Positions 1 through 64,000 of a stretch of 64,000 nt of DNA are shown here, one piece after another. The stretch is from Celeribacter persicus. GTDB taxonomy: Bacteria > Pseudomonadota > Alphaproteobacteria > Rhodobacterales > Rhodobacteraceae. Within the stretch, counting starts at the first letter, position 1, and each line of letters starts with the position of its first letter. The translations under genes were made by a program, and so were the position numbers. The stretch spans positions 124,001 to 188,000 of the forward strand of contig NZ_QAOH01000005.1 in the NCBI RefSeq assembly GCF_003050785.1. Reading direction: 5' to 3'. The notes under the pieces were generated by a model that saw only the letters and a list, made by a program, of their open reading frames with translations, was not told where the DNA came from and searched no databases.

Positions 1-21
1 GATTTCAAACTGCCGTTCTGA
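1..21 (+). CDS. C-terminal end of YbaB/EbfC nucleoid-associated protein (partial)
   Basis: The first 21 bases read D-F-K-L-P-F-stop in frame 1. In Rhodobacteraceae the YbaB/EbfC DNA-binding protein typically ends with a Phe-Lys-Leu-Pro-Phe tail and lies directly upstream of recR. Only the tail is inside the window, so the call rests on this ending and on the 16-base gap to recR. The dnaX-ybaB-recR order is common in bacteria and fits a recombination/replication operon. Confidence 0.55.
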
Positions 22-37
22 GGCCGGGAACACGAGA

Positions 38-631
38 GTGAGCGGTCGGCAGGATATCGAAGATCTCATTGATCTCATGGCGCGTTTGCCGGGGCTGGGC
101 CCCCGTTCGGCACGCCGTGCCGTTCTGCATCTCATCCAGAAACGCGGGCGACTGATGCAGCCGCTCGCACACTCCATGCAAATGGTCGCCGACAATGCCC
201 GCGAATGCGTTCGCTGCGGCAATATCGGCACCGGCGATCTTTGTGACATCTGCGCCGACGAGCGTCGCGCCAATGGCGAGATTTGCGTGGTCGAGGATGT
301 TTCCGATCTCTGGGCGATGGAGCGCGCAGGCGTCTTCAAAGGGCGTTACCATGTGCTTGGCGGCACTCTTTCGGCGCTCGACGGCATTGGCCCGGAGGAC
401 CTGCGCATTCCCGCGCTTGTCACCCGCGTGGGCGATGAGCAGGTGCGCGAAGTGATCCTTGCGCTTGGCGCCACGGTCGATGGTCAGACCACCGCGCATT
501 ACATCGCCGACGAGCTTTCCGGGCGCTGCACGGTGAGCTCTCTGGCCCAAGGGGTGCCGGTCGGTGGCGAGCTCGACTATCTCGACGACGGCACGATCAC
601 CGCCGCCCTCACTGCCCGCAAAAGTCTCTAA
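38..631 (+). CDS. recR: Recombination mediator protein RecR
   Basis: RecR acts with RecF and RecO to load RecA on gapped single-stranded DNA in the cytoplasm. The 197-residue length is normal for the family. The N-terminus has the helix-hairpin-helix stretch ([13 protein letters not shown], about residues 15-27). A four-cysteine zinc finger follows at C57, C60, C69 and C72, then a Toprim region beginning with the acidic ICVVEDVSD motif. I use the GTG at 38 because no in-frame ATG gives a full N-terminus and it lies 16 bases after the ybaB stop. It is likely co-transcribed with ybaB. Confidence 0.95.
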
Positions 632-633
632 TA

Positions 634-668
634 CAAAAAAACCCGGAGCCTCCTCAGGCCCCGGGTCT
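634..668. terminator. Bidirectional terminator between recR and trcR
   Basis: ACCCGGaGCC at 641-650 pairs with GGCcCCGGGT at 657-666, with one mismatch and a 6-base loop. On the minus strand the stem is followed by seven T's, so it is a strong intrinsic terminator for the leftward trcR gene. It probably also ends recR transcripts coming from the left. Confidence 0.8.
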
Positions 669-690
669 CTTATCTCGTCCGACGCGGCGA

Positions 691-1419
691 TTACTCGTCG
701 TCTTCGTCGTCATTGTCCGGCAGGTTAAAGAAGCTGTCGGCATCCGGCAGATCTTCCTCTTTCTCCTCGTCATCGGCGGAAAGCGAGAAGGTCTCCAGGC
801 CCGCGATTGCGGTCGGAATCTTCGGCTCCGTATCCATCTCAAGAGAATCCTCGGTCGACAGAAGCTTGCGACGCTCATCGTCGGTCATCGCCGCTTCACG
901 ATTCTTCGCAGCTTTCTGAACGGCGGCATCCAGTTCGGACTGCTTGCACAGGCCAAGCGCCACCGGGTCGATCGGCTGCATGTTCGCAATGTTCCAGTGG
1001 GTACGCTCGCGGATCGACTGGATCGTCGGCTTGGTGGTGCCCACCAGCTTCGCGATCTGACCATCGGACAACTCCGGGTGGAATTTCACCAGCCAGAGAA
1101 TCGAATTCGGACGGTCCTGACGTTTGGACAGCGGCGTGTAGCGCGGGCCACGGCGTTTCTCTTCGCCTTGGGCGGCGGCGTTGAACTTGAGCTTCAGCCG
1201 GTGCAACGGGTTTTCCTCCGCAATCTTGATTTCTTCGGCGGTCAACTGGTTGTTGGCGATCGGATCGAACCCGCGCACGCCACCCGCGACTTCCCCGTCG
1301 GCGATGCCCTGCACCTCAAGCTCGTGCAGACCGCAAAAATCGGCGATCTGTTTGAAGCTCAGCGTGGTGTTGTCGACCAGCCAGACGGCGGTGGCTTTCG
1401 CCATAATCGGTTTTGCCAT
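691..1419 (-). CDS. trcR: DUF1013 protein, cell-cycle transcriptional regulator TrcR family
   Basis: This 242-residue protein belongs to the DUF1013 family, conserved across alphaproteobacteria and annotated as the cell-cycle regulator TrcR. The N-terminus (AVWLVDNTTLSFKQIADFCG) looks like a helix-turn-helix, and a second HTH-like segment lies near residue 130 (LSDGQIAKLVGTTKPTIQSI). The C-terminal 60 residues are rich in Asp and Glu (EEKEEDLPD...DNDDEDDE). It stands alone, convergent with recR. The family call is confident. The regulatory role is family knowledge and is not visible here. Confidence 0.85.
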   Translation of the reverse strand: MAKPIMAKATAVWLVDNTTLSFKQIADFCGLHELEVQGIADGEVAGGVRGFDPIANNQLTAEEIKIAEENPLHRLKLKFNAAAQGEEKRRGPRYTPLSKRQDRPNSILWLVKFHPELSDGQIAKLVGTTKPTIQSIRERTHWNIANMQPIDPVALGLCKQSELDAAVQKAAKNREAAMTDDERRKLLSTEDSLEMDTEPKIPTAIAGLETFSLSADDEEKEEDLPDADSFFNLPDNDDEDDE

Positions 1420-1561
1420 GGGTCACACTCCTTAAAAATGCGGCTTTCCCCGGATACAATTTTCCCGTCGCCTGAAAGGGCTTTCCCCGAGTGGGGACGG
1501 TTCTCGTTGTCGGGGAACTTCGCCGCTGTATAGTGCGGATCGCAATCGGAGGAAAGAGAAA

Positions 1562-2203
1562 ATGCGTCAACGGATCGTGAACGTACTTGTCGGACTGAGT
1601 CTGCTCTGGACCGCCCCTGCCCTTGCAGATGGCGAACAGGCAGGCGATTTCGATTATTACGTTCTCTCGCTGTCCTGGTCGCCGACATGGTGCGCCCTCG
1701 AAGGCGATGCCCGGAATTCGCCGCAATGCGATCAGGATTTCGGCTGGGTTCTCCATGGTCTCTGGCCGCAATATGAGCGCGGCTGGCCGTCCTATTGCAA
1801 CACCACCGCCCATGACCCGTCGAAACGCGAAACCGCCGCCATGGCCGACATCATGGGCACGTCGGGGGCCGCATGGTATCAATGGAAGAAACACGGTCGC
1901 TGCTCCGGTCTGTCGTCGCGGGATTTTTTCGACCTCTCGCGTCTGGCCTATGAAAAGATCACCCGCCCGGAAGTCTTTCGCAAACTCAGGGACGACGTGA
2001 AGCTCCCCGCCTCCGTCATCGAGGAAGCCTTCCTGCGCGACAACCCCGATCTTGACGCCAATGAGATCACCGTCACCTGCAAATCCTCCCGCATTCAGGA
2101 GGTTCGCATCTGTCTCACCCGCGATCTGGAACCGCGCCGCTGCGGCACCGATACGATCCGGGACTGCACACTCGACAATGCGCTTTTGCAAAGCATCAAA
2201 TAA
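1562..2203 (+). CDS. Secreted ribonuclease T2 family protein
   Basis: RNase T2 enzymes cut RNA without strong base preference through a 2',3'-cyclic phosphate, and bacterial ones are periplasmic. Residues 1-22 form a signal peptide (VLVGLSLLWTAPALA). The first catalytic block is WVLHGLWPQ with His65. The second block is AWYQWKKHGRC with His111 and Lys110. The family consensus there is H-E-W-x-K-H-G, so the usual catalytic Glu is Gln107 here. The cysteines fit a disulfide-bonded exported protein. A Shine-Dalgarno AGGAAAGAG lies just before the ATG. The gene is monocistronic. Activity may be altered by the Glu-to-Gln change, or the variant may be normal in this clade. Confidence 0.85.
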   Translation: MRQRIVNVLVGLSLLWTAPALADGEQAGDFDYYVLSLSWSPTWCALEGDARNSPQCDQDFGWVLHGLWPQYERGWPSYCNTTAHDPSKRETAAMADIMGTSGAAWYQWKKHGRCSGLSSRDFFDLSRLAYEKITRPEVFRKLRDDVKLPASVIEEAFLRDNPDLDANEITVTCKSSRIQEVRICLTRDLEPRRCGTDTIRDCTLDNALLQSIK

Positions 2204-2316
2204 CCTGTGCACGAACACACAGACGGATTTTGATCTCCCTCATATTCGATATAAGAGATATATGTTTCAGTTCCCTTATCGCCCATAGGGGCCATGACGA
2301 AACGAAAGGGGACACC

Positions 2317-2766
2317 ATGACCGTCACAAGCAACAAAGCCTGCTCCGACGCCGTCGCACGTGTATTGGCCGACACTTATATGCTCTATATGAAAGCCCAT
2401 AATTTTCACTGGAATGTGGAAGGGCCGAAGTTCATCAGCCTGCATGCCATGTTCGAAGAGCAATATACCGACCTCGCCGCTGCGATGGACGATCTGGCCG
2501 AACGCATTCGCGCCTTGGGAGAATATGCGCCGGGCACACACGCTCAATTCGCCGCCCTTGCTTCTGTCACGGAAACTGAAGGACAGCTTTCCGCCGAAGA
2601 CATGCTGCGCGAGACGGTGAAGGATTATGAGACCATTGGCGAAACGCTCAAAGCCGGGATTGAACTGGCCGATGAGCAAGGCGACGATGTAACCTCCGGC
2701 ATGCTTGCCGACCGGCTCGAATATCATCAAAAACAGCTCTGGATGATGCGAAGCCTGCTGAAATAA
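2317..2766 (+). CDS. dps: Dps family DNA-protecting ferritin-like protein
   Basis: Dps dodecamers oxidise and store iron with hydrogen peroxide and shield DNA during stress. The 149-residue length is typical. The ferroxidase signature is visible as HNFHWNVEGPKFISLH followed by FEEQYTDLAAAMDDLAERI, with the metal-binding His, Asp and Glu in place. I choose the ATG at 2317 over upstream in-frame starts because GAAAGGGGAC precedes it and the protein then begins at the usual family position. The 113-base AT-rich region upstream probably holds its promoter. I could not identify a specific OxyR or iron-regulator site with confidence. Confidence 0.92.
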   Translation: MTVTSNKACSDAVARVLADTYMLYMKAHNFHWNVEGPKFISLHAMFEEQYTDLAAAMDDLAERIRALGEYAPGTHAQFAALASVTETEGQLSAEDMLRETVKDYETIGETLKAGIELADEQGDDVTSGMLADRLEYHQKQLWMMRSLLK

Positions 2767-2791
2767 CGGCGACACAGCCCGAAAGACAGAT

Positions 2792-2820
2792 GGCCCGCCT
2801 TCTTTGGCGGGCCGTTTCAT
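2792..2820. terminator. Terminator between dps and quinone oxidoreductase
   Basis: GGCCCGCC at 2792-2799 pairs perfectly with GGCGGGCC at 2806-2813, with a 6-base loop and a short T-run on the right. It lies between two convergent genes and probably works in both directions. Confidence 0.75.
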
Positions 2821-2821
2821 C

Positions 2822-3811
2822 TCAACTCATATCGAGAACGATCTTGCCTATGTGTGCACCGCTTTCCATATGCGCATGGGCCTTGTCGGCATCTTCCAGC
2901 GCATAGGTGCTGTCCATCACCGGACCGATCTGCCCTGCCTCGATCAGCGGCCAAACCTTTGCCATGAGCGCCTCGGCGATCTTGGCCTTGGCCTCATTCG
3001 ACTGCGGGCGCAGGTTCGATCCCGTAAACGTCAGGCGTTTGAGCATGACCTGAGCAATATTCACCTCGGATTTCGCGCCTTGCAGGAAAGCGATGTTCAC
3101 CAGCCGCCCCTCTGTCGCCAAGGCCTTGAGGTTGCGCGGGAAATACGCCCCACCCACCATGTCGAGGATCAGGTTCATTCCGCCCTCGGCCTTCGCCACT
3201 TCGACGAAATCTTCGTCGCGGTAGTTGATTGCACGCTCCGCCCCAAGCGCTTCGCAGGCTTTACATTTCTCATCCGAACCGGCAGTCACAAAGACGCGTG
3301 CGCTAAAGGCCCGCGCCAACTGGATCGCCGTCGTCCCGATCCCGGACGAGCCGCCATGCACCAGAAAGCGTTCCCCGGCCTGCAAACCGCCGCGCATGAA
3401 CACGTTCGACCAGACCGTAAAGAATGTCTCCGGCAGGCAGGCCGCCTCTTTCAGAGACATCCCCTTCGGCACCGGCAGAGCATGGGCCGCAGGGGTCGCG
3501 ACATATTCCGCGTAACCACCGCCGGGCAGCAGCGCGCAGACCTGATCTCCGACAGCCCAGTCACTGACCGCAACGCCCACGGCCACGACCTCCCCCGCAG
3601 CCTCCAGCCCCGGAAGATCGGAGGCCCCCGGCGGCGGATTGTAGAGCCCCGCGCGTTGCAATGCGTCGGGGCGGTTCACACCGGCAAAAGCCACCCTGAT
3701 CACAATCTCATCCGCGGCGGGTTTCGGCACGGAACGGGTGCAGAGCTTCAAAACCTCCGGCCCACCGGGCTCGGAAATTTCCACGGCGCGCATCGTTTCG
3801 GGCAGGTTCAT
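2822..3811 (-). CDS. NAD(P)H-quinone oxidoreductase, zinc-independent MDR family
   Basis: This 329-residue protein is a medium-chain dehydrogenase/reductase of the quinone oxidoreductase (QOR/PIG3) type, which reduces quinones with NADPH. An N-terminal GroES-like domain (about residues 1-120) carries the VNRPDALQRAGLYNPPPG segment. The nucleotide-binding motif HGGSSGIGTTAIQLA follows at about 152-166. The catalytic-zinc cysteine and histidine ligands of alcohol dehydrogenases are absent, as expected. Its ATG overlaps the coq9 stop by 4 bases (ATGA), so the two are translationally coupled. The pairing with coq9 suggests a link to quinone metabolism, which is an inference. Confidence 0.88.
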   Translation of the reverse strand: MNLPETMRAVEISEPGGPEVLKLCTRSVPKPAADEIVIRVAFAGVNRPDALQRAGLYNPPPGASDLPGLEAAGEVVAVGVAVSDWAVGDQVCALLPGGGYAEYVATPAAHALPVPKGMSLKEAACLPETFFTVWSNVFMRGGLQAGERFLVHGGSSGIGTTAIQLARAFSARVFVTAGSDEKCKACEALGAERAINYRDEDFVEVAKAEGGMNLILDMVGGAYFPRNLKALATEGRLVNIAFLQGAKSEVNIAQVMLKRLTFTGSNLRPQSNEAKAKIAEALMAKVWPLIEAGQIGPVMDSTYALEDADKAHAHMESGAHIGKIVLDMS

Positions 3812-4518
3812 TGCGACATCTCCGCACCGTTTTTCCGAGTGCCGGGCACATCAGGGCGGCGTGCGCCCGCAGGCGCCTTGACCATAGACAAAACCGCATT
3901 GGGCAGCGCGAACATCGCCGAAAGCGTCTTGTTCTCCCGCACAGTCGCCTTGGCCTTTTCGATCTGCATCACATCGTCGATGCGGCGATCGAGAAAGGCC
4001 TTGGTATCCACGAAGCCCTCGCTATCATCGCCCAGCCAGAAGAGGACGACCGAGGCAAACACCCCCGACAGCGTCGCGCGTTTGGTGTACCAGTTCACAT
4101 CCTCGGACGTGTCCCCAAGCGCGGTCCAGATCGCATCCACCGTTTCCCAGACCAACCGCGTCCCTTCCGGGGCAAGATGCGGCAGGGAGAACAGCGACAT
4201 GCCCCGGCGCACCACTTCGCGATCCACAACCTGAAGCCGGAGCCAGACAGCATGGGCGATCTTGTCGCGAAAGCGCATTGCCGACATATCGGCCTCGGCC
4301 AGTTCGCGGAGCATTTCCCGGTCGCCGCGCTTGTGATACGCCGCCGCGAGATCGACCGATCCACGCGGCGCGGCCACCTTGGCCAAGGCCTCTGAGACAC
4401 CCGAATCAGCCACTGCCGCCTTGAAGGTTTGTGGCCCCCAACCGTCGAAAACCACATGGATCAACGCCGCATCGAGCAGCTTTTCACGGGTCGGATCGGG
4501 ATAAGCGGTGCCTGGCAT
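3808..4518 (-). CDS. COQ9 family ubiquinone biosynthesis protein
   Basis: COQ9 proteins bind lipid-like ligands and help COQ7-type hydroxylation in ubiquinone synthesis. The 236-residue sequence shows the TetR-like N-terminal helices (REKLLDAALIHVVFDGW) and the conserved C-terminal COQ9 region (WETVDAIWTALGDTSEDVNWYTKRATLSGVF split across two helices). The gene is first in a two-gene unit with a quinone oxidoreductase, with a 4-base overlap. It is divergent from rpsU across a 122-base promoter region. Alphaproteobacteria commonly place coq9 next to rpsU, which supports the call. Confidence 0.92.
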   Translation of the reverse strand: MPGTAYPDPTREKLLDAALIHVVFDGWGPQTFKAAVADSGVSEALAKVAAPRGSVDLAAAYHKRGDREMLRELAEADMSAMRFRDKIAHAVWLRLQVVDREVVRRGMSLFSLPHLAPEGTRLVWETVDAIWTALGDTSEDVNWYTKRATLSGVFASVVLFWLGDDSEGFVDTKAFLDRRIDDVMQIEKAKATVRENKTLSAMFALPNAVLSMVKAPAGARRPDVPGTRKNGAEMSQ

Positions 4519-4547
4519 GTCTTTGTCCTCTGTTAAACGCGGGCTGG

Positions 4548-4575
4548 TTGAGCCGCATAGTAGACAAGCTAGGAT
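4548..4575 (+). promoter_or_regulatory. Candidate sigma-70-type promoter of rpsU
   Basis: TTGAGC at 4548-4553 and TAGGAT at 4570-4575 are separated by 16 bases, a plausible -35/-10 pair about 65 bases upstream of rpsU. Alphaproteobacterial promoters are variable, so this is a weak call. A TGCAA-TTT-TTGCA inverted repeat at 4599-4611 lies between it and the gene. Confidence 0.3.
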
Positions 4576-4621
4576 GACTTTGCTATACGGCCACCTCCTG
4601 CAATTTTTGCAAATCTAACTT

Positions 4622-4640
4622 AGGAAGGTGGTGACACCAC
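4622..4640 (+). promoter_or_regulatory. rpsU ribosome-binding site with hairpin between Shine-Dalgarno and ATG
   Basis: The Shine-Dalgarno AGGAAGG (4622-4628) lies 12 bases from the ATG at 4641, which is long. GTGGT (4628-4632), a GAC loop, and ACCAC (4636-4640) form a perfect small hairpin that fills this gap and abuts the start codon. If it forms, it would shorten the effective spacing or control initiation. Confidence 0.45.
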
Positions 4641-4847
4641 ATGCAGGTTAGCGTTCGTGACAACAACGTCGATCAGGCCCTCCGGGCACTGAAAAAGAAA
4701 CTTCAACGCGAAGGCGTTTTCCGCGAAATGAAGCTCAAACAACATTTCGAGAAGCCGTCCGTGAAGAAAGCGCGCGAGAAGGCCGAGGCCGTCCGCCGTG
4801 CCCGCAAGCTGGCTCGTAAAAAAGCTCAGCGCGAAGGCATGCTCTAA
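4641..4847 (+). CDS. rpsU: 30S ribosomal protein S21
   Basis: S21 is a small basic protein of the 30S subunit that helps mRNA binding near the anti-Shine-Dalgarno region. The 68-residue sequence begins [20 protein letters not shown] and ends in a very Lys/Arg-rich helix ([15 protein letters not shown]), matching the alphaproteobacterial family. It is monocistronic, divergent from coq9 and followed by a strong terminator. Confidence 0.97.
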
Positions 4848-4897
4848 TTAGAGCGAGTTCGACGTTTCGAACGGTCCTTCGGGACAGATAAAAATAC

Positions 4898-4935
4898 AAC
4901 CCCCGGCAGCTTACGCTCCGGGGGTTTGTTTTTGG
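4898..4935 (+). terminator. Intrinsic terminator of rpsU
   Basis: AACCCCCGG at 4898-4906 pairs with CCGGGGGTT at 4918-4926, followed by TTGTTTTTGG. The stem is perfect and starts about 50 bases after the rpsU stop. It is also placed to stop the convergent helicase transcript. Confidence 0.88.
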
Positions 4936-4945
4936 CTTTCTGTGC

Positions 4946-6937
4946 TCAGCCCTTACGGCGTGGCACGGCATCCCCGCCTCTGACGCCTTTGCGATGTGGC
5001 TTGGGTTTGCCGGGGCGCTTGAATTTACCTTCCGGTTTCGCACCCGGTTTACCCGTGGGCTTACCGCCCGGCTTGCCATCCTTGTGGAATTTCGCCTTGG
5101 GCTTGCCGCCCTCACTGCCATGCCGGGGCTTGCGCGGTTTTGCTGGCGCATGGACCGTATCATCGCGCTCTTTGCGAGCCGGTTTCTCGAACTTCGGTTT
5201 TTCGAATTTCGGCTTATCGGCTCTGGGGCGCTCTTGCGGAACCCTCTCGCTCATATACTCCTCGGCGGAGGTGTTGCCGCGCGGCTTCTCGAAGCGCGGC
5301 TTGTCCTTGGGCCGGAACGCCTTTTGCGGTCTCCCCGCAGGGCTGCGCCGCCCGCCTTGCATCGCGGGCTCGCCCTCAAGCGCGGTCACGGTGACCCCAT
5401 CCTCAAGTACATTGCCCGCCCCAAGTCGATCGAGAAAACCGGGCAGCGCGGCTTCCTGCAATTCCACGAAGGTTTCCGTGTCCTGCATCCGGATCTTGCC
5501 GATCTGCGCTTTCTCAAGATTGCCAGCGCGGCACAAGAGCGGCAGAAGCCAGCGCGGCTCCGCATTGCCATCACGCCCGACCGACAGGGACACCCATTTC
5601 GACGGCCCGAAAGCGGCGCGCGCATCCTGCGGACGTTTGTCGGTGTGGACGTTCAATTCCTCCGGCGCGGAAAGACCCGCGCGATAAAGGCGCAGACAGG
5701 CGGCGGCCACCTGCTCCGGGCTGAATTTCTCAAGGAGTTTCGCGGCAAAGGCTTGATCATCCTCGGACAATTCCGCCTCCCAAGCCGGATCGTCCATCAA
5801 CCGGCTCTCGTCAAGCGCAAGGATTTCTTCGGCGGTCGGCGCATGGGTCCATTCCGCCTCGATCTTGGCCCATTTCAACAGGCGCGCGGCCTTTTTCGAG
5901 ATGTTATCCGGTGCGATCAGAGCCGAAATCCCCTTGCGCCCGGCCCGCCCGGTCCGTCCGGAGCGGTGCAGCAACCCTTCGGTGTTGGTCGGCAGATCGG
6001 CATGGATCACCAGTTCCAGATTGGGCAAGTCGATGCCCCGCGCCGCCACATCGGTGGCCACACAAACCCGCGCACGCCCGTCGCGGAGCGCCTGCAATGC
6101 ATGGCTACGTTCGTCCTGCGACAACTCACCCGACAGGCTTACGACGGCAAAGCCTCGGTTCGAGAACCGCGCCGTCAGACGCGCCACGGCGGCTCGGGTG
6201 TTGGCGAAGACGATGGAGGTCTGACTGTCGTGATAGCGCAAGAGGTTGATGATCGCGTGCTCGGCATCGCGGGGGGCACATTGGATCACCTGATAGGTGA
6301 TGTCACTGTGCTGTTCGCGCTCGCTGATCGTGGTGACACGCACGGCATCGCGTTGATACGTCTTGGCAATCTCGGCGATGGATTTCGAAACCGTGGCCGA
6401 GAACAAAAGCGTGCGCCGCTCTTCCGGCGCTTCACCCAGCATGAATTCGAGATCTTCGCGGAACCCGAGATCGAGCATTTCATCCGCCTCATCCAGCACG
6501 ATGGCACGAATGTCCGACAAATCCAGAGCCCCGCGCGTGATGTGGTCGCGCAACCGCCCCGGCGTGCCGACAACGATATGTGCGCCGCGCTCAAGACTGC
6601 GCCGTTCGGTACGTGCATCCATACCACCGATACAGGTCGAAATCCGCGCACCGGTCTTGGCGTAAAGCCATCCCAGCTCGCGGGCAACCTGCATCGCCAA
6701 CTCGCGGGTGGGGGCCACGACAAGAGCCAGCGGGTTCCCCGCATGATAGAAACGATCCGCCTCACCCAGAAGCGTTGACGCAATAGCGAGACCGAAGCCC
6801 ACGGTTTTGCCCGACCCCGTCTGGGCCGATACCAAAAGATCCGCCTCCGCAAGCTCGGGGGCGGTGACGGCAGTTTGCACGTCGGTCAGAGTATCGAACC
6901 CGCGCTCGGCGAGGGCGTCGGAGAGAGGCGTCAGCAT
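4946..6937 (-). CDS. DEAD-box ATP-dependent RNA helicase with DbpA-type RNA-binding domain
   Basis: This 663-residue helicase unwinds RNA duplexes with ATP in ribosome assembly or RNA decay. Motifs run in order: Q motif GFDTLTDVQ, Walker A AQTGSGKT (about 38-45), PTRELA, TPGR, DEAD, SAT, ARGID and HRSGRTGRAGR. A DbpA-like RNA-binding domain follows (WVSLSVGRDGNAEPRWLLPL). The last roughly 140 residues are a basic low-complexity tail with repeated KFEKP and GKPxGKP units. I start at the ATG at 6937 (MLTPLSDALAERGF) because family members begin just before the Q motif. A longer frame to 7045 adds 36 residues with no family match. No exact ortholog name is assigned. Confidence 0.9.
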   Translation of the reverse strand: MLTPLSDALAERGFDTLTDVQTAVTAPELAEADLLVSAQTGSGKTVGFGLAIASTLLGEADRFYHAGNPLALVVAPTRELAMQVARELGWLYAKTGARISTCIGGMDARTERRSLERGAHIVVGTPGRLRDHITRGALDLSDIRAIVLDEADEMLDLGFREDLEFMLGEAPEERRTLLFSATVSKSIAEIAKTYQRDAVRVTTISEREQHSDITYQVIQCAPRDAEHAIINLLRYHDSQTSIVFANTRAAVARLTARFSNRGFAVVSLSGELSQDERSHALQALRDGRARVCVATDVAARGIDLPNLELVIHADLPTNTEGLLHRSGRTGRAGRKGISALIAPDNISKKAARLLKWAKIEAEWTHAPTAEEILALDESRLMDDPAWEAELSEDDQAFAAKLLEKFSPEQVAAACLRLYRAGLSAPEELNVHTDKRPQDARAAFGPSKWVSLSVGRDGNAEPRWLLPLLCRAGNLEKAQIGKIRMQDTETFVELQEAALPGFLDRLGAGNVLEDGVTVTALEGEPAMQGGRRSPAGRPQKAFRPKDKPRFEKPRGNTSAEEYMSERVPQERPRADKPKFEKPKFEKPARKERDDTVHAPAKPRKPRHGSEGGKPKAKFHKDGKPGGKPTGKPGAKPEGKFKRPGKPKPHRKGVRGGDAVPRRKG

Positions 6938-7158
6938 CAGGGGAAAATCCGTATGGGCGCCCAAACACAGGCGCAAGATAGCGTCCTTTAGCGGGTTTGT
7001 TGGCAGGAGTCCACAGGTCGTGGAGAGGACTGCATCTCGGTCCACACCATTGTTTGAGTATTTTCCCCAAGAAGAAGGGGCTAATCCCGCCGCGACCTCG
7101 CGTTAAGGTTAATCAGTTTAAGGTTAACGCGTGGGAAAGGATTGGCAACAGCGGGACG

Positions 7159-7527
7159 TCAGACCTCTATATTCCCAATCTTCTCCCATTCCGCATCCGT
7201 AAACACCCGCGCTTTCGACAGGAAACACCTGCCCCGTCCGGTATCGAGCGAAAACCCCGCACCATGGCCGGGACCCGCATCGAGGATCATCTGGCTGTGT
7301 TTCCAAATCTCGAAAAGTGCGGCGGAAACCCAAACCTCGGCGCCAGCAACTTCGCCAAGTTTCACATCGCGCATCCCGATCAGGTAGTCGCCCTTTCGGT
7401 AGCACATCGGCGAGGAGCCATCGCAACAGCCGCCGGACTGAACAAATACAACAGGACCGTGCTCGGCGACGATCTCGGACAGAAGATCAAGGGCGGCCTC
7501 TGTGGCGATCACACGTTCAACGGGCAT
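7159..7527 (-). CDS. DUF779 protein linked to aldehyde dehydrogenase
   Basis: This 122-residue DUF779 protein has no established activity that I know of. It carries a conserved cysteine cluster, QSGGCCDGSSPMC (Cys34, Cys35, Cys42), which could bind metal or be redox active. Family members are commonly encoded next to acetaldehyde dehydrogenases of the AcoD/ExaC type, as here. The ATG at 7527 has the Shine-Dalgarno AGGAAG at good spacing, whereas the longer frame to 7566 has none. The gene lies 155 bases downstream of the dehydrogenase on the same strand and is likely co-transcribed. Confidence 0.85.
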   Translation of the reverse strand: MPVERVIATEAALDLLSEIVAEHGPVVFVQSGGCCDGSSPMCYRKGDYLIGMRDVKLGEVAGAEVWVSAALFEIWKHSQMILDAGPGHGAGFSLDTGRGRCFLSKARVFTDAEWEKIGNIEV

Positions 7528-7682
7528 GGCAAACTTCCTGAGCATCGTTTCATAAGACACAAACACCCCGCCATGAGCTTCTATTGCATCGGCGAAGCGT
7601 CATGCTTCCGGATATCGGACGGAAGGGTGCGGGGCGTGGCCCTATAGGGGGAGGAGATCACGCGCCCCGCAGGCGGTTAAGC

Positions 7683-9203
<1,521 letters not shown>

Positions 9204-9256
9204 TGAGTTCCTCCTCATTTGGGCATGACGTCCTCCACGTCACGCTATGAGAGGAA

Positions 9257-9272
9257 ATGTGACCGCTCACAT
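9257..9272. promoter_or_regulatory. Palindrome ATGTGA-CCGC-TCACAT before aldehyde dehydrogenase
   Basis: A perfect inverted repeat with 6-base arms and a 4-base spacer lies 54 bases upstream of the dehydrogenase ATG. It has no T-run, so it looks like an operator rather than a terminator. The half-site resembles TGTGA of CRP sites, but the spacing is 4 rather than 6 bases. Confidence 0.5.
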
Positions 9273-9315
9273 AAGTGCCGGGCAACCCCCGCACACCGAC
9301 GCTGCAACGCGGCAA

Positions 9316-9333
9316 TGTCTCACCTCTGAGACA
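9316..9333. promoter_or_regulatory. Palindrome TGTCTCA-CCTC-TGAGACA, likely activator site
   Basis: A perfect 7-base-arm inverted repeat with a 4-base spacer lies about 113 bases upstream of the aldehyde dehydrogenase start and just after the stop of the AcoR-like regulator gene. The position fits an upstream activator site. The neighbouring Fis-type HTH regulator is the obvious candidate binder, which is an inference. Confidence 0.55.
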
Positions 9334-9341
9334 GGTTCCGG

Positions 9342-10298
9342 TCAATTTGCGCCGCTGTCGCTCAGACCGAGCCGGTTCATCCGCCGGTAAAGCGTCGCAC
9401 GCCCGATCCCCAGTTCGCGTGCCGCAGCCGAGAGATTCCCCCCGGCTCGTGCAATCGCCCGCTTGAGCGCCGCGCGTTCGGCTCGTTCCAGAGCAGAGGT
9501 GGAATCGTCACGTCCAAGAATATCGGAGGCCGGGCGCGGCGCGATCTGACGGCCAAAGCCCAGCCCGTAGGCACGCCGTGCCGCACGGGTCGCACCGACG
9601 ATCAGGTCGTCCTGATCCACCGCCAGAAGCACGGCCCCTTCGGGGCGCTCTTCCGGGGCAGCAATGATCCGGGCTTTGGGATAGGCGGCGCGAAACGCCT
9701 CGGTCTCGATCTGTTTCGCGGTCTGGGCAACGACACCAGCGATGAGGCGGGCATAAGCTTCGGTCTGATCGGCACGACAGGACGAGACATCCAGCGCCGC
9801 GATCAGCTCCCCGTCGGGGCCAAAGATTGGCGCATCCATACAGGACATCGCCGTGTTGCGGCTCATGAAATGCTCGTCGCGATGGATCGTCAAAGCGCGC
9901 GCCTCGGTGATGCAGGTGCCGATCCCATTGGTTCCCTCGGCCTCCTCCGACCAGTCCGCCCCGGTCCAAAGCCCCCAGGCCTCAAAAATATCCGCATCGG
10001 CATCCTTCGAGCGCTGGTCGAGCACCACTCCGTCGCGATCCGTCATCAACACGGAACAGCCGGTATTGCCGACCATCTGGAACAATTGATCGAGCTTGGG
10101 CGCGGCAAGCCCCATGAAGCCCTCCAGCCGGGCACGGCGTTCGGCGATCTCCGCATCCGAGAAGCGACGCGGCCCCGGATCGCGGCTCGGATCGAGCCCG
10201 TGTTTTTGCAAAGACCGCCGCCAACTGGCCGTCAGACGCGTGCCTACGGAGCCCGATTCGACGGTAGAAATGATGTGTTCAGCGTGGTTTGTGCGCAT
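9342..10298 (-). CDS. AcoR-like GAF/Fis-HTH transcriptional regulator lacking AAA+ domain
   Basis: This 318-residue regulator resembles AcoR, the activator of acetoin and aldehyde genes. A GAF-type sensor spans roughly residues 60-190 (GTNGIGTCITEARALTIHRDEHF). The C-terminus is a Fis-type HTH (AGGNLSAAARELGIGRATLY). The sigma-54 AAA+ ATPase domain, with its GAFTGA loop and Walker A of classical AcoR, is missing. I choose the ATG at 10298 because GGGAGGAGG precedes it. The gene lies 138 bases upstream of the aldehyde dehydrogenase on the same strand and probably controls it. Confidence 0.87.
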   Translation of the reverse strand: MRTNHAEHIISTVESGSVGTRLTASWRRSLQKHGLDPSRDPGPRRFSDAEIAERRARLEGFMGLAAPKLDQLFQMVGNTGCSVLMTDRDGVVLDQRSKDADADIFEAWGLWTGADWSEEAEGTNGIGTCITEARALTIHRDEHFMSRNTAMSCMDAPIFGPDGELIAALDVSSCRADQTEAYARLIAGVVAQTAKQIETEAFRAAYPKARIIAAPEERPEGAVLLAVDQDDLIVGATRAARRAYGLGFGRQIAPRPASDILGRDDSTSALERAERAALKRAIARAGGNLSAAARELGIGRATLYRRMNRLGLSDSGAN

Positions 10299-10397
10299 CC
10301 TGGCCGCCTCCTCCCAAACGCGACGTCCGACAGGCTTACCATGGGTCAGGCACATTCGCCAAATCGTGATCCTGCAAATGCAGCCTCAGACCGCCCC

Positions 10398-10856
10398 TCA
10401 GACAGGCAGGGCCGTGGTCTTGAACACGGTGCGCATGGCAAAGGAGGATTGCATGGTCTGCACGCCTGGAAGGCGCACGAGCTGGCGGTGCACCTCGGCG
10501 AAATGGTCGGTGTCGGCGGCCACCACCTTGAGGATGTAATCCGCCTTGCCCGCCATCAGGTGACATTCGAGCACATCCGGGACATTGCGCACGGCCTTCT
10601 CGAAGGCGGCCAGAATATCGTCCGCCTGACTGGTCAGCGTCACCTCGACAAACACAGTGCTGCGCCGATCGAGCGCCCGCGGGTCGAGCAAAGCGACATA
10701 ATCGCGAATGATCCCCTCTGCCTCAAGCCGCTGCACCCGCCGGTGACAGGCCGAGCTCGACACATTGGCCTCCTGTGCCAGATCGGCATTGGAAATCCGA
10801 CCGCGACGCTGCAAAACTCGCAGAATACGGCGATCCGTGTCGTCAAGCTTGGTCAT
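10398..10856 (-). CDS. Lrp/AsnC family transcriptional regulator
   Basis: This 152-residue regulator has an N-terminal winged HTH (LDDTDRRILRVLQRRGRISNADLAQEANVSSS in two parts) and a C-terminal ligand-binding RAM domain (VTLTSQADDILAAFEKAV, ending in the typical SSFAMRTVFKTTALPV). Family members sense amino acids. No metabolic gene lies immediately divergent, so its target cannot be read from context. I use the ATG at 10856, with GGGAGAAG upstream, instead of a frame start at 10886. Confidence 0.9.
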   Translation of the reverse strand: MTKLDDTDRRILRVLQRRGRISNADLAQEANVSSSACHRRVQRLEAEGIIRDYVALLDPRALDRRSTVFVEVTLTSQADDILAAFEKAVRNVPDVLECHLMAGKADYILKVVAADTDHFAEVHRQLVRLPGVQTMQSSFAMRTVFKTTALPV

Positions 10857-10971
10857 CGCGCCATCTTCTCCCGCATTGGAAAGCATGCACGCAACAATCT
10901 CCCACGATTATTTTGTCAGGACAAGAGCGGCGGAAATCGCGAAACGTCACGTAGAATGGAGATGTGTCCCT

Positions 10972-10990
10972 TGCGGTGCAGCACACCGCA
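10972..10990. repeat. Inverted repeat TGCGGTG-CAGCA-CACCGCA
   Basis: A perfect 7-base-arm inverted repeat directly abuts the mscL terminator and lies 116 bases upstream of the Lrp/AsnC gene. It has no T-run on either strand. It may be an operator of the regulator or a second hairpin after mscL. Confidence 0.4.
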
Positions 10991-10991
10991 C

Positions 10992-11023
10992 AAAGGTCCG
11001 CGGTCTCCCGACTGCGGACCTTT
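10992..11023 (-). terminator. Terminator of mscL
   Basis: AAAGGTCCGC at 10992-11001 pairs perfectly with GCGGACCTTT at 11014-11023, with a 12-base loop, 18 bases after the mscL stop on the minus strand. Confidence 0.8.
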
Positions 11024-11040
11024 CATTGTTCTTGTCGCTC

Positions 11041-11469
11041 TTACTTCTTCAGAGAGTCACGAATTTCGAGCAGAACGTCGAGTTCGGATGGCCCGGCAGG
11101 AACCTCCGGAACGATCTCTTCCGGTTTTTCGGCCATAGATTTCACCTTATTGACATACCGGACAAGCATAAAGACCACGAAAGCAATAATCAGGAAGTTG
11201 ATCACCGCCATGATGAAGGAGCCATAGGCAAAAATCGACGCCCCGGCTTCACGCGCAGCCTCAAGGGAGGTGCCCGGCGCAACCTCGCCGGAAATCACGA
11301 AATAACGGTTCGTGAAGTCGAGCCCACCGGTGAAAATCCCGATGATCGGGTTGATCAGGTCATCGACCATGGATTTGACGATCGCGGTAAAGGCCGCGCC
11401 AACGATAATCCCGACGGCCATGTCCATGACATTGCCCTTGGCGATAAACGCTTTGAATTCTTTAAGCAT
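11041..11469 (-). CDS. mscL: Large-conductance mechanosensitive channel MscL
   Basis: MscL is a homopentameric inner-membrane channel that opens on membrane tension during osmotic downshock. The 142-residue sequence begins [20 protein letters not shown]. The first membrane helix is the well-known pore-lining [20 protein letters not shown], and the second membrane helix lies near residue 85 ([19 protein letters not shown]). A charged cytoplasmic helix ends the protein. It is a single gene with its own terminator. Confidence 0.96.
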
Positions 11470-11577
11470 TTTGAGGTTCCACTTCTATCCCACTGAACAC
11501 CGCACCTCTCCGGACACGGTCATGCACATTGCATAGCACAGAGCCGCACATGCGGAATGCTTTTTTTCCCATCGGAA

Positions 11578-11594
11578 CGCCATAAGTTATGGCG
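11578..11594. promoter_or_regulatory. 17-bp perfect palindrome before the GST gene
   Basis: CGCCATAAGTTATGGCG is a perfect palindrome with 8-base arms and one central base. It lies 28 bases upstream of the GST start codon, in the region divergent from mscL. No T-run follows on the right. The size and symmetry are typical of a dimeric repressor operator, but no adjacent regulator gene is seen. Confidence 0.5.
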
Positions 11595-11622
11595 CAAGTC
11601 GAACCGTTATCATGGAAAACCT

Positions 11623-12321
11623 ATGGCCTTTCTCAATCACCCGATCACCGCCCGTTGGCCCGCCCATCATCCCGAAAAGCTCCAGCTCTACTCCTTCCCG
11701 ACTCCCAATGGAGTCAAGGTTTCCACAGCGCTCGAAGAGATGGGGATCGACTATGAACCGCATCTCGTCACGCTCGCAGACGCTGATGTCAAAAGCCCCG
11801 AGTTCCTGTCGCTCAACCCGAACAACAAGATCCCCGCAATCATCGACCCGAACGGGCCGGATGGCGAACAGATCGAGCTTTTTGAGAGCGGAGCGATCCT
11901 GATCTATTTGGCGGAGAAGAGCGGCAAATTCCTCTCGAAAGACCCGAAGACGCGCTACGAGACAATCCAGTGGCTGATGTTCCAGATGGGTGGTGTCGGG
12001 CCGATGTTCGGCCAACTCGGCTTTTTCTACAAATTCGCAGGCGCGAAGATGGAAGACCCGACCGCACGCGAGCGCTACATCAACGAGACAAAGCGCCTGC
12101 TGAACGTGCTGGAACAGCGTCTTAAAGGTCGCGACTGGATCATGGGCGACTATTCCATCGCCGATATGGCCATCGCGCCCTGGCTCAACGCACTTGAATT
12201 CTACGGCGCGAAAGAGGTTGTCGGTTATCACGCGTTGAAAAACGTCCCCGCCTATGTCGAGCGCTTCTATGCCCGCCCGGCGGTCCAGCGCGCAAAAAAC
12301 ATCCCCGCACGACCGGAATAA
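11623..12321 (+). CDS. Glutathione S-transferase, YghU/disulfide-bond oxidoreductase type
   Basis: This 232-residue GST-fold protein has an N-terminal thioredoxin-like domain starting LQLYSFPTPNGVKVSTALEE, with the substrate-contact stretch NPNNKIPAIIDPNGP and the glutathione-binding ESGAILIYLAEK. The C-terminal helical domain contains WIMGDYSIADMAIAPW. The FxTPNGxKV start is the YghU-like subgroup, which reduces disulfides and organic hydroperoxides. I start at the ATG at 11623, preceded by GGAAAAC. A 17-bp palindrome lies just upstream. Confidence 0.9.
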   Translation: MAFLNHPITARWPAHHPEKLQLYSFPTPNGVKVSTALEEMGIDYEPHLVTLADADVKSPEFLSLNPNNKIPAIIDPNGPDGEQIELFESGAILIYLAEKSGKFLSKDPKTRYETIQWLMFQMGGVGPMFGQLGFFYKFAGAKMEDPTARERYINETKRLLNVLEQRLKGRDWIMGDYSIADMAIAPWLNALEFYGAKEVVGYHALKNVPAYVERFYARPAVQRAKNIPARPE

Positions 12322-12388
12322 CGCCATGGACCCTGCCTGTGTCACCGGATAGCATATCGCCACTCAGATTGTTCAGGCAAAATTACCG

Positions 12389-13858
12389 ATGACACAGGCC
12401 ATTTCACATCAGCCCGGCGTCTCAAAAGCCGCCGAGACCCGCGTCACCCGCCTCTTCTTCCTTGCGATCACCGCCTATTACGTTTTGCAGATCGTTCAAC
12501 GTCTGGCAATGGGTGGCGGTCTTGAGGCAGATGACGGTGAGATGCTCATGATGACGCCCGGAATGCAGTGGGGCTATGGCCCACAGCTTCCGTTCTACAA
12601 CTGGCTTCAGGTCGGTGTCTTCGCGATTCTCGGCAAGACGCTGTTCGGCATCACCTTTCTCAAACACTTCATGCTCTGGGCCACATTTGCCCTGCTCTTT
12701 GTCGGGCTGCGGGCCTGGTTGCCCGCAAAGCAGGCTGCCATCGCCAGCCTGTCGCTGTTCCTCATCCCGGACATCGCATGGGAAGCGGAGCGGATCACCA
12801 CCCATTCGAACGCCATGCTCGCAGCCATTTCCGGCACGTTCGCAGGCTTTCTCTGGGTGATGCGCACCGGACGCTGGCGCGACTGGATCTGGCTCGGACT
12901 GGCGGTCGGGATCGGTGGGATTTCCAAATACAACTACTGGGTGGTACCTGCCGCTTTGGTGCTGGTCGCCCTGACCATGCCCGAACCGCGAAAGGCTTTG
13001 CGCAGCCCTCGTGCCCTGATCGTGCCGGTCATGGCCGCCGCATTCTGTATCGGCCCCTATCTCTGGATGCAGGCTAACGCACGGCTTGCCATGGCCTCAG
13101 CGCATAAGTTCGAGTTGGATGAATCTCCGACGGCACTTCTTCCCGAAGGCGTCATCGAGTATCTCGGCGGTCTCGTCGCACTGCTGATGTTGCCCTTGAT
13201 CGTTGCAGGTGTCATGCATCTGCTCTCGCGCAAAGCCTCACGAAACCAGAACACAGCCCCCTGGCTCCCCGGGCTGATGCTGCGCATGGCGCTGTTGAGC
13301 ATGGTCGTCGGATTAGCGGTGGTGTGGTTCTCCGGCGCAGGCAAGGTGACCACGCGCTGGTTGCTTCCCATCGTCATTCCGCTTGTCCTTGCGATCTATC
13401 TCACGCTTGCACAGCGTATCAGCCGCAAGGCGACCATCGCCTTCACCCTCTCCCTGGCCCTGCTCGCCGTTGGCGTGTTCGCCGGGCTGGCCCATGACCG
13501 CTACAAGGACGGTGCCCGGCGCGATTTCGACTTCGAAGGTCTGGCGCAGCATATCGAGGCTTTGAAACTCCCTCCCGACACGGTGATTGTCAGCGGGTTT
13601 TACCTCGGTGGCAATCTGGCCTTGCTGCGCCCGGATTGGGATATCGCCTCGACCCTGCCCACCTCCATGCAGGACAGGGACGCCCCGCATGTGCTCTTCG
13701 TGAGCCGCTATGACGAAGACCTCGTCGCGCGGGCTGTATCTGTCGGCTGGAACGGGATCGAAACGGCCGTATTCGAACCGCGGGAACATATCGAACTGCC
13801 CGCACATCACAGCGATGCAACACTGTCGGTTTACTACCGATACGCACATAAGCAATGA
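12389..13858 (+). CDS. GT39-type polytopic glycosyltransferase (copy 1)
   Basis: This 489-residue integral membrane protein belongs to the GT-C superfamily (dolichyl-/polyprenyl-phosphate sugar transferases, ArnT/PMT-like). These move a sugar from a lipid carrier to lipid A, glycan or protein on the periplasmic face. The first periplasmic loop carries the acidic motif EADDGEM near residue 50, where family catalytic acids lie. About ten hydrophobic segments follow, and the conserved GPQLPFYNWLQ and GGISKYNYW motifs are shared with the next gene. The acceptor and sugar cannot be read. It ends 10 bases before copy 2, so the two form an operon. Confidence 0.82.
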   Translation: MTQAISHQPGVSKAAETRVTRLFFLAITAYYVLQIVQRLAMGGGLEADDGEMLMMTPGMQWGYGPQLPFYNWLQVGVFAILGKTLFGITFLKHFMLWATFALLFVGLRAWLPAKQAAIASLSLFLIPDIAWEAERITTHSNAMLAAISGTFAGFLWVMRTGRWRDWIWLGLAVGIGGISKYNYWVVPAALVLVALTMPEPRKALRSPRALIVPVMAAAFCIGPYLWMQANARLAMASAHKFELDESPTALLPEGVIEYLGGLVALLMLPLIVAGVMHLLSRKASRNQNTAPWLPGLMLRMALLSMVVGLAVVWFSGAGKVTTRWLLPIVIPLVLAIYLTLAQRISRKATIAFTLSLALLAVGVFAGLAHDRYKDGARRDFDFEGLAQHIEALKLPPDTVIVSGFYLGGNLALLRPDWDIASTLPTSMQDRDAPHVLFVSRYDEDLVARAVSVGWNGIETAVFEPREHIELPAHHSDATLSVYYRYAHKQ

Positions 13859-13868
13859 AGATAGCCAG

Positions 13869-15362
13869 ATGGCCATGACCTCCGCCCCTCGCTTTACTTC
13901 GATGTCAGAGCCCACACAGGACCGTATTTTTCTCGGCCTCGTGCTCGGGTATTTCATGGTCCAGACGATTTTGCGCACCGCCCTTGGCGGATCGTTCGAG
14001 ATGGACGAGGCCGAAATGATCGCGATGGCGCGCGACTTCCGGCTTGGTTACGGACCGCAATTGCCACTGTTCAACTGGCTTCAGGCGGCGGGGTTCAAAC
14101 TTTTTGGCGTCAACACCTTCGCGCTGACCGCAACCAAGAACGGATTGCTCTGTCTGACCTATGCGGGTGCCTATGTTGGGCTACGGCAGAAACTCCCCGT
14201 GCGTCTGTCGATTCTGGGCACGCTGGGGCTTTTGCTTTTGCCCAACCTGTCGTGGGAAGGACAACGCGCTGGCTCTCACACCATTGCGATGCTGGCGGCA
14301 ATGTCGTGGTGCTTCTGGGTTTTGATACGACAATGGCGCTCGCCGCGGTTCTGGCACTGGATCGTCTTTGGCTTTCTTCTCGCGGCAGGCGGATTGTCGA
14401 AATACAATTTCTGGCTCTTCCCGCTGACGCTGTTTCTGGCCGCCTTCTGGCATCCGGAGCTGCGTGCCGCGTTGTGGCGCCGCGAAGCGCTGATCAGCCT
14501 TGTTCTCGCGGGTCTGCTGCTCATCCTGCCTTATGGCTGGATCGTCACGCATATGGATCAGGCTCTCTCCTCCACCCGGAAATTCTACTATTACTCCAAC
14601 GAGTCCACTCTGTCCCCGCGTCAGCAAGGTCTCACGGAGTTCGTCACCCAGAGCCTTCTGGCGCTGCTCCTGACCCTCCTCACGCTGTTCTTCGCCTGGC
14701 TACCCGCACGCAAGACGCTGAGCAGCACTGGAGACGATCTGGGCATCGGGCCGTGGCTCATCCGCGCCGGTCTTCTGGGCTTGTTGCTCTCGCTCGGCGG
14801 AATCGTCATCTCCGGCACCAGCGACGTTCAGGCGCGCTGGCTGCTTCCCGCCCTCATTCCCCTCTCAGTGGGGCTTATGGTTCGGGGAGGCACCGCACTC
14901 TCCACCCGCGCCAGCCGCAATATCATGCGGTTTTGCGCGGTTCTCGCTCTGCTTCTGATTGCCGCTATGGCCGACATCCGGCTGCGCGGGGCGGGATCGG
15001 ATTCCATGCGGGTCGACCTTCTGGCCGATGAAATCGAGAGCCACTGTGCCCCGGGCTCATCCATCGCTTTCGACTCCATGGGTTATTACTTCCTCGGCAA
15101 TCTGAAATATCATCGCCCCGACTGGCTCGCCCTGCCCGCGCAACCGGAGCGCAGCGTGCCCGAGAGCGTCTCCTGTCTCGTTGTTGTGAACACGGATGAA
15201 CCCGCCCGTGCCGAGGCTGTATTGCAGACATACAACGTGGCCTCCCGCGTGATCGGCATACCTCAGCATTTCACCGCAACCCTGCCCTATCGCTTCGAGC
15301 CGCCAGAGGTCACGAAAACCGTGCCCTACTTCATTATCCAACTAAAAAACGGCGCCCAATAG
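13869..15362 (+). CDS. GT39-type polytopic glycosyltransferase (copy 2)
   Basis: This 497-residue protein is a diverged paralog of the preceding gene. The same landmarks recur in the same order: FEMDEAEM in the first loop, GYGPQLPLFNWLQ, and GGLSKYNFW, followed by a set of membrane helices and a soluble C-terminal segment with a HRPDW motif matching RPDW in copy 1. The ATG at 13869 follows the upstream stop closely, and a second ATG at 13875 is also possible. Tandem copies may act on different positions or form a heteromer. The stop codon lies inside the terminator hairpin. Confidence 0.82.
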   Translation: MAMTSAPRFTSMSEPTQDRIFLGLVLGYFMVQTILRTALGGSFEMDEAEMIAMARDFRLGYGPQLPLFNWLQAAGFKLFGVNTFALTATKNGLLCLTYAGAYVGLRQKLPVRLSILGTLGLLLLPNLSWEGQRAGSHTIAMLAAMSWCFWVLIRQWRSPRFWHWIVFGFLLAAGGLSKYNFWLFPLTLFLAAFWHPELRAALWRREALISLVLAGLLLILPYGWIVTHMDQALSSTRKFYYYSNESTLSPRQQGLTEFVTQSLLALLLTLLTLFFAWLPARKTLSSTGDDLGIGPWLIRAGLLGLLLSLGGIVISGTSDVQARWLLPALIPLSVGLMVRGGTALSTRASRNIMRFCAVLALLLIAAMADIRLRGAGSDSMRVDLLADEIESHCAPGSSIAFDSMGYYFLGNLKYHRPDWLALPAQPERSVPESVSCLVVVNTDEPARAEAVLQTYNVASRVIGIPQHFTATLPYRFEPPEVTKTVPYFIIQLKNGAQ

Positions 15363-15371
15363 GCGCCGTTT
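15347..15371. terminator. Bidirectional terminator overlapping the copy 2 stop codon
   Basis: AAACGGCGCC at 15347-15356 pairs perfectly with GGCGCCGTTT at 15362-15371 around a 5-base loop. A/T runs on both sides serve both the glycosyltransferase operon and the convergent pheT. The TAG stop (15360-15362) lies in the loop and the base of the right arm. Confidence 0.82.
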
Positions 15372-15395
15372 CTCAACTTACCATCGTCTTTGGCC

Positions 15396-17789
15396 TTAGC
15401 CGCGCAACGTACCGCCCGTGGCTTTCTCCACCTTGGCGATAATTTTTGCGGAGAGTTCCTCAAGGTCTTTCTCCTTGAGTGTCCCCTCGGTCGGCTGAAT
15501 ACGCACGGTGATGGCCAGAGATTTCTTGTCCTCGCCAAGCGAACCGCCGATGAACTCGTCGAAGATGCGCACATCCTCGATCAGCGCCTTATCGGCCCCG
15601 CCTGCGGCATTCACCACGTCAAGCGCCCGCACGTCCTTGTCGACGACAAAGGCAAAGTCGCGCTCAACGGCCTGAAGGTCGTTGGTAAAGAACGCAGAGC
15701 GCGCAATCTTGTTGCCGCGCGGCATGGGCGCCTCTTCGAGATAGACGGTAAAGGCCACGGCCGTACCTTTCACGCCCATCGCCTTGAGCACTTTCGGGTG
15801 CAGCTCGCCGAACTCGGCCAGAACCTTTTTCGGCCCGAGGCAAATCTTGCCCGACCGGCCCGGATGGAACCAAGGCGAACACTCGCGCAGGATTTGCGCC
15901 TTGGCCGGCGCACCGATGGCGGCCAGAACGGCCTCCGCATCGGCCTTCGCGTCATAGAGATCGACCACACGGCGCTCGCCATGCACGTCTTTCGCCCCTG
16001 TTGCACCCACGCGCAGACCGGAGATTTGCGCACGCTGCTCGCCCGGCTCGCCACCGAAGAACGCAGGGCCGCATTCGAATAGGTTCAAATCGGCAAAACC
16101 GCGAGCTTGGTTGCGCGTTGCCGCCGCCAGAAGACCGGGCAAAAGGTCCGGGCGCATGTGGCTCATCTCGGAACTGATCGGGTTTTCCAGACGCACCGCA
16201 TCCGTGCCGCCACCGAACAGCTCGGCGGATTTCTGGTCGATGAAGCTGTAGGTCACGCATTCGTTGAAGCCAAGCGCCGCCGCCTGATGCCGGGCCGCGC
16301 TTTCGCGCACCTGCATGGGTGTCAGGATTTGCTTGGCCACACCCGCCGGACGGCTCATCGGTTTCGGTTCCAGATGGGTCAGGCTCTCAACGCGCGCGAC
16401 CTCCTCGACCAGATCGGCCTCGCCCAAAACGTCCGGACGCCAGCTCGGCACGTTTGCCATCTCGCCGTCCATCACGAAGCCAAGGCTTTCCAGAATGGCC
16501 ACCTGACGCTCCGCCGGAATGTCCATGCCGACAAGGCTCTGCACCCGATCGGTATCGAGGCGATAAGCGCGGGACACATCCGGCACTGCACCAGCAACGA
16601 CCACCTCGGAGGCCTCGCCACCGCAAAGCTCCAAAATCATCGCCGTCGCATCGTCCAGCGCCTGCATGTTGTAGGCCGGATCGATGCCGCGTTCGTTGCG
16701 GTAACGCGCATCCGAGTTGATCTTGAGCGCACGGCCGCCTTTGGCGATGTCGAGATGGTTCCAGAACGCCGCCTCAACGAACACATCCGTGGTCTCGTCC
16801 GAACAACCGGTTTCCTCGCCGCCCATGATGCCGCCGATGCTCTCGACCTTGCCACCGGAGAAGATGCACATCGCGCCTTCGGGCATTTTGTAGGTCTTCT
16901 CGTCAAGCGCCAGTAACTCCTCGCCGCCTTTCGCGCGGTCGATCACCAGACCGTCTTTCACCGTCGCCGCATCGAACACGTGCAGCGGACGGTTGCGATC
17001 ATAGGTGAAGAAGTTGGTGACATCGACCAGAATGGAAATCGGACGCAGACCGATGGCGGTCAGGCGATCCTGCAACCATTTCGGCGAGGGACCGTTTTTC
17101 ACGCCCTTGATCAGACGCCCGGCAAAGACGTGACAGCCGTCCTTCGCGGCCTCTGTGATCTCGACCGAAATCGGGTTCGGGAATTTGCCCTCGACCGTTT
17201 CCGCCTTGAGCGGTTTCAACGTTCCAAGCCCACGGGCCGCCAGATCACGCGCCACGCCATGCACGCCCAACGCATCGGGGCGGTTCGGCGTAATCGCGAT
17301 CTCGATCACCGGGTCGACCTTCGCGGGCTGATGTTTCGCCAGCCAATCGGCAAACTCCATGCCGATCTCGCCGTCTTCCAGCTCGATGATGCCGTTGTGC
17401 TCGTCCGACAGCTCCAGCTCGCGCTCAGACGCCATCATGCCATGGCTCTCAACGCCGCGGATTTTGCCGACGGAAATGGTGATATCGAGGCCGGGTATAT
17501 ACATGCCGGGTTTCGCCAAGACGGCGGTGATCCCCGCCCGCGCGTTGGGCGCGCCACAGACAATCTGGGTCATGCCCTCATCCGTCTCGACCTGACAGAC
17601 CCGCAACTTGTCGGCGTCGGGGTGCTGCACGGCCTCTTTGACACGCACGAGTTTAAACCCCTTAAGCTTGTTGCGCGGGTTCTCGACGCCTTCGACCTCA
17701 AGCCCGAGATCGGTCAGCGCGTAAAGGATGTCATCGAGGCTGGCCTCGGTTTCCAGATGCTCTTTGAGCCAGGAGAGTGTGAATTTCAT
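15396..17789 (-). CDS. pheT: Phenylalanine--tRNA ligase beta subunit
   Basis: PheT forms the alpha2-beta2 synthetase that charges tRNA-Phe. The 797-residue length is normal. In order it shows the N-terminal [12 protein letters not shown], a tRNA-binding OB fold (VCQVETDEGMTQIVCGAPNA), the B3/B4 editing domain, the B5 domain, and a C-terminal anticodon-binding FDX-ACB domain (RDFAFVVDKDVRALDVVNAA). Its ATG overlaps the stop of an unknown gene by 4 bases, where pheS would normally be the direct neighbour. It probably depends on that gene for translational coupling. Confidence 0.97.
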   Translation of the reverse strand: MKFTLSWLKEHLETEASLDDILYALTDLGLEVEGVENPRNKLKGFKLVRVKEAVQHPDADKLRVCQVETDEGMTQIVCGAPNARAGITAVLAKPGMYIPGLDITISVGKIRGVESHGMMASERELELSDEHNGIIELEDGEIGMEFADWLAKHQPAKVDPVIEIAITPNRPDALGVHGVARDLAARGLGTLKPLKAETVEGKFPNPISVEITEAAKDGCHVFAGRLIKGVKNGPSPKWLQDRLTAIGLRPISILVDVTNFFTYDRNRPLHVFDAATVKDGLVIDRAKGGEELLALDEKTYKMPEGAMCIFSGGKVESIGGIMGGEETGCSDETTDVFVEAAFWNHLDIAKGGRALKINSDARYRNERGIDPAYNMQALDDATAMILELCGGEASEVVVAGAVPDVSRAYRLDTDRVQSLVGMDIPAERQVAILESLGFVMDGEMANVPSWRPDVLGEADLVEEVARVESLTHLEPKPMSRPAGVAKQILTPMQVRESAARHQAAALGFNECVTYSFIDQKSAELFGGGTDAVRLENPISSEMSHMRPDLLPGLLAAATRNQARGFADLNLFECGPAFFGGEPGEQRAQISGLRVGATGAKDVHGERRVVDLYDAKADAEAVLAAIGAPAKAQILRECSPWFHPGRSGKICLGPKKVLAEFGELHPKVLKAMGVKGTAVAFTVYLEEAPMPRGNKIARSAFFTNDLQAVERDFAFVVDKDVRALDVVNAAGGADKALIEDVRIFDEFIGGSLGEDKKSLAITVRIQPTEGTLKEKDLEELSAKIIAKVEKATGGTLRG

Positions 17790-18292
17790 TGGTTTGGCTC
17801 CTTTTTCGGTCTAGGGCCGTAAAGCAACATGCTCATTTCGTCTTCGGAAAGCAGATCATCAGGATGGGCATCTGAGCGAGCAAGCGTCATGGCCGAGACT
17901 TCTGTCTCTTTGCACTCAATAGACAGCCCACTGAACGTTACCTCATCTATTCCATCGCAAATTTTATCGTTCAAATTACGCACGGCAAAAAGTAGCTTCC
18001 GACAAGCAAGCACTACATCCTTGGGAGCATAAAGTACGATTGCGTTGAAGGTCAGGCGTGCAGCACGTTCAGCTTCTTTAAAATCATCAGTCCCCGCAGT
18101 ACGGTATAGCTGGATGTAGGCTGTGAAAAATTCACTGTATGCCTTTCTTTTATCCGCACGAATTTGAAGTTTGTGATCTTCACTCTTCTGCTTGGGGTAT
18201 GCTTTATAAGCGATCCACAAAGCGGTACCTGCCGCCACTAAAGCGGCAGAGAACGTCAAAAAGCCCTGTATGATACGAGGATCACAGATCAC
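17786..18292 (-). CDS. Unknown single-pass membrane protein inserted between pheS and pheT
   Basis: I do not recognise this 168-residue protein. One hydrophobic helix near the N-terminus ([20 protein letters not shown]) is followed by a charged, mostly helical soluble region, with an acidic end ([21 protein letters not shown]). It starts with GTG inside the pheS stop (GTGA) and ends inside the pheT start (ATGA), so both junctions are 4-base overlaps. Base composition is foreign: the 60-base lines at 17941 and 18121 count 40% and 35% G+C, against 62% in a sampled pheT line. This suggests recent acquisition with seamless fit into the operon. Confidence 0.75.
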
Positions 18293-19359
18293 CCGTGAAT
18301 CCCCCCCGCCAGCGTCGGCGTGCCAAGCGCACTAAACCCATAGTGACGCAACCAGCGCAGGTCAGAGTCAAAGAACGCCCGCAGATCCGGGATACCGTAT
18401 TTCAGCATCGCCAGACGGTCGATCCCCATGCCAAAGGCAAAGCCTTGCCACTCTTTCGGGTCGATGCCGCCGGCGGTCAGGACTTTGGGGTGCATCATGC
18501 CGGAGCCGAGGATTTCGAGCCAGTCGTCGCCCTCGCCCACGGTCACGGTGCCGTTTTCCCATTTGCACTGCACATCCACCTCGGCGGAGGGTTCCGTGAA
18601 GGGGAAGTGGGAGGCGCGGAAGCGGGTTTTGACCTTGGTGCCGAAAAACGCGGTGTAGAACTCTTCGAGCACCCATTTCAGGTTCGCCATGGAGATGTCC
18701 TTGTCGATGGCCATGCCTTCGACTTGGTGGAACATCGGCGTGTGGGTCTGGTCGTAGTCGGAGCGGTACACACGGCCCGGCGCGATGATGCGGATCGGCG
18801 CGCCTTGGGCAATCATCGAGCGGATTTGCACCGGCGAGGTGTGGGTGCGCAGCACGTTCGGCGCGCGTTCGTCGCCCTCGGCGCGGTGCATGTAGAACGT
18901 ATCGTGTTCCTGGCGCGCGGGGTGGTTCGGCGCGATGTTGAGCGCGTCGAAGTTGTGGAAATCGTCTTCGATCTGCGGACCTTCGGCCACGGCAAACCCG
19001 AGATCGGCGAAGATCGCGTAGATCTCTTCGGACACACGGGAGATCGGATGGATCGTTCCCTGCGGACGCTGACGCCCCGGCAGGGTCACGTCGAGCCATT
19101 CTTCGGCCAGACGCGCGTCCAGAGCGGCGTCTTCCAGCGCGACCTTCTTGGCGGCCAGAGCGGAGTTGATCTCATCCTTGAGAGCGTTGAGCTTCGGCCC
19201 CATGACCTGACGCTCTTCCGGGCTCATCTTGCCCAGTTCGCGCATCTTGAGCGCCACTTCGCCCTTTTTGCCGACCGCTTGCAGACGGATGTCTTCCAGC
19301 GTCGCCTCATCCCCCGCCTGCAAAATCGCGGTGAGGTATTTGTTCTTCAGATCGTCCAT
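18289..19359 (-). CDS. pheS: Phenylalanine--tRNA ligase alpha subunit
   Basis: PheS is the catalytic subunit of phenylalanyl-tRNA synthetase. The 356-residue sequence has an N-terminal coiled-coil arm (residues 1-90), then class II motifs: [19 protein letters not shown], the motif 2 region [21 protein letters not shown], and the C-terminal [17 protein letters not shown] of motif 3. The gene reads leftward into an unexpected inserted gene, then pheT. It lies downstream of rplT with a terminator between them. Confidence 0.97.
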
Positions 19360-19415
19360 CCCGAACCCTCTGTTTCTCGTCCCCCGCTTGGTAACACGAG
19401 CGACCCAAAAGACAA

Positions 19416-19448
19416 GAAGCCGCGAGACCCCATGAGGTCCGCGGCTTC
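19416..19448 (-). terminator. Terminator of the rpmI-rplT operon
   Basis: GAAGCCGCG at 19416-19424 pairs perfectly with CGCGGCTTC at 19440-19448. On the minus strand it is followed by TTGTCTTTTG. It separates rplT from pheS. Confidence 0.75.
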
Positions 19449-19477
19449 AAAAATGTTCGTTCCCTTGTGACGGGAGC

Positions 19478-19840
19478 TTACGCGAGCGCGGCCTTCGCCT
19501 TATCGACGATGGCACCAAACGCATCGGGCTCGTGCACGGCAAGATCGGCGAGAACCTTACGGTCCACTTCGATGCCAGCCAGCGACAGGCCGTTGATGAA
19601 TTTGGAGTAGGTCAGCGCTTCGTCATGGCTGCGCACGGCGGCGTTGATGCGCTGGATCCACAGAGCGCGGAAGTTGCGCTTGCGGGCCTTGCGGTCGCGG
19701 GTCGCGTACTGGTTCGCCTTGTCGACGGCCTGGGTCGCGGTGCGGAAGTTCCGGGAACGGGCGCCGTAGTAACCTTTGGCGGCCTTGAGAACTTTCTTGT
19801 GACGGGCGTGGGTAACGGTACCACCTTTGGTGCGGGACAT
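19478..19840 (-). CDS. rplT: 50S ribosomal protein L20
   Basis: L20 is an early-assembly 23S rRNA binder and, in several bacteria, an autoregulator of its own operon. The 120-residue sequence starts [19 protein letters not shown] and has the conserved [14 protein letters not shown] and [16 protein letters not shown] stretches. It follows rpmI with a 17-base gap. infC, often first in this operon, is not next to it here. Confidence 0.97.
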
Positions 19841-19857
19841 CTGTCTCTACTCCCCTA

Positions 19858-20058
19858 TTAGCGGTTGTACGGCATGTAGCCTTTGACGATCTTCGCGTCG
19901 GGCGCGGAGAGCGTCGTGGTGCCACGAGCGTCACGGATGAATTTGGTGGTGCGTTTGATCATGCCGTGGCGTTTGCCGGCCTGACCCGCTTTGACCTTGC
20001 CGGTGGCGGTCATTTTGAAGCGCTTCTTGGCGCTCGACTTCGTCTTCATCTTAGGCAT
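19858..20058 (-). CDS. rpmI: 50S ribosomal protein L35
   Basis: This 66-residue basic protein begins [20 protein letters not shown] and ends KGYMPYNR, as L35 does. The ATG at 20058 is preceded by AAAGGAGATGG, an excellent ribosome-binding site, so the longer open frame to 20124 is rejected. It is the first gene of the rpmI-rplT unit. Confidence 0.96.
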
Positions 20059-20184
20059 TTCCATCTCCTTTATGGGGTGGTTTTCAACGCGACTCGGCAT
20101 GCCATATCGCCGGACGCGTCCCATGAACGGCTGCCATTACAGCCGAGAAGGGTATTTGGCAAGCCTCATGGGTTCAGTTTTGGC

Positions 20185-20421
20185 TCAGTTTTCAAAAAAT
20201 AACCGGATTTGCGCCATCACCCGCAGCAAAGCCGCCGGAATATCCGCAATCGCGTACCCCTCGGGATGAAGGACCAAAGCGGCAACGAACATACTCCCGC
20301 CCACGATCACCATCCCCGTAGCGAAACGAGGGGCACGGGCCTCGGAATAGGCGCTTACGGCATTGGGCACGGCAAGCACACAGAGCGCCGCACCCAACAC
20401 GAGAAGAAAATCCGTGACCAT
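20185..20421 (-). CDS. Small conserved membrane protein downstream of pyk
   Basis: This 78-residue protein has two predicted membrane helices (FLLVLGAALCVLAVPNAVSA and GMVIVGGSMFVAALVL) joined by a short positively charged loop, and a hydrophobic C-terminal helix. I recall similar small unnamed proteins beside pyk in Rhodobacteraceae. It starts 12 bases after the pyk stop on the same strand, so it is likely co-transcribed. No function can be assigned. Confidence 0.7.
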   Translation of the reverse strand: MVTDFLLVLGAALCVLAVPNAVSAYSEARAPRFATGMVIVGGSMFVAALVLHPEGYAIADIPAALLRVMAQIRLFFEN

Positions 20422-20433
20422 CGCACGGCAGCC

Positions 20434-21882
20434 TTATTCCGGGTCGGTGTTGAAGATCAGCCGCTCCTCACAGGGCGCGACCCGCAGGATGTTGGTCGAA
20501 CCCGCATGGTTGAACGGAATACCCGCCACCACGACGATCTTGTCGGCCTCGGTCGCAAAACCCGAGGTCCGCGCCGCCCGCGCGGCATTGACCACCGCCA
20601 TCTTGAAGCGCTCCACCTCACCGGTCATCACACAATGCATGCCCCAATAGAGGCAAAGCTTGCGCGCGGTGTTACGGCGCGAGGTCATGGCAATGATCGG
20701 CACATGCGGACGCTCCCGCGCGGTCAGTGCTGCCGTGGTGCCGCTTTCGGAATAACAGACAACGGCTTTGACATCGGTGGTCTCCGCGATCTCACGGGCG
20801 GCCGAAACGATGGCGTCCGCAACCGTCTGCTTCTTGATCCCGGCGCGCGAGGCATCGAGCACGTCGCGATACACCGGATCGCTTTCCACCTCGACGGCCA
20901 CATTGTTCATCGTGGTTACGGCTTCGACCGGGTAGTTGCCCGCTGCGGATTCCGCCGACAGCATGATCGCATCGGCGCCCTCGTAGATCGCGGTCGCCAC
21001 ATCGGAGACCTCGGCACGGGTCGGCATCGGGCTTTCGATCATGCTCTCAAGCATCTGGGTCGCCACGATCACCGGCTTCGCCGCCGCACGGCAACGCCGG
21101 GTCAGACGTTTCTGGATCGGCGGCACGGCCTGCACCGGCAGTTCGACGCCAAGATCGCCACGCGCCACCATGATACCGTCGGAGACCGCAAGAATGTCTT
21201 CGAAAGCCTCGACAGCGGAGGGTTTCTCTATCTTGGCCAGCACAGAAGCACGGCCTTTCACAAGCTCCTTGGCCTCAAGCATATCTTCCGGGCGCTGCAC
21301 GAAGGACAGCGCCACCCAGTCGACGCCAAGATCGCAGACGAATTCGAGATCCTTGCGGTCCTTGGGCGACAAGGCCGCCAGAGGCAGCACCACATCGGGC
21401 ACGTTCACCCCCTTGCGATTGGAGATCGTGCCGCCGACGATGACGACGCACTCGGCGAAATCGGGACCGCAATCTTCGACCTTGAGACGAATCTTGCCAT
21501 CATTGACCAGAAGCGTGGCCCCCGGCTTCAAAGCCGCGAAAATCTCCGGATGCGGCAGTTGCACCCGGTCGCCATTGCCCGGCGCGTCATCGAGATCGAG
21601 GCGGAACTTATCGCCCTCTTCGAGATCGTGCGCCTCATGCGCGAATTTTCCCACCCGCAACTTCGGCCCCTGCAAATCGGCGAGAATCGCGATCGGGCGA
21701 CCAAGGTCGGTTTCGATCTTGCGGATGATCGCGTGGCGGGCACGGATTTCCTCGTGATCGCCATGGCTCATGTTCAGACGGAACACATCTGCGCCCGCCT
21801 CTGAAAGCGCGCGGATGGTGTCGTAATCATTGGAGGATGGGCCCAAAGTGGCCACGATTTTCACATTCCGAAGGCGTCTCAT
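20434..21882 (-). CDS. pyk: Pyruvate kinase
   Basis: Pyruvate kinase makes pyruvate and ATP from phosphoenolpyruvate and ADP in the last step of glycolysis. The 482-residue sequence starts MRRLRNVKIVATLGPSS. The substrate-binding region contains FRLNMSHGDH, DLQGPKLRVGKF and the metal/phosphate site LAKIEKPSAVEAF, followed by VARGDLGVELP and ATQMLESM. The C-terminal domain begins near AIVSAAREIAE. I choose the ATG at 21882 by family alignment; an AGGACATC box precedes it. A much longer open frame upstream (to 22491) is antisense to the next gene and is not coding. Confidence 0.96.
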   Translation of the reverse strand: MRRLRNVKIVATLGPSSNDYDTIRALSEAGADVFRLNMSHGDHEEIRARHAIIRKIETDLGRPIAILADLQGPKLRVGKFAHEAHDLEEGDKFRLDLDDAPGNGDRVQLPHPEIFAALKPGATLLVNDGKIRLKVEDCGPDFAECVVIVGGTISNRKGVNVPDVVLPLAALSPKDRKDLEFVCDLGVDWVALSFVQRPEDMLEAKELVKGRASVLAKIEKPSAVEAFEDILAVSDGIMVARGDLGVELPVQAVPPIQKRLTRRCRAAAKPVIVATQMLESMIESPMPTRAEVSDVATAIYEGADAIMLSAESAAGNYPVEAVTTMNNVAVEVESDPVYRDVLDASRAGIKKQTVADAIVSAAREIAETTDVKAVVCYSESGTTAALTARERPHVPIIAMTSRRNTARKLCLYWGMHCVMTGEVERFKMAVVNAARAARTSGFATEADKIVVVAGIPFNHAGSTNILRVAPCEERLIFNTDPE

Positions 21883-22020
21883 AACGGCCTGATGTCCTTT
21901 CGGTCTTTTTACGGTTCGCGGTGGGCCATCTTCTCTATGACGCAAAGAAGGCGTCGGCACAACTGGCCCTGCCTGCACAAAGCGCGTATTGCAGTCCTGA
22001 CAGGCAAAGGTGACGCGAAA

Positions 22021-22794
22021 ATGACCGATCATCCCCCATTTCATATCGACGGCACGGAGAGGCCGGGACGCTGGCTTGTGACATGCGATCACGCCACGAA
22101 CCGGGTGCCGCCGGAGATCGGCCCCGATCTCGGCATTGCGGCGGCAGATATGGCGCGCCATATCGCCTATGATGTCGGCGCACTGGGGGTGAGCCGGAAG
22201 CTGGGGCGCCTTCTGGACAGTCCGATGATCCACACGGACTATTCCCGCCTCGTGATCGACCCGAACCGGGGAGAGGACGATCCGACGCTGGTGATGAAGC
22301 TTTATGACGGCACCCTTATCCCGCGCAATCGCCACGCCGACGCGGCGGAGGTGGAGCGGCGTCTGGCGCTGTTTCATCGCCCTTATCACGACGCTTATGA
22401 AGCGCTTTGCGCGGGGCGGGACGATGTGGTGATCTGCGCGATGCACAGCTTTACCCCGCAATTGAAAAGCCGCCCGCGCAGGCCGTGGCAAATCGGCATT
22501 CTATCGGCCTATGACAAACGCTTCACAACCCCGTTCATCAAAGCGCTCGAATCTTCCGAAAGCTTGCTGGCCGAAGCGAAAAAGATCGGCGAACGCCTCG
22601 TGATCGGCGACAACGAACCCTATGACGGCCATCTACCGGGGGATGCCATCGACCGCCATGCGCTGCACCACGGGCGTCTGAACCTTCTGATCGAGATCCG
22701 CTCCGACCTCATTGAGACGCCGGAACAACAGGCCCATTGGGCCGCGCTCCTCGCCCCCATCCTTCAAGCCACGCTCAAAGAAACAGGATTGTAA
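22021..22794 (+). CDS. N-formylglutamate amidohydrolase family protein
   Basis: This 257-residue protein belongs to the N-formylglutamate amidohydrolase (HutG-like) family, which hydrolyses N-formyl-L-glutamate to formate and glutamate. Conserved features are VTCDHATNRVPPE with the metal-binding Asp-His, DYSRLVIDPNRG, and the late HHGRLNLLIEIRSDLI. The ATG at 22021 follows AAAGGTGA. It heads a five-gene operon, with the next gene 2 bases downstream. No histidine-utilisation genes are nearby, so the substrate may differ. Confidence 0.87.
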   Translation: MTDHPPFHIDGTERPGRWLVTCDHATNRVPPEIGPDLGIAAADMARHIAYDVGALGVSRKLGRLLDSPMIHTDYSRLVIDPNRGEDDPTLVMKLYDGTLIPRNRHADAAEVERRLALFHRPYHDAYEALCAGRDDVVICAMHSFTPQLKSRPRRPWQIGILSAYDKRFTTPFIKALESSESLLAEAKKIGERLVIGDNEPYDGHLPGDAIDRHALHHGRLNLLIEIRSDLIETPEQQAHWAALLAPILQATLKETGL

Positions 22795-22796
22795 CC

Positions 22797-23141
22797 ATGC
22801 CCCATGTCGTCATCGACTTCTCCGAAGGCTTAGAAACCGCCTTCGATATGTCGCAGCTTTGCGAAACCGTGTTCGAAACCCTCATTCTGGATGTCGAGAT
22901 TAACGCTCCCGCCCTCAAGGTCCGCGTCCGACCGCAACCCTATTTCAAGATCGGCACAGAACCCGCGACCTTTGCCCATGCCACGCTCTATCTGCTCGAA
23001 GGTCGCGATGACGAGACAAAGGCGCGCCTTTCCGATATCGTCCTGAAAGCGATGGATCGGGTCCTGCCAACGGTCGGCAGCCTCTCCGTCGATGTGCGGG
23101 ACATGAACAAACTGGCCTATGCCAAACGCGTGAAAGGGTGA
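22797..23141 (+). CDS. 5-carboxymethyl-2-hydroxymuconate isomerase-like protein
   Basis: This 114-residue tautomerase-superfamily protein starts Met-Pro-His, so Pro2 is placed to be the catalytic N-terminal proline after Met removal. The region VRVRPQPYFKIGTEPATFAHATLYLLEGR is typical of the HpaF-like family, which isomerises CHM in homoprotocatechuate degradation. No other hpa genes are present, so the pathway role is uncertain. I use the ATG at 22797, 2 bases after the upstream stop. Confidence 0.82.
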   Translation: MPHVVIDFSEGLETAFDMSQLCETVFETLILDVEINAPALKVRVRPQPYFKIGTEPATFAHATLYLLEGRDDETKARLSDIVLKAMDRVLPTVGSLSVDVRDMNKLAYAKRVKG

Positions 23142-23144
23142 GAT

Positions 23145-23474
23145 ATGCCGGAGATTGACGACAAGACCATGGTGGAGATCGAAGCCGCAGCTTTTCGCAC
23201 ACTGCGCGATCACCTGATGAACAAACGCCCCGATGTGCAGAACATCGACATGATGAACCTCGCTGGCTTTTGCCGTAATTGCCTGTCGCGCTGGGTGCAG
23301 GAAGCCGCCGCCGAACGTGGTATCGAAATGACCAAGGACGAGGCGCGCGAGCTTTATTACGGCATGCCCTACGACGACTGGAAAGCACAGAATCAGACGG
23401 AGGCGGATGCCGCGAAACAGGAGGCTTTTGCCAAAGCCTTTGCCGAGAATGTCGGCACGGAGGGGCAAAAATGA
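23145..23474 (+). CDS. DUF1244 domain protein
   Basis: This 109-residue protein matches the DUF1244 family of small alphaproteobacterial/gammaproteobacterial proteins of unknown function. The core is RTLRDHLMNKRPDVQNIDMM followed by NLAGFCRNCLSRWVQEAA, with a conserved Cys-x-x-Cys, and ends in a charged helix. It starts 3 bases after the isomerase gene and overlaps the next gene by 4 bases (ATGA), so it is within the operon. Confidence 0.85.
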   Translation: MPEIDDKTMVEIEAAAFRTLRDHLMNKRPDVQNIDMMNLAGFCRNCLSRWVQEAAAERGIEMTKDEARELYYGMPYDDWKAQNQTEADAAKQEAFAKAFAENVGTEGQK

Positions 23475-24106
23475 AACCCGCCGACCAGCTTGCACAATTC
23501 GTCCGCGAAGCGCTCGTGGCAGGCCGCAGCCGCGACGAAATCGCAGTCGCCCTGACCGAGGCGGGCTGGGCCAGGACCGAGGTCGAAGATGCGCTGGCGA
23601 CATGGGCCGACATGGGATTTACACCCCCTGTGCCGCGCCCGCGCCCCTATGTCTCGGCAAAGGAGGCGTTCTTTTACGCGCTGATGTTCGTCGCTCTCGG
23701 GATGACGGCGTGGCACATCGTCGATCTGGGGTTTGACCTGATCGAGCACTGGATGTCCGACACCGACGTCGTTTATTTCCGCAACAGTAATAATTCGATG
23801 CGCTGGTCGATCTCAGCGCTCATCGTGTTCTTCCCGCTTTTCATGCTGATGCAGCGCACTGAGGCCCGCGGACTCGCGCGTGACCCGAGCCGTAAACGCT
23901 CCGCCGTGCGCAAATGGTTCGGGTATATCACGCTGTTCTTCTCTGCCCTCACGCTTCTGGGCGATCTTTTGAGCGCGATCTATGCACTTCTGAGCGGCGA
24001 TCTGACGCTGGAATTCATCCTCAAGCTGCTGCTTGTGGGGGGCGTGGCCGGTATGGTGTTCGGCTATTTTCAGGGTGCGATGAGGGATGCCGAAGATGGA
24101 CGCTAA
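23471..24106 (+). CDS. DUF5671 membrane protein
   Basis: This 211-residue protein has a soluble N-terminal helical region (about 1-50: DQLAQFVREALVAGRSRDEIAVAL in two helices) resembling a UBA-like fold, then a PVPRPRPYVSAKEAF linker and four membrane helices typical of DUF5671. The function is unknown. The start at 23471 overlaps the DUF1244 stop. The next gene starts 11 bases before its end. Confidence 0.78.
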   Translation: MKPADQLAQFVREALVAGRSRDEIAVALTEAGWARTEVEDALATWADMGFTPPVPRPRPYVSAKEAFFYALMFVALGMTAWHIVDLGFDLIEHWMSDTDVVYFRNSNNSMRWSISALIVFFPLFMLMQRTEARGLARDPSRKRSAVRKWFGYITLFFSALTLLGDLLSAIYALLSGDLTLEFILKLLLVGGVAGMVFGYFQGAMRDAEDGR

Positions 24107-24488
24107 GCTCTGGCCGCAACTGTCGTTAACCATGCTTGTCATAAGCATCGTGATCGCAGGCCTCATAACCGTCGGTGGACCCGAAGCCGGACGGGTCGAA
24201 AAACGCGATGATCAGCGATACCGGGAATTGCAGGATGTGCGGCGACAGTTGGACTGTCTCGCTCGCGCCGGGGGCGAAAGCCTGCCTGCCGAGATCATCG
24301 AGACGGAAACCTGTTCCTCCGCCCTGTCCGAGGGTGCATTGCTGCTCTCGGAGGGCTATCGCTACCTGCCGCAAGACGACGGCAACTATCTGCTATGCGC
24401 CACATTCGAGGATATCGACAAGCTGCGACAGCGGTATCTGCGAGGGGAAATTGACAGCGGCGGCTGCATAAACGGCACGATCAACTGA
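24096..24488 (+). CDS. Small membrane-anchored protein of unknown function
   Basis: This 130-residue protein has one N-terminal membrane anchor (LTMLVISIVIAGLITVGG) and a charged periplasmic or cytoplasmic domain with four cysteines (CLARAG, ETCSSA, LLCATF, GGCING), which could form disulfides if exported. The ATG at 24096 overlaps the end of the DUF5671 gene by 11 bases, so the two are coupled. I do not recognise the family. A terminator follows directly. Confidence 0.7.
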   Translation: MDAKLWPQLSLTMLVISIVIAGLITVGGPEAGRVEKRDDQRYRELQDVRRQLDCLARAGGESLPAEIIETETCSSALSEGALLLSEGYRYLPQDDGNYLLCATFEDIDKLRQRYLRGEIDSGGCINGTIN

Positions 24489-24495
24489 CCCCAAC

Positions 24496-24526
24496 AAAAA
24501 AGCCCGCCATTTTGGCGAGCTTTTTC
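24496..24526. terminator. Bidirectional terminator ending the 22-24.5 kb operon
   Basis: AAAAAGCCCGCCA pairs with TGGCGAGCTTTTT through one mismatch and a TTT loop. A-runs on the left and T-runs on the right make it functional for both the rightward operon and the leftward aminotransferase unit. Confidence 0.85.
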
Positions 24527-24545
24527 ATGGATGATCGGGTTCTGC

Positions 24546-25406
24546 TCAAAGCGCAGTTTTCGGCATCTCTGCGATGTAAATCTCACGCAGACGTCTGGAG
24601 ACAGGCCCCGGCTTGCCCGTCCCAACGGTCACGCCATCAATTTCCACAATCGGCTGGCTGAACCCGGTGGCCGAGGTCGCGAAGGCCTCATCGGCAGCCT
24701 GGGCCTCTTCGATGGTGAAGGGACGCTCTTCGACTTTCATCTGCGCTTCTTTGGCGAATTTGAGAATCGCGGCGCGGGTGATGCCGTGCAGGATGTCATT
24801 CGACAACTGGCGCGTGATGATCACACCATCTTTAACGATATACACGTTGTTGGCGTAGCCTTCTGTCACAAACCCATCCTCAACGAACCAGGCATCTGTC
24901 GCCCCGGCTTTCTTCGCCTGCATTTTGGCAAAAGACGGGTACAGGAGCTGCGTGGTTTTAATATCGCGACGGCCCCAGCGCAAATCCTCCACGGAGATCA
25001 CCTTGATCCCCTCATCAAGCGATTTGCTCTCGGTGATTTTCTTGGCAAAGGTAAACAATACGATGCCACCCTTGACCTCTTCGGGGTCCGGCCAGACGAA
25101 ATCCCGATCCGCACCCGCACCACGGGTGACCTGAAGGTAGATCCCACCTTCTTCAAGATTGTTTTTTTCGATGAGCTGATGATGGATCTCCAAAAGCTCG
25201 TCCATCGTGACGGGCGAAATCATCTGCAACTCATTGAGAGAACGTTGCAGGCGCGCAGTGTGCCCCTGGAAATCAAGCAGTTTACCGCCCAGAACAGAGG
25301 TCACCTCGTAAACTGCATCCGCCATCAGGAACCCACGGTCGAAAATAGATACTTTGGCCTCGGTTTCCGGCAGGTATTCGCCGTTCACATAGACGGTACG
25401 GGTCAT
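24546..25406 (-). CDS. D-amino-acid aminotransferase (class IV PLP enzyme)
   Basis: This 286-residue class IV aminotransferase moves amino groups between D-amino acids and 2-oxo acids using PLP. It starts RTVYVNGEYLPETEAKVSIFDRGF, and the PLP lysine lies in DIKTTQLLYPSFAK. The cofactor-phosphate region GFVTEGYANNVYIV and the end ATSATGFSQPIVEIDG are typical of D-alanine aminotransferases. The ATG at 25406 follows AAGGAGAATG. It is the last gene of a unit with dgcA and dgcN, so it probably feeds or drains D-glutamate. Confidence 0.9.
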   Translation of the reverse strand: MTRTVYVNGEYLPETEAKVSIFDRGFLMADAVYEVTSVLGGKLLDFQGHTARLQRSLNELQMISPVTMDELLEIHHQLIEKNNLEEGGIYLQVTRGAGADRDFVWPDPEEVKGGIVLFTFAKKITESKSLDEGIKVISVEDLRWGRRDIKTTQLLYPSFAKMQAKKAGATDAWFVEDGFVTEGYANNVYIVKDGVIITRQLSNDILHGITRAAILKFAKEAQMKVEERPFTIEEAQAADEAFATSATGFSQPIVEIDGVTVGTGKPGPVSRRLREIYIAEMPKTAL

Positions 25407-25426
25407 TTCATTCTCCTTAAATGACA

Positions 25427-26395
25427 TCAGCCCCAGAGGGCGCGCGCCGGCGGGTGGACCCCGTCCGCGTCGTATTTCAAAGGCTCGGCACGGTCTTCCG
25501 CCAAAAGCAGGGGGCCGTCAAGGTCCACGACACGGGCACCTTGTGCCACGATCACTGCCGGGGCCATCGCCAGAGAGGTCCCGACCATGCAGCCGACCAT
25601 GATGCCATAGCCCTCGGCGCGGGCCGCCTTGCGCAGTTCCAAAGCCTCGGTGAGCCCACCGGTCTTGTCGAGCTTGATGTTGATGACATCGTATTTGCCC
25701 TTGAGATCCGGCAGGCTCGCCCGGTCGTGACAGGATTCGTCGGCGCAGACCGGAAGGGGCCTTTCAATCTCCGCCAACATGTCATCCTGCCCGGCAGGCA
25801 TGGGTTGTTCCACAAGCTTCACGCCAAGCCGCACCAGATGCGGCGCGAGATCGGCATAGACCTCCGCACTCCAACCCTCGTTGGCATCGACGATGATATC
25901 CGACTTCGGCGCACCCCGGCGCACGGCTTCGAGCCGCGCCATATCGTCCGGCGTACCGAGTTTGATTTTCAACAAAGGCCGGTGCGCGTGTTTTGCGGCA
26001 GAGGCCTGCATCTCTTCGGGAGTGGCGAGCGACAGCGTATAGGCGGTGATCATCGGGATCGGCGCGGGCAGGTCCAGCAATTGCCAGACCCGCTTGCTCG
26101 CCTGCTTCGCCGCCAAATCCCAAAGCGCACAGTCGACCGCGTTGCGCGCCGCACCGGGTTCCAAAGCCTCTTGCAGCGTCGCGCGCGTGATGTCTTCGGG
26201 AAGGGCCTCGATCTGTGCCGTCACACTCTCAAGGCTTTCGCCATAGCGCGCATAGGGCACGCATTCGCCCCAGCCTTCGAAATCACCATCCGTGGCGCGC
26301 ACCGTGACTACCCTGGCCTCCGTGCGTGAACCGCGGGAAATAGTGAAGACTTCCGCGAGACGAAAGCTTTCCTGTGTGACGGTCAGTCTGGTCAT
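25427..26395 (-). CDS. dgcA: Enolase-superfamily N-acyl amino acid racemase / dipeptide epimerase, DgcA-like
   Basis: This 322-residue enolase-superfamily enzyme belongs to the muconate-cycloisomerase/dipeptide-epimerase branch. Visible catalytic residues are the KIK base motif (LLKIKLG), metal ligands in DANEGW, EQPMP and CADES, and the second lysine in NIKLDKTGG. Older annotation would call it L-Ala-D/L-Glu epimerase. Next to a DgcN-like gene it is better read as the N-acetyl-D-glutamate racemase DgcA, as I recall from recent work on D-glutamate use. The name rests on context. The enzyme class is firm. Confidence 0.85.
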   Translation of the reverse strand: MTRLTVTQESFRLAEVFTISRGSRTEARVVTVRATDGDFEGWGECVPYARYGESLESVTAQIEALPEDITRATLQEALEPGAARNAVDCALWDLAAKQASKRVWQLLDLPAPIPMITAYTLSLATPEEMQASAAKHAHRPLLKIKLGTPDDMARLEAVRRGAPKSDIIVDANEGWSAEVYADLAPHLVRLGVKLVEQPMPAGQDDMLAEIERPLPVCADESCHDRASLPDLKGKYDVINIKLDKTGGLTEALELRKAARAEGYGIMVGCMVGTSLAMAPAVIVAQGARVVDLDGPLLLAEDRAEPLKYDADGVHPPARALWG

Positions 26396-26428
26396 GAGGC
26401 CCTCCGAAATCCGCTTGTCTTGCGCGTC

Positions 26429-27430
26429 TTACAGCGCGGCAAGCGCATCGGCCAGACGGTCGGCACCCTGACGGAACGGATCGACGGTCGGCAGGCCCAT
26501 CTCGTCCTCAACCTTGGCGAGATAAGCCAGTGCCTCTTCTTCAGACATATGCTGGGTGTTGATCGAGATGCCCACGACCTTGCAGTCCGGATTCGCCACT
26601 TTGGCAAGGTTCAATGCGGTGTCGCGCAGCGCTTCGAGCGACGGAAGTTTGAACCCCGGCAGACCACGCATATGTTCACGGGTCGGCTCGTGGCAAAGCA
26701 CCAGCGCGTCCGGCTGACCGCCATGCACCAGTGCCATGGTCACACCGGAATAGGAGACGTGGAACAGGCTGCCCTGCCCTTCGATCAGGTCCCAGTGATC
26801 CGGATCGTTGTCCGGCGTCAGGTATTCGATGGAGCCGGCCATGAAATCGGCAATCACCGCATCGAGCGGCACACCGTCGCCGGTGATCAAGATGCCCGTC
26901 TGACCGGTGGCACGGAAGGTGGATTTCATGCCTTTCTCCCGCATGGATTTGTCCATCGCCAGAGCCGTGTACATCTTGCCCACGGAGCAATCGGTGCCTA
27001 CAGCGAGACAGCGTTTGCCGCTGCGCTTCACACCATTGGCAATCGGATATTTGACGGAGGGCACACGCACGTCATGCAGCGTCCGGCCGAATGTCTTCGC
27101 CACCGCCGCAAGGTCTTCTTCGTCACGCAGCAGGTTGTGCAGGCCCGACGCGATGTCGAAACCTTCTTCAAGCGCGTCGATCAGCACCCTTTTCCATGCC
27201 GGGCTGATGATCCCGCCACGGTTGGCCACCCCGATCACCAGCGTCTTGGCCCCTGCGGCCTTCGCGGCCTTGAGGTCCATGTCCGGCAGTTTCATATCGG
27301 CCTTGCAACCGTCCATGCGGAACTGTCCAAGGGCGAATTCAGGACGCCAGTCCTTGATCCCTTGCGCCACTTTCGCGGCCAGTTGGTCAAGGGCATCGCC
27401 GAGGAAGAGAAGATACGGGGTTTCGATCAT
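26429..27430 (-). CDS. dgcN: DUF1611 P-loop protein, DgcN-like D-glutamate N-acetyltransferase
   Basis: This 333-residue DUF1611 protein has a P-loop-like motif GTDCSVGKM and a long C-terminal domain containing GQGSLFHVSYSGVTMALVHG and VLCHEPTREHMRG. In recent literature, as I recall it, DgcN N-acetylates D-glutamate and the product is racemised by DgcA. The gene order dgcN-dgcA-aminotransferase fits that pathway. I use the ATG at 27430, with CCGGAG upstream, rather than the longer frame to 27481. A 17-bp inverted repeat lies 68 bases upstream. Confidence 0.83.
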   Translation of the reverse strand: MIETPYLLFLGDALDQLAAKVAQGIKDWRPEFALGQFRMDGCKADMKLPDMDLKAAKAAGAKTLVIGVANRGGIISPAWKRVLIDALEEGFDIASGLHNLLRDEEDLAAVAKTFGRTLHDVRVPSVKYPIANGVKRSGKRCLAVGTDCSVGKMYTALAMDKSMREKGMKSTFRATGQTGILITGDGVPLDAVIADFMAGSIEYLTPDNDPDHWDLIEGQGSLFHVSYSGVTMALVHGGQPDALVLCHEPTREHMRGLPGFKLPSLEALRDTALNLAKVANPDCKVVGISINTQHMSEEEALAYLAKVEDEMGLPTVDPFRQGADRLADALAAL

Positions 27431-27763
27431 GGTGCAGCACTCCGGTTGCGTTTGAACCAGAGTGACCGAGATTCGCCGCAAAGTGCTTCGGAATTTGCGT
27501 CAGAGAAGCTGACGGAATGGGAGAATATCCCGATTTTGAAAAGAAATTCGGATGAAAATATAGTGTGACATTAAATTAGGCAGTTTAATAACTTTCTAAA
27601 GGGATTTTTCGGGACACGCTCTCAATAAAAGATATGTCGTTCGCCCCAACGAAGGAGGGCGATTTCATCGGTGCCGCGGCGCAGAATTTCCTTGCGGATC
27701 ATCGCGCAGGATAATAACAACAATCCTGAAAAAATCATAACATCCTTATCAGGAGGAGATTGG
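27431..27763. other. Divergent promoter region of dgcN and mcl1, no gene
   Basis: This 333-base gap lies between divergent operons and is AT-rich around 27530-27620. It holds three inverted repeats: CGTCAG-AGAAG-CTGACG at 27498-27514, TCGCCC with GGGCGA at 27641-27662, and a weak AGGAT/ATCCT pair near 27710. The mcl1 ribosome-binding site AGGAGGAGAT lies at its right end. I see no coding frame with family resemblance and no tRNA. Confidence 0.6.
27498..27514. promoter_or_regulatory. Inverted repeat CGTCAG-AGAAG-CTGACG upstream of dgcN
   Basis: Perfect 6-base arms with a 5-base spacer lie 68 bases upstream of the dgcN start. The geometry is compatible with a dimeric regulator such as a LysR- or GntR-type protein. 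No regulator gene is adjacent. Confidence 0.4.
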
Positions 27764-28723
27764 ATGTCCTTCCGCCTTCAGCCCGCCCCCGCAGAACGCC
27801 CGAACCGTTGCCAGCTTTTCGGCCCCGGCTCGAACACCAAGCTGTTCCCGAAAATGGCGGCCTCGGATGCCGATGTGATCAATCTCGACCTCGAAGACTC
27901 CGTCGCCCCCTCGGACAAGGATGTCGCCCGCGCCAATATCATCGAGGCGATCAATACGATTGATTGGGGTAAGAAAACCCTCGCCGTACGGATCAACTCG
28001 CTCGATACACCCTATTGGTACCGGGACGTGGTGGACCTTCTGGAACAGGCAGGCGAGCGCCTCGATCAGATCATGATCCCGAAAGTCGGCTGTGCCGAAG
28101 ACATTTATGCCGTCGATGCACTTGTGACCGCCATTGAGCGCGCCAAGGGACGCACGAAAAAGATCGACTTCGAGGTGATCATCGAATCTGCCGCCGGCAT
28201 CGCGCATGTCGAAGAGATCGCCGCCAGCTCTCCGCGCCTTGTCGCCATGAGCCTTGGCGCGGCGGATTTCGCGGCCTCAATGGGGATGCAGACAACCGGC
28301 ATCGGCGGCACGCAGGAGAATTACTACATGCTGCACGGCGGCACCCGGCATTATTCCGACCCGTGGCACTGGGCGCAGGCCGCCATCGTCGCCGCCTGTC
28401 GCACCCATGGGGTTCTGCCCGTCGACGGGCCGTTCGGCGATTTCTCCGACGACGAAGGCTACCGCGCGCAGGCCCGCCGGTCGGCCACGCTCGGTATGGT
28501 CGGCAAATGGGCGATCCACCCGAAACAGATCGCGCTGGCCAACGAAGTGTTTACGCCCTCCGACGAAGCTGTCGCCGAAGCCCGCGAAATCCTTGCCGCG
28601 ATGGAAGAAGCCAAGGCCTCGGGCGCAGGGGCAACCGTTTACAAAGGTCGTCTGGTGGACATCGCCTCGATCAAACAGGCGCAGGTGATCGTCGCCCAGT
28701 CCGAACTCATCGCGAACAGCTAA
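27764..28723 (+). CDS. mcl1: L-malyl-CoA/beta-methylmalyl-CoA lyase
   Basis: Mcl1 cleaves beta-methylmalyl-CoA to glyoxylate and propionyl-CoA, and makes or cleaves L-malyl-CoA, in the ethylmalonyl-CoA pathway that replaces the glyoxylate shunt. The 319-residue sequence is nearly as in Rhodobacter: MSFRLQPAPAERPNRCQLFG, NLDLEDSVAP with the metal-binding Asp, RINSLDTPYW, and EVIIESAAGIAHVEEIA with the catalytic Glu. The ATG at 27764 follows AGGAGGAGAT. It is monocistronic with its own terminator. Its presence implies C2/acetate assimilation by this route. Confidence 0.95.
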   Translation: MSFRLQPAPAERPNRCQLFGPGSNTKLFPKMAASDADVINLDLEDSVAPSDKDVARANIIEAINTIDWGKKTLAVRINSLDTPYWYRDVVDLLEQAGERLDQIMIPKVGCAEDIYAVDALVTAIERAKGRTKKIDFEVIIESAAGIAHVEEIAASSPRLVAMSLGAADFAASMGMQTTGIGGTQENYYMLHGGTRHYSDPWHWAQAAIVAACRTHGVLPVDGPFGDFSDDEGYRAQARRSATLGMVGKWAIHPKQIALANEVFTPSDEAVAEAREILAAMEEAKASGAGATVYKGRLVDIASIKQAQVIVAQSELIANS

Positions 28724-28766
28724 GGCTGACCTCCGGTCGTTTGGAGGAAGCGGCTGTCGAGGAAAG

Positions 28767-28798
28767 GCGCCCCGGGATTTGGGTTCCGGGGCGCTTTT
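28767..28798 (+). terminator. Terminator of mcl1
   Basis: GCGCCCCGG at 28767-28775 pairs with CCGGGGCGC at 28786-28794, followed by TTTTG. The stem is strong, with an 10-base loop, 44 bases after the mcl1 stop. Confidence 0.87.
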
Positions 28799-28801
28799 GT
28801 A

Positions 28802-29641
28802 TCATCTGATCGGAGCGTAAATCAGCGTTACCAAATCCTCCGGCGCTGTGTTCATGGGACTGTTCTCATAAATCTCGAAGGGCGGCCCGTCACGAGGTTC
28901 CTCTCCGCTCTCGGGCAGCCATTTGCCGAAGAGATAATTATAGGCCTGCCGCAATCCGGTGTAAGGACCGACATGGTGCAAAACGGCATAACGCCCGCCG
29001 CTCAGAGAAAACTGTTCGAGCGGCGGCACCAAAACGACCTCTTTCGTCAGGATGAAACCCGCCAGGCTCTGCATCTCTTCGACCGGCACTTCACCCGGGT
29101 TGGAAAAATAAACCCCTACCATAGGACCGAGCACAGGTGCCATCCCACGCGAAAACACCGTTTTGCCCGCAACTTCGAAGGCCCGCCCGATCTCCATGTA
29201 ATCGCCCCGATGCGCCACCCCCGCGAGCTGCGTCGGAGCACGATTTTCAATCGTGATCGCGTACATTTCGTAATCTCCTTTCTCATTCAGCCGCAAAGGC
29301 GGCATTTCAACGCCCCGCGCCCGAAAGGCGGCAGGCGTCAGACCAAAGGTCTCCTGAAAGGCGCGGGCGAAACTGCGCGGATTGGGATAGCCGCAACACA
29401 TGGCAATCCCCTCGATCCCGTCTTCGCTCCTGAGCAACAGATGAGCGGCCTTGAACAACCGCACCCGCCAGATGAAAGCGGCCACTGTCTCTCCGGTCAT
29501 GCCGGAAAACACCCGGTGAAAGTGAAACCGCGACAGGGCGGCAACATCCGCAAGCGTATCGAGCGACAGATCGCTATCGAGATTGGCAGAAACATGGTCG
29601 AGCACCCGCAACAACCGGTCCTCGTATGAGTGTCGCCCCAT
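28802..29641 (-). CDS. AraC-family regulator with GyrI-like effector domain
   Basis: This 279-residue regulator has two AraC HTH motifs in the first 110 residues (LSLDTLADVAALSRFHFHRVF and IEGIAMCCGYPNPRSFARAF), then a GyrI-like small-molecule-binding domain (about 125-279: VAHRGDYMEIGRAFEVAG, HHVGPYTGLRQAYNYLFGKW). This Rob-like layout often senses hydrophobic drugs or toxins. I use the ATG at 29641 with AAAGGAAATG upstream; an in-frame ATG at 29665 is a weaker alternative. It is divergent from accA. Its target is unknown. Confidence 0.9.
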   Translation of the reverse strand: MGRHSYEDRLLRVLDHVSANLDSDLSLDTLADVAALSRFHFHRVFSGMTGETVAAFIWRVRLFKAAHLLLRSEDGIEGIAMCCGYPNPRSFARAFQETFGLTPAAFRARGVEMPPLRLNEKGDYEMYAITIENRAPTQLAGVAHRGDYMEIGRAFEVAGKTVFSRGMAPVLGPMVGVYFSNPGEVPVEEMQSLAGFILTKEVVLVPPLEQFSLSGGRYAVLHHVGPYTGLRQAYNYLFGKWLPESGEEPRDGPPFEIYENSPMNTAPEDLVTLIYAPIR

Positions 29642-29764
29642 ATCATTTCCTTTCAACAAGTCCATGGGCCCGGAGATACCTCCCATGCAGATCACAAATC
29701 TTGCTGAGTTGCACCTTGGGGCGAAAATAGCCATATACGGGATCGAAACCGTTCGGAGGTCTGC

Positions 29765-30727
29765 ATGACTCACTATCTCGAATTCGAAAAACCACTCGCC
29801 GAGATCGAGGGCAAAGCCGAAGAGCTGCGTGCTCTGGCCCGCGCCAACGAAGAGATGGATGTCGAGAAAGAAGCCGCCGCGCTGGACAAGAAAGCGGCCG
29901 ATATGCTCAGGGACCTCTACAAGGGTCTGAGCCCCTGGCGCAAATGCCAGGTCGCGCGTCACCCCGACCGTCCGCATTGCAAGGATTACATCGAAGCGCT
30001 GTTCACCGAATACACGCCGCTTGCGGGCGACCGCAACTTTGCCGACGATCACGCCGTGATGGGTGGGCTTGCACGCTTCAACGATCAGCCCGTCGTGGTG
30101 ATCGGTCAGGAAAAGGGCCATGACACCAAATCCCGCATCGAGCGCAATTTCGGCATGGCCCGTCCCGAGGGCTATCGTAAGGCCATCCGCCTGATGGACC
30201 TCGCGGATCGTTTCGGCCTCCCGGTGATCGCGTTGGTCGACACCCCCGGCGCCTATCCGGGCAAGGGCGCGGAAGAACGCGGCCAGTCGGAAGCCATCGC
30301 GCGCTCGACCGAGAAATGCCTCAACCTGAAAGTACCGATGATCTCCGTCATCATCGGTGAGGGCGGCTCCGGCGGCGCAGTCGCCTTTGCCTCCGCCAAT
30401 AAGGTCGCGATGCTCGAACACTCCGTTTACTCGGTGATCTCCCCCGAGGGCTGCGCGTCGATCCTCTGGAAGGATGCGGAAAAAATGCGCGAGGCCGCCG
30501 AAGCCCTGCGCCTCACCGCGCAGGACCTGCACAAGCTCGGCATAATCGACCAGATCATCCCCGAACCTTTGGGCGGTGCGCAACGCGACCGGGAGGCGAC
30601 GATTGCCGCCGTAGGCAAGGCGATCGAGGCCATGCTCGCGCCACTGAAAAAGAAAAAGCCGGAAACCATCCTGAAGGAACGTCGCAAAAAGTTCCTCGAT
30701 ATGGGGTCCAAGGGGCTGGCCGCCTGA
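29765..30727 (+). CDS. accA: Acetyl-CoA carboxylase carboxyltransferase subunit alpha
   Basis: AccA with AccD moves the carboxyl group from biotin-BCCP to acetyl-CoA, giving malonyl-CoA for fatty acid synthesis. The 320-residue sequence starts [21 protein letters not shown]. It has the conserved [33 protein letters not shown] and [17 protein letters not shown] stretches, and ends in a basic tail. It is a single gene with a strong terminator. Confidence 0.97.
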
Positions 30728-30752
30728 GATTGAGTATTTGATCTGTGATTCG

Positions 30753-30778
30753 AAGGCCGTGCAAAAGCACGGCCTTTT
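30753..30778. terminator. Terminator between accA and the PPOX flavoprotein gene
   Basis: AAGGCCGTGC at 30753-30762 pairs perfectly with GCACGGCCTT at 30767-30776 around an AAAA loop, and runs on into TTTT. It lies just before the stop of the convergent gene. Confidence 0.88.
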
Positions 30779-30781
30779 CAT

Positions 30782-31390
30782 TTACCACATGCTTCTGGCG
30801 GCGCGCTCCGGCCATTCCTCGTCATAGGCCTTGCCGCCGACCCGTCCCTCTGTGAGGGCGGCGAGAATGTCGCCCACCGTCGGCATGCCCACGCTGTCGT
30901 CACGCCCCTCCCAAAGCCCTGCGCGCATCAGGGCTCGGGCGCATTGGGTGTAAATCTCCGCGATTTCAAAAACGATGACCGAACGGGGATGTTTGCCATT
31001 CACCTCGAAGGTGCGGCGCAACTTCTCGTCCAGTGTCACGAACGCCCGCCCGTTCATCCGCACGACATTGTTCGAGCCGGGCACAAAGAGCATCAGGGAG
31101 GCACGCGGATCGCGCACGATATTGCGCAGGCTGTCGATCCGGTTGTTGCCTGCCCAGTCCGGCAAGGCGAGCGTACCGGGATCAAGTTCACGCAGCACCG
31201 GCTCCCTGTCGCCACGCGGCGAAGCGTCGGTGCCCTCGGGGCCGACCGTGGAGAGGATACAGAAACGGCAGCGCTCAAGCCAAAGCCGGAATTCCGGTGT
31301 CATCCGGCGTGCAACTTTTTCGGTCGCCGCAGGCCCCGCTTCTCCATAGAGCATTTCGAGTTCGGATATGTCAGTTACTGGTTTTATCAT
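30782..31390 (-). CDS. Pyridoxamine 5'-phosphate oxidase-like FMN protein
   Basis: This 202-residue protein has the split-barrel FMN-binding fold of the PPOX superfamily: FCILSTVGPEGTDASPRGD, DWAGNNRIDSLRNIVRDPRA and SVIVFEIAEIYTQCARALMR. This subgroup (the TIGR04025 type, as I recall) is not the vitamin B6 enzyme. Its substrate is unknown, possibly a flavin-dependent reductase. I choose the ATG at 31390, preceded by AAGGGGAG, over the longer frame to 31411. It is convergent with accA and follows the plsC unit. Confidence 0.87.
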   Translation of the reverse strand: MIKPVTDISELEMLYGEAGPAATEKVARRMTPEFRLWLERCRFCILSTVGPEGTDASPRGDREPVLRELDPGTLALPDWAGNNRIDSLRNIVRDPRASLMLFVPGSNNVVRMNGRAFVTLDEKLRRTFEVNGKHPRSVIVFEIAEIYTQCARALMRAGLWEGRDDSVGMPTVGDILAALTEGRVGGKAYDEEWPERAARSMW

Positions 31391-31438
31391 GTCGCTCCCC
31401 TTATGCGCCAAAGATCACGACAAGATGACGCTCAACGC

Positions 31439-32179
31439 TTAGACTTTCTGTGGCAGTTTGAATCCGGCCTCTTCCATCAACCGATCAGAGGCACTTTCGA
31501 CCACCTCCTCCAACTCGGCCATGACAGATTTCATCTCCCGCCCCGCCGGAATACGCGGCAGGAATTCGACCACCGCCGTGCCCCGTCCGCGATAGATCCC
31601 ATGACGTGGCCAGAAGACACCCACATTGGTGGCGGCGGGCACGAGGTCCTGTCCGGTCTGTTCATACAGCACGCCCGTGCCGATCTTGTATGGCATCCGC
31701 GCACCCGTCGCGACTCGGGTGCCTTGTGGAAAGATGATCAACTGCCCGGGCAGAGCGACCCCGGATTTCACGTCCGCGATCATCCTTTTGATGGCCAGAC
31801 CGCGCTTGCCACGATCCACCGGAACGCAACCTATGCGCTTGGCATAGTACCCAATGATCGGGGTCCAGACGAGTTGCTTTTTCATGATGAATTTCGGCCG
31901 CGGCACGGCAGAAACAATCAGGATGATGTCGAAGAAACTTTGATGTTTCGCACCGATCAGCACTTCATCCGTGGGCACTTCGCCGCGAATTTCGGATTTC
32001 AGCCCCACGATCACCCGCGCCGAAAAGCGCACCCAATGGCTATAGCTATGCGCCGCCTTAAAGGCCCAGTCACGTTTGAGGATTGCCAAAGGTGTAAAGA
32101 CGATCGCGAGCACCACCATGGCCAGATACATCTGGATCACGAAGATCAGCGAGAGAATCCATTGGATCGGATAGGGCAT
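31439..32179 (-). CDS. plsC: 1-acyl-sn-glycerol-3-phosphate acyltransferase (PlsC family)
   Basis: PlsC acylates lysophosphatidic acid to phosphatidic acid in the inner membrane. The 246-residue protein has an N-terminal membrane helix (LIFVIQMYLAMVVLAIVFTP), the acyltransferase box HQSFFD (residue order H-x4-D), and the glycerol-phosphate block IIFPQGTR. The family usually has Glu in that block (FPEGTR), and here it is Gln. Its ATG shares one base with the ftsX stop (TGATG), so it is coupled to ftsEX. The pairing of cell-division and lipid genes is conserved in this family of bacteria, as I recall. Confidence 0.9.
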   Translation of the reverse strand: MPYPIQWILSLIFVIQMYLAMVVLAIVFTPLAILKRDWAFKAAHSYSHWVRFSARVIVGLKSEIRGEVPTDEVLIGAKHQSFFDIILIVSAVPRPKFIMKKQLVWTPIIGYYAKRIGCVPVDRGKRGLAIKRMIADVKSGVALPGQLIIFPQGTRVATGARMPYKIGTGVLYEQTGQDLVPAATNVGVFWPRHGIYRGRGTAVVEFLPRIPAGREMKSVMAELEEVVESASDRLMEEAGFKLPQKV

Positions 32180-33078
32180 CACATCAACCTCCGAAGCGTC
32201 TGAGTGGCCGCGACACGCGTGGCTGCGAAAGCGACCAGCGCCGCCAGAACCGGGATCGTCAGAGGCCAGACCCACTGCCCCCCGACAAAACCCAGACCGG
32301 TGAGGAAACTCCCCGCCCCATCGGCACTCGGCAGAAGCGCGACAGCGACCATACCGAACAACGTGCCGATGACCGCCCCCATCAACCCGCGCAAAGTGAA
32401 GCGTCGCACGAAAGCGCCTGCAATGAAACGATCCGTTGCGCCGACGAGGCGCAGCGTACGGATCACCTGGCCGTTGGCGGCAAGGGCGGCATTGGCCGCC
32501 AGCGTGATCATCCCGGCGGTAACACCCGCGATCAGCAGGAGAGAGAGCACACCCAGCAACCGCAAACGTTCGGCGGCCCGCAACAGAGGTTTGCGCCAAC
32601 GGCTGTGATCGTCGAGCACCGCACCGGGCGCTTCGCCCGCTAGGCGCAGGCGCAGCCCTTCGGCATCGAAGCCTTCGGGCATTTCCTGAATGTCGATCAA
32701 AGCGGGCAAGGGCAGCGTGTCGAGCGGCAGGTCCGGCCCGAACCAGGGTTCCAGAAGATCGGTTTCCTCCTCCGCCGTCAGCAACCGCGCGTCCGCCACC
32801 CCCGGCGTGGTCTCAAGCACCTTGAGCGCAGCGGCAATCTGGGTGTCGATCTGATCGGCAGGGGCGGAGATGCGCACGGTCGAGCCACGCGCCAACTCAT
32901 TGCCCCAACGCTCCGCCAGACGCCCGGTCGCCATCGACAGCGCGAGCGCGAAAACGGCAAGAAAGGCCATGGCCGCCGAAGTGATCACGGTGAGCTGCGC
33001 CGTAAAGCCAGACGGCGGCACGACCCGCCCGGAGGCGCTTTCTCTGAAATTCAGAAAGGACAGAAGAATGGCTTTCAC
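32179..33078 (-). CDS. ftsX: Cell division permease FtsX
   Basis: FtsX is the membrane partner of FtsE and relays ATP hydrolysis to periplasmic peptidoglycan hydrolases during division. The 299-residue sequence has the expected topology: one N-terminal helix (SAAMAFLAVFALALSMATG), an extracytoplasmic domain with the LPLPALIDIQ segment, then three C-terminal helices. The start is GTG at 33078 within the ftsE stop (GTGA overlap). The sequence upstream of that is ftsE in another frame. Confidence 0.92.
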   Translation of the reverse strand: MKAILLSFLNFRESASGRVVPPSGFTAQLTVITSAAMAFLAVFALALSMATGRLAERWGNELARGSTVRISAPADQIDTQIAAALKVLETTPGVADARLLTAEEETDLLEPWFGPDLPLDTLPLPALIDIQEMPEGFDAEGLRLRLAGEAPGAVLDDHSRWRKPLLRAAERLRLLGVLSLLLIAGVTAGMITLAANAALAANGQVIRTLRLVGATDRFIAGAFVRRFTLRGLMGAVIGTLFGMVAVALLPSADGAGSFLTGLGFVGGQWVWPLTIPVLAALVAFAATRVAATQTLRRLM

Positions 33079-33746
33079 AGATCCGCCCCCGATTGTTGAA
33101 TGCGCCGGTTGGAGATGCGCAGCACCCGCGCCGCGACTTGCGCCTTGGCCTGACGGATCAGATGCAGATCGTGGGTGGCGATCACTACGGTCTTGCCCAT
33201 CCGGTTCAACTCGATGAGCAGTTGCAACAGGCGCAGCGACATTTCCCAATCGACGTTGCCCGTCGGCTCATCGGCCAGGATCACATCGGGCGACATAATC
33301 ACCGCACGGGCGAGCGCCGCGCGCTGACGTTCGCCACCGGACAATTCGGGCGGGCGGGCGTGGATCTGTTCCGACAGCCCGACCCAGGCCAACAGGTCGG
33401 AGAGATCGCCATGATCGCGCGGCAGGCCGGACACGGTCAGCGGCAGGGCAACGTTTTCGGCGACACTCAGATGGTCGAGAAACTGGCAATCCTGATGCAC
33501 CACCCCGATACGCCGACGCAACAGCGCCACTTCGTCGCGGCCCATGCTCCGGGTATCCTCGCCAAAAATGGAAACCCGTCCGGCGGTGGCCTGCAATTCA
33601 CGGTAACAGAGCTTGAGAAAAGTCGTCTTGCCCGCTCCCGAAGGCCCGGTCAGGAAATGAAAAGACCCCGGCGCAAGCGTCAGGGACATCTCGGTCAGAA
33701 GCTCCCGCCCCCCGTAGCCGTAGCCAGCGTCATAAAACTCGATCAC
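33075..33746 (-). CDS. ftsE: Cell division ATP-binding protein FtsE
   Basis: FtsE is the ATPase of the FtsEX complex. The 223-residue ABC protein has Walker A GPSGAGKT (34-41), the Q loop in VVHQDCQFL, signature LSGGERQR, Walker B VILADEPTGN and the switch histidine in VIATHD. It is first in the ftsE-ftsX-plsC unit and divergent from the zinc-ribbon gene across a 167-base region rich in palindromes. Confidence 0.95.
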   Translation of the reverse strand: MIEFYDAGYGYGGRELLTEMSLTLAPGSFHFLTGPSGAGKTTFLKLCYRELQATAGRVSIFGEDTRSMGRDEVALLRRRIGVVHQDCQFLDHLSVAENVALPLTVSGLPRDHGDLSDLLAWVGLSEQIHARPPELSGGERQRAALARAVIMSPDVILADEPTGNVDWEMSLRLLQLLIELNRMGKTVVIATHDLHLIRQAKAQVAARVLRISNRRIQQSGADL

Positions 33747-33777
33747 ACGGCACCTCTGTGAGAACCCCTTTGTATTC

Positions 33778-33889
33778 GCGACAGTTTTGCCTCACCGGCC
33801 AAAAGCTTTCAATCCAACTGTCGCAAAAATATGGACAATTCGCACATGTGCGTTAAGAATTGTGGAAAATCGCGCAACTTCATGCGCAT
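33778..33889. promoter_or_regulatory. Palindrome cluster in the ftsE / zinc-ribbon divergent promoter
   Basis: GCGACAGTT (33778-33786) and AACTGTCGC (33816-33824) are perfect 9-base inverted arms 29 bases apart. CGCACATGTGCG (33841-33852) is a perfect 12-bp palindrome. ATGCGCAT (33882-33889) is a perfect 8-bp palindrome. None is followed by a T-run, so they look like operators for the two divergent genes. Confidence 0.45.
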
Positions 33890-33913
33890 AATGTCTCGGT
33901 GGCAGGGGAAAAT

Positions 33914-34900
33914 ATGCGGCTGATCTGTCCCAACTGTGGCGCTCAATACGAGGTCGATGCACGTGTTATTCCGGATACGGGCCGGGATGTTCAGTGCTCG
34001 AACTGTGGCCACACCTGGTTCCAGCGCCCGGCACATCTCGATCCCGATCTGGCCGAAGAGTTGGGCTATGAATTGCCGCACGAGGGATCGGCTGAGGAAC
34101 AGACCGAGACGGAAGAAACCGAGGCCGTCGTTCCCGAATTCGAGGATACGCCGGAGGCCACAGACAGCCCGGACATCACGACCGAAGAGGTAAGCGAACC
34201 GGAGCCGGAGGAAGAGCCAGAACCCGAGCCCGCCCCAGTTTCCCCCACCGTCGATGTGGAAGACGAACCGGAGGACGCGCCGGAAGAGGATGATGACGAA
34301 CCGGCCCCCGCGCCTGCGCCCCAGAGCGGCTCCGCCCTCAAGGACAGTGTGCGCGACATTCTGCGCGCCGAGGTCGAGTTCGATCAGGCCATGCGCCAAT
34401 CACAAGGCGAAACGCTGGAAACCCAGCCGGACCTCGGGCTCGAAGAACCCACTCAGGACAGCGCCAAAAAAAGCCTGCGCGACCGCATGGCGCGGCTGCG
34501 GGGGTTGGACCCTGCCGACAGTGGGATCGTCGCCGGAAGCGTCGCCGCCGCAACCGGCAAGCGCCGTGACCTTTTGCCGGATATCGAAGAAATCAACTCG
34601 ACGCTGAGCGCTTCATCAGAACGCGACGAGGATGGCACCGTCCCCGACGAAAACACCCTTCGCGCCCGCGCGGAACGCTCCGGCTTCCGTTCCGTGTTCC
34701 TTGTGCTGGTGCTGGCGGCCCTCATGCTTGTGGCGCTTTATGTGCTGGCCCCGCTGATCGTGGCCAAAGTCCCTGCGCTGGCGGGGGTAATGGAAACCTA
34801 TGTCGACGCGGCCAATGGGTTCCGCGCCTGGCTCGACCGGATTCTGTCGGCGGCGAGCACAAGGCTCAACGCCTTGCTCGGACACCTCAGCGGCTCCTGA
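33914..34900 (+). CDS. Zinc-ribbon (MJ0042-type) single-pass membrane protein
   Basis: This 328-residue protein starts with a zinc ribbon (Cys5, Cys8, Cys28, Cys31: LICPNCGAQYEVDARVIP...QCSNCGHTW) of the MJ0042 type common at the N-terminus of alphaproteobacterial proteins. A long acidic Pro/Glu-rich disordered region follows (about 55-150), then a helical segment, and one membrane helix near residue 265 (FLVLVLAALMLVALYVLAPLI). The function is unknown. The ATG at 33914 follows GCAGGGGAAA. It is convergent with the TIGR02302 gene. Confidence 0.85.
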   Translation: MRLICPNCGAQYEVDARVIPDTGRDVQCSNCGHTWFQRPAHLDPDLAEELGYELPHEGSAEEQTETEETEAVVPEFEDTPEATDSPDITTEEVSEPEPEEEPEPEPAPVSPTVDVEDEPEDAPEEDDDEPAPAPAPQSGSALKDSVRDILRAEVEFDQAMRQSQGETLETQPDLGLEEPTQDSAKKSLRDRMARLRGLDPADSGIVAGSVAAATGKRRDLLPDIEEINSTLSASSERDEDGTVPDENTLRARAERSGFRSVFLVLVLAALMLVALYVLAPLIVAKVPALAGVMETYVDAANGFRAWLDRILSAASTRLNALLGHLSGS

Positions 34901-34916
34901 GCCGGTAGCAATTCGC

Positions 34917-37493
34917 TCAGAACTGATCGAGCAGACGGTTGAGGTAATCGCGTTCTTCCGCCTGTCGTTGTTGCTCACCGGAACGGCGACGGATTTCGTC
35001 CAAAAGTTCTTCCGCCCGGCGATAGACATCTTCGCCCTCGTAAAGCTCGTCATCGCTGCCGAAACGTCCGGCCTCGCCGGGCTTGCGCCCAAGCGGATCG
35101 CGCCGCGCCGCATCATTGCCGGGCTGACCGCCGGCCTCGCCCTGTTGGCCTTCCTGATCCTGCTGGTTCTGCGCCTGTTGTTCGCCAAGGCGGCGCATGC
35201 CTTCGCGCAGGGCTTCCATCGCCTCGGCCTGACGCCCGAGCGCACCGTTGAGATCGCCTTCGCGCAGCGCATCTTCGGCCTCTTCCATCGCCCGATCTGC
35301 CCGCTCAAGAGCGCCGCCGACACTGTCGTCCGACCCCCTCTGACCGCCGGGAATATTGCCAAGCTGACGCTGCAACTCATCACGCAGGGCTTGCTGACGC
35401 TCTGAAAGGGATTGGCCGCTCTGCCCCTCTCCCGGTTGCTGTTGCCCGTTTTCGCCCTCGCCGGTCTCACCGTCACCGGGCTGACCTTCTGGCTGGCCTT
35501 GCTGACCGTTTTCCCCGAACTGCTGCTGCAAATCCGAGAAGGTATCGTCATTGAGCTGTTGCTGATCGCGCAGCATGTCCTGAAGGCCCTGCATACCTTG
35601 CTGACCGGGGCCGCCCTGGCCCTCGCCCTTGGTCACACGCATGTTTTCGAGCATCTCGGCCAACATATCCATGAGCTGCTGCGCCTCGGCCATGCGGCCT
35701 TGCTCCATCAATTCCTGAATGCGATCCATCAACTGCTGCAATTGATCCTGCGTGATCTGTTGGCCCTGATCCTGCCCCTGATCGGGCATATCGGTGCCAT
35801 CGCCGTCATCGCCCTGCTGCTCCGCCAGTTGCTGCATGTAATCGCGGGTCGCCTCGCGCAGTTCCTGCATCAGCCGTTCGATCTCTTCCGGCGTCGCCCC
35901 GTCGCGCATCGCCTGCGACAGGCGCTCCTGCGCCCGGTGCAGACGCGCGAGCGCCTCCTTGAGCTGCCCGTCTTCCAGCTCCAGCGCAATGTCCCAGAGG
36001 TTGTCCGCAATGGTGTCGAGCTGTTCATCCGTCAGCCGACCCTCGCGCCCCTCGATCTGGCCGATGGTTTCGCGCAGGCGGAAATAGGTCGTCATCTCGT
36101 CGAACATCTCGGTCGGGTTGACCGAGACCGCGCGCAGCACCTGCGCCGTGCGCGCCGCGTTCTCGCGGTTCCACAAAAGCTCCCGTCGCTGATCGACAAT
36201 GGCCGCCGCCAGCGGGTCGAAAAAGCGGCGGGTCGGCAGGATGTTTTCTCCCAGCGCAGCCGTACTCGCCTGCCCCGCCGCATCCCAGGCGGTCAGGCTC
36301 AGGCGGACGGGCAGACCGGCGAACGGATGCTCGGCAAGGTTTTCGGCAATCAGCCCCTCGATTTCCGTGCGATCCCCGGTTTGCGGCAACATGACCGGCA
36401 GGGTGATCGCCTCGCGCGGCTCCGGCGGCAGGATGAACCCATAGCGTTTTTCCACCGTCTCCGGATCGCGTGTGATGGTCAGTTCCGCCCGCGTCACCCC
36501 GAAATCGTCGCTCAGGCGAAATTCCTGACGCGCCTCACCCGATGGCGCACGGGTCATCGGCCCGATGAGTTCAGCCATCGGCGGCTGATCCGGTTGCAGC
36601 GCCACGTCCCAGAGCCGCCCTGTCGGACCGTCGATTTCGATCTCCCCCGCCTGACGGATGATGAAATCGTGCAGGCGCGTGTCCTCATCGCCGGAGACGG
36701 TTTCACGCAGGGTCAGAGCACCATCCTCGCCATAGAACCGAAGTGTCACATCGGACCCTTTCGGCACTTCGAAAGCAGGATCGAGATCGCCGAGATAGAG
36801 CGTCGGCTTACCGGCATAGGCGGGTGAGCGCACCCAGCCTTCCCAGATCGGACCGGAGGCAATTGCCATGCCACCCTCTCCCAGATCGCTCAGGGTCCCA
36901 GCCCGCTCGAAAGATCCGAACAAAAGGCCCATGGCAAGCGTCGTCAGCGCGACAAAGCGCAAAGCAAGAGGATCGGCAGAGGACAGCCGCAGCCTCGGTG
37001 CAATGGCATGTACCCCGCGCAACCGCTCCGCCATACGACGACGATGCGCGGCCCAGAGCGTCTCCGATGCGGCATCCCCCGCGCCGATCAACGGCGTATC
37101 AGAGAGCGCCTGCAACGGACGGCCCGGCAGGTCCGCATCGACCCGCGCCATGGCCTCCGCCGTACCAGGCAGACGCAGGTGTCGCAAACCGTGGATCAGG
37201 GCCCATAGCCCGGTCAACCCGAAAAGCACGGCAGAAAGCCAGAGCCCCCAGAGCGGCAAGACATCCTGCACGCCGAGCATGGCAAGACCGAGGGCGAAAA
37301 CGACAAGCGAAAACAGCGGCCAGAAGGCCATCCCGAGCCGTTCATACAACAGCCCCGCCCACGTCACGCGCAAAGCGACCCTCACCCGTCGGGCAAGGTT
37401 CTGGCCAAGGCTGTCTCGGAGCTGTCGGTCAAATTCCATACGTCTCGCCCGGGGCTTCGGGCGCGCATCGGAATGATCCGCGCTCAGAGCCAC
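34917..37493 (-). CDS. TIGR02302/DUF4175 family large membrane protein
   Basis: This 858-residue protein matches the alphaproteobacterial TIGR02302 (DUF4175) family of unknown function. Membrane helices lie near residues 55-105 and 175-195. A beta-rich region follows to about 450, and then a coiled-coil and very Gln/Gly/Glu-rich low-complexity tail (about 550-800) with repeated QQL, QGQ and GEG units. The GTG at 37493 overlaps lysA by 10 bases. An internal ATG at 37439 is an alternative start, and neither has a strong ribosome-binding site. It is last in the argH-lipoprotein-lysA unit. Confidence 0.85.
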   Translation of the reverse strand: MALSADHSDARPKPRARRMEFDRQLRDSLGQNLARRVRVALRVTWAGLLYERLGMAFWPLFSLVVFALGLAMLGVQDVLPLWGLWLSAVLFGLTGLWALIHGLRHLRLPGTAEAMARVDADLPGRPLQALSDTPLIGAGDAASETLWAAHRRRMAERLRGVHAIAPRLRLSSADPLALRFVALTTLAMGLLFGSFERAGTLSDLGEGGMAIASGPIWEGWVRSPAYAGKPTLYLGDLDPAFEVPKGSDVTLRFYGEDGALTLRETVSGDEDTRLHDFIIRQAGEIEIDGPTGRLWDVALQPDQPPMAELIGPMTRAPSGEARQEFRLSDDFGVTRAELTITRDPETVEKRYGFILPPEPREAITLPVMLPQTGDRTEIEGLIAENLAEHPFAGLPVRLSLTAWDAAGQASTAALGENILPTRRFFDPLAAAIVDQRRELLWNRENAARTAQVLRAVSVNPTEMFDEMTTYFRLRETIGQIEGREGRLTDEQLDTIADNLWDIALELEDGQLKEALARLHRAQERLSQAMRDGATPEEIERLMQELREATRDYMQQLAEQQGDDGDGTDMPDQGQDQGQQITQDQLQQLMDRIQELMEQGRMAEAQQLMDMLAEMLENMRVTKGEGQGGPGQQGMQGLQDMLRDQQQLNDDTFSDLQQQFGENGQQGQPEGQPGDGETGEGENGQQQPGEGQSGQSLSERQQALRDELQRQLGNIPGGQRGSDDSVGGALERADRAMEEAEDALREGDLNGALGRQAEAMEALREGMRRLGEQQAQNQQDQEGQQGEAGGQPGNDAARRDPLGRKPGEAGRFGSDDELYEGEDVYRRAEELLDEIRRRSGEQQRQAEERDYLNRLLDQF

Positions 37494-38749
37494 GCAGGGA
37501 TGGTATCGCGGTTTATCATCTCATCAAAGCTCGGACGCTTGCGAATGACGGCGAATTGATCGCCTTTCACCAGAACCTCGGGAATGAGCGGCCGGGAATT
37601 ATATTCCGAAGCCATCACCGCGCCATAAGCGCCCGCCGAGCGGAAGGCGACAAGATCGCCCTCGCCGAGCCCGGGCATATTGCGCGCCTTGGCAAAGGTA
37701 TCGCCGGTTTCACAGACCGGCCCGACGATGTCCATCGGGCCCTGCTCCGCCCCCACCACGGGTTCCACCACCGGAATGATGTCGTGATAGGCGTCATACA
37801 TCGAAGGCCGCACCAAATCGTTCATCGCCGCATCGAGGATGAGGAAATCACGCCCCTCGCCATGTTTGAGATAAATAACGGAGGAGACGAGAATTCCCGC
37901 ATTACCGGAAATCAGACGTCCCGGCTCGATCTCGATCTCACAATCCAAATGTCCCAGCGTGCGCCTCACCAGATGGCCATATTCCACAGGCAACGGCGGG
38001 GCGGTGTTCGAACGCTCGTAAGGAATACCAAGCCCCCCGCCCAGATCGAGACGGCGGATCTCATGCCCGTCGGCACGCAGGGTATCGGTTAGTTCCGCGA
38101 TCTTGGTAAACGCCAGTTCGAACGGCTCCAACTGCGTCAATTGCGAACCGATATGCACGTCGATACCGATCACCTCGATCCCCGGCATCTCGCCCGCACG
38201 CCTGTAAACTTCACGACAGGAGGCAATCGGGATGCCGAACTTGTTCTCCGACTTTCCTGTGGCGATTTTCGCATGGGTTTTTGCATCCACATCCGGGTTC
38301 ACCCGCAATGCGATGGGCGCTTTCATCCCAAGGGACACAGCCACTTCGTTGAGCGCTTCAAGTTCCGGCTCGCTTTCGACGTTGAACTGACGAATGCCAC
38401 CTTCGAGTGCGATACGCATTTCCTCACGCGTCTTGCCGACGCCGGAAAACACGATGCGCTCGCCGGGGAAACCGGCCGCCTTGGCCTTGAGATACTCGCC
38501 GATAGAAACCACATCGACCCCGGCCCCCAATTCGCACATGAGCCTGAGCACGGCGAGGTTGGAATTCGATTTCATCGCGAAACAGACGAGATGGTCCATC
38601 CCCGTCAGCGCCTCGTCGAACAGCTTGAAATGCCGGGTCAGCGTTGCGGTGGAATAAACGTAGAACGGCGTGCCGACCTGGGCGGCAATGTCGCTCACAG
38701 CCACGTCTTCGGCATGGAGCACGCCGTCTTTGTAGAGGAAATGGTCCAT
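37484..38749 (-). CDS. lysA: Diaminopimelate decarboxylase
   Basis: LysA decarboxylates meso-diaminopimelate to L-lysine with PLP. The 421-residue fold-III enzyme has the PLP lysine in CFAMKSNSN, the HIGSQ motif, GGGLGIPYE, EPGRLISGNAG, and the C-terminal active-site CETGDTF. It lies between a small lipoprotein gene and the TIGR02302 gene, all on one strand. The argH-lipoprotein-lysA order is typical of alphaproteobacteria. Confidence 0.96.
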   Translation of the reverse strand: MDHFLYKDGVLHAEDVAVSDIAAQVGTPFYVYSTATLTRHFKLFDEALTGMDHLVCFAMKSNSNLAVLRLMCELGAGVDVVSIGEYLKAKAAGFPGERIVFSGVGKTREEMRIALEGGIRQFNVESEPELEALNEVAVSLGMKAPIALRVNPDVDAKTHAKIATGKSENKFGIPIASCREVYRRAGEMPGIEVIGIDVHIGSQLTQLEPFELAFTKIAELTDTLRADGHEIRRLDLGGGLGIPYERSNTAPPLPVEYGHLVRRTLGHLDCEIEIEPGRLISGNAGILVSSVIYLKHGEGRDFLILDAAMNDLVRPSMYDAYHDIIPVVEPVVGAEQGPMDIVGPVCETGDTFAKARNMPGLGEGDLVAFRSAGAYGAVMASEYNSRPLIPEVLVKGDQFAVIRKRPSFDEMINRDTIPAWL

Positions 38750-38800
38750 CTTGGGTCTTTCGCTTTCGGGGCGGGCACGCTCCGGATCAGGTCTTGAAAA

Positions 38801-38968
38801 TCAGTTCAGCGGGAAATGGATATCGACCGATGTATCGGTATAGGCACCGCCACGGGAATTCACCCCCACAGTGGTCGAAACCCCGACATCCGGCGTCACC
38901 GGCTCGCCGTCCACGCCACAGGCGGACAGGCCGCTCAACAGCACCAAAGCCATAAGAACACGTTTCAT
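38801..38968 (-). CDS. Small lipoprotein between argH and lysA
   Basis: This 55-residue protein begins [17 protein letters not shown], a lipoprotein signal peptide with lipobox L-S-A-C and lipidated Cys17. The mature part is about 39 residues ([20 protein letters not shown], then a short tail ending FPLN). It corresponds to the small lipoprotein (LptM/LppL-like) found between argH and lysA in many proteobacteria. The ATG at 38968 overlaps the argH stop by 4 bases and has AAAGAGG upstream. Confidence 0.8.
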
Positions 38969-40356
38969 CCGAGCACCTCTTTCCAACGGGCGATCTGCGC
39001 ACGCACCTGCGCGGGCGCGGTCCCCCCGTAGCTTGTGCGCGAGGCGACGGAATTTTCAACCGTCAAGACGTCGTAGACCCCTTCTGTGATCGCCTCATTG
39101 ACGGATTTCATCTCATCAAGGCTCAGATCCGGCAGATCGACGCCTTTCTTTTCGGCCATGGCGACGAGCGCGCCGGTCACATGATGCGCATCTCGGAACG
39201 GCAAGCCCGCTTCGCGGACCAGCCAGTCGGCCAGATCGGTCGCGGTCGAAAACCCGGAGGCGGCGGCGGCGCGCAGGTTGTCGACATTGGCGGTCATGTC
39301 CGACACCATCCCGGTCATCGCCGCAAGCGCAAGCATCAGGTTGTCGGCAGCATCGAACACCTGTTCCTTGTCTTCCTGCATGTCCTTGGAATAGGCAAGC
39401 GGCAGCCCCTTCATCACAGTCATGAGCGCCACGTTCGCCCCGAAGATGCGCCCGATTTTGGCACGGATCAGTTCGGCGGCGTCGGGATTTTTCTTTTGCG
39501 GCATGATGGACGAGCCGGTGGAGAAGCGATCCGAGAGCGCCACGAAACGGAACTGTGCCGACGACCAGATCACCAGTTCCTCGGCAAAGCGCGACAGATG
39601 CATGGCGCAGATCGACGCGGACGACAGGAATTCCAGCGCGAAATCGCGATCCGCCACGGCATCGAGAGAGTTCGCCGTCGGACGGTCAAAGCCCAATGCC
39701 TCCGCCGTCATGTGACGGTCGATCGGAAAGCCGGTGCCCGCCAGCGCGGCGGAACCCAGCGGGCTTTCGTTCATCCGCACGCGCGCATCGTTGAACCGGG
39801 ACATGTCGCGACCGAACATCTCGACATAGGCCATCATGTGATGGCCCCAAGTCACCGGCTGCGCGGTTTGCAGGTGGGTGAAACCCGGCATGACCCAATC
39901 CGCGCCTTTCTCGGCCTGTGCGATCAACGCGCGGATCAGCGCCTCAAGCCCGGAGATGGCCGCGTCGATCTGGTCGCGCACCCAGAGTTTGAAATCGGTC
40001 GCCACCTGATCGTTGCGCGAGCGCGCCGTGTGCAGACGCCCCGCAGCCTCGCCAATGATCTCCTTGAGGCGTGACTCGACATTCATGTGAATGTCTTCCA
40101 ACGCGGTGGAAAAAGTGAACTCACCGCGCTCGATCTCTGACAAAACCGTGAGCAGGCCTTCCCGAATGGCTTCGGCATCGGTATCGGTAAGGATGCCCTG
40201 TTTGGCGAGCATCGCCGCATGGGCGCGCGAGCCTGCGATGTCCTGGGAGGCCAGCCGCTTGTCGAAATCAATGGAGGCGTTGATGGCTTCCATGATGGCG
40301 TCGGGTCCGGCGGCAAACCGCCCGCCCCACATCGCGTTTGATTTCTTATCGGTCAT
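38965..40356 (-). CDS. argH: Argininosuccinate lyase
   Basis: ArgH splits argininosuccinate to arginine and fumarate. The 463-residue fumarase-superfamily enzyme has [11 protein letters not shown] at its start, the [15 protein letters not shown] block, [10 protein letters not shown], and the signature [13 protein letters not shown] use the ATG at 40356 ([14 protein letters not shown]). It is divergent from tlpA with only 13 bases between start codons, so their promoters must overlap the coding starts. It heads the argH-lipoprotein-lysA-TIGR02302 unit. Confidence 0.96.
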
Positions 40357-40369
40357 GGACGTGTCCCGC

Positions 40370-40969
40370 ATGTTGAAAAAGCTGATTGCCGCCACCCTTT
40401 ATACGGCCCTGAGCCTCGGTGCAATTCCCGCCACCGCAACGGACCTGAGCGCGGCTGCGGCTCTTCGGGAAGGAACGCTGCAAAAGCTCGGCTTCCACGA
40501 CGCGCCGAAGGATGTGAGCCCGCTCCCCTTCACCACGACGGATGGTGTGGAGGAAACTCTTGCCGATTATGACGGAAAGCTTGTCCTGTTGAACTTCTGG
40601 GCCACATGGTGTGCGCCCTGTCGCAAGGAAATGCCAGCCCTCGATCAGCTTTCCGCGGCCTATGGCGATCAGGGGCTGGTGGTGTTGCCTGTGGCAACCG
40701 GGCACAATCCGCTTCCGGCGATTCGGTCTTTCTATGAAAAGGCCGGGATCGAAACCCTGCCCATGAGGATCGACGCCAAGGGCGCAATGGCGCGTGACAT
40801 GGGCGTACTCGGCCTGCCCGTTACGATCCTGATTTCGCCCGAAGGTAAGGAAATCGCCCGGATGACCGGGGATGCAGAGTGGTTTTCCCCCTCAGCCCAG
40901 GCGATCATCGCCGAATTGCTCAACGTGACACCCCTCCCGCCGGCGGATGATAGCGCAGAGAGCCATTGA
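40370..40969 (+). CDS. tlpA: TlpA-like periplasmic thiol:disulfide oxidoreductase
   Basis: TlpA-family thioredoxins reduce periplasmic cysteines, for example in cytochrome oxidase assembly. The 199-residue protein has a signal peptide or anchor ([20 protein letters not shown]) and a thioredoxin domain with the active site WCAPC at 80-84, and the cis-Pro loop GLPVTILI. In Bradyrhizobium, tlpA is also next to argH and lysA. The ATG at 40370 gives a cleaner signal peptide than the one at 40355. Its last 50 bases overlap the convergent PAS gene. Confidence 0.9.
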
Positions 40970-42215
40970 AGCTCCGCGGCATCGCCGCCTCGACAAGCCC
41001 TTTGACCCGGTCGGTCAGCGACATGATCCGTTCAAGAGTGGCGTCGATCTCGACATGGAATGCGTCGAGTTGACCGATCACCGGCATGAGCGAGGCCGAT
41101 TGCGTCCCCAAACGTCCGGCTTCCACCCGACACAACACGCGAATCGAATCGAGCCCGGTGACGAGTTGCCGCAAATCTTTCGCCGACCGCGCAAGCACCG
41201 AGACGTCATTGAACACCGACACCAGAACCGATCCTGTTCTGATCGTGTAATCGTCGAGCATGGTACTCAGGACATCCACCTCCGTCTGAAAGCCATCCCG
41301 TTCCATGTGTTTGCCGAGCGCGGCCATGGAAACTTCCTTGACCTCGCGCTGCAAACGGCAAGCCGCCATCATGAACAACCCGAGGTAAATTCGCGGTATC
41401 ACGGTTTCGGACAGGTTTTTGTTGCCATTATCGACCCGGAAACCGCCCAGATGATTGGTGACCTCGTCCGACATCAGGCGATAATTTTGCGAAATCGCCG
41501 AAATCGGGCCACCCGCCGGTTCAAGACGCGAGGCCACGATTCGCATATTCGCCGGAATGCCCCGAATCTTTTCAAAGGCCGCAAACAACGCCTGCTGCTC
41601 TTTGTGGAGTTCGACCAAAGTCGGCAACGCGTCCTTCAGACTGCGCAAACGGCTGTCCTCCATCCGGAACAAGGCCGCGTCACGGGCACTCATCTCCTGA
41701 GCAATTGCATAAGAGCTAAAAGCCGCATAGCTCGGAAACCCGAGTTCCTTTAGCCGCATACGAATGACATTCGCGCTTTCTTCCGGGCCAAGCCCCTTTT
41801 CCCGCTCAAGTTTCAGGAAATCTCCATAAGCCGCCTTCACCTCTTTGAAGACACTTGAACCGGGTTTCATCCGGACGGAAACATACCCCCCTTCGATCGG
41901 CGAAACGACGGCATAAACCCAGTAATAACGCCCATCCCTGGCTCGGTTTTTAACATAGGCCCCGGTGGAGAGACCTTTTTTGAGCCGCTCCCAGAGAATG
42001 TAAAACACCCCCTTCGGCATATCGGAATGGCGGATAATTTTATGTGGCGCACCGACGAGTTCTTCCCACGAATAACCCGAGATTCGTTGAAACACCTCAT
42101 TGCCCGCCGCAATCACCCCGCGCCCGTCCGTCCGCGAGAAAAAAAGGTCTTCGACGTCGAAAGCCACTTCCTCGGCCTTCTCCGCATTACGTGCGGCGGA
42201 AAATTGGAACGTCAT
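40920..42215 (-). CDS. Aer-type PAS domain protein without recognised output domain
   Basis: This 431-residue cytoplasmic protein has a PAS domain of the Aer type (about 20-125: FSRTDGRGVIAAGNEVFQRI, then WEELVGAPHKIIRHSDMPKG). The rest is helical with no histidine kinase, GGDEF, EAL or clear MCP signalling tip that I can identify. The region may sense redox or oxygen through FAD or heme. The ATG at 42215 follows AGGATTTG. It is divergent from a stand-alone EAL gene, which suggests a sensor-effector pair. Its 3' end overlaps tlpA by 50 bases. Confidence 0.82.
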   Translation of the reverse strand: MTFQFSAARNAEKAEEVAFDVEDLFFSRTDGRGVIAAGNEVFQRISGYSWEELVGAPHKIIRHSDMPKGVFYILWERLKKGLSTGAYVKNRARDGRYYWVYAVVSPIEGGYVSVRMKPGSSVFKEVKAAYGDFLKLEREKGLGPEESANVIRMRLKELGFPSYAAFSSYAIAQEMSARDAALFRMEDSRLRSLKDALPTLVELHKEQQALFAAFEKIRGIPANMRIVASRLEPAGGPISAISQNYRLMSDEVTNHLGGFRVDNGNKNLSETVIPRIYLGLFMMAACRLQREVKEVSMAALGKHMERDGFQTEVDVLSTMLDDYTIRTGSVLVSVFNDVSVLARSAKDLRQLVTGLDSIRVLCRVEAGRLGTQSASLMPVIGQLDAFHVEIDATLERIMSLTDRVKGLVEAAMPRSFNGSLRYHPPAGGVSR

Positions 42216-42560
42216 CGCAAATCCTGGCAAGCCCTGTTCTATCGGTTTCATTGCACTGAAACAGAATGGGCTTTCGATTTGGTTAACCCGCACCCCCGTC
42301 ATTCTTTTCTCCGCAGCCCCGACCGCTCCGCAAGCGATCAGAGCAAAATGTCACAGCCACAAAGAACATAGAATTCTCGACAAATCGTCGATACCACGGC
42401 TTTAAAGGTAGAGATCCCAGAAAAAGTTTTACAAAAACAAATCCCTGTCGATTTGACGTTATATTTATTCGATTTTTTGGCGAATTCGACAGTTTACCCG
42501 CCGTTAGCCCAAGCGCGCGAAAGTGATCCCTGCACAAGGCAAGCGAGACAAGGTGACGGG
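42216..42560. other. Divergent promoter region of the PAS and EAL genes, no gene
   Basis: This 345-base gap is clearly AT-rich around 42410-42480. It holds a TTGACG hexamer at 42453-42458 without a convincing -10 partner. The EAL ribosome-binding site AAGGTGACGGG lies at its right end. I see no coding frame and no tRNA. It should contain both divergent promoters. Confidence 0.55.
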
Positions 42561-43388
42561 ATGATCGATTCTGGCTATGACAACAATGAATTCGGCAATC
42601 CGCTTTCCGTAGCGGTCGCCGACCGGGACCGTCACACAATGGAAATGGTTCAGGTAGCGCTCCGCAAAAAGCAGGTCATGCTGGCCTACCAGCCCATCGT
42701 CCAGACATTGCGCCCCGACCGACCGGCCTTTTACGAAGGTCTGATCCGAGTGCTCGATCAAAGCGGTCGGGTGATTCCCGCCCGCGAATTCATCAAGGTC
42801 GCGGAAACCACGGAAACCGGGCGTCAGCTCGACTGCCTCGCCCTGGAACTCGGTCTCGACGCCTTGAATGATCACAAGAATCTGCGTCTTGCCATCAACA
42901 TGTCTGCGCGCTCCATCGGCTATCCGCGCTGGAAAGAGACGCTGATGACCGGGCTGCACAGGGATCAAACGATCGCGGAGCGGCTGATTCTCGAAATCAC
43001 TGAGAGTTCGGCCATGGTCATGCCCGATCTCGTCTCCGTCTTCATGTCCGAACTGCAAGCGATGGGGATTTCCTTCGCACTCGATGACTTCGGTGCGGGC
43101 TACACCGCCTTTCGCTATCTCAAGGATTTCTATTTCGACATGGTGAAGATCGACGGAGAATTCATCCGTGGCATCGCCTCCAGCCCCGACAATCAGGTCC
43201 TGACACAGGCACTTGTTTCCGTGGCCAAACATTTCGACATGTATACCGTGGCGGAATTCGTAGAAAACGCCGCCGATGCGGAATACCTGACCGGGATTGG
43301 AATCGATTGCATGCAGGGGCACTATTTCGGTGCCGCAACCATTGATCCGGTATGGCGCAACCGTGAGGCGCACAAAAAAGCCGGTTAA
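42561..43388 (+). CDS. Stand-alone EAL domain protein, likely c-di-GMP phosphodiesterase
   Basis: This 275-residue protein is almost entirely an EAL domain, which hydrolyses cyclic di-GMP. The signature is degenerate as E-G-L (residues 59-61, FYEGLIRV), but metal and catalytic residues are kept: Asn in AINMSARS, Glu in LILEITES, both Asp in LDDFGAGY, Lys in VKIDGEF, Glu in VAEFVENA (family AEGVE) and Gln in CMQGHYFG. It is therefore predicted active. The ATG at 42561 has AAGGTGA upstream. It is divergent from the PAS gene, which may control it. Confidence 0.9.
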   Translation: MIDSGYDNNEFGNPLSVAVADRDRHTMEMVQVALRKKQVMLAYQPIVQTLRPDRPAFYEGLIRVLDQSGRVIPAREFIKVAETTETGRQLDCLALELGLDALNDHKNLRLAINMSARSIGYPRWKETLMTGLHRDQTIAERLILEITESSAMVMPDLVSVFMSELQAMGISFALDDFGAGYTAFRYLKDFYFDMVKIDGEFIRGIASSPDNQVLTQALVSVAKHFDMYTVAEFVENAADAEYLTGIGIDCMQGHYFGAATIDPVWRNREAHKKAG

Positions 43389-43429
43389 ATCGGCGGCAAA
43401 GCGCCTCAGAGTCCCCTTGAAGGTTGAAA

Positions 43430-43447
43430 ATGCTGCGAACGCAGCAT
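43430..43447. promoter_or_regulatory. PhaR-like palindrome ATGCTGCGAACGCAGCAT upstream of phaA
   Basis: A perfect inverted repeat with 8-base arms and an AA centre lies 93 bases upstream of phaA. It contains CTGC-N4-GCAG, close to the CTGC-N3-GCAG element reported for Rhodobacter PhaR as I recall it. No T-run follows, so it is more likely an operator than the terminator of the EAL gene. Confidence 0.55.
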
Positions 43448-43468
43448 AGAGCTTTCATTGGGGAGCGA

Positions 43469-43481
43469 GCAACTTTGTTGC
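43469..43481. promoter_or_regulatory. Second palindrome GCAAC-TTT-GTTGC upstream of phaA
   Basis: Perfect 5-base arms with a TTT spacer lie 59 bases before the phaA ATG and run into TTGCAAATATTGC. Together with the site at 43430 it forms a TGC/GCA-rich cluster like known PhaR regions. Confidence 0.45.
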
Positions 43482-43539
43482 AAATATTGCGGCCTTTGGG
43501 CAATCTCCCCATAACCAAAATGGGAGAGAGATTATCATC

Positions 43540-44715
43540 ATGACCAATGTCGTTATCGCATCCGCAGCACGGACCGCCGTCGGCAGCTTTTCCGGGTCCT
43601 TCGCCAATACCCCCGCACACGATCTGGGCGCCTGTGTGCTCGAAGCCCTCGTGGAACGCGCCGGGATTGAAAAAGCCGAAGTGTCGGAAACCATCCTCGG
43701 TCAGGTGCTGACCGCCGGTCAGGGCCAGAACCCCGCCCGCCAGGCGCATATCAAGGCCGGTCTGCCGATCGAATCCGCCGCCTGGGGCATCAATCAGGTC
43801 TGCGGCTCCGGTCTGCGCACCGTCGCTCTGGCCGCTCAGCATATCATGCTCGGCGATGCCGACATCGTCTGTGCCGGGGGCCAGGAAAACATGTCCATGT
43901 CCCCCCATGTCGCCAACCTGCGCGCAGGTCACAAGATGGGCGACATGAAATTCATCGATTCGATGATCAAAGACGGCCTGTGGGATGCCTTCAACGGGTA
44001 TCACATGGGGATCACCGCCGAGAACGTCGCCAATCAATGGCAGATCTCCCGCGAGATGCAGGACGAGTTCGCCCTTGCCTCCCAGAACAAGGCCGAAGCC
44101 GCCCAGAAAGCCGGGAAATTCGCCGATGAGATCGTGCCCTTCACCGTGAAAACCCGCAAGGGCGACATCGTGGTGGATCAGGACGAATACATCCGTCACG
44201 GCGCAACCATCGAGGGTATGCAGAAACTGCGCCCGGCTTTCGACAAGGACGGCTCCGTGACCGCAGGCAACGCCTCCGGGATCAACGATGGTGCCGCCGG
44301 TGTCCTCCTGATGTCCGCCGAGAATGCCGCGAAACGCGGGATTGCACCCTTGGCCCGCATCGCCTCCTACGCCACTGTCGGCCTCGACCCGTCGATCATG
44401 GGTGCAGGTCCGATCTTCGCCTCGCAAAAAGCGCTGGCGAAAGCAGGCTGGAAAGCCTCCGACCTCGATCTCGTCGAAGCCAACGAAGCCTTCGCGGCGC
44501 AAGCCTGCGCGGTGAACAAGGACATGGGCTGGGATCCGGCCATCGTCAACGTCAACGGTGGCGCGATTGCCATCGGTCATCCGATTGGGGCTTCCGGCGC
44601 GCGCGTCCTCAACACGCTTCTGTTCGAAATGGTGCGCCGCGACGCGAAAAAAGGCCTCGCTACGCTCTGCATCGGCGGCGGCATGGGCGTTGCGGTCTGT
44701 GTCGAGCGTGATTGA
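43540..44715 (+). CDS. phaA: Acetyl-CoA C-acetyltransferase (beta-ketothiolase)
   Basis: PhaA condenses two acetyl-CoA to acetoacetyl-CoA, the first step of polyhydroxybutyrate synthesis. The 391-residue thiolase has nucleophilic Cys88 in NQVCGSGLR, the His in [17 protein letters not shown], and the second cysteine in [10 protein letters not shown]. It is followed by phaB on the same strand after 147 bases that hold a further palindrome, so phaB may also have its own promoter. The synthase phaC is not in this window. Confidence 0.95.
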
Positions 44716-44775
44716 TCCGAAAGGCGGGGTTTCCAGACCCCGCCACCACTGACAGATCAAATCAGACAAAGATTT

Positions 44776-44813
44776 TTCTGCATTTGCATAGCAATATTGT
44801 TGCGAATGCAGAA
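44776..44813. promoter_or_regulatory. PhaR-like nested palindrome upstream of phaB
   Basis: TTCTGCATT (44776-44784) and AATGCAGAA (44805-44813) are perfect 9-base inverted arms. Between them lies TTGCATAGCAATATTGTTGC, itself rich in TTGC/GCAA half-sites. It is 50 bases before the phaB ATG and resembles the sites before phaA. Confidence 0.55.
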
Positions 44814-44862
44814 TATTATAGATAACAAGATTACAAGTTCAGGATTGATAAGGAGGAGTATC

Positions 44863-45585
44863 ATGTCCAGAGTCGCTCTTGTGACCGGCGGATCGCGCGG
44901 CATCGGCGCCGCTATCGCCAAAGCCCTGCAAGCTGCGGGTTACACCGTCGCCGCCAACTATGCCGGCAATGACGAGGCCGCTGCGAAATTCACCGAGGAA
45001 ACCGGCATCAAGACCTACAAATGGTCCGTGGCCGATTATGACGCCTGCGTTGAGGGCATCGCCAAGGTCGAAGCGGAACTCGGTCCCGTCGACGTGCTGG
45101 TGAACAATGCTGGCATCACCCGCGACGCTCCGTTCCACAAGATGACCCGCGAGCAGTGGCAACAGGTCATGGACACCAACCTTTCGGGCGTGTTCAACAT
45201 GACCCACCCGCTCTGGCCGGGGATGCGCGAGCGTAAATTCGGGCGCGTGATCAACATCAGTTCGATCAACGGCCAGAAAGGTCAGTTCGGCCAGGCCAAC
45301 TACTCCGCCGCCAAAGCCGGGGACATCGGTTTCACTAAGGCACTGGCACAAGAAGGCGCGCGTGCGGGCGTCACCGTGAACGCCATCTGCCCCGGCTATG
45401 TCGCCACCGAAATGGTCATGGCCGTGCCGGAAAAAGTGCGCGAATCGATCATCGCGACCATTCCCGTGGGCCGTCTCGGCGAGCCGGAAGACATTGCCCG
45501 CTGCGTGGTTTTCCTCGCCTCCGACGATGCAGGCTTCATCACCGGCTCGACCATTACGGCGAACGGCGGTCAGTACCTCACCTGA
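44863..45585 (+). CDS. phaB: Acetoacetyl-CoA reductase
   Basis: PhaB reduces acetoacetyl-CoA to (R)-3-hydroxybutyryl-CoA with NADPH, the monomer for polyhydroxybutyrate. The 240-residue short-chain dehydrogenase has the cofactor motif TGGSRGIG (8-15), NNAGITRDAPFHKM, the catalytic Ser in NISSINGQKGQFGQ and YSAAKAG with Tyr and Lys. The ATG at 44863 follows AAGGAGGAG. A terminator follows directly. Confidence 0.95.
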   Translation: MSRVALVTGGSRGIGAAIAKALQAAGYTVAANYAGNDEAAAKFTEETGIKTYKWSVADYDACVEGIAKVEAELGPVDVLVNNAGITRDAPFHKMTREQWQQVMDTNLSGVFNMTHPLWPGMRERKFGRVINISSINGQKGQFGQANYSAAKAGDIGFTKALAQEGARAGVTVNAICPGYVATEMVMAVPEKVRESIIATIPVGRLGEPEDIARCVVFLASDDAGFITGSTITANGGQYLT

Positions 45586-45609
45586 GCCTGTGCGGGATCG
45601 CAGAACGAG

Positions 45610-45636
45610 GGGTCGCCGTTTCGGCGGCCCTTTTTC
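45610..45636 (+). terminator. Terminator of phaAB
   Basis: GGGTCGCCG at 45610-45618 pairs with CGGCGGCCC at 45622-45630 (one G-T pair) around TTT, followed by five T's. Confidence 0.87.
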
Positions 45637-45673
45637 TGTTGTGCTAGCGAAACTCTCAGGCTTAATCGCTCGC

Positions 45674-46537
45674 ATGACACGTAAATCCGCCACCGCCATC
45701 GGCTTTGTCGCCGTTCTGCTCTGGGCCCTGCTCGCGCTCTTTACCGTCGGCGCCTCGGAAGTGCCGCCGCTGCAACTGAACGCCGTATGCTTCGGCATTG
45801 GCGGGACCATCGGTGTGGTCTGGACAACAGCCACAGGACGCTGGAGCGAACTGAAAGGTATTACGCTTTCCGTCTATGCCTTTGGCACGGTCGGGCTGTT
45901 CGGTTATCACTTCCTGTACTTCTCCGCCCTCAGAGCCGCTCCGCCCGCAGAAGCGGGTCTGATCGCTTATCTCTGGCCGCTGTTGATCGTGCTGTTTTCC
46001 GGCCTGCTGCCCGGCGAGCGACTGCGCCCGCTGCACCTGCTCGGCGCAGCCCTGTCCTTTGGCGGCGCGGCCCTGATCGTGGCGAAAGGCGCGTCCTTTT
46101 CTGGCGAACACGGGCCCGGATATGCGTTGGCGCTCGCCTGTGCACTGACGTGGTCGGGCTATTCCGTCATCTCACGCCGCCTCGGCAGTATATCGAGCAT
46201 GGTAGTCACGGTTTATTGCCTCGCCACCGCCGTGCTGTCCACACTGGCGCATCTTGTTTTGGAAGACACCACCTGGCCTTCCACCGGGACTGGATGGGCC
46301 AGCATGATCGCGCTTGGCTTCGGCCCGGTCGGCGCGGCGTTTTATGTGTGGGATATCGGTGTAAAGCGCGGCAACATTCAGCTTTTGGGCACCGCGTCCT
46401 ACGCGGCTCCGCTCTTGTCGACACTGGTTCTGATGATTGCAGGGATCGCAACCCCATCGGCCACACTTGTCGTGTCCGCGATACTGATCACGATCGGGGC
46501 CGGTCTGGCCGCTTATCAAAGCCGCCAAACCGGATGA
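45674..46537 (+). CDS. EamA/DMT superfamily membrane transporter
   Basis: This 287-residue protein has the ten-helix pattern of two repeated EamA units (first unit from ATAIGFVAVLLWALLALFTV, second from YALALACALTWSGYSVISRR). The family includes YddG-like amino-acid and metabolite exporters. The substrate cannot be read. The ribosome-binding site before the ATG at 45674 is weak. Tail-to-tail with the DUF465 gene, 9 bases apart. Confidence 0.85.
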   Translation: MTRKSATAIGFVAVLLWALLALFTVGASEVPPLQLNAVCFGIGGTIGVVWTTATGRWSELKGITLSVYAFGTVGLFGYHFLYFSALRAAPPAEAGLIAYLWPLLIVLFSGLLPGERLRPLHLLGAALSFGGAALIVAKGASFSGEHGPGYALALACALTWSGYSVISRRLGSISSMVVTVYCLATAVLSTLAHLVLEDTTWPSTGTGWASMIALGFGPVGAAFYVWDIGVKRGNIQLLGTASYAAPLLSTLVLMIAGIATPSATLVVSAILITIGAGLAAYQSRQTG

Positions 46538-46546
46538 TCTGATGCG

Positions 46547-46714
46547 TCAGGCGGCAGTAAGGCGCGCGATTTCTTCTTTGATGCGGAGTTTCTGTTTTTT
46601 CAGATCTGCGATCCGAAGGCCATCGGTGCCGGGCGAACGCTGGGCATGTTCAACGGCCTCCGAGAGGGATTGGTGCTTTTTCTTCAGTTCCTGAATATGG
46701 GACGTCAAGCTCAT
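46547..46714 (-). CDS. DUF465 (YdcH family) small helical protein
   Basis: A 55-residue protein reads MSLTSHIQELKKKHQSLSEA at the start and ends KEEIARLTAA. The pattern of two charged helices with KKKHQSLSEAVEHAQRSPG and LRIADLKKQKLRIKEEI is the DUF465/YdcH family, conserved in proteobacteria with unknown function. The ATG at 46714 has AGAGGAGAAATC upstream, an excellent ribosome-binding site. It is tail-to-tail with the EamA gene. Confidence 0.87.
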   Translation of the reverse strand: MSLTSHIQELKKKHQSLSEAVEHAQRSPGTDGLRIADLKKQKLRIKEEIARLTAA

Positions 46715-46846
46715 GATTTCTCCTCTCTGATGTATCAGCCATGTAAAAGCTGTGTAACAAGTGCACCATAGAATCCGAGTCGTGTCACGGCTTTGTTTTG
46801 AAACAAAGTGACCAGAATATTACCCTTTGCGAAATATCGCCAAATT

Positions 46847-47608
46847 TCACCCCGACCATGGCAAGGCCTGGCCGCCTCGCAAAATCTTGACGGCCTCGGG
46901 GGTGTAATCGTCGCCATCGTGCTTATGTGACACGCCTTCATGCATAATGAGCGGCGCTTCCAACGCAAAAGCCGCCCGCCCGCCTTTGCGCGCCTGAAGG
47001 ATGACAAGCTCTGCCGCCCGCCCCAGACGGGGCTGAATCGGGCGAACCCGGATCGAACCGAGACGGTTATCGCAAGCCCCCAGCATATCCGGCAGGCGAT
47101 CCGCCTTCTGGATCATCGTAAGATAACCCCTGGGTTTGAGCCGTCGTGTCGCCACGTCGATCCATTCCGACAGATGCGTTTCCCCGGCCAGCGCCATATC
47201 CCGCCCGGCATCCTCCGACGCCGTCGAGCGGTGGCGTTCGTAATAGGGCGGATTGGCGATGACGTGATCGAAATGACGTTCTTTCAAAGAGGCAGGCAAA
47301 TGGCGCAGATCGGCCTCGACAACCGTCATTTCCAACTGATTTTCCAGAGCATTGCGCCGGGCAAGTTCGGCATAGAACGCCTGCAACTCGACCCCGGTGA
47401 GCAACAGCCTTTCCACCCGAGCCACCAGACAGAAAGACGCCACCCCGGCCCCGCAGCCAAGCTCCAGCACGGACTGGCCGGGACGGGCGGGCGTGGCCGC
47501 CGCCAGAAGCACCGGATCGACACCCGCCCGATACCCTTTGATCGGTTGAAAGATATGCAACCGCCCGCCGAGAAAGGCATCGTGGCTGAGACCCGGATCT
47601 CCGCTCAC
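46847..47608 (-). CDS. tRNA1(Val) (adenine-N6)-methyltransferase-like protein
   Basis: This 253-residue SAM-dependent methyltransferase has SAM motif I VLELGCGAGVASFCL, an acidic end of strand 2 in LTGVELQAFYA, and the amino-methylase signature NPPYYER. The N-terminus (FQPIKGYRAGVDPVLLAAA) is typical of the TrmN6/YfiC group that methylates A37 of tRNA-Val. The ATG overlaps the stop of the DUF2007 gene by 4 bases. The exact tRNA target is inferred from family resemblance. Confidence 0.87.
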   Translation of the reverse strand: MSGDPGLSHDAFLGGRLHIFQPIKGYRAGVDPVLLAAATPARPGQSVLELGCGAGVASFCLVARVERLLLTGVELQAFYAELARRNALENQLEMTVVEADLRHLPASLKERHFDHVIANPPYYERHRSTASEDAGRDMALAGETHLSEWIDVATRRLKPRGYLTMIQKADRLPDMLGACDNRLGSIRVRPIQPRLGRAAELVILQARKGGRAAFALEAPLIMHEGVSHKHDGDDYTPEAVKILRGGQALPWSG

Positions 47609-47823
47609 AGGTCCTCCAGCTCGAAATCGTTGTCCTTGAGAATGCGCCGGGCCTGCGCGAAATCTTCGTCGCGGACCATCAAACGGCGCGGCAAGATGCC
47701 GATGCTGCCCTCAAGGACGCTCATATGGACGTCCATTTCAAAGCAGTCTATATCCTCTCCGGATAAGAGCGCTTTGGCGTAGACGATCTGGGTCGGGTCG
47801 GTTGTGCGCAGAAGCTGTTTCAT
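47605..47823 (-). CDS. DUF2007 putative signal-transducing protein
   Basis: This 72-residue protein starts MKQLLRTTDPTQIVYAKALL and ends QARRILKDNDFELEDL, the DUF2007 ferredoxin-like fold seen in small proteobacterial proteins. The function is not established. It overlaps the methyltransferase by 4 bases and is divergent from the polyprenyl synthase gene across only 51 bases. Confidence 0.85.
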   Translation of the reverse strand: MKQLLRTTDPTQIVYAKALLSGEDIDCFEMDVHMSVLEGSIGILPRRLMVRDEDFAQARRILKDNDFELEDL

Positions 47824-47874
47824 CGCCGACGATTAAAAAGCAGACCGCAGGGTTTGTCGAGCCGAGGAGGTCCC

Positions 47875-48873
47875 ATGGGACTGGATAAAGCCGCCGTGAA
47901 GCCGCACGAGAGACTGGCCGCCGCTCTGGCGCCCGAACTTGAGGCCGTCAACGCGCTGATCCGGGAGCGGATGTCGTCGGAACATGCCCCGCGCATCCCC
48001 GAAGTGACCGCACATCTGATCGAGGCCGGTGGCAAACGGTTGCGCCCGATGCTGACGCTGGCGGCCGCCAAGGCCTGCGGCTACACCGGCCCCTATCACA
48101 TCCACCTCGCGGCCACAGTGGAATTCATTCACACCGCCACACTTTTGCACGACGACGTGGTGGACGAAAGCGCCCAGCGGCGTGGACGTCCGACGGCGAA
48201 CCTTCTGTGGGACAACAAATCCTCGGTTCTCGTGGGCGATTATCTCTTTGCCCGGTCGTTCCAATTGATGACCGATGCCGACAACATGCGCGTGTTACGC
48301 ATCCTGTCAAATGCCTCTGCAACGATTGCCGAGGGCGAGGTGCTGCAACTCACCGCAGCGCAGGACCTGAAGACCGATGAGGCCATCTATATTCAGGTTG
48401 TGCGTGGCAAGACGGCAGCGCTGTTTGCCGCCGCGACCGAGGTTGGCGGCGTTCTGGCCGGGGCAGACGAGACAGTGGTGAAAGCCCTCTTCGACTATGG
48501 CGATGCGCTTGGGATTTCCTTCCAGATCGTCGACGATCTTCTGGATTACTGGGGTTCCGAGCAGACCGGCAAGAATGTCGGAGACGATTTCCGCGAACGC
48601 AAGCTGACCCTGCCGCTGATCAAGGCGGTAGCCAAGGCCGACGCGGAAGAACGTGCCTTCTGGGTGAAAACCATCGAGAAGGGCCAGCAGGATGAGGGCG
48701 ATCTCGACCATGCGATTGCGCTTCTGAACAAGCACGATGCGCTGGAAGAAACCCGTGTGATCGCGCTCGAATGGGCCGACAAGGCAAAAGCCGCGCTTTC
48801 GGTTTTGCCCGAAAGTGAGATCGTCGAGATGCTCTCCGATATTGCCGATTACGTGGTGGCGCGCCTGCGTTGA
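47875..48873 (+). CDS. Polyprenyl (octa-/decaprenyl) diphosphate synthase
   Basis: This 332-residue trans-prenyltransferase builds the long side chain of ubiquinone by adding isopentenyl units to farnesyl diphosphate. The two Asp-rich motifs are LLHDDVVDES and IVDDLLDYWG, and GGKRLRPML lies before the first. Rhodobacteraceae make ubiquinone-10, so decaprenyl product is likely, though chain length is not proven here. The ATG at 47875 follows GAGGAGG. A TTG 21 bases upstream is rejected. It is convergent with ispE. Confidence 0.93.
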   Translation: MGLDKAAVKPHERLAAALAPELEAVNALIRERMSSEHAPRIPEVTAHLIEAGGKRLRPMLTLAAAKACGYTGPYHIHLAATVEFIHTATLLHDDVVDESAQRRGRPTANLLWDNKSSVLVGDYLFARSFQLMTDADNMRVLRILSNASATIAEGEVLQLTAAQDLKTDEAIYIQVVRGKTAALFAAATEVGGVLAGADETVVKALFDYGDALGISFQIVDDLLDYWGSEQTGKNVGDDFRERKLTLPLIKAVAKADAEERAFWVKTIEKGQQDEGDLDHAIALLNKHDALEETRVIALEWADKAKAALSVLPESEIVEMLSDIADYVVARLR

Positions 48874-48877
48874 GGCT

Positions 48878-49708
48878 CTATCCCGGAAGCGTGCTTGCGG
48901 ATCTGACCCACCACCAAGGATTGCCCTCAGCCAATTGCAATGCAGCTACATCCGCCGCATAGCGATCCGCAAAAAGCGCAAAACAGGTCGCCCCGGAGCC
49001 GGACATCCGCACCATCAGTGCCCCCGGTGCCAGCGCAAGCGCCGCGAGTGCTGCCGCCACCTCCGGCACGAGTTTGACCGCAGGCTCCTCAAGATCGTTG
49101 CGCTGGGTGGACAACCAATCGACGAAAGCCAGCGTATCCGGCCAGCGCGGCAGCAGATCCGGCATTGCCATATTGTCCTTGCGCTCCAGCCGTTTGAACA
49201 CCACGGAGGTCGACACCTCGACCTTCGGGTTGACCAGCACCATGTGCAGCGCCGGAATGAACACCGGTTCGAGCACATCGCCAATCCCCCGCATCCGCAT
49301 CGGCTTCGAACGCAGACAGACCGGAACGTCGGCACCGAGCGCAAGCGCCCGCTCTGCCGTCACGGGGTCGGCCCCAAGCCGCGCCGCCGCGCGCAGAGTG
49401 GCCGCCGCATCGGCGGAGCCGCCTCCAATCCCGGATGACGGCGGCAGGTGTTTGTCGAGCACCAGAGACATGGGGTAACCCGCAAGCGCCGCCGCCCGAA
49501 GCACGAGATTGCTGCCGTCCGTTGGCACGCCCTCGGCAAAAGGCCCGGTCACGCTCAACTGCGATTGCGCAGCCGGACGTGCCGTCACCTGATCCCCAAG
49601 ATCGACGAAGGCCACAAGACTGTCCAGAAGGTGATACCCGTCCTCCCGCTGGCCGGTCACATGCAGGCTCAGGTTAATCTTGGCAGGGGCAAAGACCTTA
49701 ACCGTCAT
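48878..49708 (-). CDS. ispE: 4-diphosphocytidyl-2-C-methyl-D-erythritol kinase
   Basis: IspE phosphorylates CDP-methylerythritol in the MEP pathway to isoprenoid units. The 276-residue GHMP kinase begins VKVFAPAKINLSLHVTGQRE and has the ATP loop PPSSGIGGGSADAAATL and the C-terminal MSGSGATCFALFA. It lies 4 bases from the convergent polyprenyl synthase, both isoprenoid genes. Its start overlaps the TPR gene by 11 bases. Confidence 0.95.
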   Translation of the reverse strand: MTVKVFAPAKINLSLHVTGQREDGYHLLDSLVAFVDLGDQVTARPAAQSQLSVTGPFAEGVPTDGSNLVLRAAALAGYPMSLVLDKHLPPSSGIGGGSADAAATLRAAARLGADPVTAERALALGADVPVCLRSKPMRMRGIGDVLEPVFIPALHMVLVNPKVEVSTSVVFKRLERKDNMAMPDLLPRWPDTLAFVDWLSTQRNDLEEPAVKLVPEVAAALAALALAPGALMVRMSGSGATCFALFADRYAADVAALQLAEGNPWWWVRSASTLPG

Positions 49709-51404
49709 TCGTATCCCGCGTCGGCTCTTCGCCCTCTTCGATCAGGACCCGATCGAGACCGATCTCCAGCTTTTTGCGGATGCGAGCGGCCTCGTCCTCT
49801 TCAGGTTCGAAAGACAAGGCGCGCTGCCACTGGAACCGTGCCTCGCGTTCCCGCCCGACGGCCCAATACACATCACCCAGATGATCGTTGATGATCGGAT
49901 CGACCGGCATCAGCTCGACCGCGCGCTCCATCGGCTCCACCGCCTCATCGTAACGACGCAACCGATAAAGACCCCAGGCCAGGCTGTCGGTGATATAGCC
50001 ATCCTCGGGCCGCGCTTCGACGGCCTTGCGGATCATCTCCATCGCCTCGTCGAGATTGGTTTTCATTTCGAGATAGGAATAACCGAGATAATTCAGCACA
50101 CGCGGCTGATCCGGCTCCAGTTCCAAGGCTTGCCGCAGATCGGCCTCCGCCTTTTCCCACTCACCAAGCCGTTCATAGGCCGTACCACGGGTGAAATAGA
50201 GCGGCCATTGCGCCCGTGTCGGCGGTTGGTGACGCTCGATGACCACGGAATAGGCCTTGGCCGCCCCGGCATAATCCTCCTGACGACGCAAGGCATCGCC
50301 CAAGGCGGTATGCGCCTCGTCCAACTCGGGATGCGATTTCGCCAATTGCCGCAGCACTTCGAGCGAAGCTTCGATATTGCCCGAGGCTCTGAGCGTCTCC
50401 GACCGTGCAAGGCTCGCCACCGGGAAAGCCGGGTCTTCCGCAGGGATTTTATCGAGGGCTTGTGTGGCAAGATCGTAATTTTCCAGCCGTTCGAGCAGCG
50501 TCGCCACACTCAACACATAGCTTGCCTCATCCGGGCGCAGCGCTTCGGCGATCCGTGCGTAAAGGAGCGTATAGGCATCGTCGAGCCCGCCATCGAGCGC
50601 GGAAGCCACGGCAAAGAACACGTCCGCAATCCCGTCGCGGGCGCTGTGCACGACGGTGAAAGGGACCGTCTCGCCGTCAGTGAGTGCCTCGCGCAGAGTT
50701 TCCAGTTCGAGATCCAGCGGGCCTTCACCGAAACTGTCATTCAGGAACGCCAGAGCCTCTTCGTCACGTTCGAGTTGGCTGAGAATTTCCGCCTGCGCGA
50801 TCACGGAAAACCGGCTTTGCGGCATATCCGGCTGCGACAGAATCTCAAGCGCGCCCTCATAATCCCCGACCAGCGCGAGGGCGAGACCCTTGTTATAGGC
50901 TCCGAAATTCTCGAACCCCTGCCCCATGCCCGCACCCTGATCGAACAGATCGAGCGCGCCGGACATATCGCCCAAACCGACATGGGCCCAGGCCAACATC
51001 AACCCATCCACCACGGTGCTGATGCTTTGCCCGCCTTCGAGCGCGGCCATCAGCCCTTCGTAATCGCCGTCCCGCGCCAGAAGCGTCAGGTTTGCCATGG
51101 CCGCGATCTGGTTCGAAGGCTCGATCTGGATCAACTGGCTGGCATAGCCTTTCACCGCATCGAAATTTCCCATGGAGATATGCGCGGAAATCACGGATTC
51201 GAGCAAAGCCGGGTTTTCCGTGTCGCCCGCGAGCGCTCGCGTGGCGTAATTGGCGAGTTCCGGGAATGTACGATCCATCGTGGCCTGACGCGCAGCCAGA
51301 TAGGAACCGGCATCGGCCAGAACCGGAGATGGCAGGGCCACAGTTCCAAACAAAAGCCCCATGGCAGTGAGGGCGGAAATCATGCGGCCGGCGCGGTCTG
51401 TCAC
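49698..51404 (-). CDS. Exported tetratricopeptide repeat protein
   Basis: This 568-residue protein has a signal peptide (MISALTAMGLLFGTVALPSPVLA, after a short polar start) and many TPR repeats along its length, clearest at ALGDALRRQEDYAGAAKAYS and YERLGEWEKAEADLRQALEL. TPR proteins act as scaffolds for complexes. The GTG at 51404 is chosen for the AAGGGAG box before it; the ATG at 51383 is an alternative. It overlaps ispE by 11 bases. No partner is evident. Similar proteins are widespread in Rhodobacteraceae beside ETF-QO. Confidence 0.85.
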   Translation of the reverse strand: MTDRAGRMISALTAMGLLFGTVALPSPVLADAGSYLAARQATMDRTFPELANYATRALAGDTENPALLESVISAHISMGNFDAVKGYASQLIQIEPSNQIAAMANLTLLARDGDYEGLMAALEGGQSISTVVDGLMLAWAHVGLGDMSGALDLFDQGAGMGQGFENFGAYNKGLALALVGDYEGALEILSQPDMPQSRFSVIAQAEILSQLERDEEALAFLNDSFGEGPLDLELETLREALTDGETVPFTVVHSARDGIADVFFAVASALDGGLDDAYTLLYARIAEALRPDEASYVLSVATLLERLENYDLATQALDKIPAEDPAFPVASLARSETLRASGNIEASLEVLRQLAKSHPELDEAHTALGDALRRQEDYAGAAKAYSVVIERHQPPTRAQWPLYFTRGTAYERLGEWEKAEADLRQALELEPDQPRVLNYLGYSYLEMKTNLDEAMEMIRKAVEARPEDGYITDSLAWGLYRLRRYDEAVEPMERAVELMPVDPIINDHLGDVYWAVGREREARFQWQRALSFEPEEDEAARIRKKLEIGLDRVLIEEGEEPTRDTNDG

Positions 51405-51497
51405 CTGTCGTCTCCCTTGTCGTTCTTACCAGGCGGTTCGTTCCCGTCTGGTTCGTCCCGGCGAGCCTATCGCCCAAAGCAACCCGCCGCAATGCAA

Positions 51498-51520
51498 ACG
51501 GGGGCCGCTCTGGCCCCCGT
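51498..51520 (-). terminator. Terminator of ETF-QO
   Basis: ACGGGGGCC at 51498-51506 pairs perfectly with GGCCCCCGT at 51512-51520. On the minus strand it is followed by TTTGCATT, 34 bases after the ETF-QO stop. Confidence 0.7.
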
Positions 51521-51553
51521 CTCGATCTTTGAAAACACGTTGCCGTGAGAGGC

Positions 51554-53206
51554 TTACATGTTCGGGTAATTCGGCCCGTCGCCGCCCTGCGGCACGGTCC
51601 AGGTGATGTTCTGGCTGGCTTCCTTGATGTCGCAGGTCTTGCAGTGGACGCAGTTCTGGAAGTTGACCACGAATTTCGGCTCCTGACCTTCTTCGGTCAG
51701 ATATTCGTAGACACCGGCCGGGCAGTAGCGTTGCGACGGACCGCCGTATTGCTTGTAATCCACGTCGATGGCCACCTGCGGGTCCTTAAGTTTGAGGTGG
51801 CAGGGCTGGCTTTCCTCATGGTTCGTCGCGGCAAAGGACACGTTGGTCAACCGATCAAACGAGATCACACCATCGGGTTTCGGATAGTCGATCGGCTTGA
51901 ACTTGGCCGCTTTGCCGGTCGCCTGCGCGTCCGTCTTGCCATGTTTGACAGTACCGAAGAACGACACACCAAAGAGCTGGTTGGTCCACATATCGAACCC
52001 GCCCAAGGCCAGAGAGGCCGCAAGACCGAATTTCGACCAGAGCGGTTTGACGTTACGCACGCGCTTGAGATCCTTGCCCACGGCACCGGTACGCAGTTCC
52101 GTCTCGTAGTTCTCAAGCGTATCGCCTGCGCGGCCCTCTTTGATCGCCGCAACCACGTGTTCCGCCGCCGCCTTGCCCGAGAGCATCGCGTTATGGTTGC
52201 CCTTGATCCGCGGCACGTTGACGAGACCGACGGAACAACCCAGAAGCGCACCACCGGGGAAGGCCGCTTTCGGCATGGACTGATAACCGCCCTCGGAGAT
52301 CGCACGCGCACCGTAAGCGACGCGCTTGCCGCCTTCGAGAAGCTCCTTCACCAGCGGGTGCTGCTTGAAGCGCTGGAATTCCATATAGGGGAAGAGATAG
52401 GGATTTTCGTAGTTCAGATGGACCACGAAGCCCAGATAAAGCTGATTGTTTTCCGCGTGGTAGACGAAACCGCCGCCGCCCGCGTTCGAGCCCAGAGGCC
52501 AGCCCATCGAGTGCCAGACCTTGCCCTCTTTGTGCTTGTCGGGGTCAATTTCCCAGATTTCCTTCATGCCGAGACCGAATTTCTGCACGTCGCGGCCGTT
52601 TTGCAGGTCGTATTTCGCGATGATCTCTTTCGCCAGAGACCCGCGCACGCCTTCGGAAATCAGTACGTATTTTCCGTGTAATTCCATACCCGGTTCATAA
52701 GCCTCGGTCGGTTCGCCGTCCGGCCCCTTGCCGAACTCACCCGCGACCACACCTTTGACTTCGCCACTGTCGCCGTAAATCAGTTCAGAGCACGCCATGC
52801 CGGGAAAAATCTCGACACCCAGCTCTTCCGCCTGCTCCGCCATCCAGCGGCAAACATTGCCCATGGAGACGATATATTTGCCGTGGTTCGACATCAGCGG
52901 CGGAAGCGGGAAATTCGGGATACGGATCGAGCCGGCCTCGCCCAGAACGTGAAAATGATCTTCCTTCACCACGGTGGTGATCGGCGCGCCCTTTTCCTTC
53001 CAGTCCGGGATCAGCGCGTCGATACCGCACGGGTCGAGCACAGCCCCCGACAGGATATGCGCGCCCACTTCGGAACCCTTTTCCAGAACGACGACATTCA
53101 AATCCTCGTCCAATTGCTTGAGCCGGATCGCGGCGGACAGGCCGGCAGGCCCGGCACCCACGATCACGACGTCATATTCCATCGCCTCACGCTCGATATT
53201 CGACAT
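51554..53206 (-). CDS. Electron transfer flavoprotein-ubiquinone oxidoreductase
   Basis: ETF-QO passes electrons from acyl-CoA and other dehydrogenases, through ETF, to ubiquinone at the inner membrane. The 550-residue protein has the FAD-binding VVIVGAGPAGLSAAIRL near residue 14, GSNAGGGGFVYH, and a C-terminal 4Fe-4S cluster site in CPAGVYEYL and CVHCKTCDIKEA. Length and motifs match the family. The acyl-CoA dehydrogenase at 58.7 kb is a likely upstream donor. It is single with its own terminator. Confidence 0.96.
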   Translation of the reverse strand: MSNIEREAMEYDVVIVGAGPAGLSAAIRLKQLDEDLNVVVLEKGSEVGAHILSGAVLDPCGIDALIPDWKEKGAPITTVVKEDHFHVLGEAGSIRIPNFPLPPLMSNHGKYIVSMGNVCRWMAEQAEELGVEIFPGMACSELIYGDSGEVKGVVAGEFGKGPDGEPTEAYEPGMELHGKYVLISEGVRGSLAKEIIAKYDLQNGRDVQKFGLGMKEIWEIDPDKHKEGKVWHSMGWPLGSNAGGGGFVYHAENNQLYLGFVVHLNYENPYLFPYMEFQRFKQHPLVKELLEGGKRVAYGARAISEGGYQSMPKAAFPGGALLGCSVGLVNVPRIKGNHNAMLSGKAAAEHVVAAIKEGRAGDTLENYETELRTGAVGKDLKRVRNVKPLWSKFGLAASLALGGFDMWTNQLFGVSFFGTVKHGKTDAQATGKAAKFKPIDYPKPDGVISFDRLTNVSFAATNHEESQPCHLKLKDPQVAIDVDYKQYGGPSQRYCPAGVYEYLTEEGQEPKFVVNFQNCVHCKTCDIKEASQNITWTVPQGGDGPNYPNM

Positions 53207-53614
53207 AAAATTTCTCCCTGGCTCAGGCGGCTCTCCAGCGCCTACCTAACCGGGAAGAGAGGGCAGGGTCAATTTGAGAAGCGGTTTTTCGTTGCGTCTG
53301 TTAAGCTTTACGGGCCTGAAATGACCGCAGCGCCACATGGGGACACCGCCAGACAACACATCGGGCACCCCGGCACCATCCCCACGCGTAGAATCGTGCG
53401 CAAACCTTGCCGCGAAACCTCCGCTCATCACGCCACCGCACAGCCACAAAACAGGTGACAGGCGAGAGATTTTCGCCCTGCGCGCAACAAAGCGCCCCTT
53501 GCCCCTTGCAATAGCCACCCGTTCCGGGTCAGGTAGTCCGACAAAGACAAAACCCGAAAGCACCCGGAGCCTGAACGGCTCCGCAGTGCTTTTTTCGTGC
53601 AGATGAGTGCCCTG
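53207..53614. other. Divergent region of ETF-QO and greA with leader, no gene
   Basis: This 408-base gap separates divergent ETF-QO and greA. It holds an ACCCG-TTC-CGGGT palindrome at 53517-53529 and a full intrinsic terminator at 53558-53595 just before greA. A rightward open frame at 53337-53606 encodes a Pro/Ser/Thr-rich protein with no family look and no ribosome-binding site, and is not called. No tRNA is visible. Confidence 0.55.
53558..53595 (+). terminator. Terminator/attenuator in the greA leader
   Basis: AAGCAC (53558-53563) pairs with GTGCTT (53586-53591), and CGGAGC (53565-53570) with GCTCCG (53578-53583), with a short internal bulge. Six T's follow at 53590-53595. The T-run ends 19 bases before the greA ATG and no rightward gene lies upstream. 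It should cut leader transcripts of greA. Confidence 0.72.
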
Positions 53615-54085
53615 ATGGAAAAGATCCTCATGACCCGCGCGGGCTACACCGCGCTGAACGAAGAGCTGAAAACCCTGAAATCCGTCGAGCGACCGGCGAT
53701 CATTCAGGCCATTGCCGAAGCGCGTGAGCTTGGCGATCTCTCGGAGAACGCCGAATACCATTCGGCGCGTGAGAAACAGAGCTTCATCGAAGGCCGGATC
53801 AAGGAGCTCGAAGGCATCCTGTCGCTGACCGATGTCATCGACCCGAAAACCCTGTCCGGTCCGGTGAAGTTCTCCGCCACCGTGACCATCGTCGACGAGG
53901 ACACGGATGAGGAAAAGACCTATCAGATCGTTGGCGAGCACGAAGCCGACATCGAACGCGGTCTTCTCAACATCAAATCGCCGCTCGCCCGCGCCCTGAT
54001 CGGCAAGGATGAAGGCGACAGCGTCGAAGTACGCACGCCCGGTGGCGAAAAATCCTACGAAATCCTCAAGATCGCGTATATCTGA
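53615..54085 (+). CDS. greA: Transcription elongation factor GreA
   Basis: GreA enters the RNA polymerase secondary channel and stimulates cleavage of backtracked RNA. The 156-residue protein has the N-terminal coiled-coil ([20 protein letters not shown], tip [20 protein letters not shown] with the acidic Asp and Glu) and a C-terminal FKBP-like domain ending [11 protein letters not shown] start at 53615 by family alignment; an ATG at 53603 is in frame. A strong terminator in its leader suggests attenuation. Confidence 0.96.
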
Positions 54086-54112
54086 TTTGTAAACGCGATC
54101 GAGGAGATCCCT

Positions 54113-55117
54113 TTGGCAACCGAAGGCCCCAAAAAAGTCGAGCTGGGCGTCTACCAGCGCCCCGAGGAAGAACCGAAAATCACCGCGACGGAAATGATCG
54201 CCGCGGTGCTGTCTCTGGTATGGCTGGCGATGACCGCCGGGTATTTCATGATCGTCGGCTCCGGGTCGAGTGATTTCGATTCGATCCGTTTCGTCATGAT
54301 GCTGATCGCGATTTTCATGCCGATCGCGATGATCTGGGTCGGAGCTCTGGCCGTGCGCGCCTCCCAAACCATGCGTGAGGAAAGCCGCAGGCTTCAGGCC
54401 GCGATTTCCGCCATGCGCCAGTCCTACCTCTCCGGGCAAGGCGGTGGCACCTCGAACGCCACGGTCGAGAAGAAACTCGAAGAGATCGCCGCCGCACAAC
54501 GCAAGACCGAGTCGACACTCGCGATGTTCACCTCGATCCGCCCCGGCCAGACGCCGCCCGAGGACAAGCTGGCAATCCCCGCCCCCGCGCTGATCGAGGA
54601 ACAGGCAAGCCTTGCGCTCGGTACTCCCTCGGAAAGCCTCGCGCCGCCCCTGTCGGTCGCGGATTTCATCAAGGCGCTGAATTTCCCGGAAACCGCCGAA
54701 GACAAGGAAGGCTTCCGAGCGCTGCGGCGGGCGCTGTCGGATCGCAAGGTCAGCCAACTCATTCATGCCGCGCAGGACGTTCTGACGCTTTTGTCGCAGG
54801 ATGGGATTTACATGGACGATCTGCGCCCCGACCGTGCGAAGCCCGAGGTCTGGCGCCGCTTCGCCAAGGGTGAGCGCGGCCATTCCGTCGCCCCACTGGG
54901 CGGCGTGCGCGACCGTTCGTCGCTGGCACTGGCCTCTGCACGGATGAAACAGGATGCGATTTTCCGCGATGCCGTGCACCATTTTCTGCGCAAATTCGAC
55001 AAGACTTTCGCGGAATTCGAGCAATCCGCCACGGATGAGGAAATCGCCGCCCTCACCGACACGCGCACCGCGCGCGGCTTCATGTTGCTCGGTCGTGTGG
55101 CAGGTACTTTCGACTGA
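54113..55117 (+). CDS. Coiled-coil membrane protein of unknown function, TTG start
   Basis: This 334-residue protein has two membrane helices (IAAVLSLVWLAMTAGYFMIV and MMLIAIFMPIAMIWVGALAV), then a coiled-coil (MREESRRLQAAISAMRQ...VEKKLEEIAAAQRKTES) and a helical C-terminal domain. The start is TTG at 54113, supported by GAGGAGATCC and by the 27-base gap after greA. I do not know its function. It is likely co-transcribed with greA. It resembles unnamed conserved proteins of Rhodobacteraceae. Confidence 0.75.
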   Translation: MATEGPKKVELGVYQRPEEEPKITATEMIAAVLSLVWLAMTAGYFMIVGSGSSDFDSIRFVMMLIAIFMPIAMIWVGALAVRASQTMREESRRLQAAISAMRQSYLSGQGGGTSNATVEKKLEEIAAAQRKTESTLAMFTSIRPGQTPPEDKLAIPAPALIEEQASLALGTPSESLAPPLSVADFIKALNFPETAEDKEGFRALRRALSDRKVSQLIHAAQDVLTLLSQDGIYMDDLRPDRAKPEVWRRFAKGERGHSVAPLGGVRDRSSLALASARMKQDAIFRDAVHHFLRKFDKTFAEFEQSATDEEIAALTDTRTARGFMLLGRVAGTFD

Positions 55118-55235
55118 GCCTGGGTTGCGGCGCTGTCCGCTTCCGCATAACCCGTTCTCACAAATCGCAATTGGTCCGCGCCCCCCGATCCCTTAGGTTG
55201 GCACGGTTCGGAATTTCAAGGCCTTCACGGATCCC

Positions 55236-55952
55236 ATGTCACTCTCCCCCGCTGCCCAGCAATTTCTCAAAGGCGCCAAGGACGGGCTGCCGTTTCACAT
55301 CGTGATCTGGCCCTTCGCCGCGATCTTTGGCGCAATTGCCACACAGGCGGGGCTGAATGTGGTGGAGGTCATGGGTTTCTCGATCCTCGTCATCGCCGGT
55401 TCCGCCCAATTGGCCGCTCTGCAACTGATGACGGAGAACGCACCGACGCTGATCGTGTTGGCGACCGCTCTGGCGGTGAACCTGCGGATGGGCATGTATT
55501 CCGCCGCGATCACCCCGCATCTGGGAAAGTCCTCGCTGCTGACCCGCGCCTTCGCTGCCTACATGCTCTACGATCAACCCTATGCGCTTTCGACGATCAA
55601 ATTCGAAAAAGAGCCAAATCTGAGCCTCTCCGAGAAGCTCGGCTATTTCTTCGGTGCTGCCATCCCGATTGCCATCGCGTGGTATGCTCTGACACTTGGG
55701 GGAGCGCTTCTGGGCGAGAAAATCCCGACCGACATCGGCGTCGATTTCGCTGTGCCGGTGACCTTCCTTGCCTTGGTGGCCCCGATGCTCAAGACACCGG
55801 CGCATCTCGCTTCGGCATTGACCTCGGGGGTGTTGGTACTTGTTCTCGGCTTCATGCCTTATGGCAGCGGGCTTCTGATCGCCGCGGCCGCCGCCTTGGT
55901 GGTGGGTGCGCAGGTCGAGATTTGGATGGAAAAGAGAAAGGCCGCGACATGA
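55236..55952 (+). CDS. azlC: Branched-chain amino acid exporter large subunit AzlC
   Basis: AzlC and AzlD form a two-protein exporter of branched-chain amino acids and analogues. The 238-residue protein has the AzlC start GAKDGLPFHIVIWPFAAIFGAI and the conserved SAQLAALQLMTENAP and VNLRMGMYSAAITPHL stretches, with several membrane helices. The azlD start overlaps its stop by 4 bases. It stands alone with azlD after a 118-base promoter region. Confidence 0.9.
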   Translation: MSLSPAAQQFLKGAKDGLPFHIVIWPFAAIFGAIATQAGLNVVEVMGFSILVIAGSAQLAALQLMTENAPTLIVLATALAVNLRMGMYSAAITPHLGKSSLLTRAFAAYMLYDQPYALSTIKFEKEPNLSLSEKLGYFFGAAIPIAIAWYALTLGGALLGEKIPTDIGVDFAVPVTFLALVAPMLKTPAHLASALTSGVLVLVLGFMPYGSGLLIAAAAALVVGAQVEIWMEKRKAAT

Positions 55953-56272
55953 TCGAAGCGAGCACGACGCAAATCTGGATCATCATCGTCGGAATGGCCA
56001 TCGGCACTTTCCTGATCCGCTTTTCCTTTCTCGGCCTCGTGGGCGACCGTCCTCTGCCCGCATGGCTGTTGCGCCTGTTGCGCTACACGCCGGTCGCCGT
56101 ACTGCCCGCCGTGGTCGCGCCGATGCTTTTGGGGACCAAGGCTGACACGGACCCGCTACGCCTGTTCTGTGCCGCCGCGACGATTCTGGTCGGTATCTGG
56201 ACGAAAAACGTGCTCTGGGCGATCATCACCGGGCTTGGCCTGTTCTTTGGACTTGGCGCTGTGATCGGATAA
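55949..56272 (+). CDS. azlD: Branched-chain amino acid exporter small subunit AzlD
   Basis: This 107-residue protein has four membrane helices and the AzlD pattern (IIIVGMAIGTFLIRFSFLGL, RYTPVAVLPAVVAPML). The ATG at 55949 overlaps the azlC stop (ATGA), so the two are coupled. It ends 13 bases before the convergent lipoprotein gene. Confidence 0.88.
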   Translation: MIEASTTQIWIIIVGMAIGTFLIRFSFLGLVGDRPLPAWLLRLLRYTPVAVLPAVVAPMLLGTKADTDPLRLFCAAATILVGIWTKNVLWAIITGLGLFFGLGAVIG

Positions 56273-56284
56273 ACGCCACGTCCC

Positions 56285-56929
56285 TCAGGAACTCCCGCTG
56301 GAACTCCCGCTGTGGTGCAGCAAAAGAGGCGGTGCCTGAACAAGTTGGCCGTTTTCATCGGGGCTGTCATCGTAGATGACTTTTTCCGTCACCCCGGGCA
56401 GTTCCCCGAACCATTGCATGAGCTTTTTCGGTGACATGGTTTGCGGCGCTGTTTCGAATCCCGGCAATTCCACCAGAATGTCCGACACGCTCTTTGCACA
56501 CATCGCTTTCGGCACGGCACCATAGGCCTGCACCTTGGCAAGCGCCAATGTGGCGACTTCCGGGCTGACCGTGATCGTCTGTTCCACCACGCGCCAGGTG
56601 ATGCGCGCGTGATAGTCGATATAGAAATCCACCGCCGGATCGGACATGCCGTAATGCACATCGTTCCGCTCCGGCAAATGCGGGTGATAGAACGTTCCCG
56701 CCGGATCGAAAATCACCCGCTCGGACGGTGCATTGACCAGCAGGGAGCTATGCCCGCCACTGCCCGAGCGGTTGTTGATCACAGTGAAAAGCGTGAGCTG
56801 ATAAGGCGCGCCATGCACGTAATGGGACCGCGCCACCTCGGCGTCCGACGCCCATTTCGGTTCGGCCGCACCACAGGCGGTCAGCACAAGAAGGGACAGG
56901 AGCCCGACGGCTCGATACAGAAACGACAC
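56285..56929 (-). CDS. Lipoprotein of unknown function
   Basis: This 214-residue protein has a lipoprotein signal with lipobox LTAC (Cys19). The mature part holds the conserved-looking stretches HYVHGAPYQLTLFTVINNRSG, VNAPSERVIFDPAGTFYHPH and VHYGMSDPAVDFYIDYHARI. These suggest a protein-fold resembling DUF4105/peptidase-like lipoproteins, but I cannot assign it. The end is Ser-rich (HHSGSSSGSS). It looks like a conserved Rhodobacteraceae envelope protein. Convergent with azlD. Confidence 0.8.
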   Translation of the reverse strand: MSFLYRAVGLLSLLVLTACGAAEPKWASDAEVARSHYVHGAPYQLTLFTVINNRSGSGGHSSLLVNAPSERVIFDPAGTFYHPHLPERNDVHYGMSDPAVDFYIDYHARITWRVVEQTITVSPEVATLALAKVQAYGAVPKAMCAKSVSDILVELPGFETAPQTMSPKKLMQWFGELPGVTEKVIYDDSPDENGQLVQAPPLLLHHSGSSSGSS

Positions 56930-56966
56930 GTTTGAGGCTCCGGCCCTTGTTCCACGCTTACAGGTG

Positions 56967-57101
56967 TTAACTATTGAATACCGCGAGGATAATCAAAACA
57001 AAAACGGTCGCCCCCGCAACCCAGGTGGCCCATTTCACAAAACCTTCAAAGGTTTTCTCCTGAACGGAAATATCCATTTCGCCGTGCTTGTGTTCCGACA
57101 T
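56967..57101 (-). CDS. Aa3-type cytochrome c oxidase subunit IV
   Basis: This 44-residue single-helix protein reads MSEHKHGEMDISVQEKTFEG then a membrane helix (WVAGATVFVLIILAVFNS). This matches the small bacterial aa3 subunit IV family, which packs beside subunits I-III. The ATG at 57101 follows GGGAGGACC. The other oxidase genes are not in this window, so it lies apart from them. Confidence 0.87.
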   Translation of the reverse strand: MSEHKHGEMDISVQEKTFEGFVKWATWVAGATVFVLIILAVFNS

Positions 57102-57156
57102 TGTGCGGTCCTCCCTTATGTCTTTCTGTCAGACCTAGACGATTCAGCGCTTTCTG

Positions 57157-57636
57157 TCACCTCTCCCCGCTCAGGTCCTGTTCCAGATCAGCCGCCAGAC
57201 GGAAACCGATCCGCGCAGGCGTCGCATCCTCCGTCTGTTTCGGCATGGCCTGCAGCATCACGTTGAGTTGGGTCACATGCTGGATAAGCTGGGTCTTGGT
57301 GCCCTCTTCATCCATGCCGTAGAAGGTGACGATATCCGGATCGAAAAAGCCGATCCCCTCGATCCGAAGCACACCGGTGTCGGAGCCCGCGAAGCCCATG
57401 GCAATCTCGTGTTCGCTGTCGAGCTGTTCCTCGAAATTCTGGATATATAGGATCAGCCGCTCATAGGCCCATTCTGCGGGGCTTTTCTCCTCAAGAGGTT
57501 TGCGCGCGACCGCTTCGGGCAAGGGTTTCTGTTCGGCGGTACAGGCATCGGGGTCGGCATGGGCGACACGGGCCTGCGGCAGGGCGGCCTCTTCATGCGC
57601 CTCGGCGGTGGTGCGGATATGATCCCCCTGGGACAT
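57157..57636 (-). CDS. DUF6173 family protein
   Basis: This 159-residue protein is a DUF6173-type Rhodobacteraceae protein. The conserved core is SPAEWAYERLILYIQNFEEQ, LDSEHEIAMGFAGSDTGVLR and IEGIGFFDPDIVTFYGMDEE, with a poly-charged N-terminal third. The function is unknown. Start choice: ATG at 57636 has AGGAGA at ideal spacing, but the ATG at 57642 gives a 4-base overlap with the MBL gene. The difference is two residues. Confidence 0.8.
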   Translation of the reverse strand: MSQGDHIRTTAEAHEEAALPQARVAHADPDACTAEQKPLPEAVARKPLEEKSPAEWAYERLILYIQNFEEQLDSEHEIAMGFAGSDTGVLRIEGIGFFDPDIVTFYGMDEEGTKTQLIQHVTQLNVMLQAMPKQTEDATPARIGFRLAADLEQDLSGER

Positions 57637-57638
57637 AC

Positions 57639-58670
57639 TCATTCTCCTGTTTGCCACAGGATCGCACCATCCTCCCTCTCTCGTCCAGTGATAAGACCGC
57701 GCCGTTCGAGATGACGACAATGCGCCATGGCCTCGACCATGGCGAGCCCGTATTCGCCCTCCTGAATCGGCCGTTTGAACAACACATCAAAGCACTCGCA
57801 AGCGGTGCGCGGCTCATGCAGCGCTTCGCGCAGACGCTCAAGGGCGTGGCGGTGATTGTCGATGAGGTGCCGCAAACGCGCGGGCAGGCCGGTATAGGGC
57901 AGTTTATGTCCGGTCAGAACCAAATGGCTCTCAAGCGCATGGGGTACGAATTTCTCGCAGGACCGAAGCCAGTCCCCCACCGGGTCGGCCAGAGGTTCGG
58001 TCGCGGAGACGCCGAGATTAGGAGAGATCGAACCCAAGAGCTGATCGCCACCAATGAGCAATTCGCCATCCCCCGACCAGAAGGTCGCGTGTTCCGGCGC
58101 ATGGCCATCGCCTGTTCGAACGGTCCAAAGCCGCCCGCCGATCCCAATCTCCTGCCCGTCGACAAGTCGCGTATAGCCAAGCGGCAAAGGGCTGACCGCA
58201 TCGGCGGTGTTGAACGGGCGCTCGGTGAGACGTTTCTCGTAAATTTCCGGCGCCATCCCGCAGGAGCGCCAGAAGGCAAGCATTTCCGGCGTCGGCTCGT
58301 CCTGCAGATCGAGCTGCAACATCCGCGCCATCAGGTAAGAGGTCCGCGTGGTCACAAGCTCCGCGCCATGCTCCGTCACGAACCATCCGGCAAGGCCGAT
58401 ATGGTCGAGGTGGTGGTGCGTGACGATCACCCGCCGGATCGGCTTGCCGGACAAAGGCCCGTCAATCAAAGCCTGCCACAGCCCGCGGGATTTGCGTGTG
58501 TCCACGCCGGTGTCGACAATGGTCCAACCATCCCCCTCGTCAAACGCATAAACATTCACATGCGCCAGCGGCACGGGCAAAGGCATCCGGGACCAGAGCA
58601 CGCCTTCGGCAATCTCGATCACACCCCCGATCTCGGGGGGGGCAAAGGGCGTGCGGATCGGAGCAGTCAT
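57639..58670 (-). CDS. MBL-fold metallo-hydrolase
   Basis: This 343-residue metallo-beta-lactamase-fold hydrolase has metal motif HHHLDH (THHHLDHIGLAGW), GHAPEH and GGDQLL with the bridging Asp, and a C-terminal winged-helix extension typical of the glyoxalase II-like/RNase-like clade. Thioesters are common substrates. It lies 14 bases from the acyl-CoA dehydrogenase on the same strand, so it may act on an acyl-CoA or thioester product, which is an inference. Confidence 0.88.
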   Translation of the reverse strand: MTAPIRTPFAPPEIGGVIEIAEGVLWSRMPLPVPLAHVNVYAFDEGDGWTIVDTGVDTRKSRGLWQALIDGPLSGKPIRRVIVTHHHLDHIGLAGWFVTEHGAELVTTRTSYLMARMLQLDLQDEPTPEMLAFWRSCGMAPEIYEKRLTERPFNTADAVSPLPLGYTRLVDGQEIGIGGRLWTVRTGDGHAPEHATFWSGDGELLIGGDQLLGSISPNLGVSATEPLADPVGDWLRSCEKFVPHALESHLVLTGHKLPYTGLPARLRHLIDNHRHALERLREALHEPRTACECFDVLFKRPIQEGEYGLAMVEAMAHCRHLERRGLITGREREDGAILWQTGE

Positions 58671-58683
58671 AAAATACTCACCA

Positions 58684-60393
58684 TCAGGCGGAAAGGTCCT
58701 CTGGGCTCAATGCGTAAATATCACCGGCCCCGAGACGCGCCTGCGCCAGCAAAGCCGTATGTTCGGGCAGCATACGGTTGATGTAGAAAGCTGCAAGCCG
58801 CGAACGCGGCCCCTCGCCCCCTTCGGAAATCGCCGCCTTGAGATGGTAGTAACCTCCCAACACGCGCGCAAAGGCCCGCAGAAAGGGCACAGCACCGGCG
58901 AAGCGATCGTTCATCGACAGCGCCAGCATCGCCTCCATGCCTTCGCGCAGGGTTTCGGCGGCATTCCAGACGGCTTTGGCCCGGTTCGGCAGGGTCGCGC
59001 GAGCGGCCTCGGCAAAGGTTTCGATCTCATCGAGAATGGCAAACCCGGCTTCGCCTCCGTCCATCAGCTTGCGCCCGACGAGGTCCATCGCCTGAATGCC
59101 GTTGGTGCCCTCGTAGATCGAGGTGATCCGGGCATCGCGGGCATACTGCGCCGCACCCGTCTCCTCGATATAGCCCATGCCGCCATGCACCTGCACACCG
59201 AGTTGGGCGACTTCGTGCCCGATGTCGGTCGAGAACGCCTTGGCAATCGGAATAAGAAACGCGCCGCGCGCCTGTTGCTCCGGATCCGTCCGGCCAAGAT
59301 CGAGCGCCACACCGCAAGCAAGCGCAATCGCCCGCGCGGTAAAGGTATCGGCCCGCATATGCGCCAGCATCCGGCGCACATCGGCATGGTCGATGATCCC
59401 GGCCCCGTCGCGGCCCAGCGGCGATTTGCCCTGTACACGATCCTCGGCATAAGCCAGCGCCTTTTGCGTCGCCGCCTCGGCCACGCCCACGCCCTGAACA
59501 CCAACGCCGAGGCGCGCGTTGTTCATCATGGTGAACATGCATTTCATACCCTCGTGCTCTTCACCGACAAGCCAGCCGGTCGCACCGTCATATTCCATGA
59601 CACAGGTCGGAGAGCCATGAATGCCCAGCTTGTGCTCAAGGCTCACAACCTTGAGGCTGTTACGCTGGCCGGGATTGCCCTCTGCATCCGGGAGGAATTT
59701 CGGCACCATGAAAAGCGAAATGCCTTTCGTACCCGGCACCCCGTCGGGCAACCGGGCAAGCACGAGGTGGCACACGTTATCGGAGAAATCGTTATCGCCC
59801 CAGGTGATGAAAATCTTCTGACCGGAAATCGCATAAGTGCCATCGCCATTGCGCTCCGCCCTGGTGCGCAACGCCCCCACGTCCGAACCCGCCCCCGGCT
59901 CTGTCAGGTTCATCGTGCCGGTCCATTCGCCGGAGATGAGTTTCGGAATATAAAGCTCTTTGATCCCATCAGAAGCGTGATGTTCCAGCGCCTCGATCTG
60001 CCCCTGTGTCATCAACGGCTGCAACGACAGGGACAGGCAAGCCCCGGACATCATCTCGTTGACCGCCGTCGCCACGGTAAGCGGAAGACCCATGCCGCCA
60101 TTTTCAGGCTGCGCCAGCATGCCAACCCAGCCGCCCTCGGCCACCTGCCCGAGCGCCTCGGCAAAGCCCGGAGAGGTCTTGACCACACCGTCCACCAGTT
60201 TCGCAGGCGCCAGATCGCCACCACGATCCAGCGGCGCGATCACATCGCTTGCGAGCTTGCCGGCCTCTTCGAGAATCGCCGTAACCGTATCCGCATCCAC
60301 CTCGTCAAACGCGGCGCTGTCGAGCACTGCCGAAAAATCGACGATCTGATCGAGAATGAACTGATAATCCGAAACCGGGGCGCGATAGGTCAT
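58684..60393 (-). CDS. Acyl-CoA dehydrogenase, DmdC-like long form
   Basis: This 569-residue FAD enzyme oxidises acyl-CoA to enoyl-CoA and passes electrons to ETF. It has a TGTMNLTEPGAGSDVGALRT flavin motif, the catalytic Glu in SIYEGTNGIQ, and the long C-terminal extension (about 450-569). That extra domain and length match the family that includes DmdC (3-methylmercaptopropionyl-CoA dehydrogenase) as well as long-chain enzymes. Substrate cannot be fixed from sequence alone. It is in an operon with the MBL-fold and DUF6173 genes. Confidence 0.9.
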   Translation of the reverse strand: MTYRAPVSDYQFILDQIVDFSAVLDSAAFDEVDADTVTAILEEAGKLASDVIAPLDRGGDLAPAKLVDGVVKTSPGFAEALGQVAEGGWVGMLAQPENGGMGLPLTVATAVNEMMSGACLSLSLQPLMTQGQIEALEHHASDGIKELYIPKLISGEWTGTMNLTEPGAGSDVGALRTRAERNGDGTYAISGQKIFITWGDNDFSDNVCHLVLARLPDGVPGTKGISLFMVPKFLPDAEGNPGQRNSLKVVSLEHKLGIHGSPTCVMEYDGATGWLVGEEHEGMKCMFTMMNNARLGVGVQGVGVAEAATQKALAYAEDRVQGKSPLGRDGAGIIDHADVRRMLAHMRADTFTARAIALACGVALDLGRTDPEQQARGAFLIPIAKAFSTDIGHEVAQLGVQVHGGMGYIEETGAAQYARDARITSIYEGTNGIQAMDLVGRKLMDGGEAGFAILDEIETFAEAARATLPNRAKAVWNAAETLREGMEAMLALSMNDRFAGAVPFLRAFARVLGGYYHLKAAISEGGEGPRSRLAAFYINRMLPEHTALLAQARLGAGDIYALSPEDLSA

Positions 60394-60480
60394 GGCTGTC
60401 TCCTCCTCAGGCGCAGACGGTCCTGCTAGTTGGCCCTCAGAGTAACGAAGCCGGATCGACGGCCCAACCCGAACGCTGCG

Positions 60481-61050
60481 TCACGCCCGCCCGGCATCCG
60501 CCGACAAAAGCGCGGGACTGATCCCCATGGACAAAAGCGCGGCCTGCCACTTGCGGGTGTCCGGCGTCTCGAACACGATCTCCGGTGTCGCATCGCAACT
60601 GAGCCAGCCGTTCTGCCCGATCTCGCCCTCAAGCTGCCCTGGCCCCCAACCGGCATAGCCAAGGCACAAAAGACGCTCCCTCGGTCCACCGCCTTGGGCC
60701 ATATCGCGCAGAATGTCGCGCGAGGCGGTCATGGCATAACCGGACCCAACGTCCATCGAAGCGTGATCGGCGTCGTAATCCGTGCTGTGCAGCACGAATC
60801 CCCGCCCAACCTCGACGGGTCCGCCAAAATGCACCGGCAAGGGCCGCATGTCCGGCGTGGGGCGGATTTCGAGCTGGGAAAACACGTCGGAGACGGAGAT
60901 GTCCTGTGACACCTTGTTGATCATCAGCCCCATCGCACCGTCATCGGAATGAGCACACATGAATACCACTGCGCCGTTGAAACGCGGATCGCCAATGCCC
61001 GGCATCGCGATGAGAAGTTTTCCGGTGAGGTCAGACGATTGAGCTTCCAT
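60481..61050 (-). CDS. YqgE/AlgH family protein
   Basis: This 189-residue protein is of the YqgE/AlgH family (LTGKLLIAMPGIGDPRFNGA, GLMINKVSQD and VHFGGPVEVGRGFVLHST). The fold is known but the biochemical role is unclear, and the old link to alginate regulation is weak. It is single here, divergent from the DsbD-like gene. Confidence 0.93.
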   Translation of the reverse strand: MEAQSSDLTGKLLIAMPGIGDPRFNGAVVFMCAHSDDGAMGLMINKVSQDISVSDVFSQLEIRPTPDMRPLPVHFGGPVEVGRGFVLHSTDYDADHASMDVGSGYAMTASRDILRDMAQGGGPRERLLCLGYAGWGPGQLEGEIGQNGWLSCDATPEIVFETPDTRKWQAALLSMGISPALLSADAGRA

Positions 61051-61202
61051 ATCCCCACCTCATCGCATGACGCGCCGGGGTGCAAGGCTTCGCGATGGAA
61101 AAGACATAATTTCGCGTTTCCGGGGCAACACAGGTCCGCGATCACGCGTGGATCGTCCAAATGTGAGTTTGCGGAACGCATTTGCCTACCTATATCGGGC
61201 AC

Positions 61203-61997
61203 ATGATCCGATCTCTTGCGCCCCTTGCCTCCACCCTGTTTCTTGGCCTCGCCCTGCCTGCCTTTGCGCAGGACCCTGCCGAGATGGCCAAAATCGACAT
61301 CCTGCCCGGCTGGCAGATGGAGAACGGTCATCGCATGGCCGCGATCCGGGTACAGCTTGCGCCAGGCTGGCACACCTATTGGCGCACGCCCGGAGAAACC
61401 GGCATTCCGCCCACGTTCGAGTTGAGCGGGTCGGACAATCTTGCCCGGATGGATCTGCACTGGCCGGTGCCGGAACTCTTTTCGGAAAACGGCCTGTGGT
61501 ATCTGGGCTACGAACATGAACTGATCCTGCCCATCGAACTGATCCCCGAGAAGGATGGTGACATTCGCCTGTCTGGCACGATGGATCTTGGCGTGTGCAA
61601 GGACATCTGCATGCCGCTCCGGGCCACGCTCAATGCGACGCTCACGCCCGATGGAGCGGGTGGCGCGCAGACGGAGATCAGGAACGCTCTCGCCGATCAA
61701 CCCAAACGCATCATCAACGCCACCTGCAAGGCCGCGCCGATCTCGGACGGGATGCGGGTTTCCGTCGATATGTCCGTGCCGGAGCTTGGCCCCTATGAGG
61801 TGGCGGTGATCGAACACCCCGACCGCTCCGTCTGGATTTCCGAAGCGGCTGTCGAGCGTGCAGGCGGTAAGATCAAGGTGGAGAGCGATCTCGTGCCCTC
61901 GGATGCGCAGCCCTTCTTTATCGACCGCTCACAACTGACCATCACCGTGATCGGCAACGGCACAGCCTATGAGGCGCAGGGCTGCTCCGGCAACTGA
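61203..61997 (+). CDS. DsbD N-terminal domain-like exported protein
   Basis: This 264-residue protein has a signal peptide (MIRSLAPLASTLFLGLALPAFA) and the DsbD alpha-type immunoglobulin fold seen at the N-terminus of protein-disulfide reductases (GWHTYWRTPGETGIPPTFEL, WPVPELFSENGLWYLGYEHE). The redox pair is in VCKDICMP. There is no membrane or thioredoxin part, so it is a stand-alone periplasmic domain. Partner and role are unknown. The ATG at 61203 is preferred over a TTG at 61182 because of the signal peptide. It is convergent with the RND pump. Confidence 0.87.
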   Translation: MIRSLAPLASTLFLGLALPAFAQDPAEMAKIDILPGWQMENGHRMAAIRVQLAPGWHTYWRTPGETGIPPTFELSGSDNLARMDLHWPVPELFSENGLWYLGYEHELILPIELIPEKDGDIRLSGTMDLGVCKDICMPLRATLNATLTPDGAGGAQTEIRNALADQPKRIINATCKAAPISDGMRVSVDMSVPELGPYEVAVIEHPDRSVWISEAAVERAGGKIKVESDLVPSDAQPFFIDRSQLTITVIGNGTAYEAQGCSGN

Positions 61998-61998
61998 G

Positions 61999-64000
61999 CT
62001 ATACGGCCTTATGCGTTCGTTGCGCCATCGTCACGGCCAAAATCGCATAGATCGCAGAGAACACCAGCAAAAGCCCCAACAGAAACAGTCCAAACGCTAC
62101 GGCAAAGCTCGCAGCGCCGAAAAGCGCGGGCAGGATACCCGGCAGAACCACCGGCCCGATGGTCAGCGCGAACCATAGCACGGTGAACACACTCGCCCCG
62201 ATCAACGCCTTACCCACCACACCGCTGCGATTGGGGTGACGCAACCCGCGGCGCAAGGCGGCAATCTGCCGTGCAACATCAAGCTGCATCGCCAGAATGG
62301 CGGGCACCATGACCAGAACGATCACCATACCGAAGCCCAAGCCATAGGCCAACGTGATCACTGTCGGCTTGAGGAACTGCGCATCGGCGGAGGTCTCGTA
62401 GAGCAGGGGCGCAAGACCCAGAACCGTGGTCAGCGTGGTCAGCATCACGGGCCGCAGCCGGTCCACCGCCGCGTCGATCATCGCGGGAACCAATCCACGA
62501 TCATGAGCATATTCATCCACCGTGGACACCAGAACGATGGAGTCGTTGATGATGATCCCGGTCATGCCGATGAGCCCGACGACGGAGAACATCGAGAGAG
62601 GCACCTCCCAGAGCGCATGGCCATGGATTGCCCCAATCAATCCGAAGGGAATGACCGACATGACCACCACGGGGCGGGTCCAGCTTGAGAAAATCCACGC
62701 AAGCGTCAGGTAGATGCCGAGCAGAACGCCCGAAAGCCCCAGAAACGCATCGGAGAGAAAGCGGTTTTCCTGTTCTGACAGACCGGAAATCCGGTGGGTC
62801 ACACCATAGGTCTCGTCGATCTCCGGCAGGATCTCATTGGTGATCTCGTCCTGAATTTCACTGGCGCGCGCGGCATTGTCCTCGCTCAGATCGCCGGTGA
62901 CGGAAATGATCCGCAAACCGTTTTCGCGCCGCACGGTCGAGAAACCGGTCGTGCGCGTCACCGTCACGATGTCCGCAAGCGGCACATAGGCGCCCGAAGA
63001 CGTGCGCATCCGGGTCCGGCTAAGAAAATCGGCGGTCAGTTCGTCTTCGGGCAGTTCCACCTGAATCGTCGCGGTGCGAGTGCCCGCCGGATAGGTCGCC
63101 GCCTCGATCCCGCCGAGACGATGGGTCAGCACACTGCCCAGATCGTTGATGTTGAACCCGAGCGCCTCACCCTGTGGTGTCAGTTCGAGGATCAGTTCTT
63201 CCTTGTCATAGGACAGATTGTCCTCAAGCGCCGAAACCTCCGGAAATTGCCCAAGACGCGCCTTGAGCGCCTCTGCCGCGGCCTTGAGTATTTCCGAATT
63301 CGCGCCGTAAAGCTCGACGTCGATTGCATCGCCACCGGGGCCGAACTGCCCGCGCCGGAACGACACGGTCTCGGCGAGAGGATGATTGACCACCTCTTCC
63401 TGAAGATCGCTGACGAAGGCGAAGGAGGAATAGGGCCGCAGATCGGCGTCGATCAGTTCGATTGTGATACCGCCCAGTTGATAATCCTCCTTGGTGCTCG
63501 TCCCCGACAGACCGCGTCCGGCATTCGATCCGATCTGCGCCACCGCATAGGCCAAGGGATTGGTGCCGTATTCCTCTTCGTACCGGGCCGCAACCGCTTC
63601 GGTCGCCCGCTGCAATTCACGCAACATCGCCAGCGTATCGCTGCGCACGGCGCTGGGGGCCATGGCGATATTACCGCTGATCACCGGCTGTTCGGGGGAA
63701 TTGAAGAAGCGCCATTGCACCTGACCCGAAATCAACAGGGAAAGCTGGATCATCAGAAGCAGGATACCTGCGGCCACGACCGGATAACGCAGCCGGATCG
63801 ACCATGTGACCACGGGCCGGAACAACCGTTCTCGGAAAACCCGAAACCCCTTGTCGACCTGGCGCGAGGGCCAGTCGTACCAATGGGTTCTGGCATGTGC
63901 GGCCAGAGAATGGCTCAGGTGGTTGGGCAGGATGATAAAACATTCCATCAGCGAGGCGATCAGCACCACGATCACGGTGAAGGGAATGTCGGAGATCATA
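61999..64000 (-). CDS. RND-family efflux transporter (N-terminal part beyond window)
   Basis: This resistance-nodulation-division pump protein runs past the right edge, so only about the last 667 residues are inside. The visible part begins SDIPFTVIVVLIASLMECFI, the end of a membrane bundle. It shows the large periplasmic loop (PEQPVISGNIAMAPSA onward), the ERA-like acidic region of the transmembrane core (GLIGMTGIIINDSIVLVSTV) and a second helix bundle. Family members export drugs, metals or lipids with a membrane fusion protein that is not seen here. The gene ends 1 base after the DsbD-like stop. Confidence 0.92.
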   Translation of the reverse strand, partial: MISDIPFTVIVVLIASLMECFIILPNHLSHSLAAHARTHWYDWPSRQVDKGFRVFRERLFRPVVTWSIRLRYPVVAAGILLLMIQLSLLISGQVQWRFFNSPEQPVISGNIAMAPSAVRSDTLAMLRELQRATEAVAARYEEEYGTNPLAYAVAQIGSNAGRGLSGTSTKEDYQLGGITIELIDADLRPYSSFAFVSDLQEEVVNHPLAETVSFRRGQFGPGGDAIDVELYGANSEILKAAAEALKARLGQFPEVSALEDNLSYDKEELILELTPQGEALGFNINDLGSVLTHRLGGIEAATYPAGTRTATIQVELPEDELTADFLSRTRMRTSSGAYVPLADIVTVTRTTGFSTVRRENGLRIISVTGDLSEDNAARASEIQDEITNEILPEIDETYGVTHRISGLSEQENRFLSDAFLGLSGVLLGIYLTLAWIFSSWTRPVVVMSVIPFGLIGAIHGHALWEVPLSMFSVVGLIGMTGIIINDSIVLVSTVDEYAHDRGLVPAMIDAAVDRLRPVMLTTLTTVLGLAPLLYETSADAQFLKPTVITLAYGLGFGMVIVLVMVPAILAMQLDVARQIAALRRGLRHPNRSGVVGKALIGASVFTVLWFALTIGPVVLPGILPALFGAASFAVAFGLFLLGLLLVFSAIYAILAVTMAQRTHKAV

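What the first reader, a model, noticed from the sequence alone, without database searches (positions are those of the whole stretch)
17786..18292. Low-G+C membrane protein gene inserted between pheS and pheT with 4-base overlaps on both sides
pheS and pheT normally adjoin. Here a 168-residue single-helix protein of no known family sits between them, using GTGA and ATGA junctions so that neither phe gene loses coupling. Counted 60-base lines inside it give 40% and 35% G+C, against 62% in pheT. Foreign composition plus a perfect operon fit suggests a recently acquired gene held in by co-translation with an essential synthetase. It could be an addiction- or immunity-like element, or a factor that tunes PheRS.
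Basis: partly seen in the sequence, partly recalled or inferred. Interest (0 to 1): 0.7.

Follow-up and report, generated by a model that had tools for sequence, protein, structure and literature searches.

The report
Swappable gene slot between pheS and pheT
In this marine bacterium and its relatives the space between the two genes of an essential enzyme holds a single gene, tightly joined to its neighbours, that differs even between closest relatives; it looks like a place where small, possibly virus-fighting, genes are swapped in and out.

Summary
In detail: a 168-codon, 46.7% G+C ORF (17786..18292, minus) overlaps pheS by GTGA and pheT by ATGA. It is one occupant of a hypervariable one-gene slot. 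Among 117 junctions of its family with pheT in reach, only 5 gaps are 60 bp or less; in alphaproteobacteria outside the family 41 of 51 are. Of 102 family junctions with gaps of 190 bp or more, 58 carry an ORF of at least 60 aa starting exactly at the pheS stop (8.1 expected from shuffles). Occupants are mostly unrelated and differ in all three resolved sister pairs of a 20-genome genus tree. Two families favour the site: DUF2513 (Pfam model; 23 of 30 loci beside pheS/pheT) and the window's one-helix family (10 of 16 genomes not used to build its profile). In the window's subclade, synonymous sites of pheT next to the slot are homogenised, as exchange by homologous recombination would leave; deeper sets do not show this. 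Function is untested; I favour defence against phages or mobile elements, since the same junction elsewhere carries a TIR defence candidate, MazE/Fic, HEPN and nuclease-like genes. 'Recently acquired' is supported; addiction and PheRS tuning are not.

The parts
17786..18292 (-). slot gene: 168-aa protein with one N-terminal hydrophobic helix and a predicted helical cytosolic part
18289..19359 (-). pheS, upstream gene of the coupled pair
   Evidence: ORF; PheS relatives
15396..17789 (-). pheT, downstream gene of the coupled pair
   Evidence: ORF; used as pheT query
18289..18292 (-). GTGA overlap: pheS stop and slot-gene start
   Evidence: sequence
17786..17789 (-). ATGA overlap: slot-gene stop and pheT start
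   Evidence: sequence
18301..18307 (-). G-run inside pheS, 8 nt before the slot-gene start; candidate ribosome-binding site (by sight)
17798..17803 (-). AAGGAG inside the slot gene, 8 nt before the pheT start; candidate ribosome-binding site of pheT (by sight)
18197..18262 (-). hydrophobic segment, about residues 11-32, candidate membrane helix
   Evidence: hydropathy; helix 5-64 in the model

Best explanation
The ORF is the present occupant of a hypervariable one-gene slot between pheS and pheT, common in its family (Rhodobacteraceae). The slot gene takes its start codon from the pheS stop (NTGA or TAATG), so it is probably translated by coupling to pheS, and carries a ribosome-binding site for pheT at its own end, so PheRS expression survives each swap. 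Alleles are replaced between species, most likely by homologous recombination in the flanking pheS and pheT sequence. SHOWN: the geometry, the hypervariability, mostly unrelated alleles, the site preference of two families, homogenised synonymous sites at the flanks in the window's subclade. INFERRED: translational coupling, recombination as the vehicle, and the selected function, which I take to be defence: the window protein would be a membrane-anchored single-gene defence or superinfection-exclusion factor made steadily along with PheRS.
For: Gaps and first-ORF offsets of 133 junctions; 58 of 102 coupled against 8.1 expected; outgroup junctions; genus tree; control junctions: 13 of 17 in the neighbourhood never deviate by more than 150 bp from the median, pheS-pheT does in 13 of 19 genomes; DUF2513 at the site in 23 of 30 loci, 17 of 19 placeable ones starting at -4 or -1; window family 10 of 16 profile-independent genomes; fourfold-site identity 0.92 in pheT codons 1-40, 0.61 at codons 201-240. 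Defence-like genes at the junction elsewhere: PDC-S35/TIR coupled at -4, MazE and Fic, HEPN, DUF559/REase-like.
Against: No slot gene was tested. The window protein has no PADLOC hit at E 0.01, its family only weak ones (best 5.9e-5, over the membrane helix), and DUF2513 only a weak one (LmuC, 0.003). The clear defence-type genes lie in other genera or outside the family; HEPN and MazE/Fic are not the coupled first gene. Homogenised flanks are absent in a second genus set and across genera, and slot-less controls show part of the pheS bump. Two other intervals near by also vary. Some alphaproteobacteria outside the family also have inserts (10 of 51).
Confidence: 0.55

Rival explanations
1. 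Permissive landing site: insertions are tolerated here because pheT keeps its own ribosome-binding site; short orphan genes arrive, give no benefit and decay.
For: 37 of 48 first-ORF clusters are singletons, some probably not genes; some occupants look broken: two frames of the window's family in one genome (L103/L184), a shortened one in L127.
Against: Two families concentrate at this site; exact start-on-stop geometry far above shuffles; most neighbouring junctions of the same genomes are free of inserts.
Confidence: 0.25
2. PheRS accessory: slot proteins modulate PheRS or translation.
For: Position inside the operon; the resident ASCH gene beside pheT in part of the family belongs to a domain family linked to RNA (recalled).
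Against: Occupants are unrelated, often membrane proteins (29 of 56 coupled first ORFs have a hydrophobic segment), and three genus genomes have no gene there.
Confidence: 0.08
3. Addiction or selfish element held in by coupling to an essential gene.
For: Coupling to an essential gene; one insert carries MazE and Fic genes (L101).
Against: Mostly one gene without a partner; sister genomes have replaced or lack it.
Confidence: 0.07
4. Spurious ORF in a degenerate spacer.
For: No curated family.
Against: Relatives in other genera with shared motif positions, exact overlaps on both sides, shuffles.
Confidence: 0.02

Closest known systems
[quoted passage not shown] 2017, PMC5635113; abstract and one section read)
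   Same: Variable content between conserved genes, rapid turnover, no integrase noticed in the small inserts, a recombination signal at the flanks
   Different: One gene inside a two-subunit enzyme operon with start-on-stop coupling; flanks here are homogenised between species in one subclade, whereas that paper reports higher nucleotide diversity in flanking genes
P. aeruginosa core defence hotspot cDHS1 near pheS/pheT/rplT (PMC10250203; search listing and one passage seen)
   Same: Immune genes near the same translation genes
   Different: There pheS, pheT and rplT are neighbours of a defence region that also holds ihfA and a tRNA-Pro; nothing I saw places genes between pheS and pheT
DUF2513 (PF10711, phrog_585)
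   Same: The commonest recognised alternative occupant of the slot (11 of 66 first ORFs), also in phages (32 records)
   Different: Not similar in sequence to the window protein; no paper found under that name
PADLOC one-helix 'Effector' models
   Same: Weak hits of three family members over the helix
   Different: Not matched by the window protein at E 0.01

Membership tests
Core-gene-flanked transfer hotspot | Variable gene content between the same conserved genes | tested here: met
   117 junctions; 20-genome genus
Core-gene-flanked transfer hotspot | Recombination signal in flanking core genes | tested here: inconclusive
   Synonymous homogenisation in 11 genomes; absent in an 8-genome set and across genera
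Known anti-phage system | Match to a described defence model | tested here: not met
   Window protein: no PADLOC family at E 0.01; family members only weak
Known anti-phage system | Protection against phage | not testable with these tools
   Needs a phage challenge
TrbK entry exclusion (TIGR04361) | Score over the curated cut-off of 50 bits | tested here: not met
   14.5 bits, E 0.033
Toxin-antitoxin addiction module | A toxin gene with its antitoxin gene | tested here: not met
   Single ORF between pheS and pheT in the window

The most novel reading that the evidence does not exclude
Rhodobacteraceae keep a dedicated single-gene immune slot inside the PheRS operon: one swappable, translationally coupled defence gene per genome, with the window's one-helix family and DUF2513 as two undescribed defence families, passed between species through the flanking synthetase genes.
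Probability: 0.3. Interest if true: 0.85.

Novelty: new variant of a known kind. Interest (0 to 1): 0.65.

Why it matters
A site inside the operon of a two-subunit essential enzyme that takes mostly one gene at a time with exact start and stop overlaps, and where unrelated families gather, would give a ready list of candidate defence genes (read the slot in many genomes, clone, challenge with phage). It is also a natural case of genes being exchanged without breaking translational coupling.

Tried and rejected
Search by the window protein alone suggested near absence (2 of 61 genomes; 7 of 394); looking at the junction itself showed otherwise. Phages and plasmids by tblastn with the window protein: no match. 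Viral contig scans with three slot proteins: no relative. Solved structures by profile: nothing convincing. Model with mean pLDDT 75.6 from a three-row alignment: no fold match below E 0.001, so no function is drawn from the fold. The variable rplT-pheS gaps include a shared 1.9-kb insert in two sister genomes, unlike the slot.

Rows dropped or chosen. L002 was dropped as the same genome as L054. Six first ORFs (L078, L012, L021, L136, L099, L060) and those at start offsets outside my list were left out of the 66-protein scan. The 29 proteins of the second scan were picked by hand from 87 listed ORFs plus L230. The 133 junctions are 30 family loci, 18 more genus genomes, 80 fetched from about 115 further listed rows (rows near contig ends and others skipped) and L003-L007, first found through the window protein; they lean towards PheS close to the window's and slightly towards occupied slots; 16 of 133 had no pheT in reach. 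The 28 outgroup loci are the best-scoring of 108 outgroup genomes with a PheS match.

Full report
The gene. The ORF at 17786..18292 (minus) has 168 codons, starts with GTG inside the pheS stop (GTGA) and ends on the pheT start (ATGA). G+C is 46.7% against 62.1% in pheS and 61.6% in pheT. No Pfam or NCBIfam match comes near the curated cut-offs and PHROGs has none. It has one hydrophobic stretch. The model (three-row alignment, mean pLDDT 75.6, below 70 over the first 40 residues) has a long helix 5-64 and three more helices to residue 142; fold searches give nothing below E 0.001.

The junction in relatives. The nearest named PheS relatives are Celeribacter (97-99%). The window protein alone hits 7 of 394 family genomes, itself included, but five of the six others lie at the same pheS-pheT junction. 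The junction is hypervariable: of 133 examined, 117 have pheT in reach, with gaps <=60 bp in 5, 61-200 in 10, 201-600 in 42, 601-1500 in 53 and more in 7. Outside the family, alphaproteobacteria have gaps <=60 bp in 25 of 28 sampled genomes (20 exactly the ATGA overlap) and in 16 of 23 named records; the other 10 of 51 carry spacers or genes at the same spot; 14 of 14 gammaproteobacteria have 13-26 bp. The bare ATGA overlap is presumably ancestral.

Slot geometry. First ORFs of at least 60 aa cluster at two offsets from the pheS stop: -4 in 47 and -1 in 12 of the 92 listed. Of 102 junctions with gaps of 190 bp or more, 58 have such an ORF at one of these offsets; shuffles give 8.1. In 22 of 56 the coupled ORF also ends at the pheT start, and 29 of 56 have a hydrophobic segment. 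Coupled inserts are on average 8.7 points lower in G+C than the pheS flank, the others 1.8. In the genus 16 of 20 genomes have a coupled first ORF, one has an ORF with another start and three have no ORF of 50 aa. Some genomes keep an ASCH and a YrhK gene between the slot gene and pheT; neither family is found in the window's genome.

Turnover. On a tree from five conserved proteins of 20 genus genomes (PheS and PheT among them), slot labels change at least 14 times (possible range 10-15 for these labels), and 8 times if only the two large families and 'other' are told apart (possible 2-9). All three resolved sister pairs differ, as do the members of one unresolved trio. Labels are mine; L048, a distant member of the window's family, was labelled apart; no label shuffle was run. 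Over the family the 92 first ORFs form 48 clusters, 37 of them singletons, some probably not genes. Control: of 17 junctions around pheS in 19 genus mates, 13 never deviate by more than 150 bp from their median; pheS-pheT does in 13 of 19 genomes, and three others do in 3 of 18, 4 of 11 and 11 of 18.

Families that gather at the site. DUF2513, sought with Pfam's own model, occurs in 31 of 394 genomes; of 30 loci fetched 23 lie beside pheS or pheT, and of 19 whose ORF could be placed 17 start at -4 or -1. The window's family, as a 19-sequence profile, matches 32 of 394 genomes; of 30 loci fetched 24 are beside pheS or pheT. Since the profile was built from slot genes, the fair figure is for genomes not in it: 10 of 16 with a locus (two more had none). 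Six are elsewhere. In a class sample of 190 genomes, which includes a few of the family, the profile matches two genomes outside the family, neither with pheS or pheT within the fetched stretch.

How alleles may move. Among 11 Celeribacter genomes fourfold-degenerate sites are 92% identical in pheT codons 1-40, falling to 61% at codons 201-240, rising again to 75-78% at 241-320, then 52-66%. In pheS they are 81-87% at codons 201-320 and 64% in the last 36. Neighbouring genes give 36-72%, rplT 68-81%, leaving out one window of a few codons. This fits exchange through the flanks. Against a general claim: a second set of 8 genomes and a cross-genus set show no pheT peak, and slot-less controls have a smaller pheS bump. 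Gene transfer agents would be a plausible vehicle (recalled, not tested).

What the occupants do. Of 66 first ORFs Pfam recognises DUF2513 in 11, ASCH in 6, YrhK in 2 and four or so singles weakly; PADLOC gives only weak hits, for the window's family best 5.9e-5 to a one-helix 'Effector' model. At the same junction elsewhere: a TIR protein matching PDC-S35 (1.4e-78) and CAP12/Pycsar TIR in an alphaproteobacterial MAG, coupled at -4; MazE and Fic genes behind a DUF2513 gene in L101; a HEPN protein, second in its insert, in L293; a DUF559 protein in L231; weak PycTM-like second genes in four family genomes. An MCP-signal protein in L225 shows that not all inserts look like defence. In Staphylococcus phage 3A a DUF2513 gene lies near regulator and anti-repressor genes. 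My own weights: slot real about 0.9, homologous recombination as vehicle about 0.6, defence as function about 0.45.

Literature. Nine full-text searches found no description of this slot; the library lacks most subscription papers. Nearest in print: core-gene-flanked hotspots (PMC5635113, abstract and one section) and a P. aeruginosa defence hotspot near pheS/pheT (PMC10250203, listing and one passage).

Noticed in passing
window 23475-24545: The interval between ORFs 23145-23474 and 24546-25427 also varies in length in the genus: 11 of 18 genomes deviate by more than 150 bp from the median.
   Followed up: no
window 13859-15395: The interval between ORF 12389-13858 and pheT varies too (4 of 11 genomes).
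   Followed up: no
L101:2048-4404 (pheS-pheT insert of 2433 bp): DUF2513 gene first, then further ORFs including a MazE-type antitoxin and a Fic/Doc gene.
   Followed up: partly
L153 and L154, between rplT and pheS: A shared insert of about 1.9 kb in two sister genomes; other genus genomes have 118-252 bp there except L149 with 1331 bp.
   Followed up: partly
L171:1447-2028: A member of the window's family away from pheST whose stop overlaps the start of the next gene (2025) by ATGA, the same kind of junction.
   Followed up: no
L176 and L183: Members of the window's family next to ribosomal-protein genes and downstream of a LepA-like gene (genes named by sight).
   Followed up: no
L045, L046, L192 pheS-pheT gaps: Similar G+C-rich stretches whose translations share a HARPA/GG..AHPG-like pattern, perhaps a short repeat element (by sight).
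   Followed up: no
window genome G000: The ASCH and YrhK genes that several relatives keep before pheT are not found anywhere in the window's genome.
   Followed up: yes
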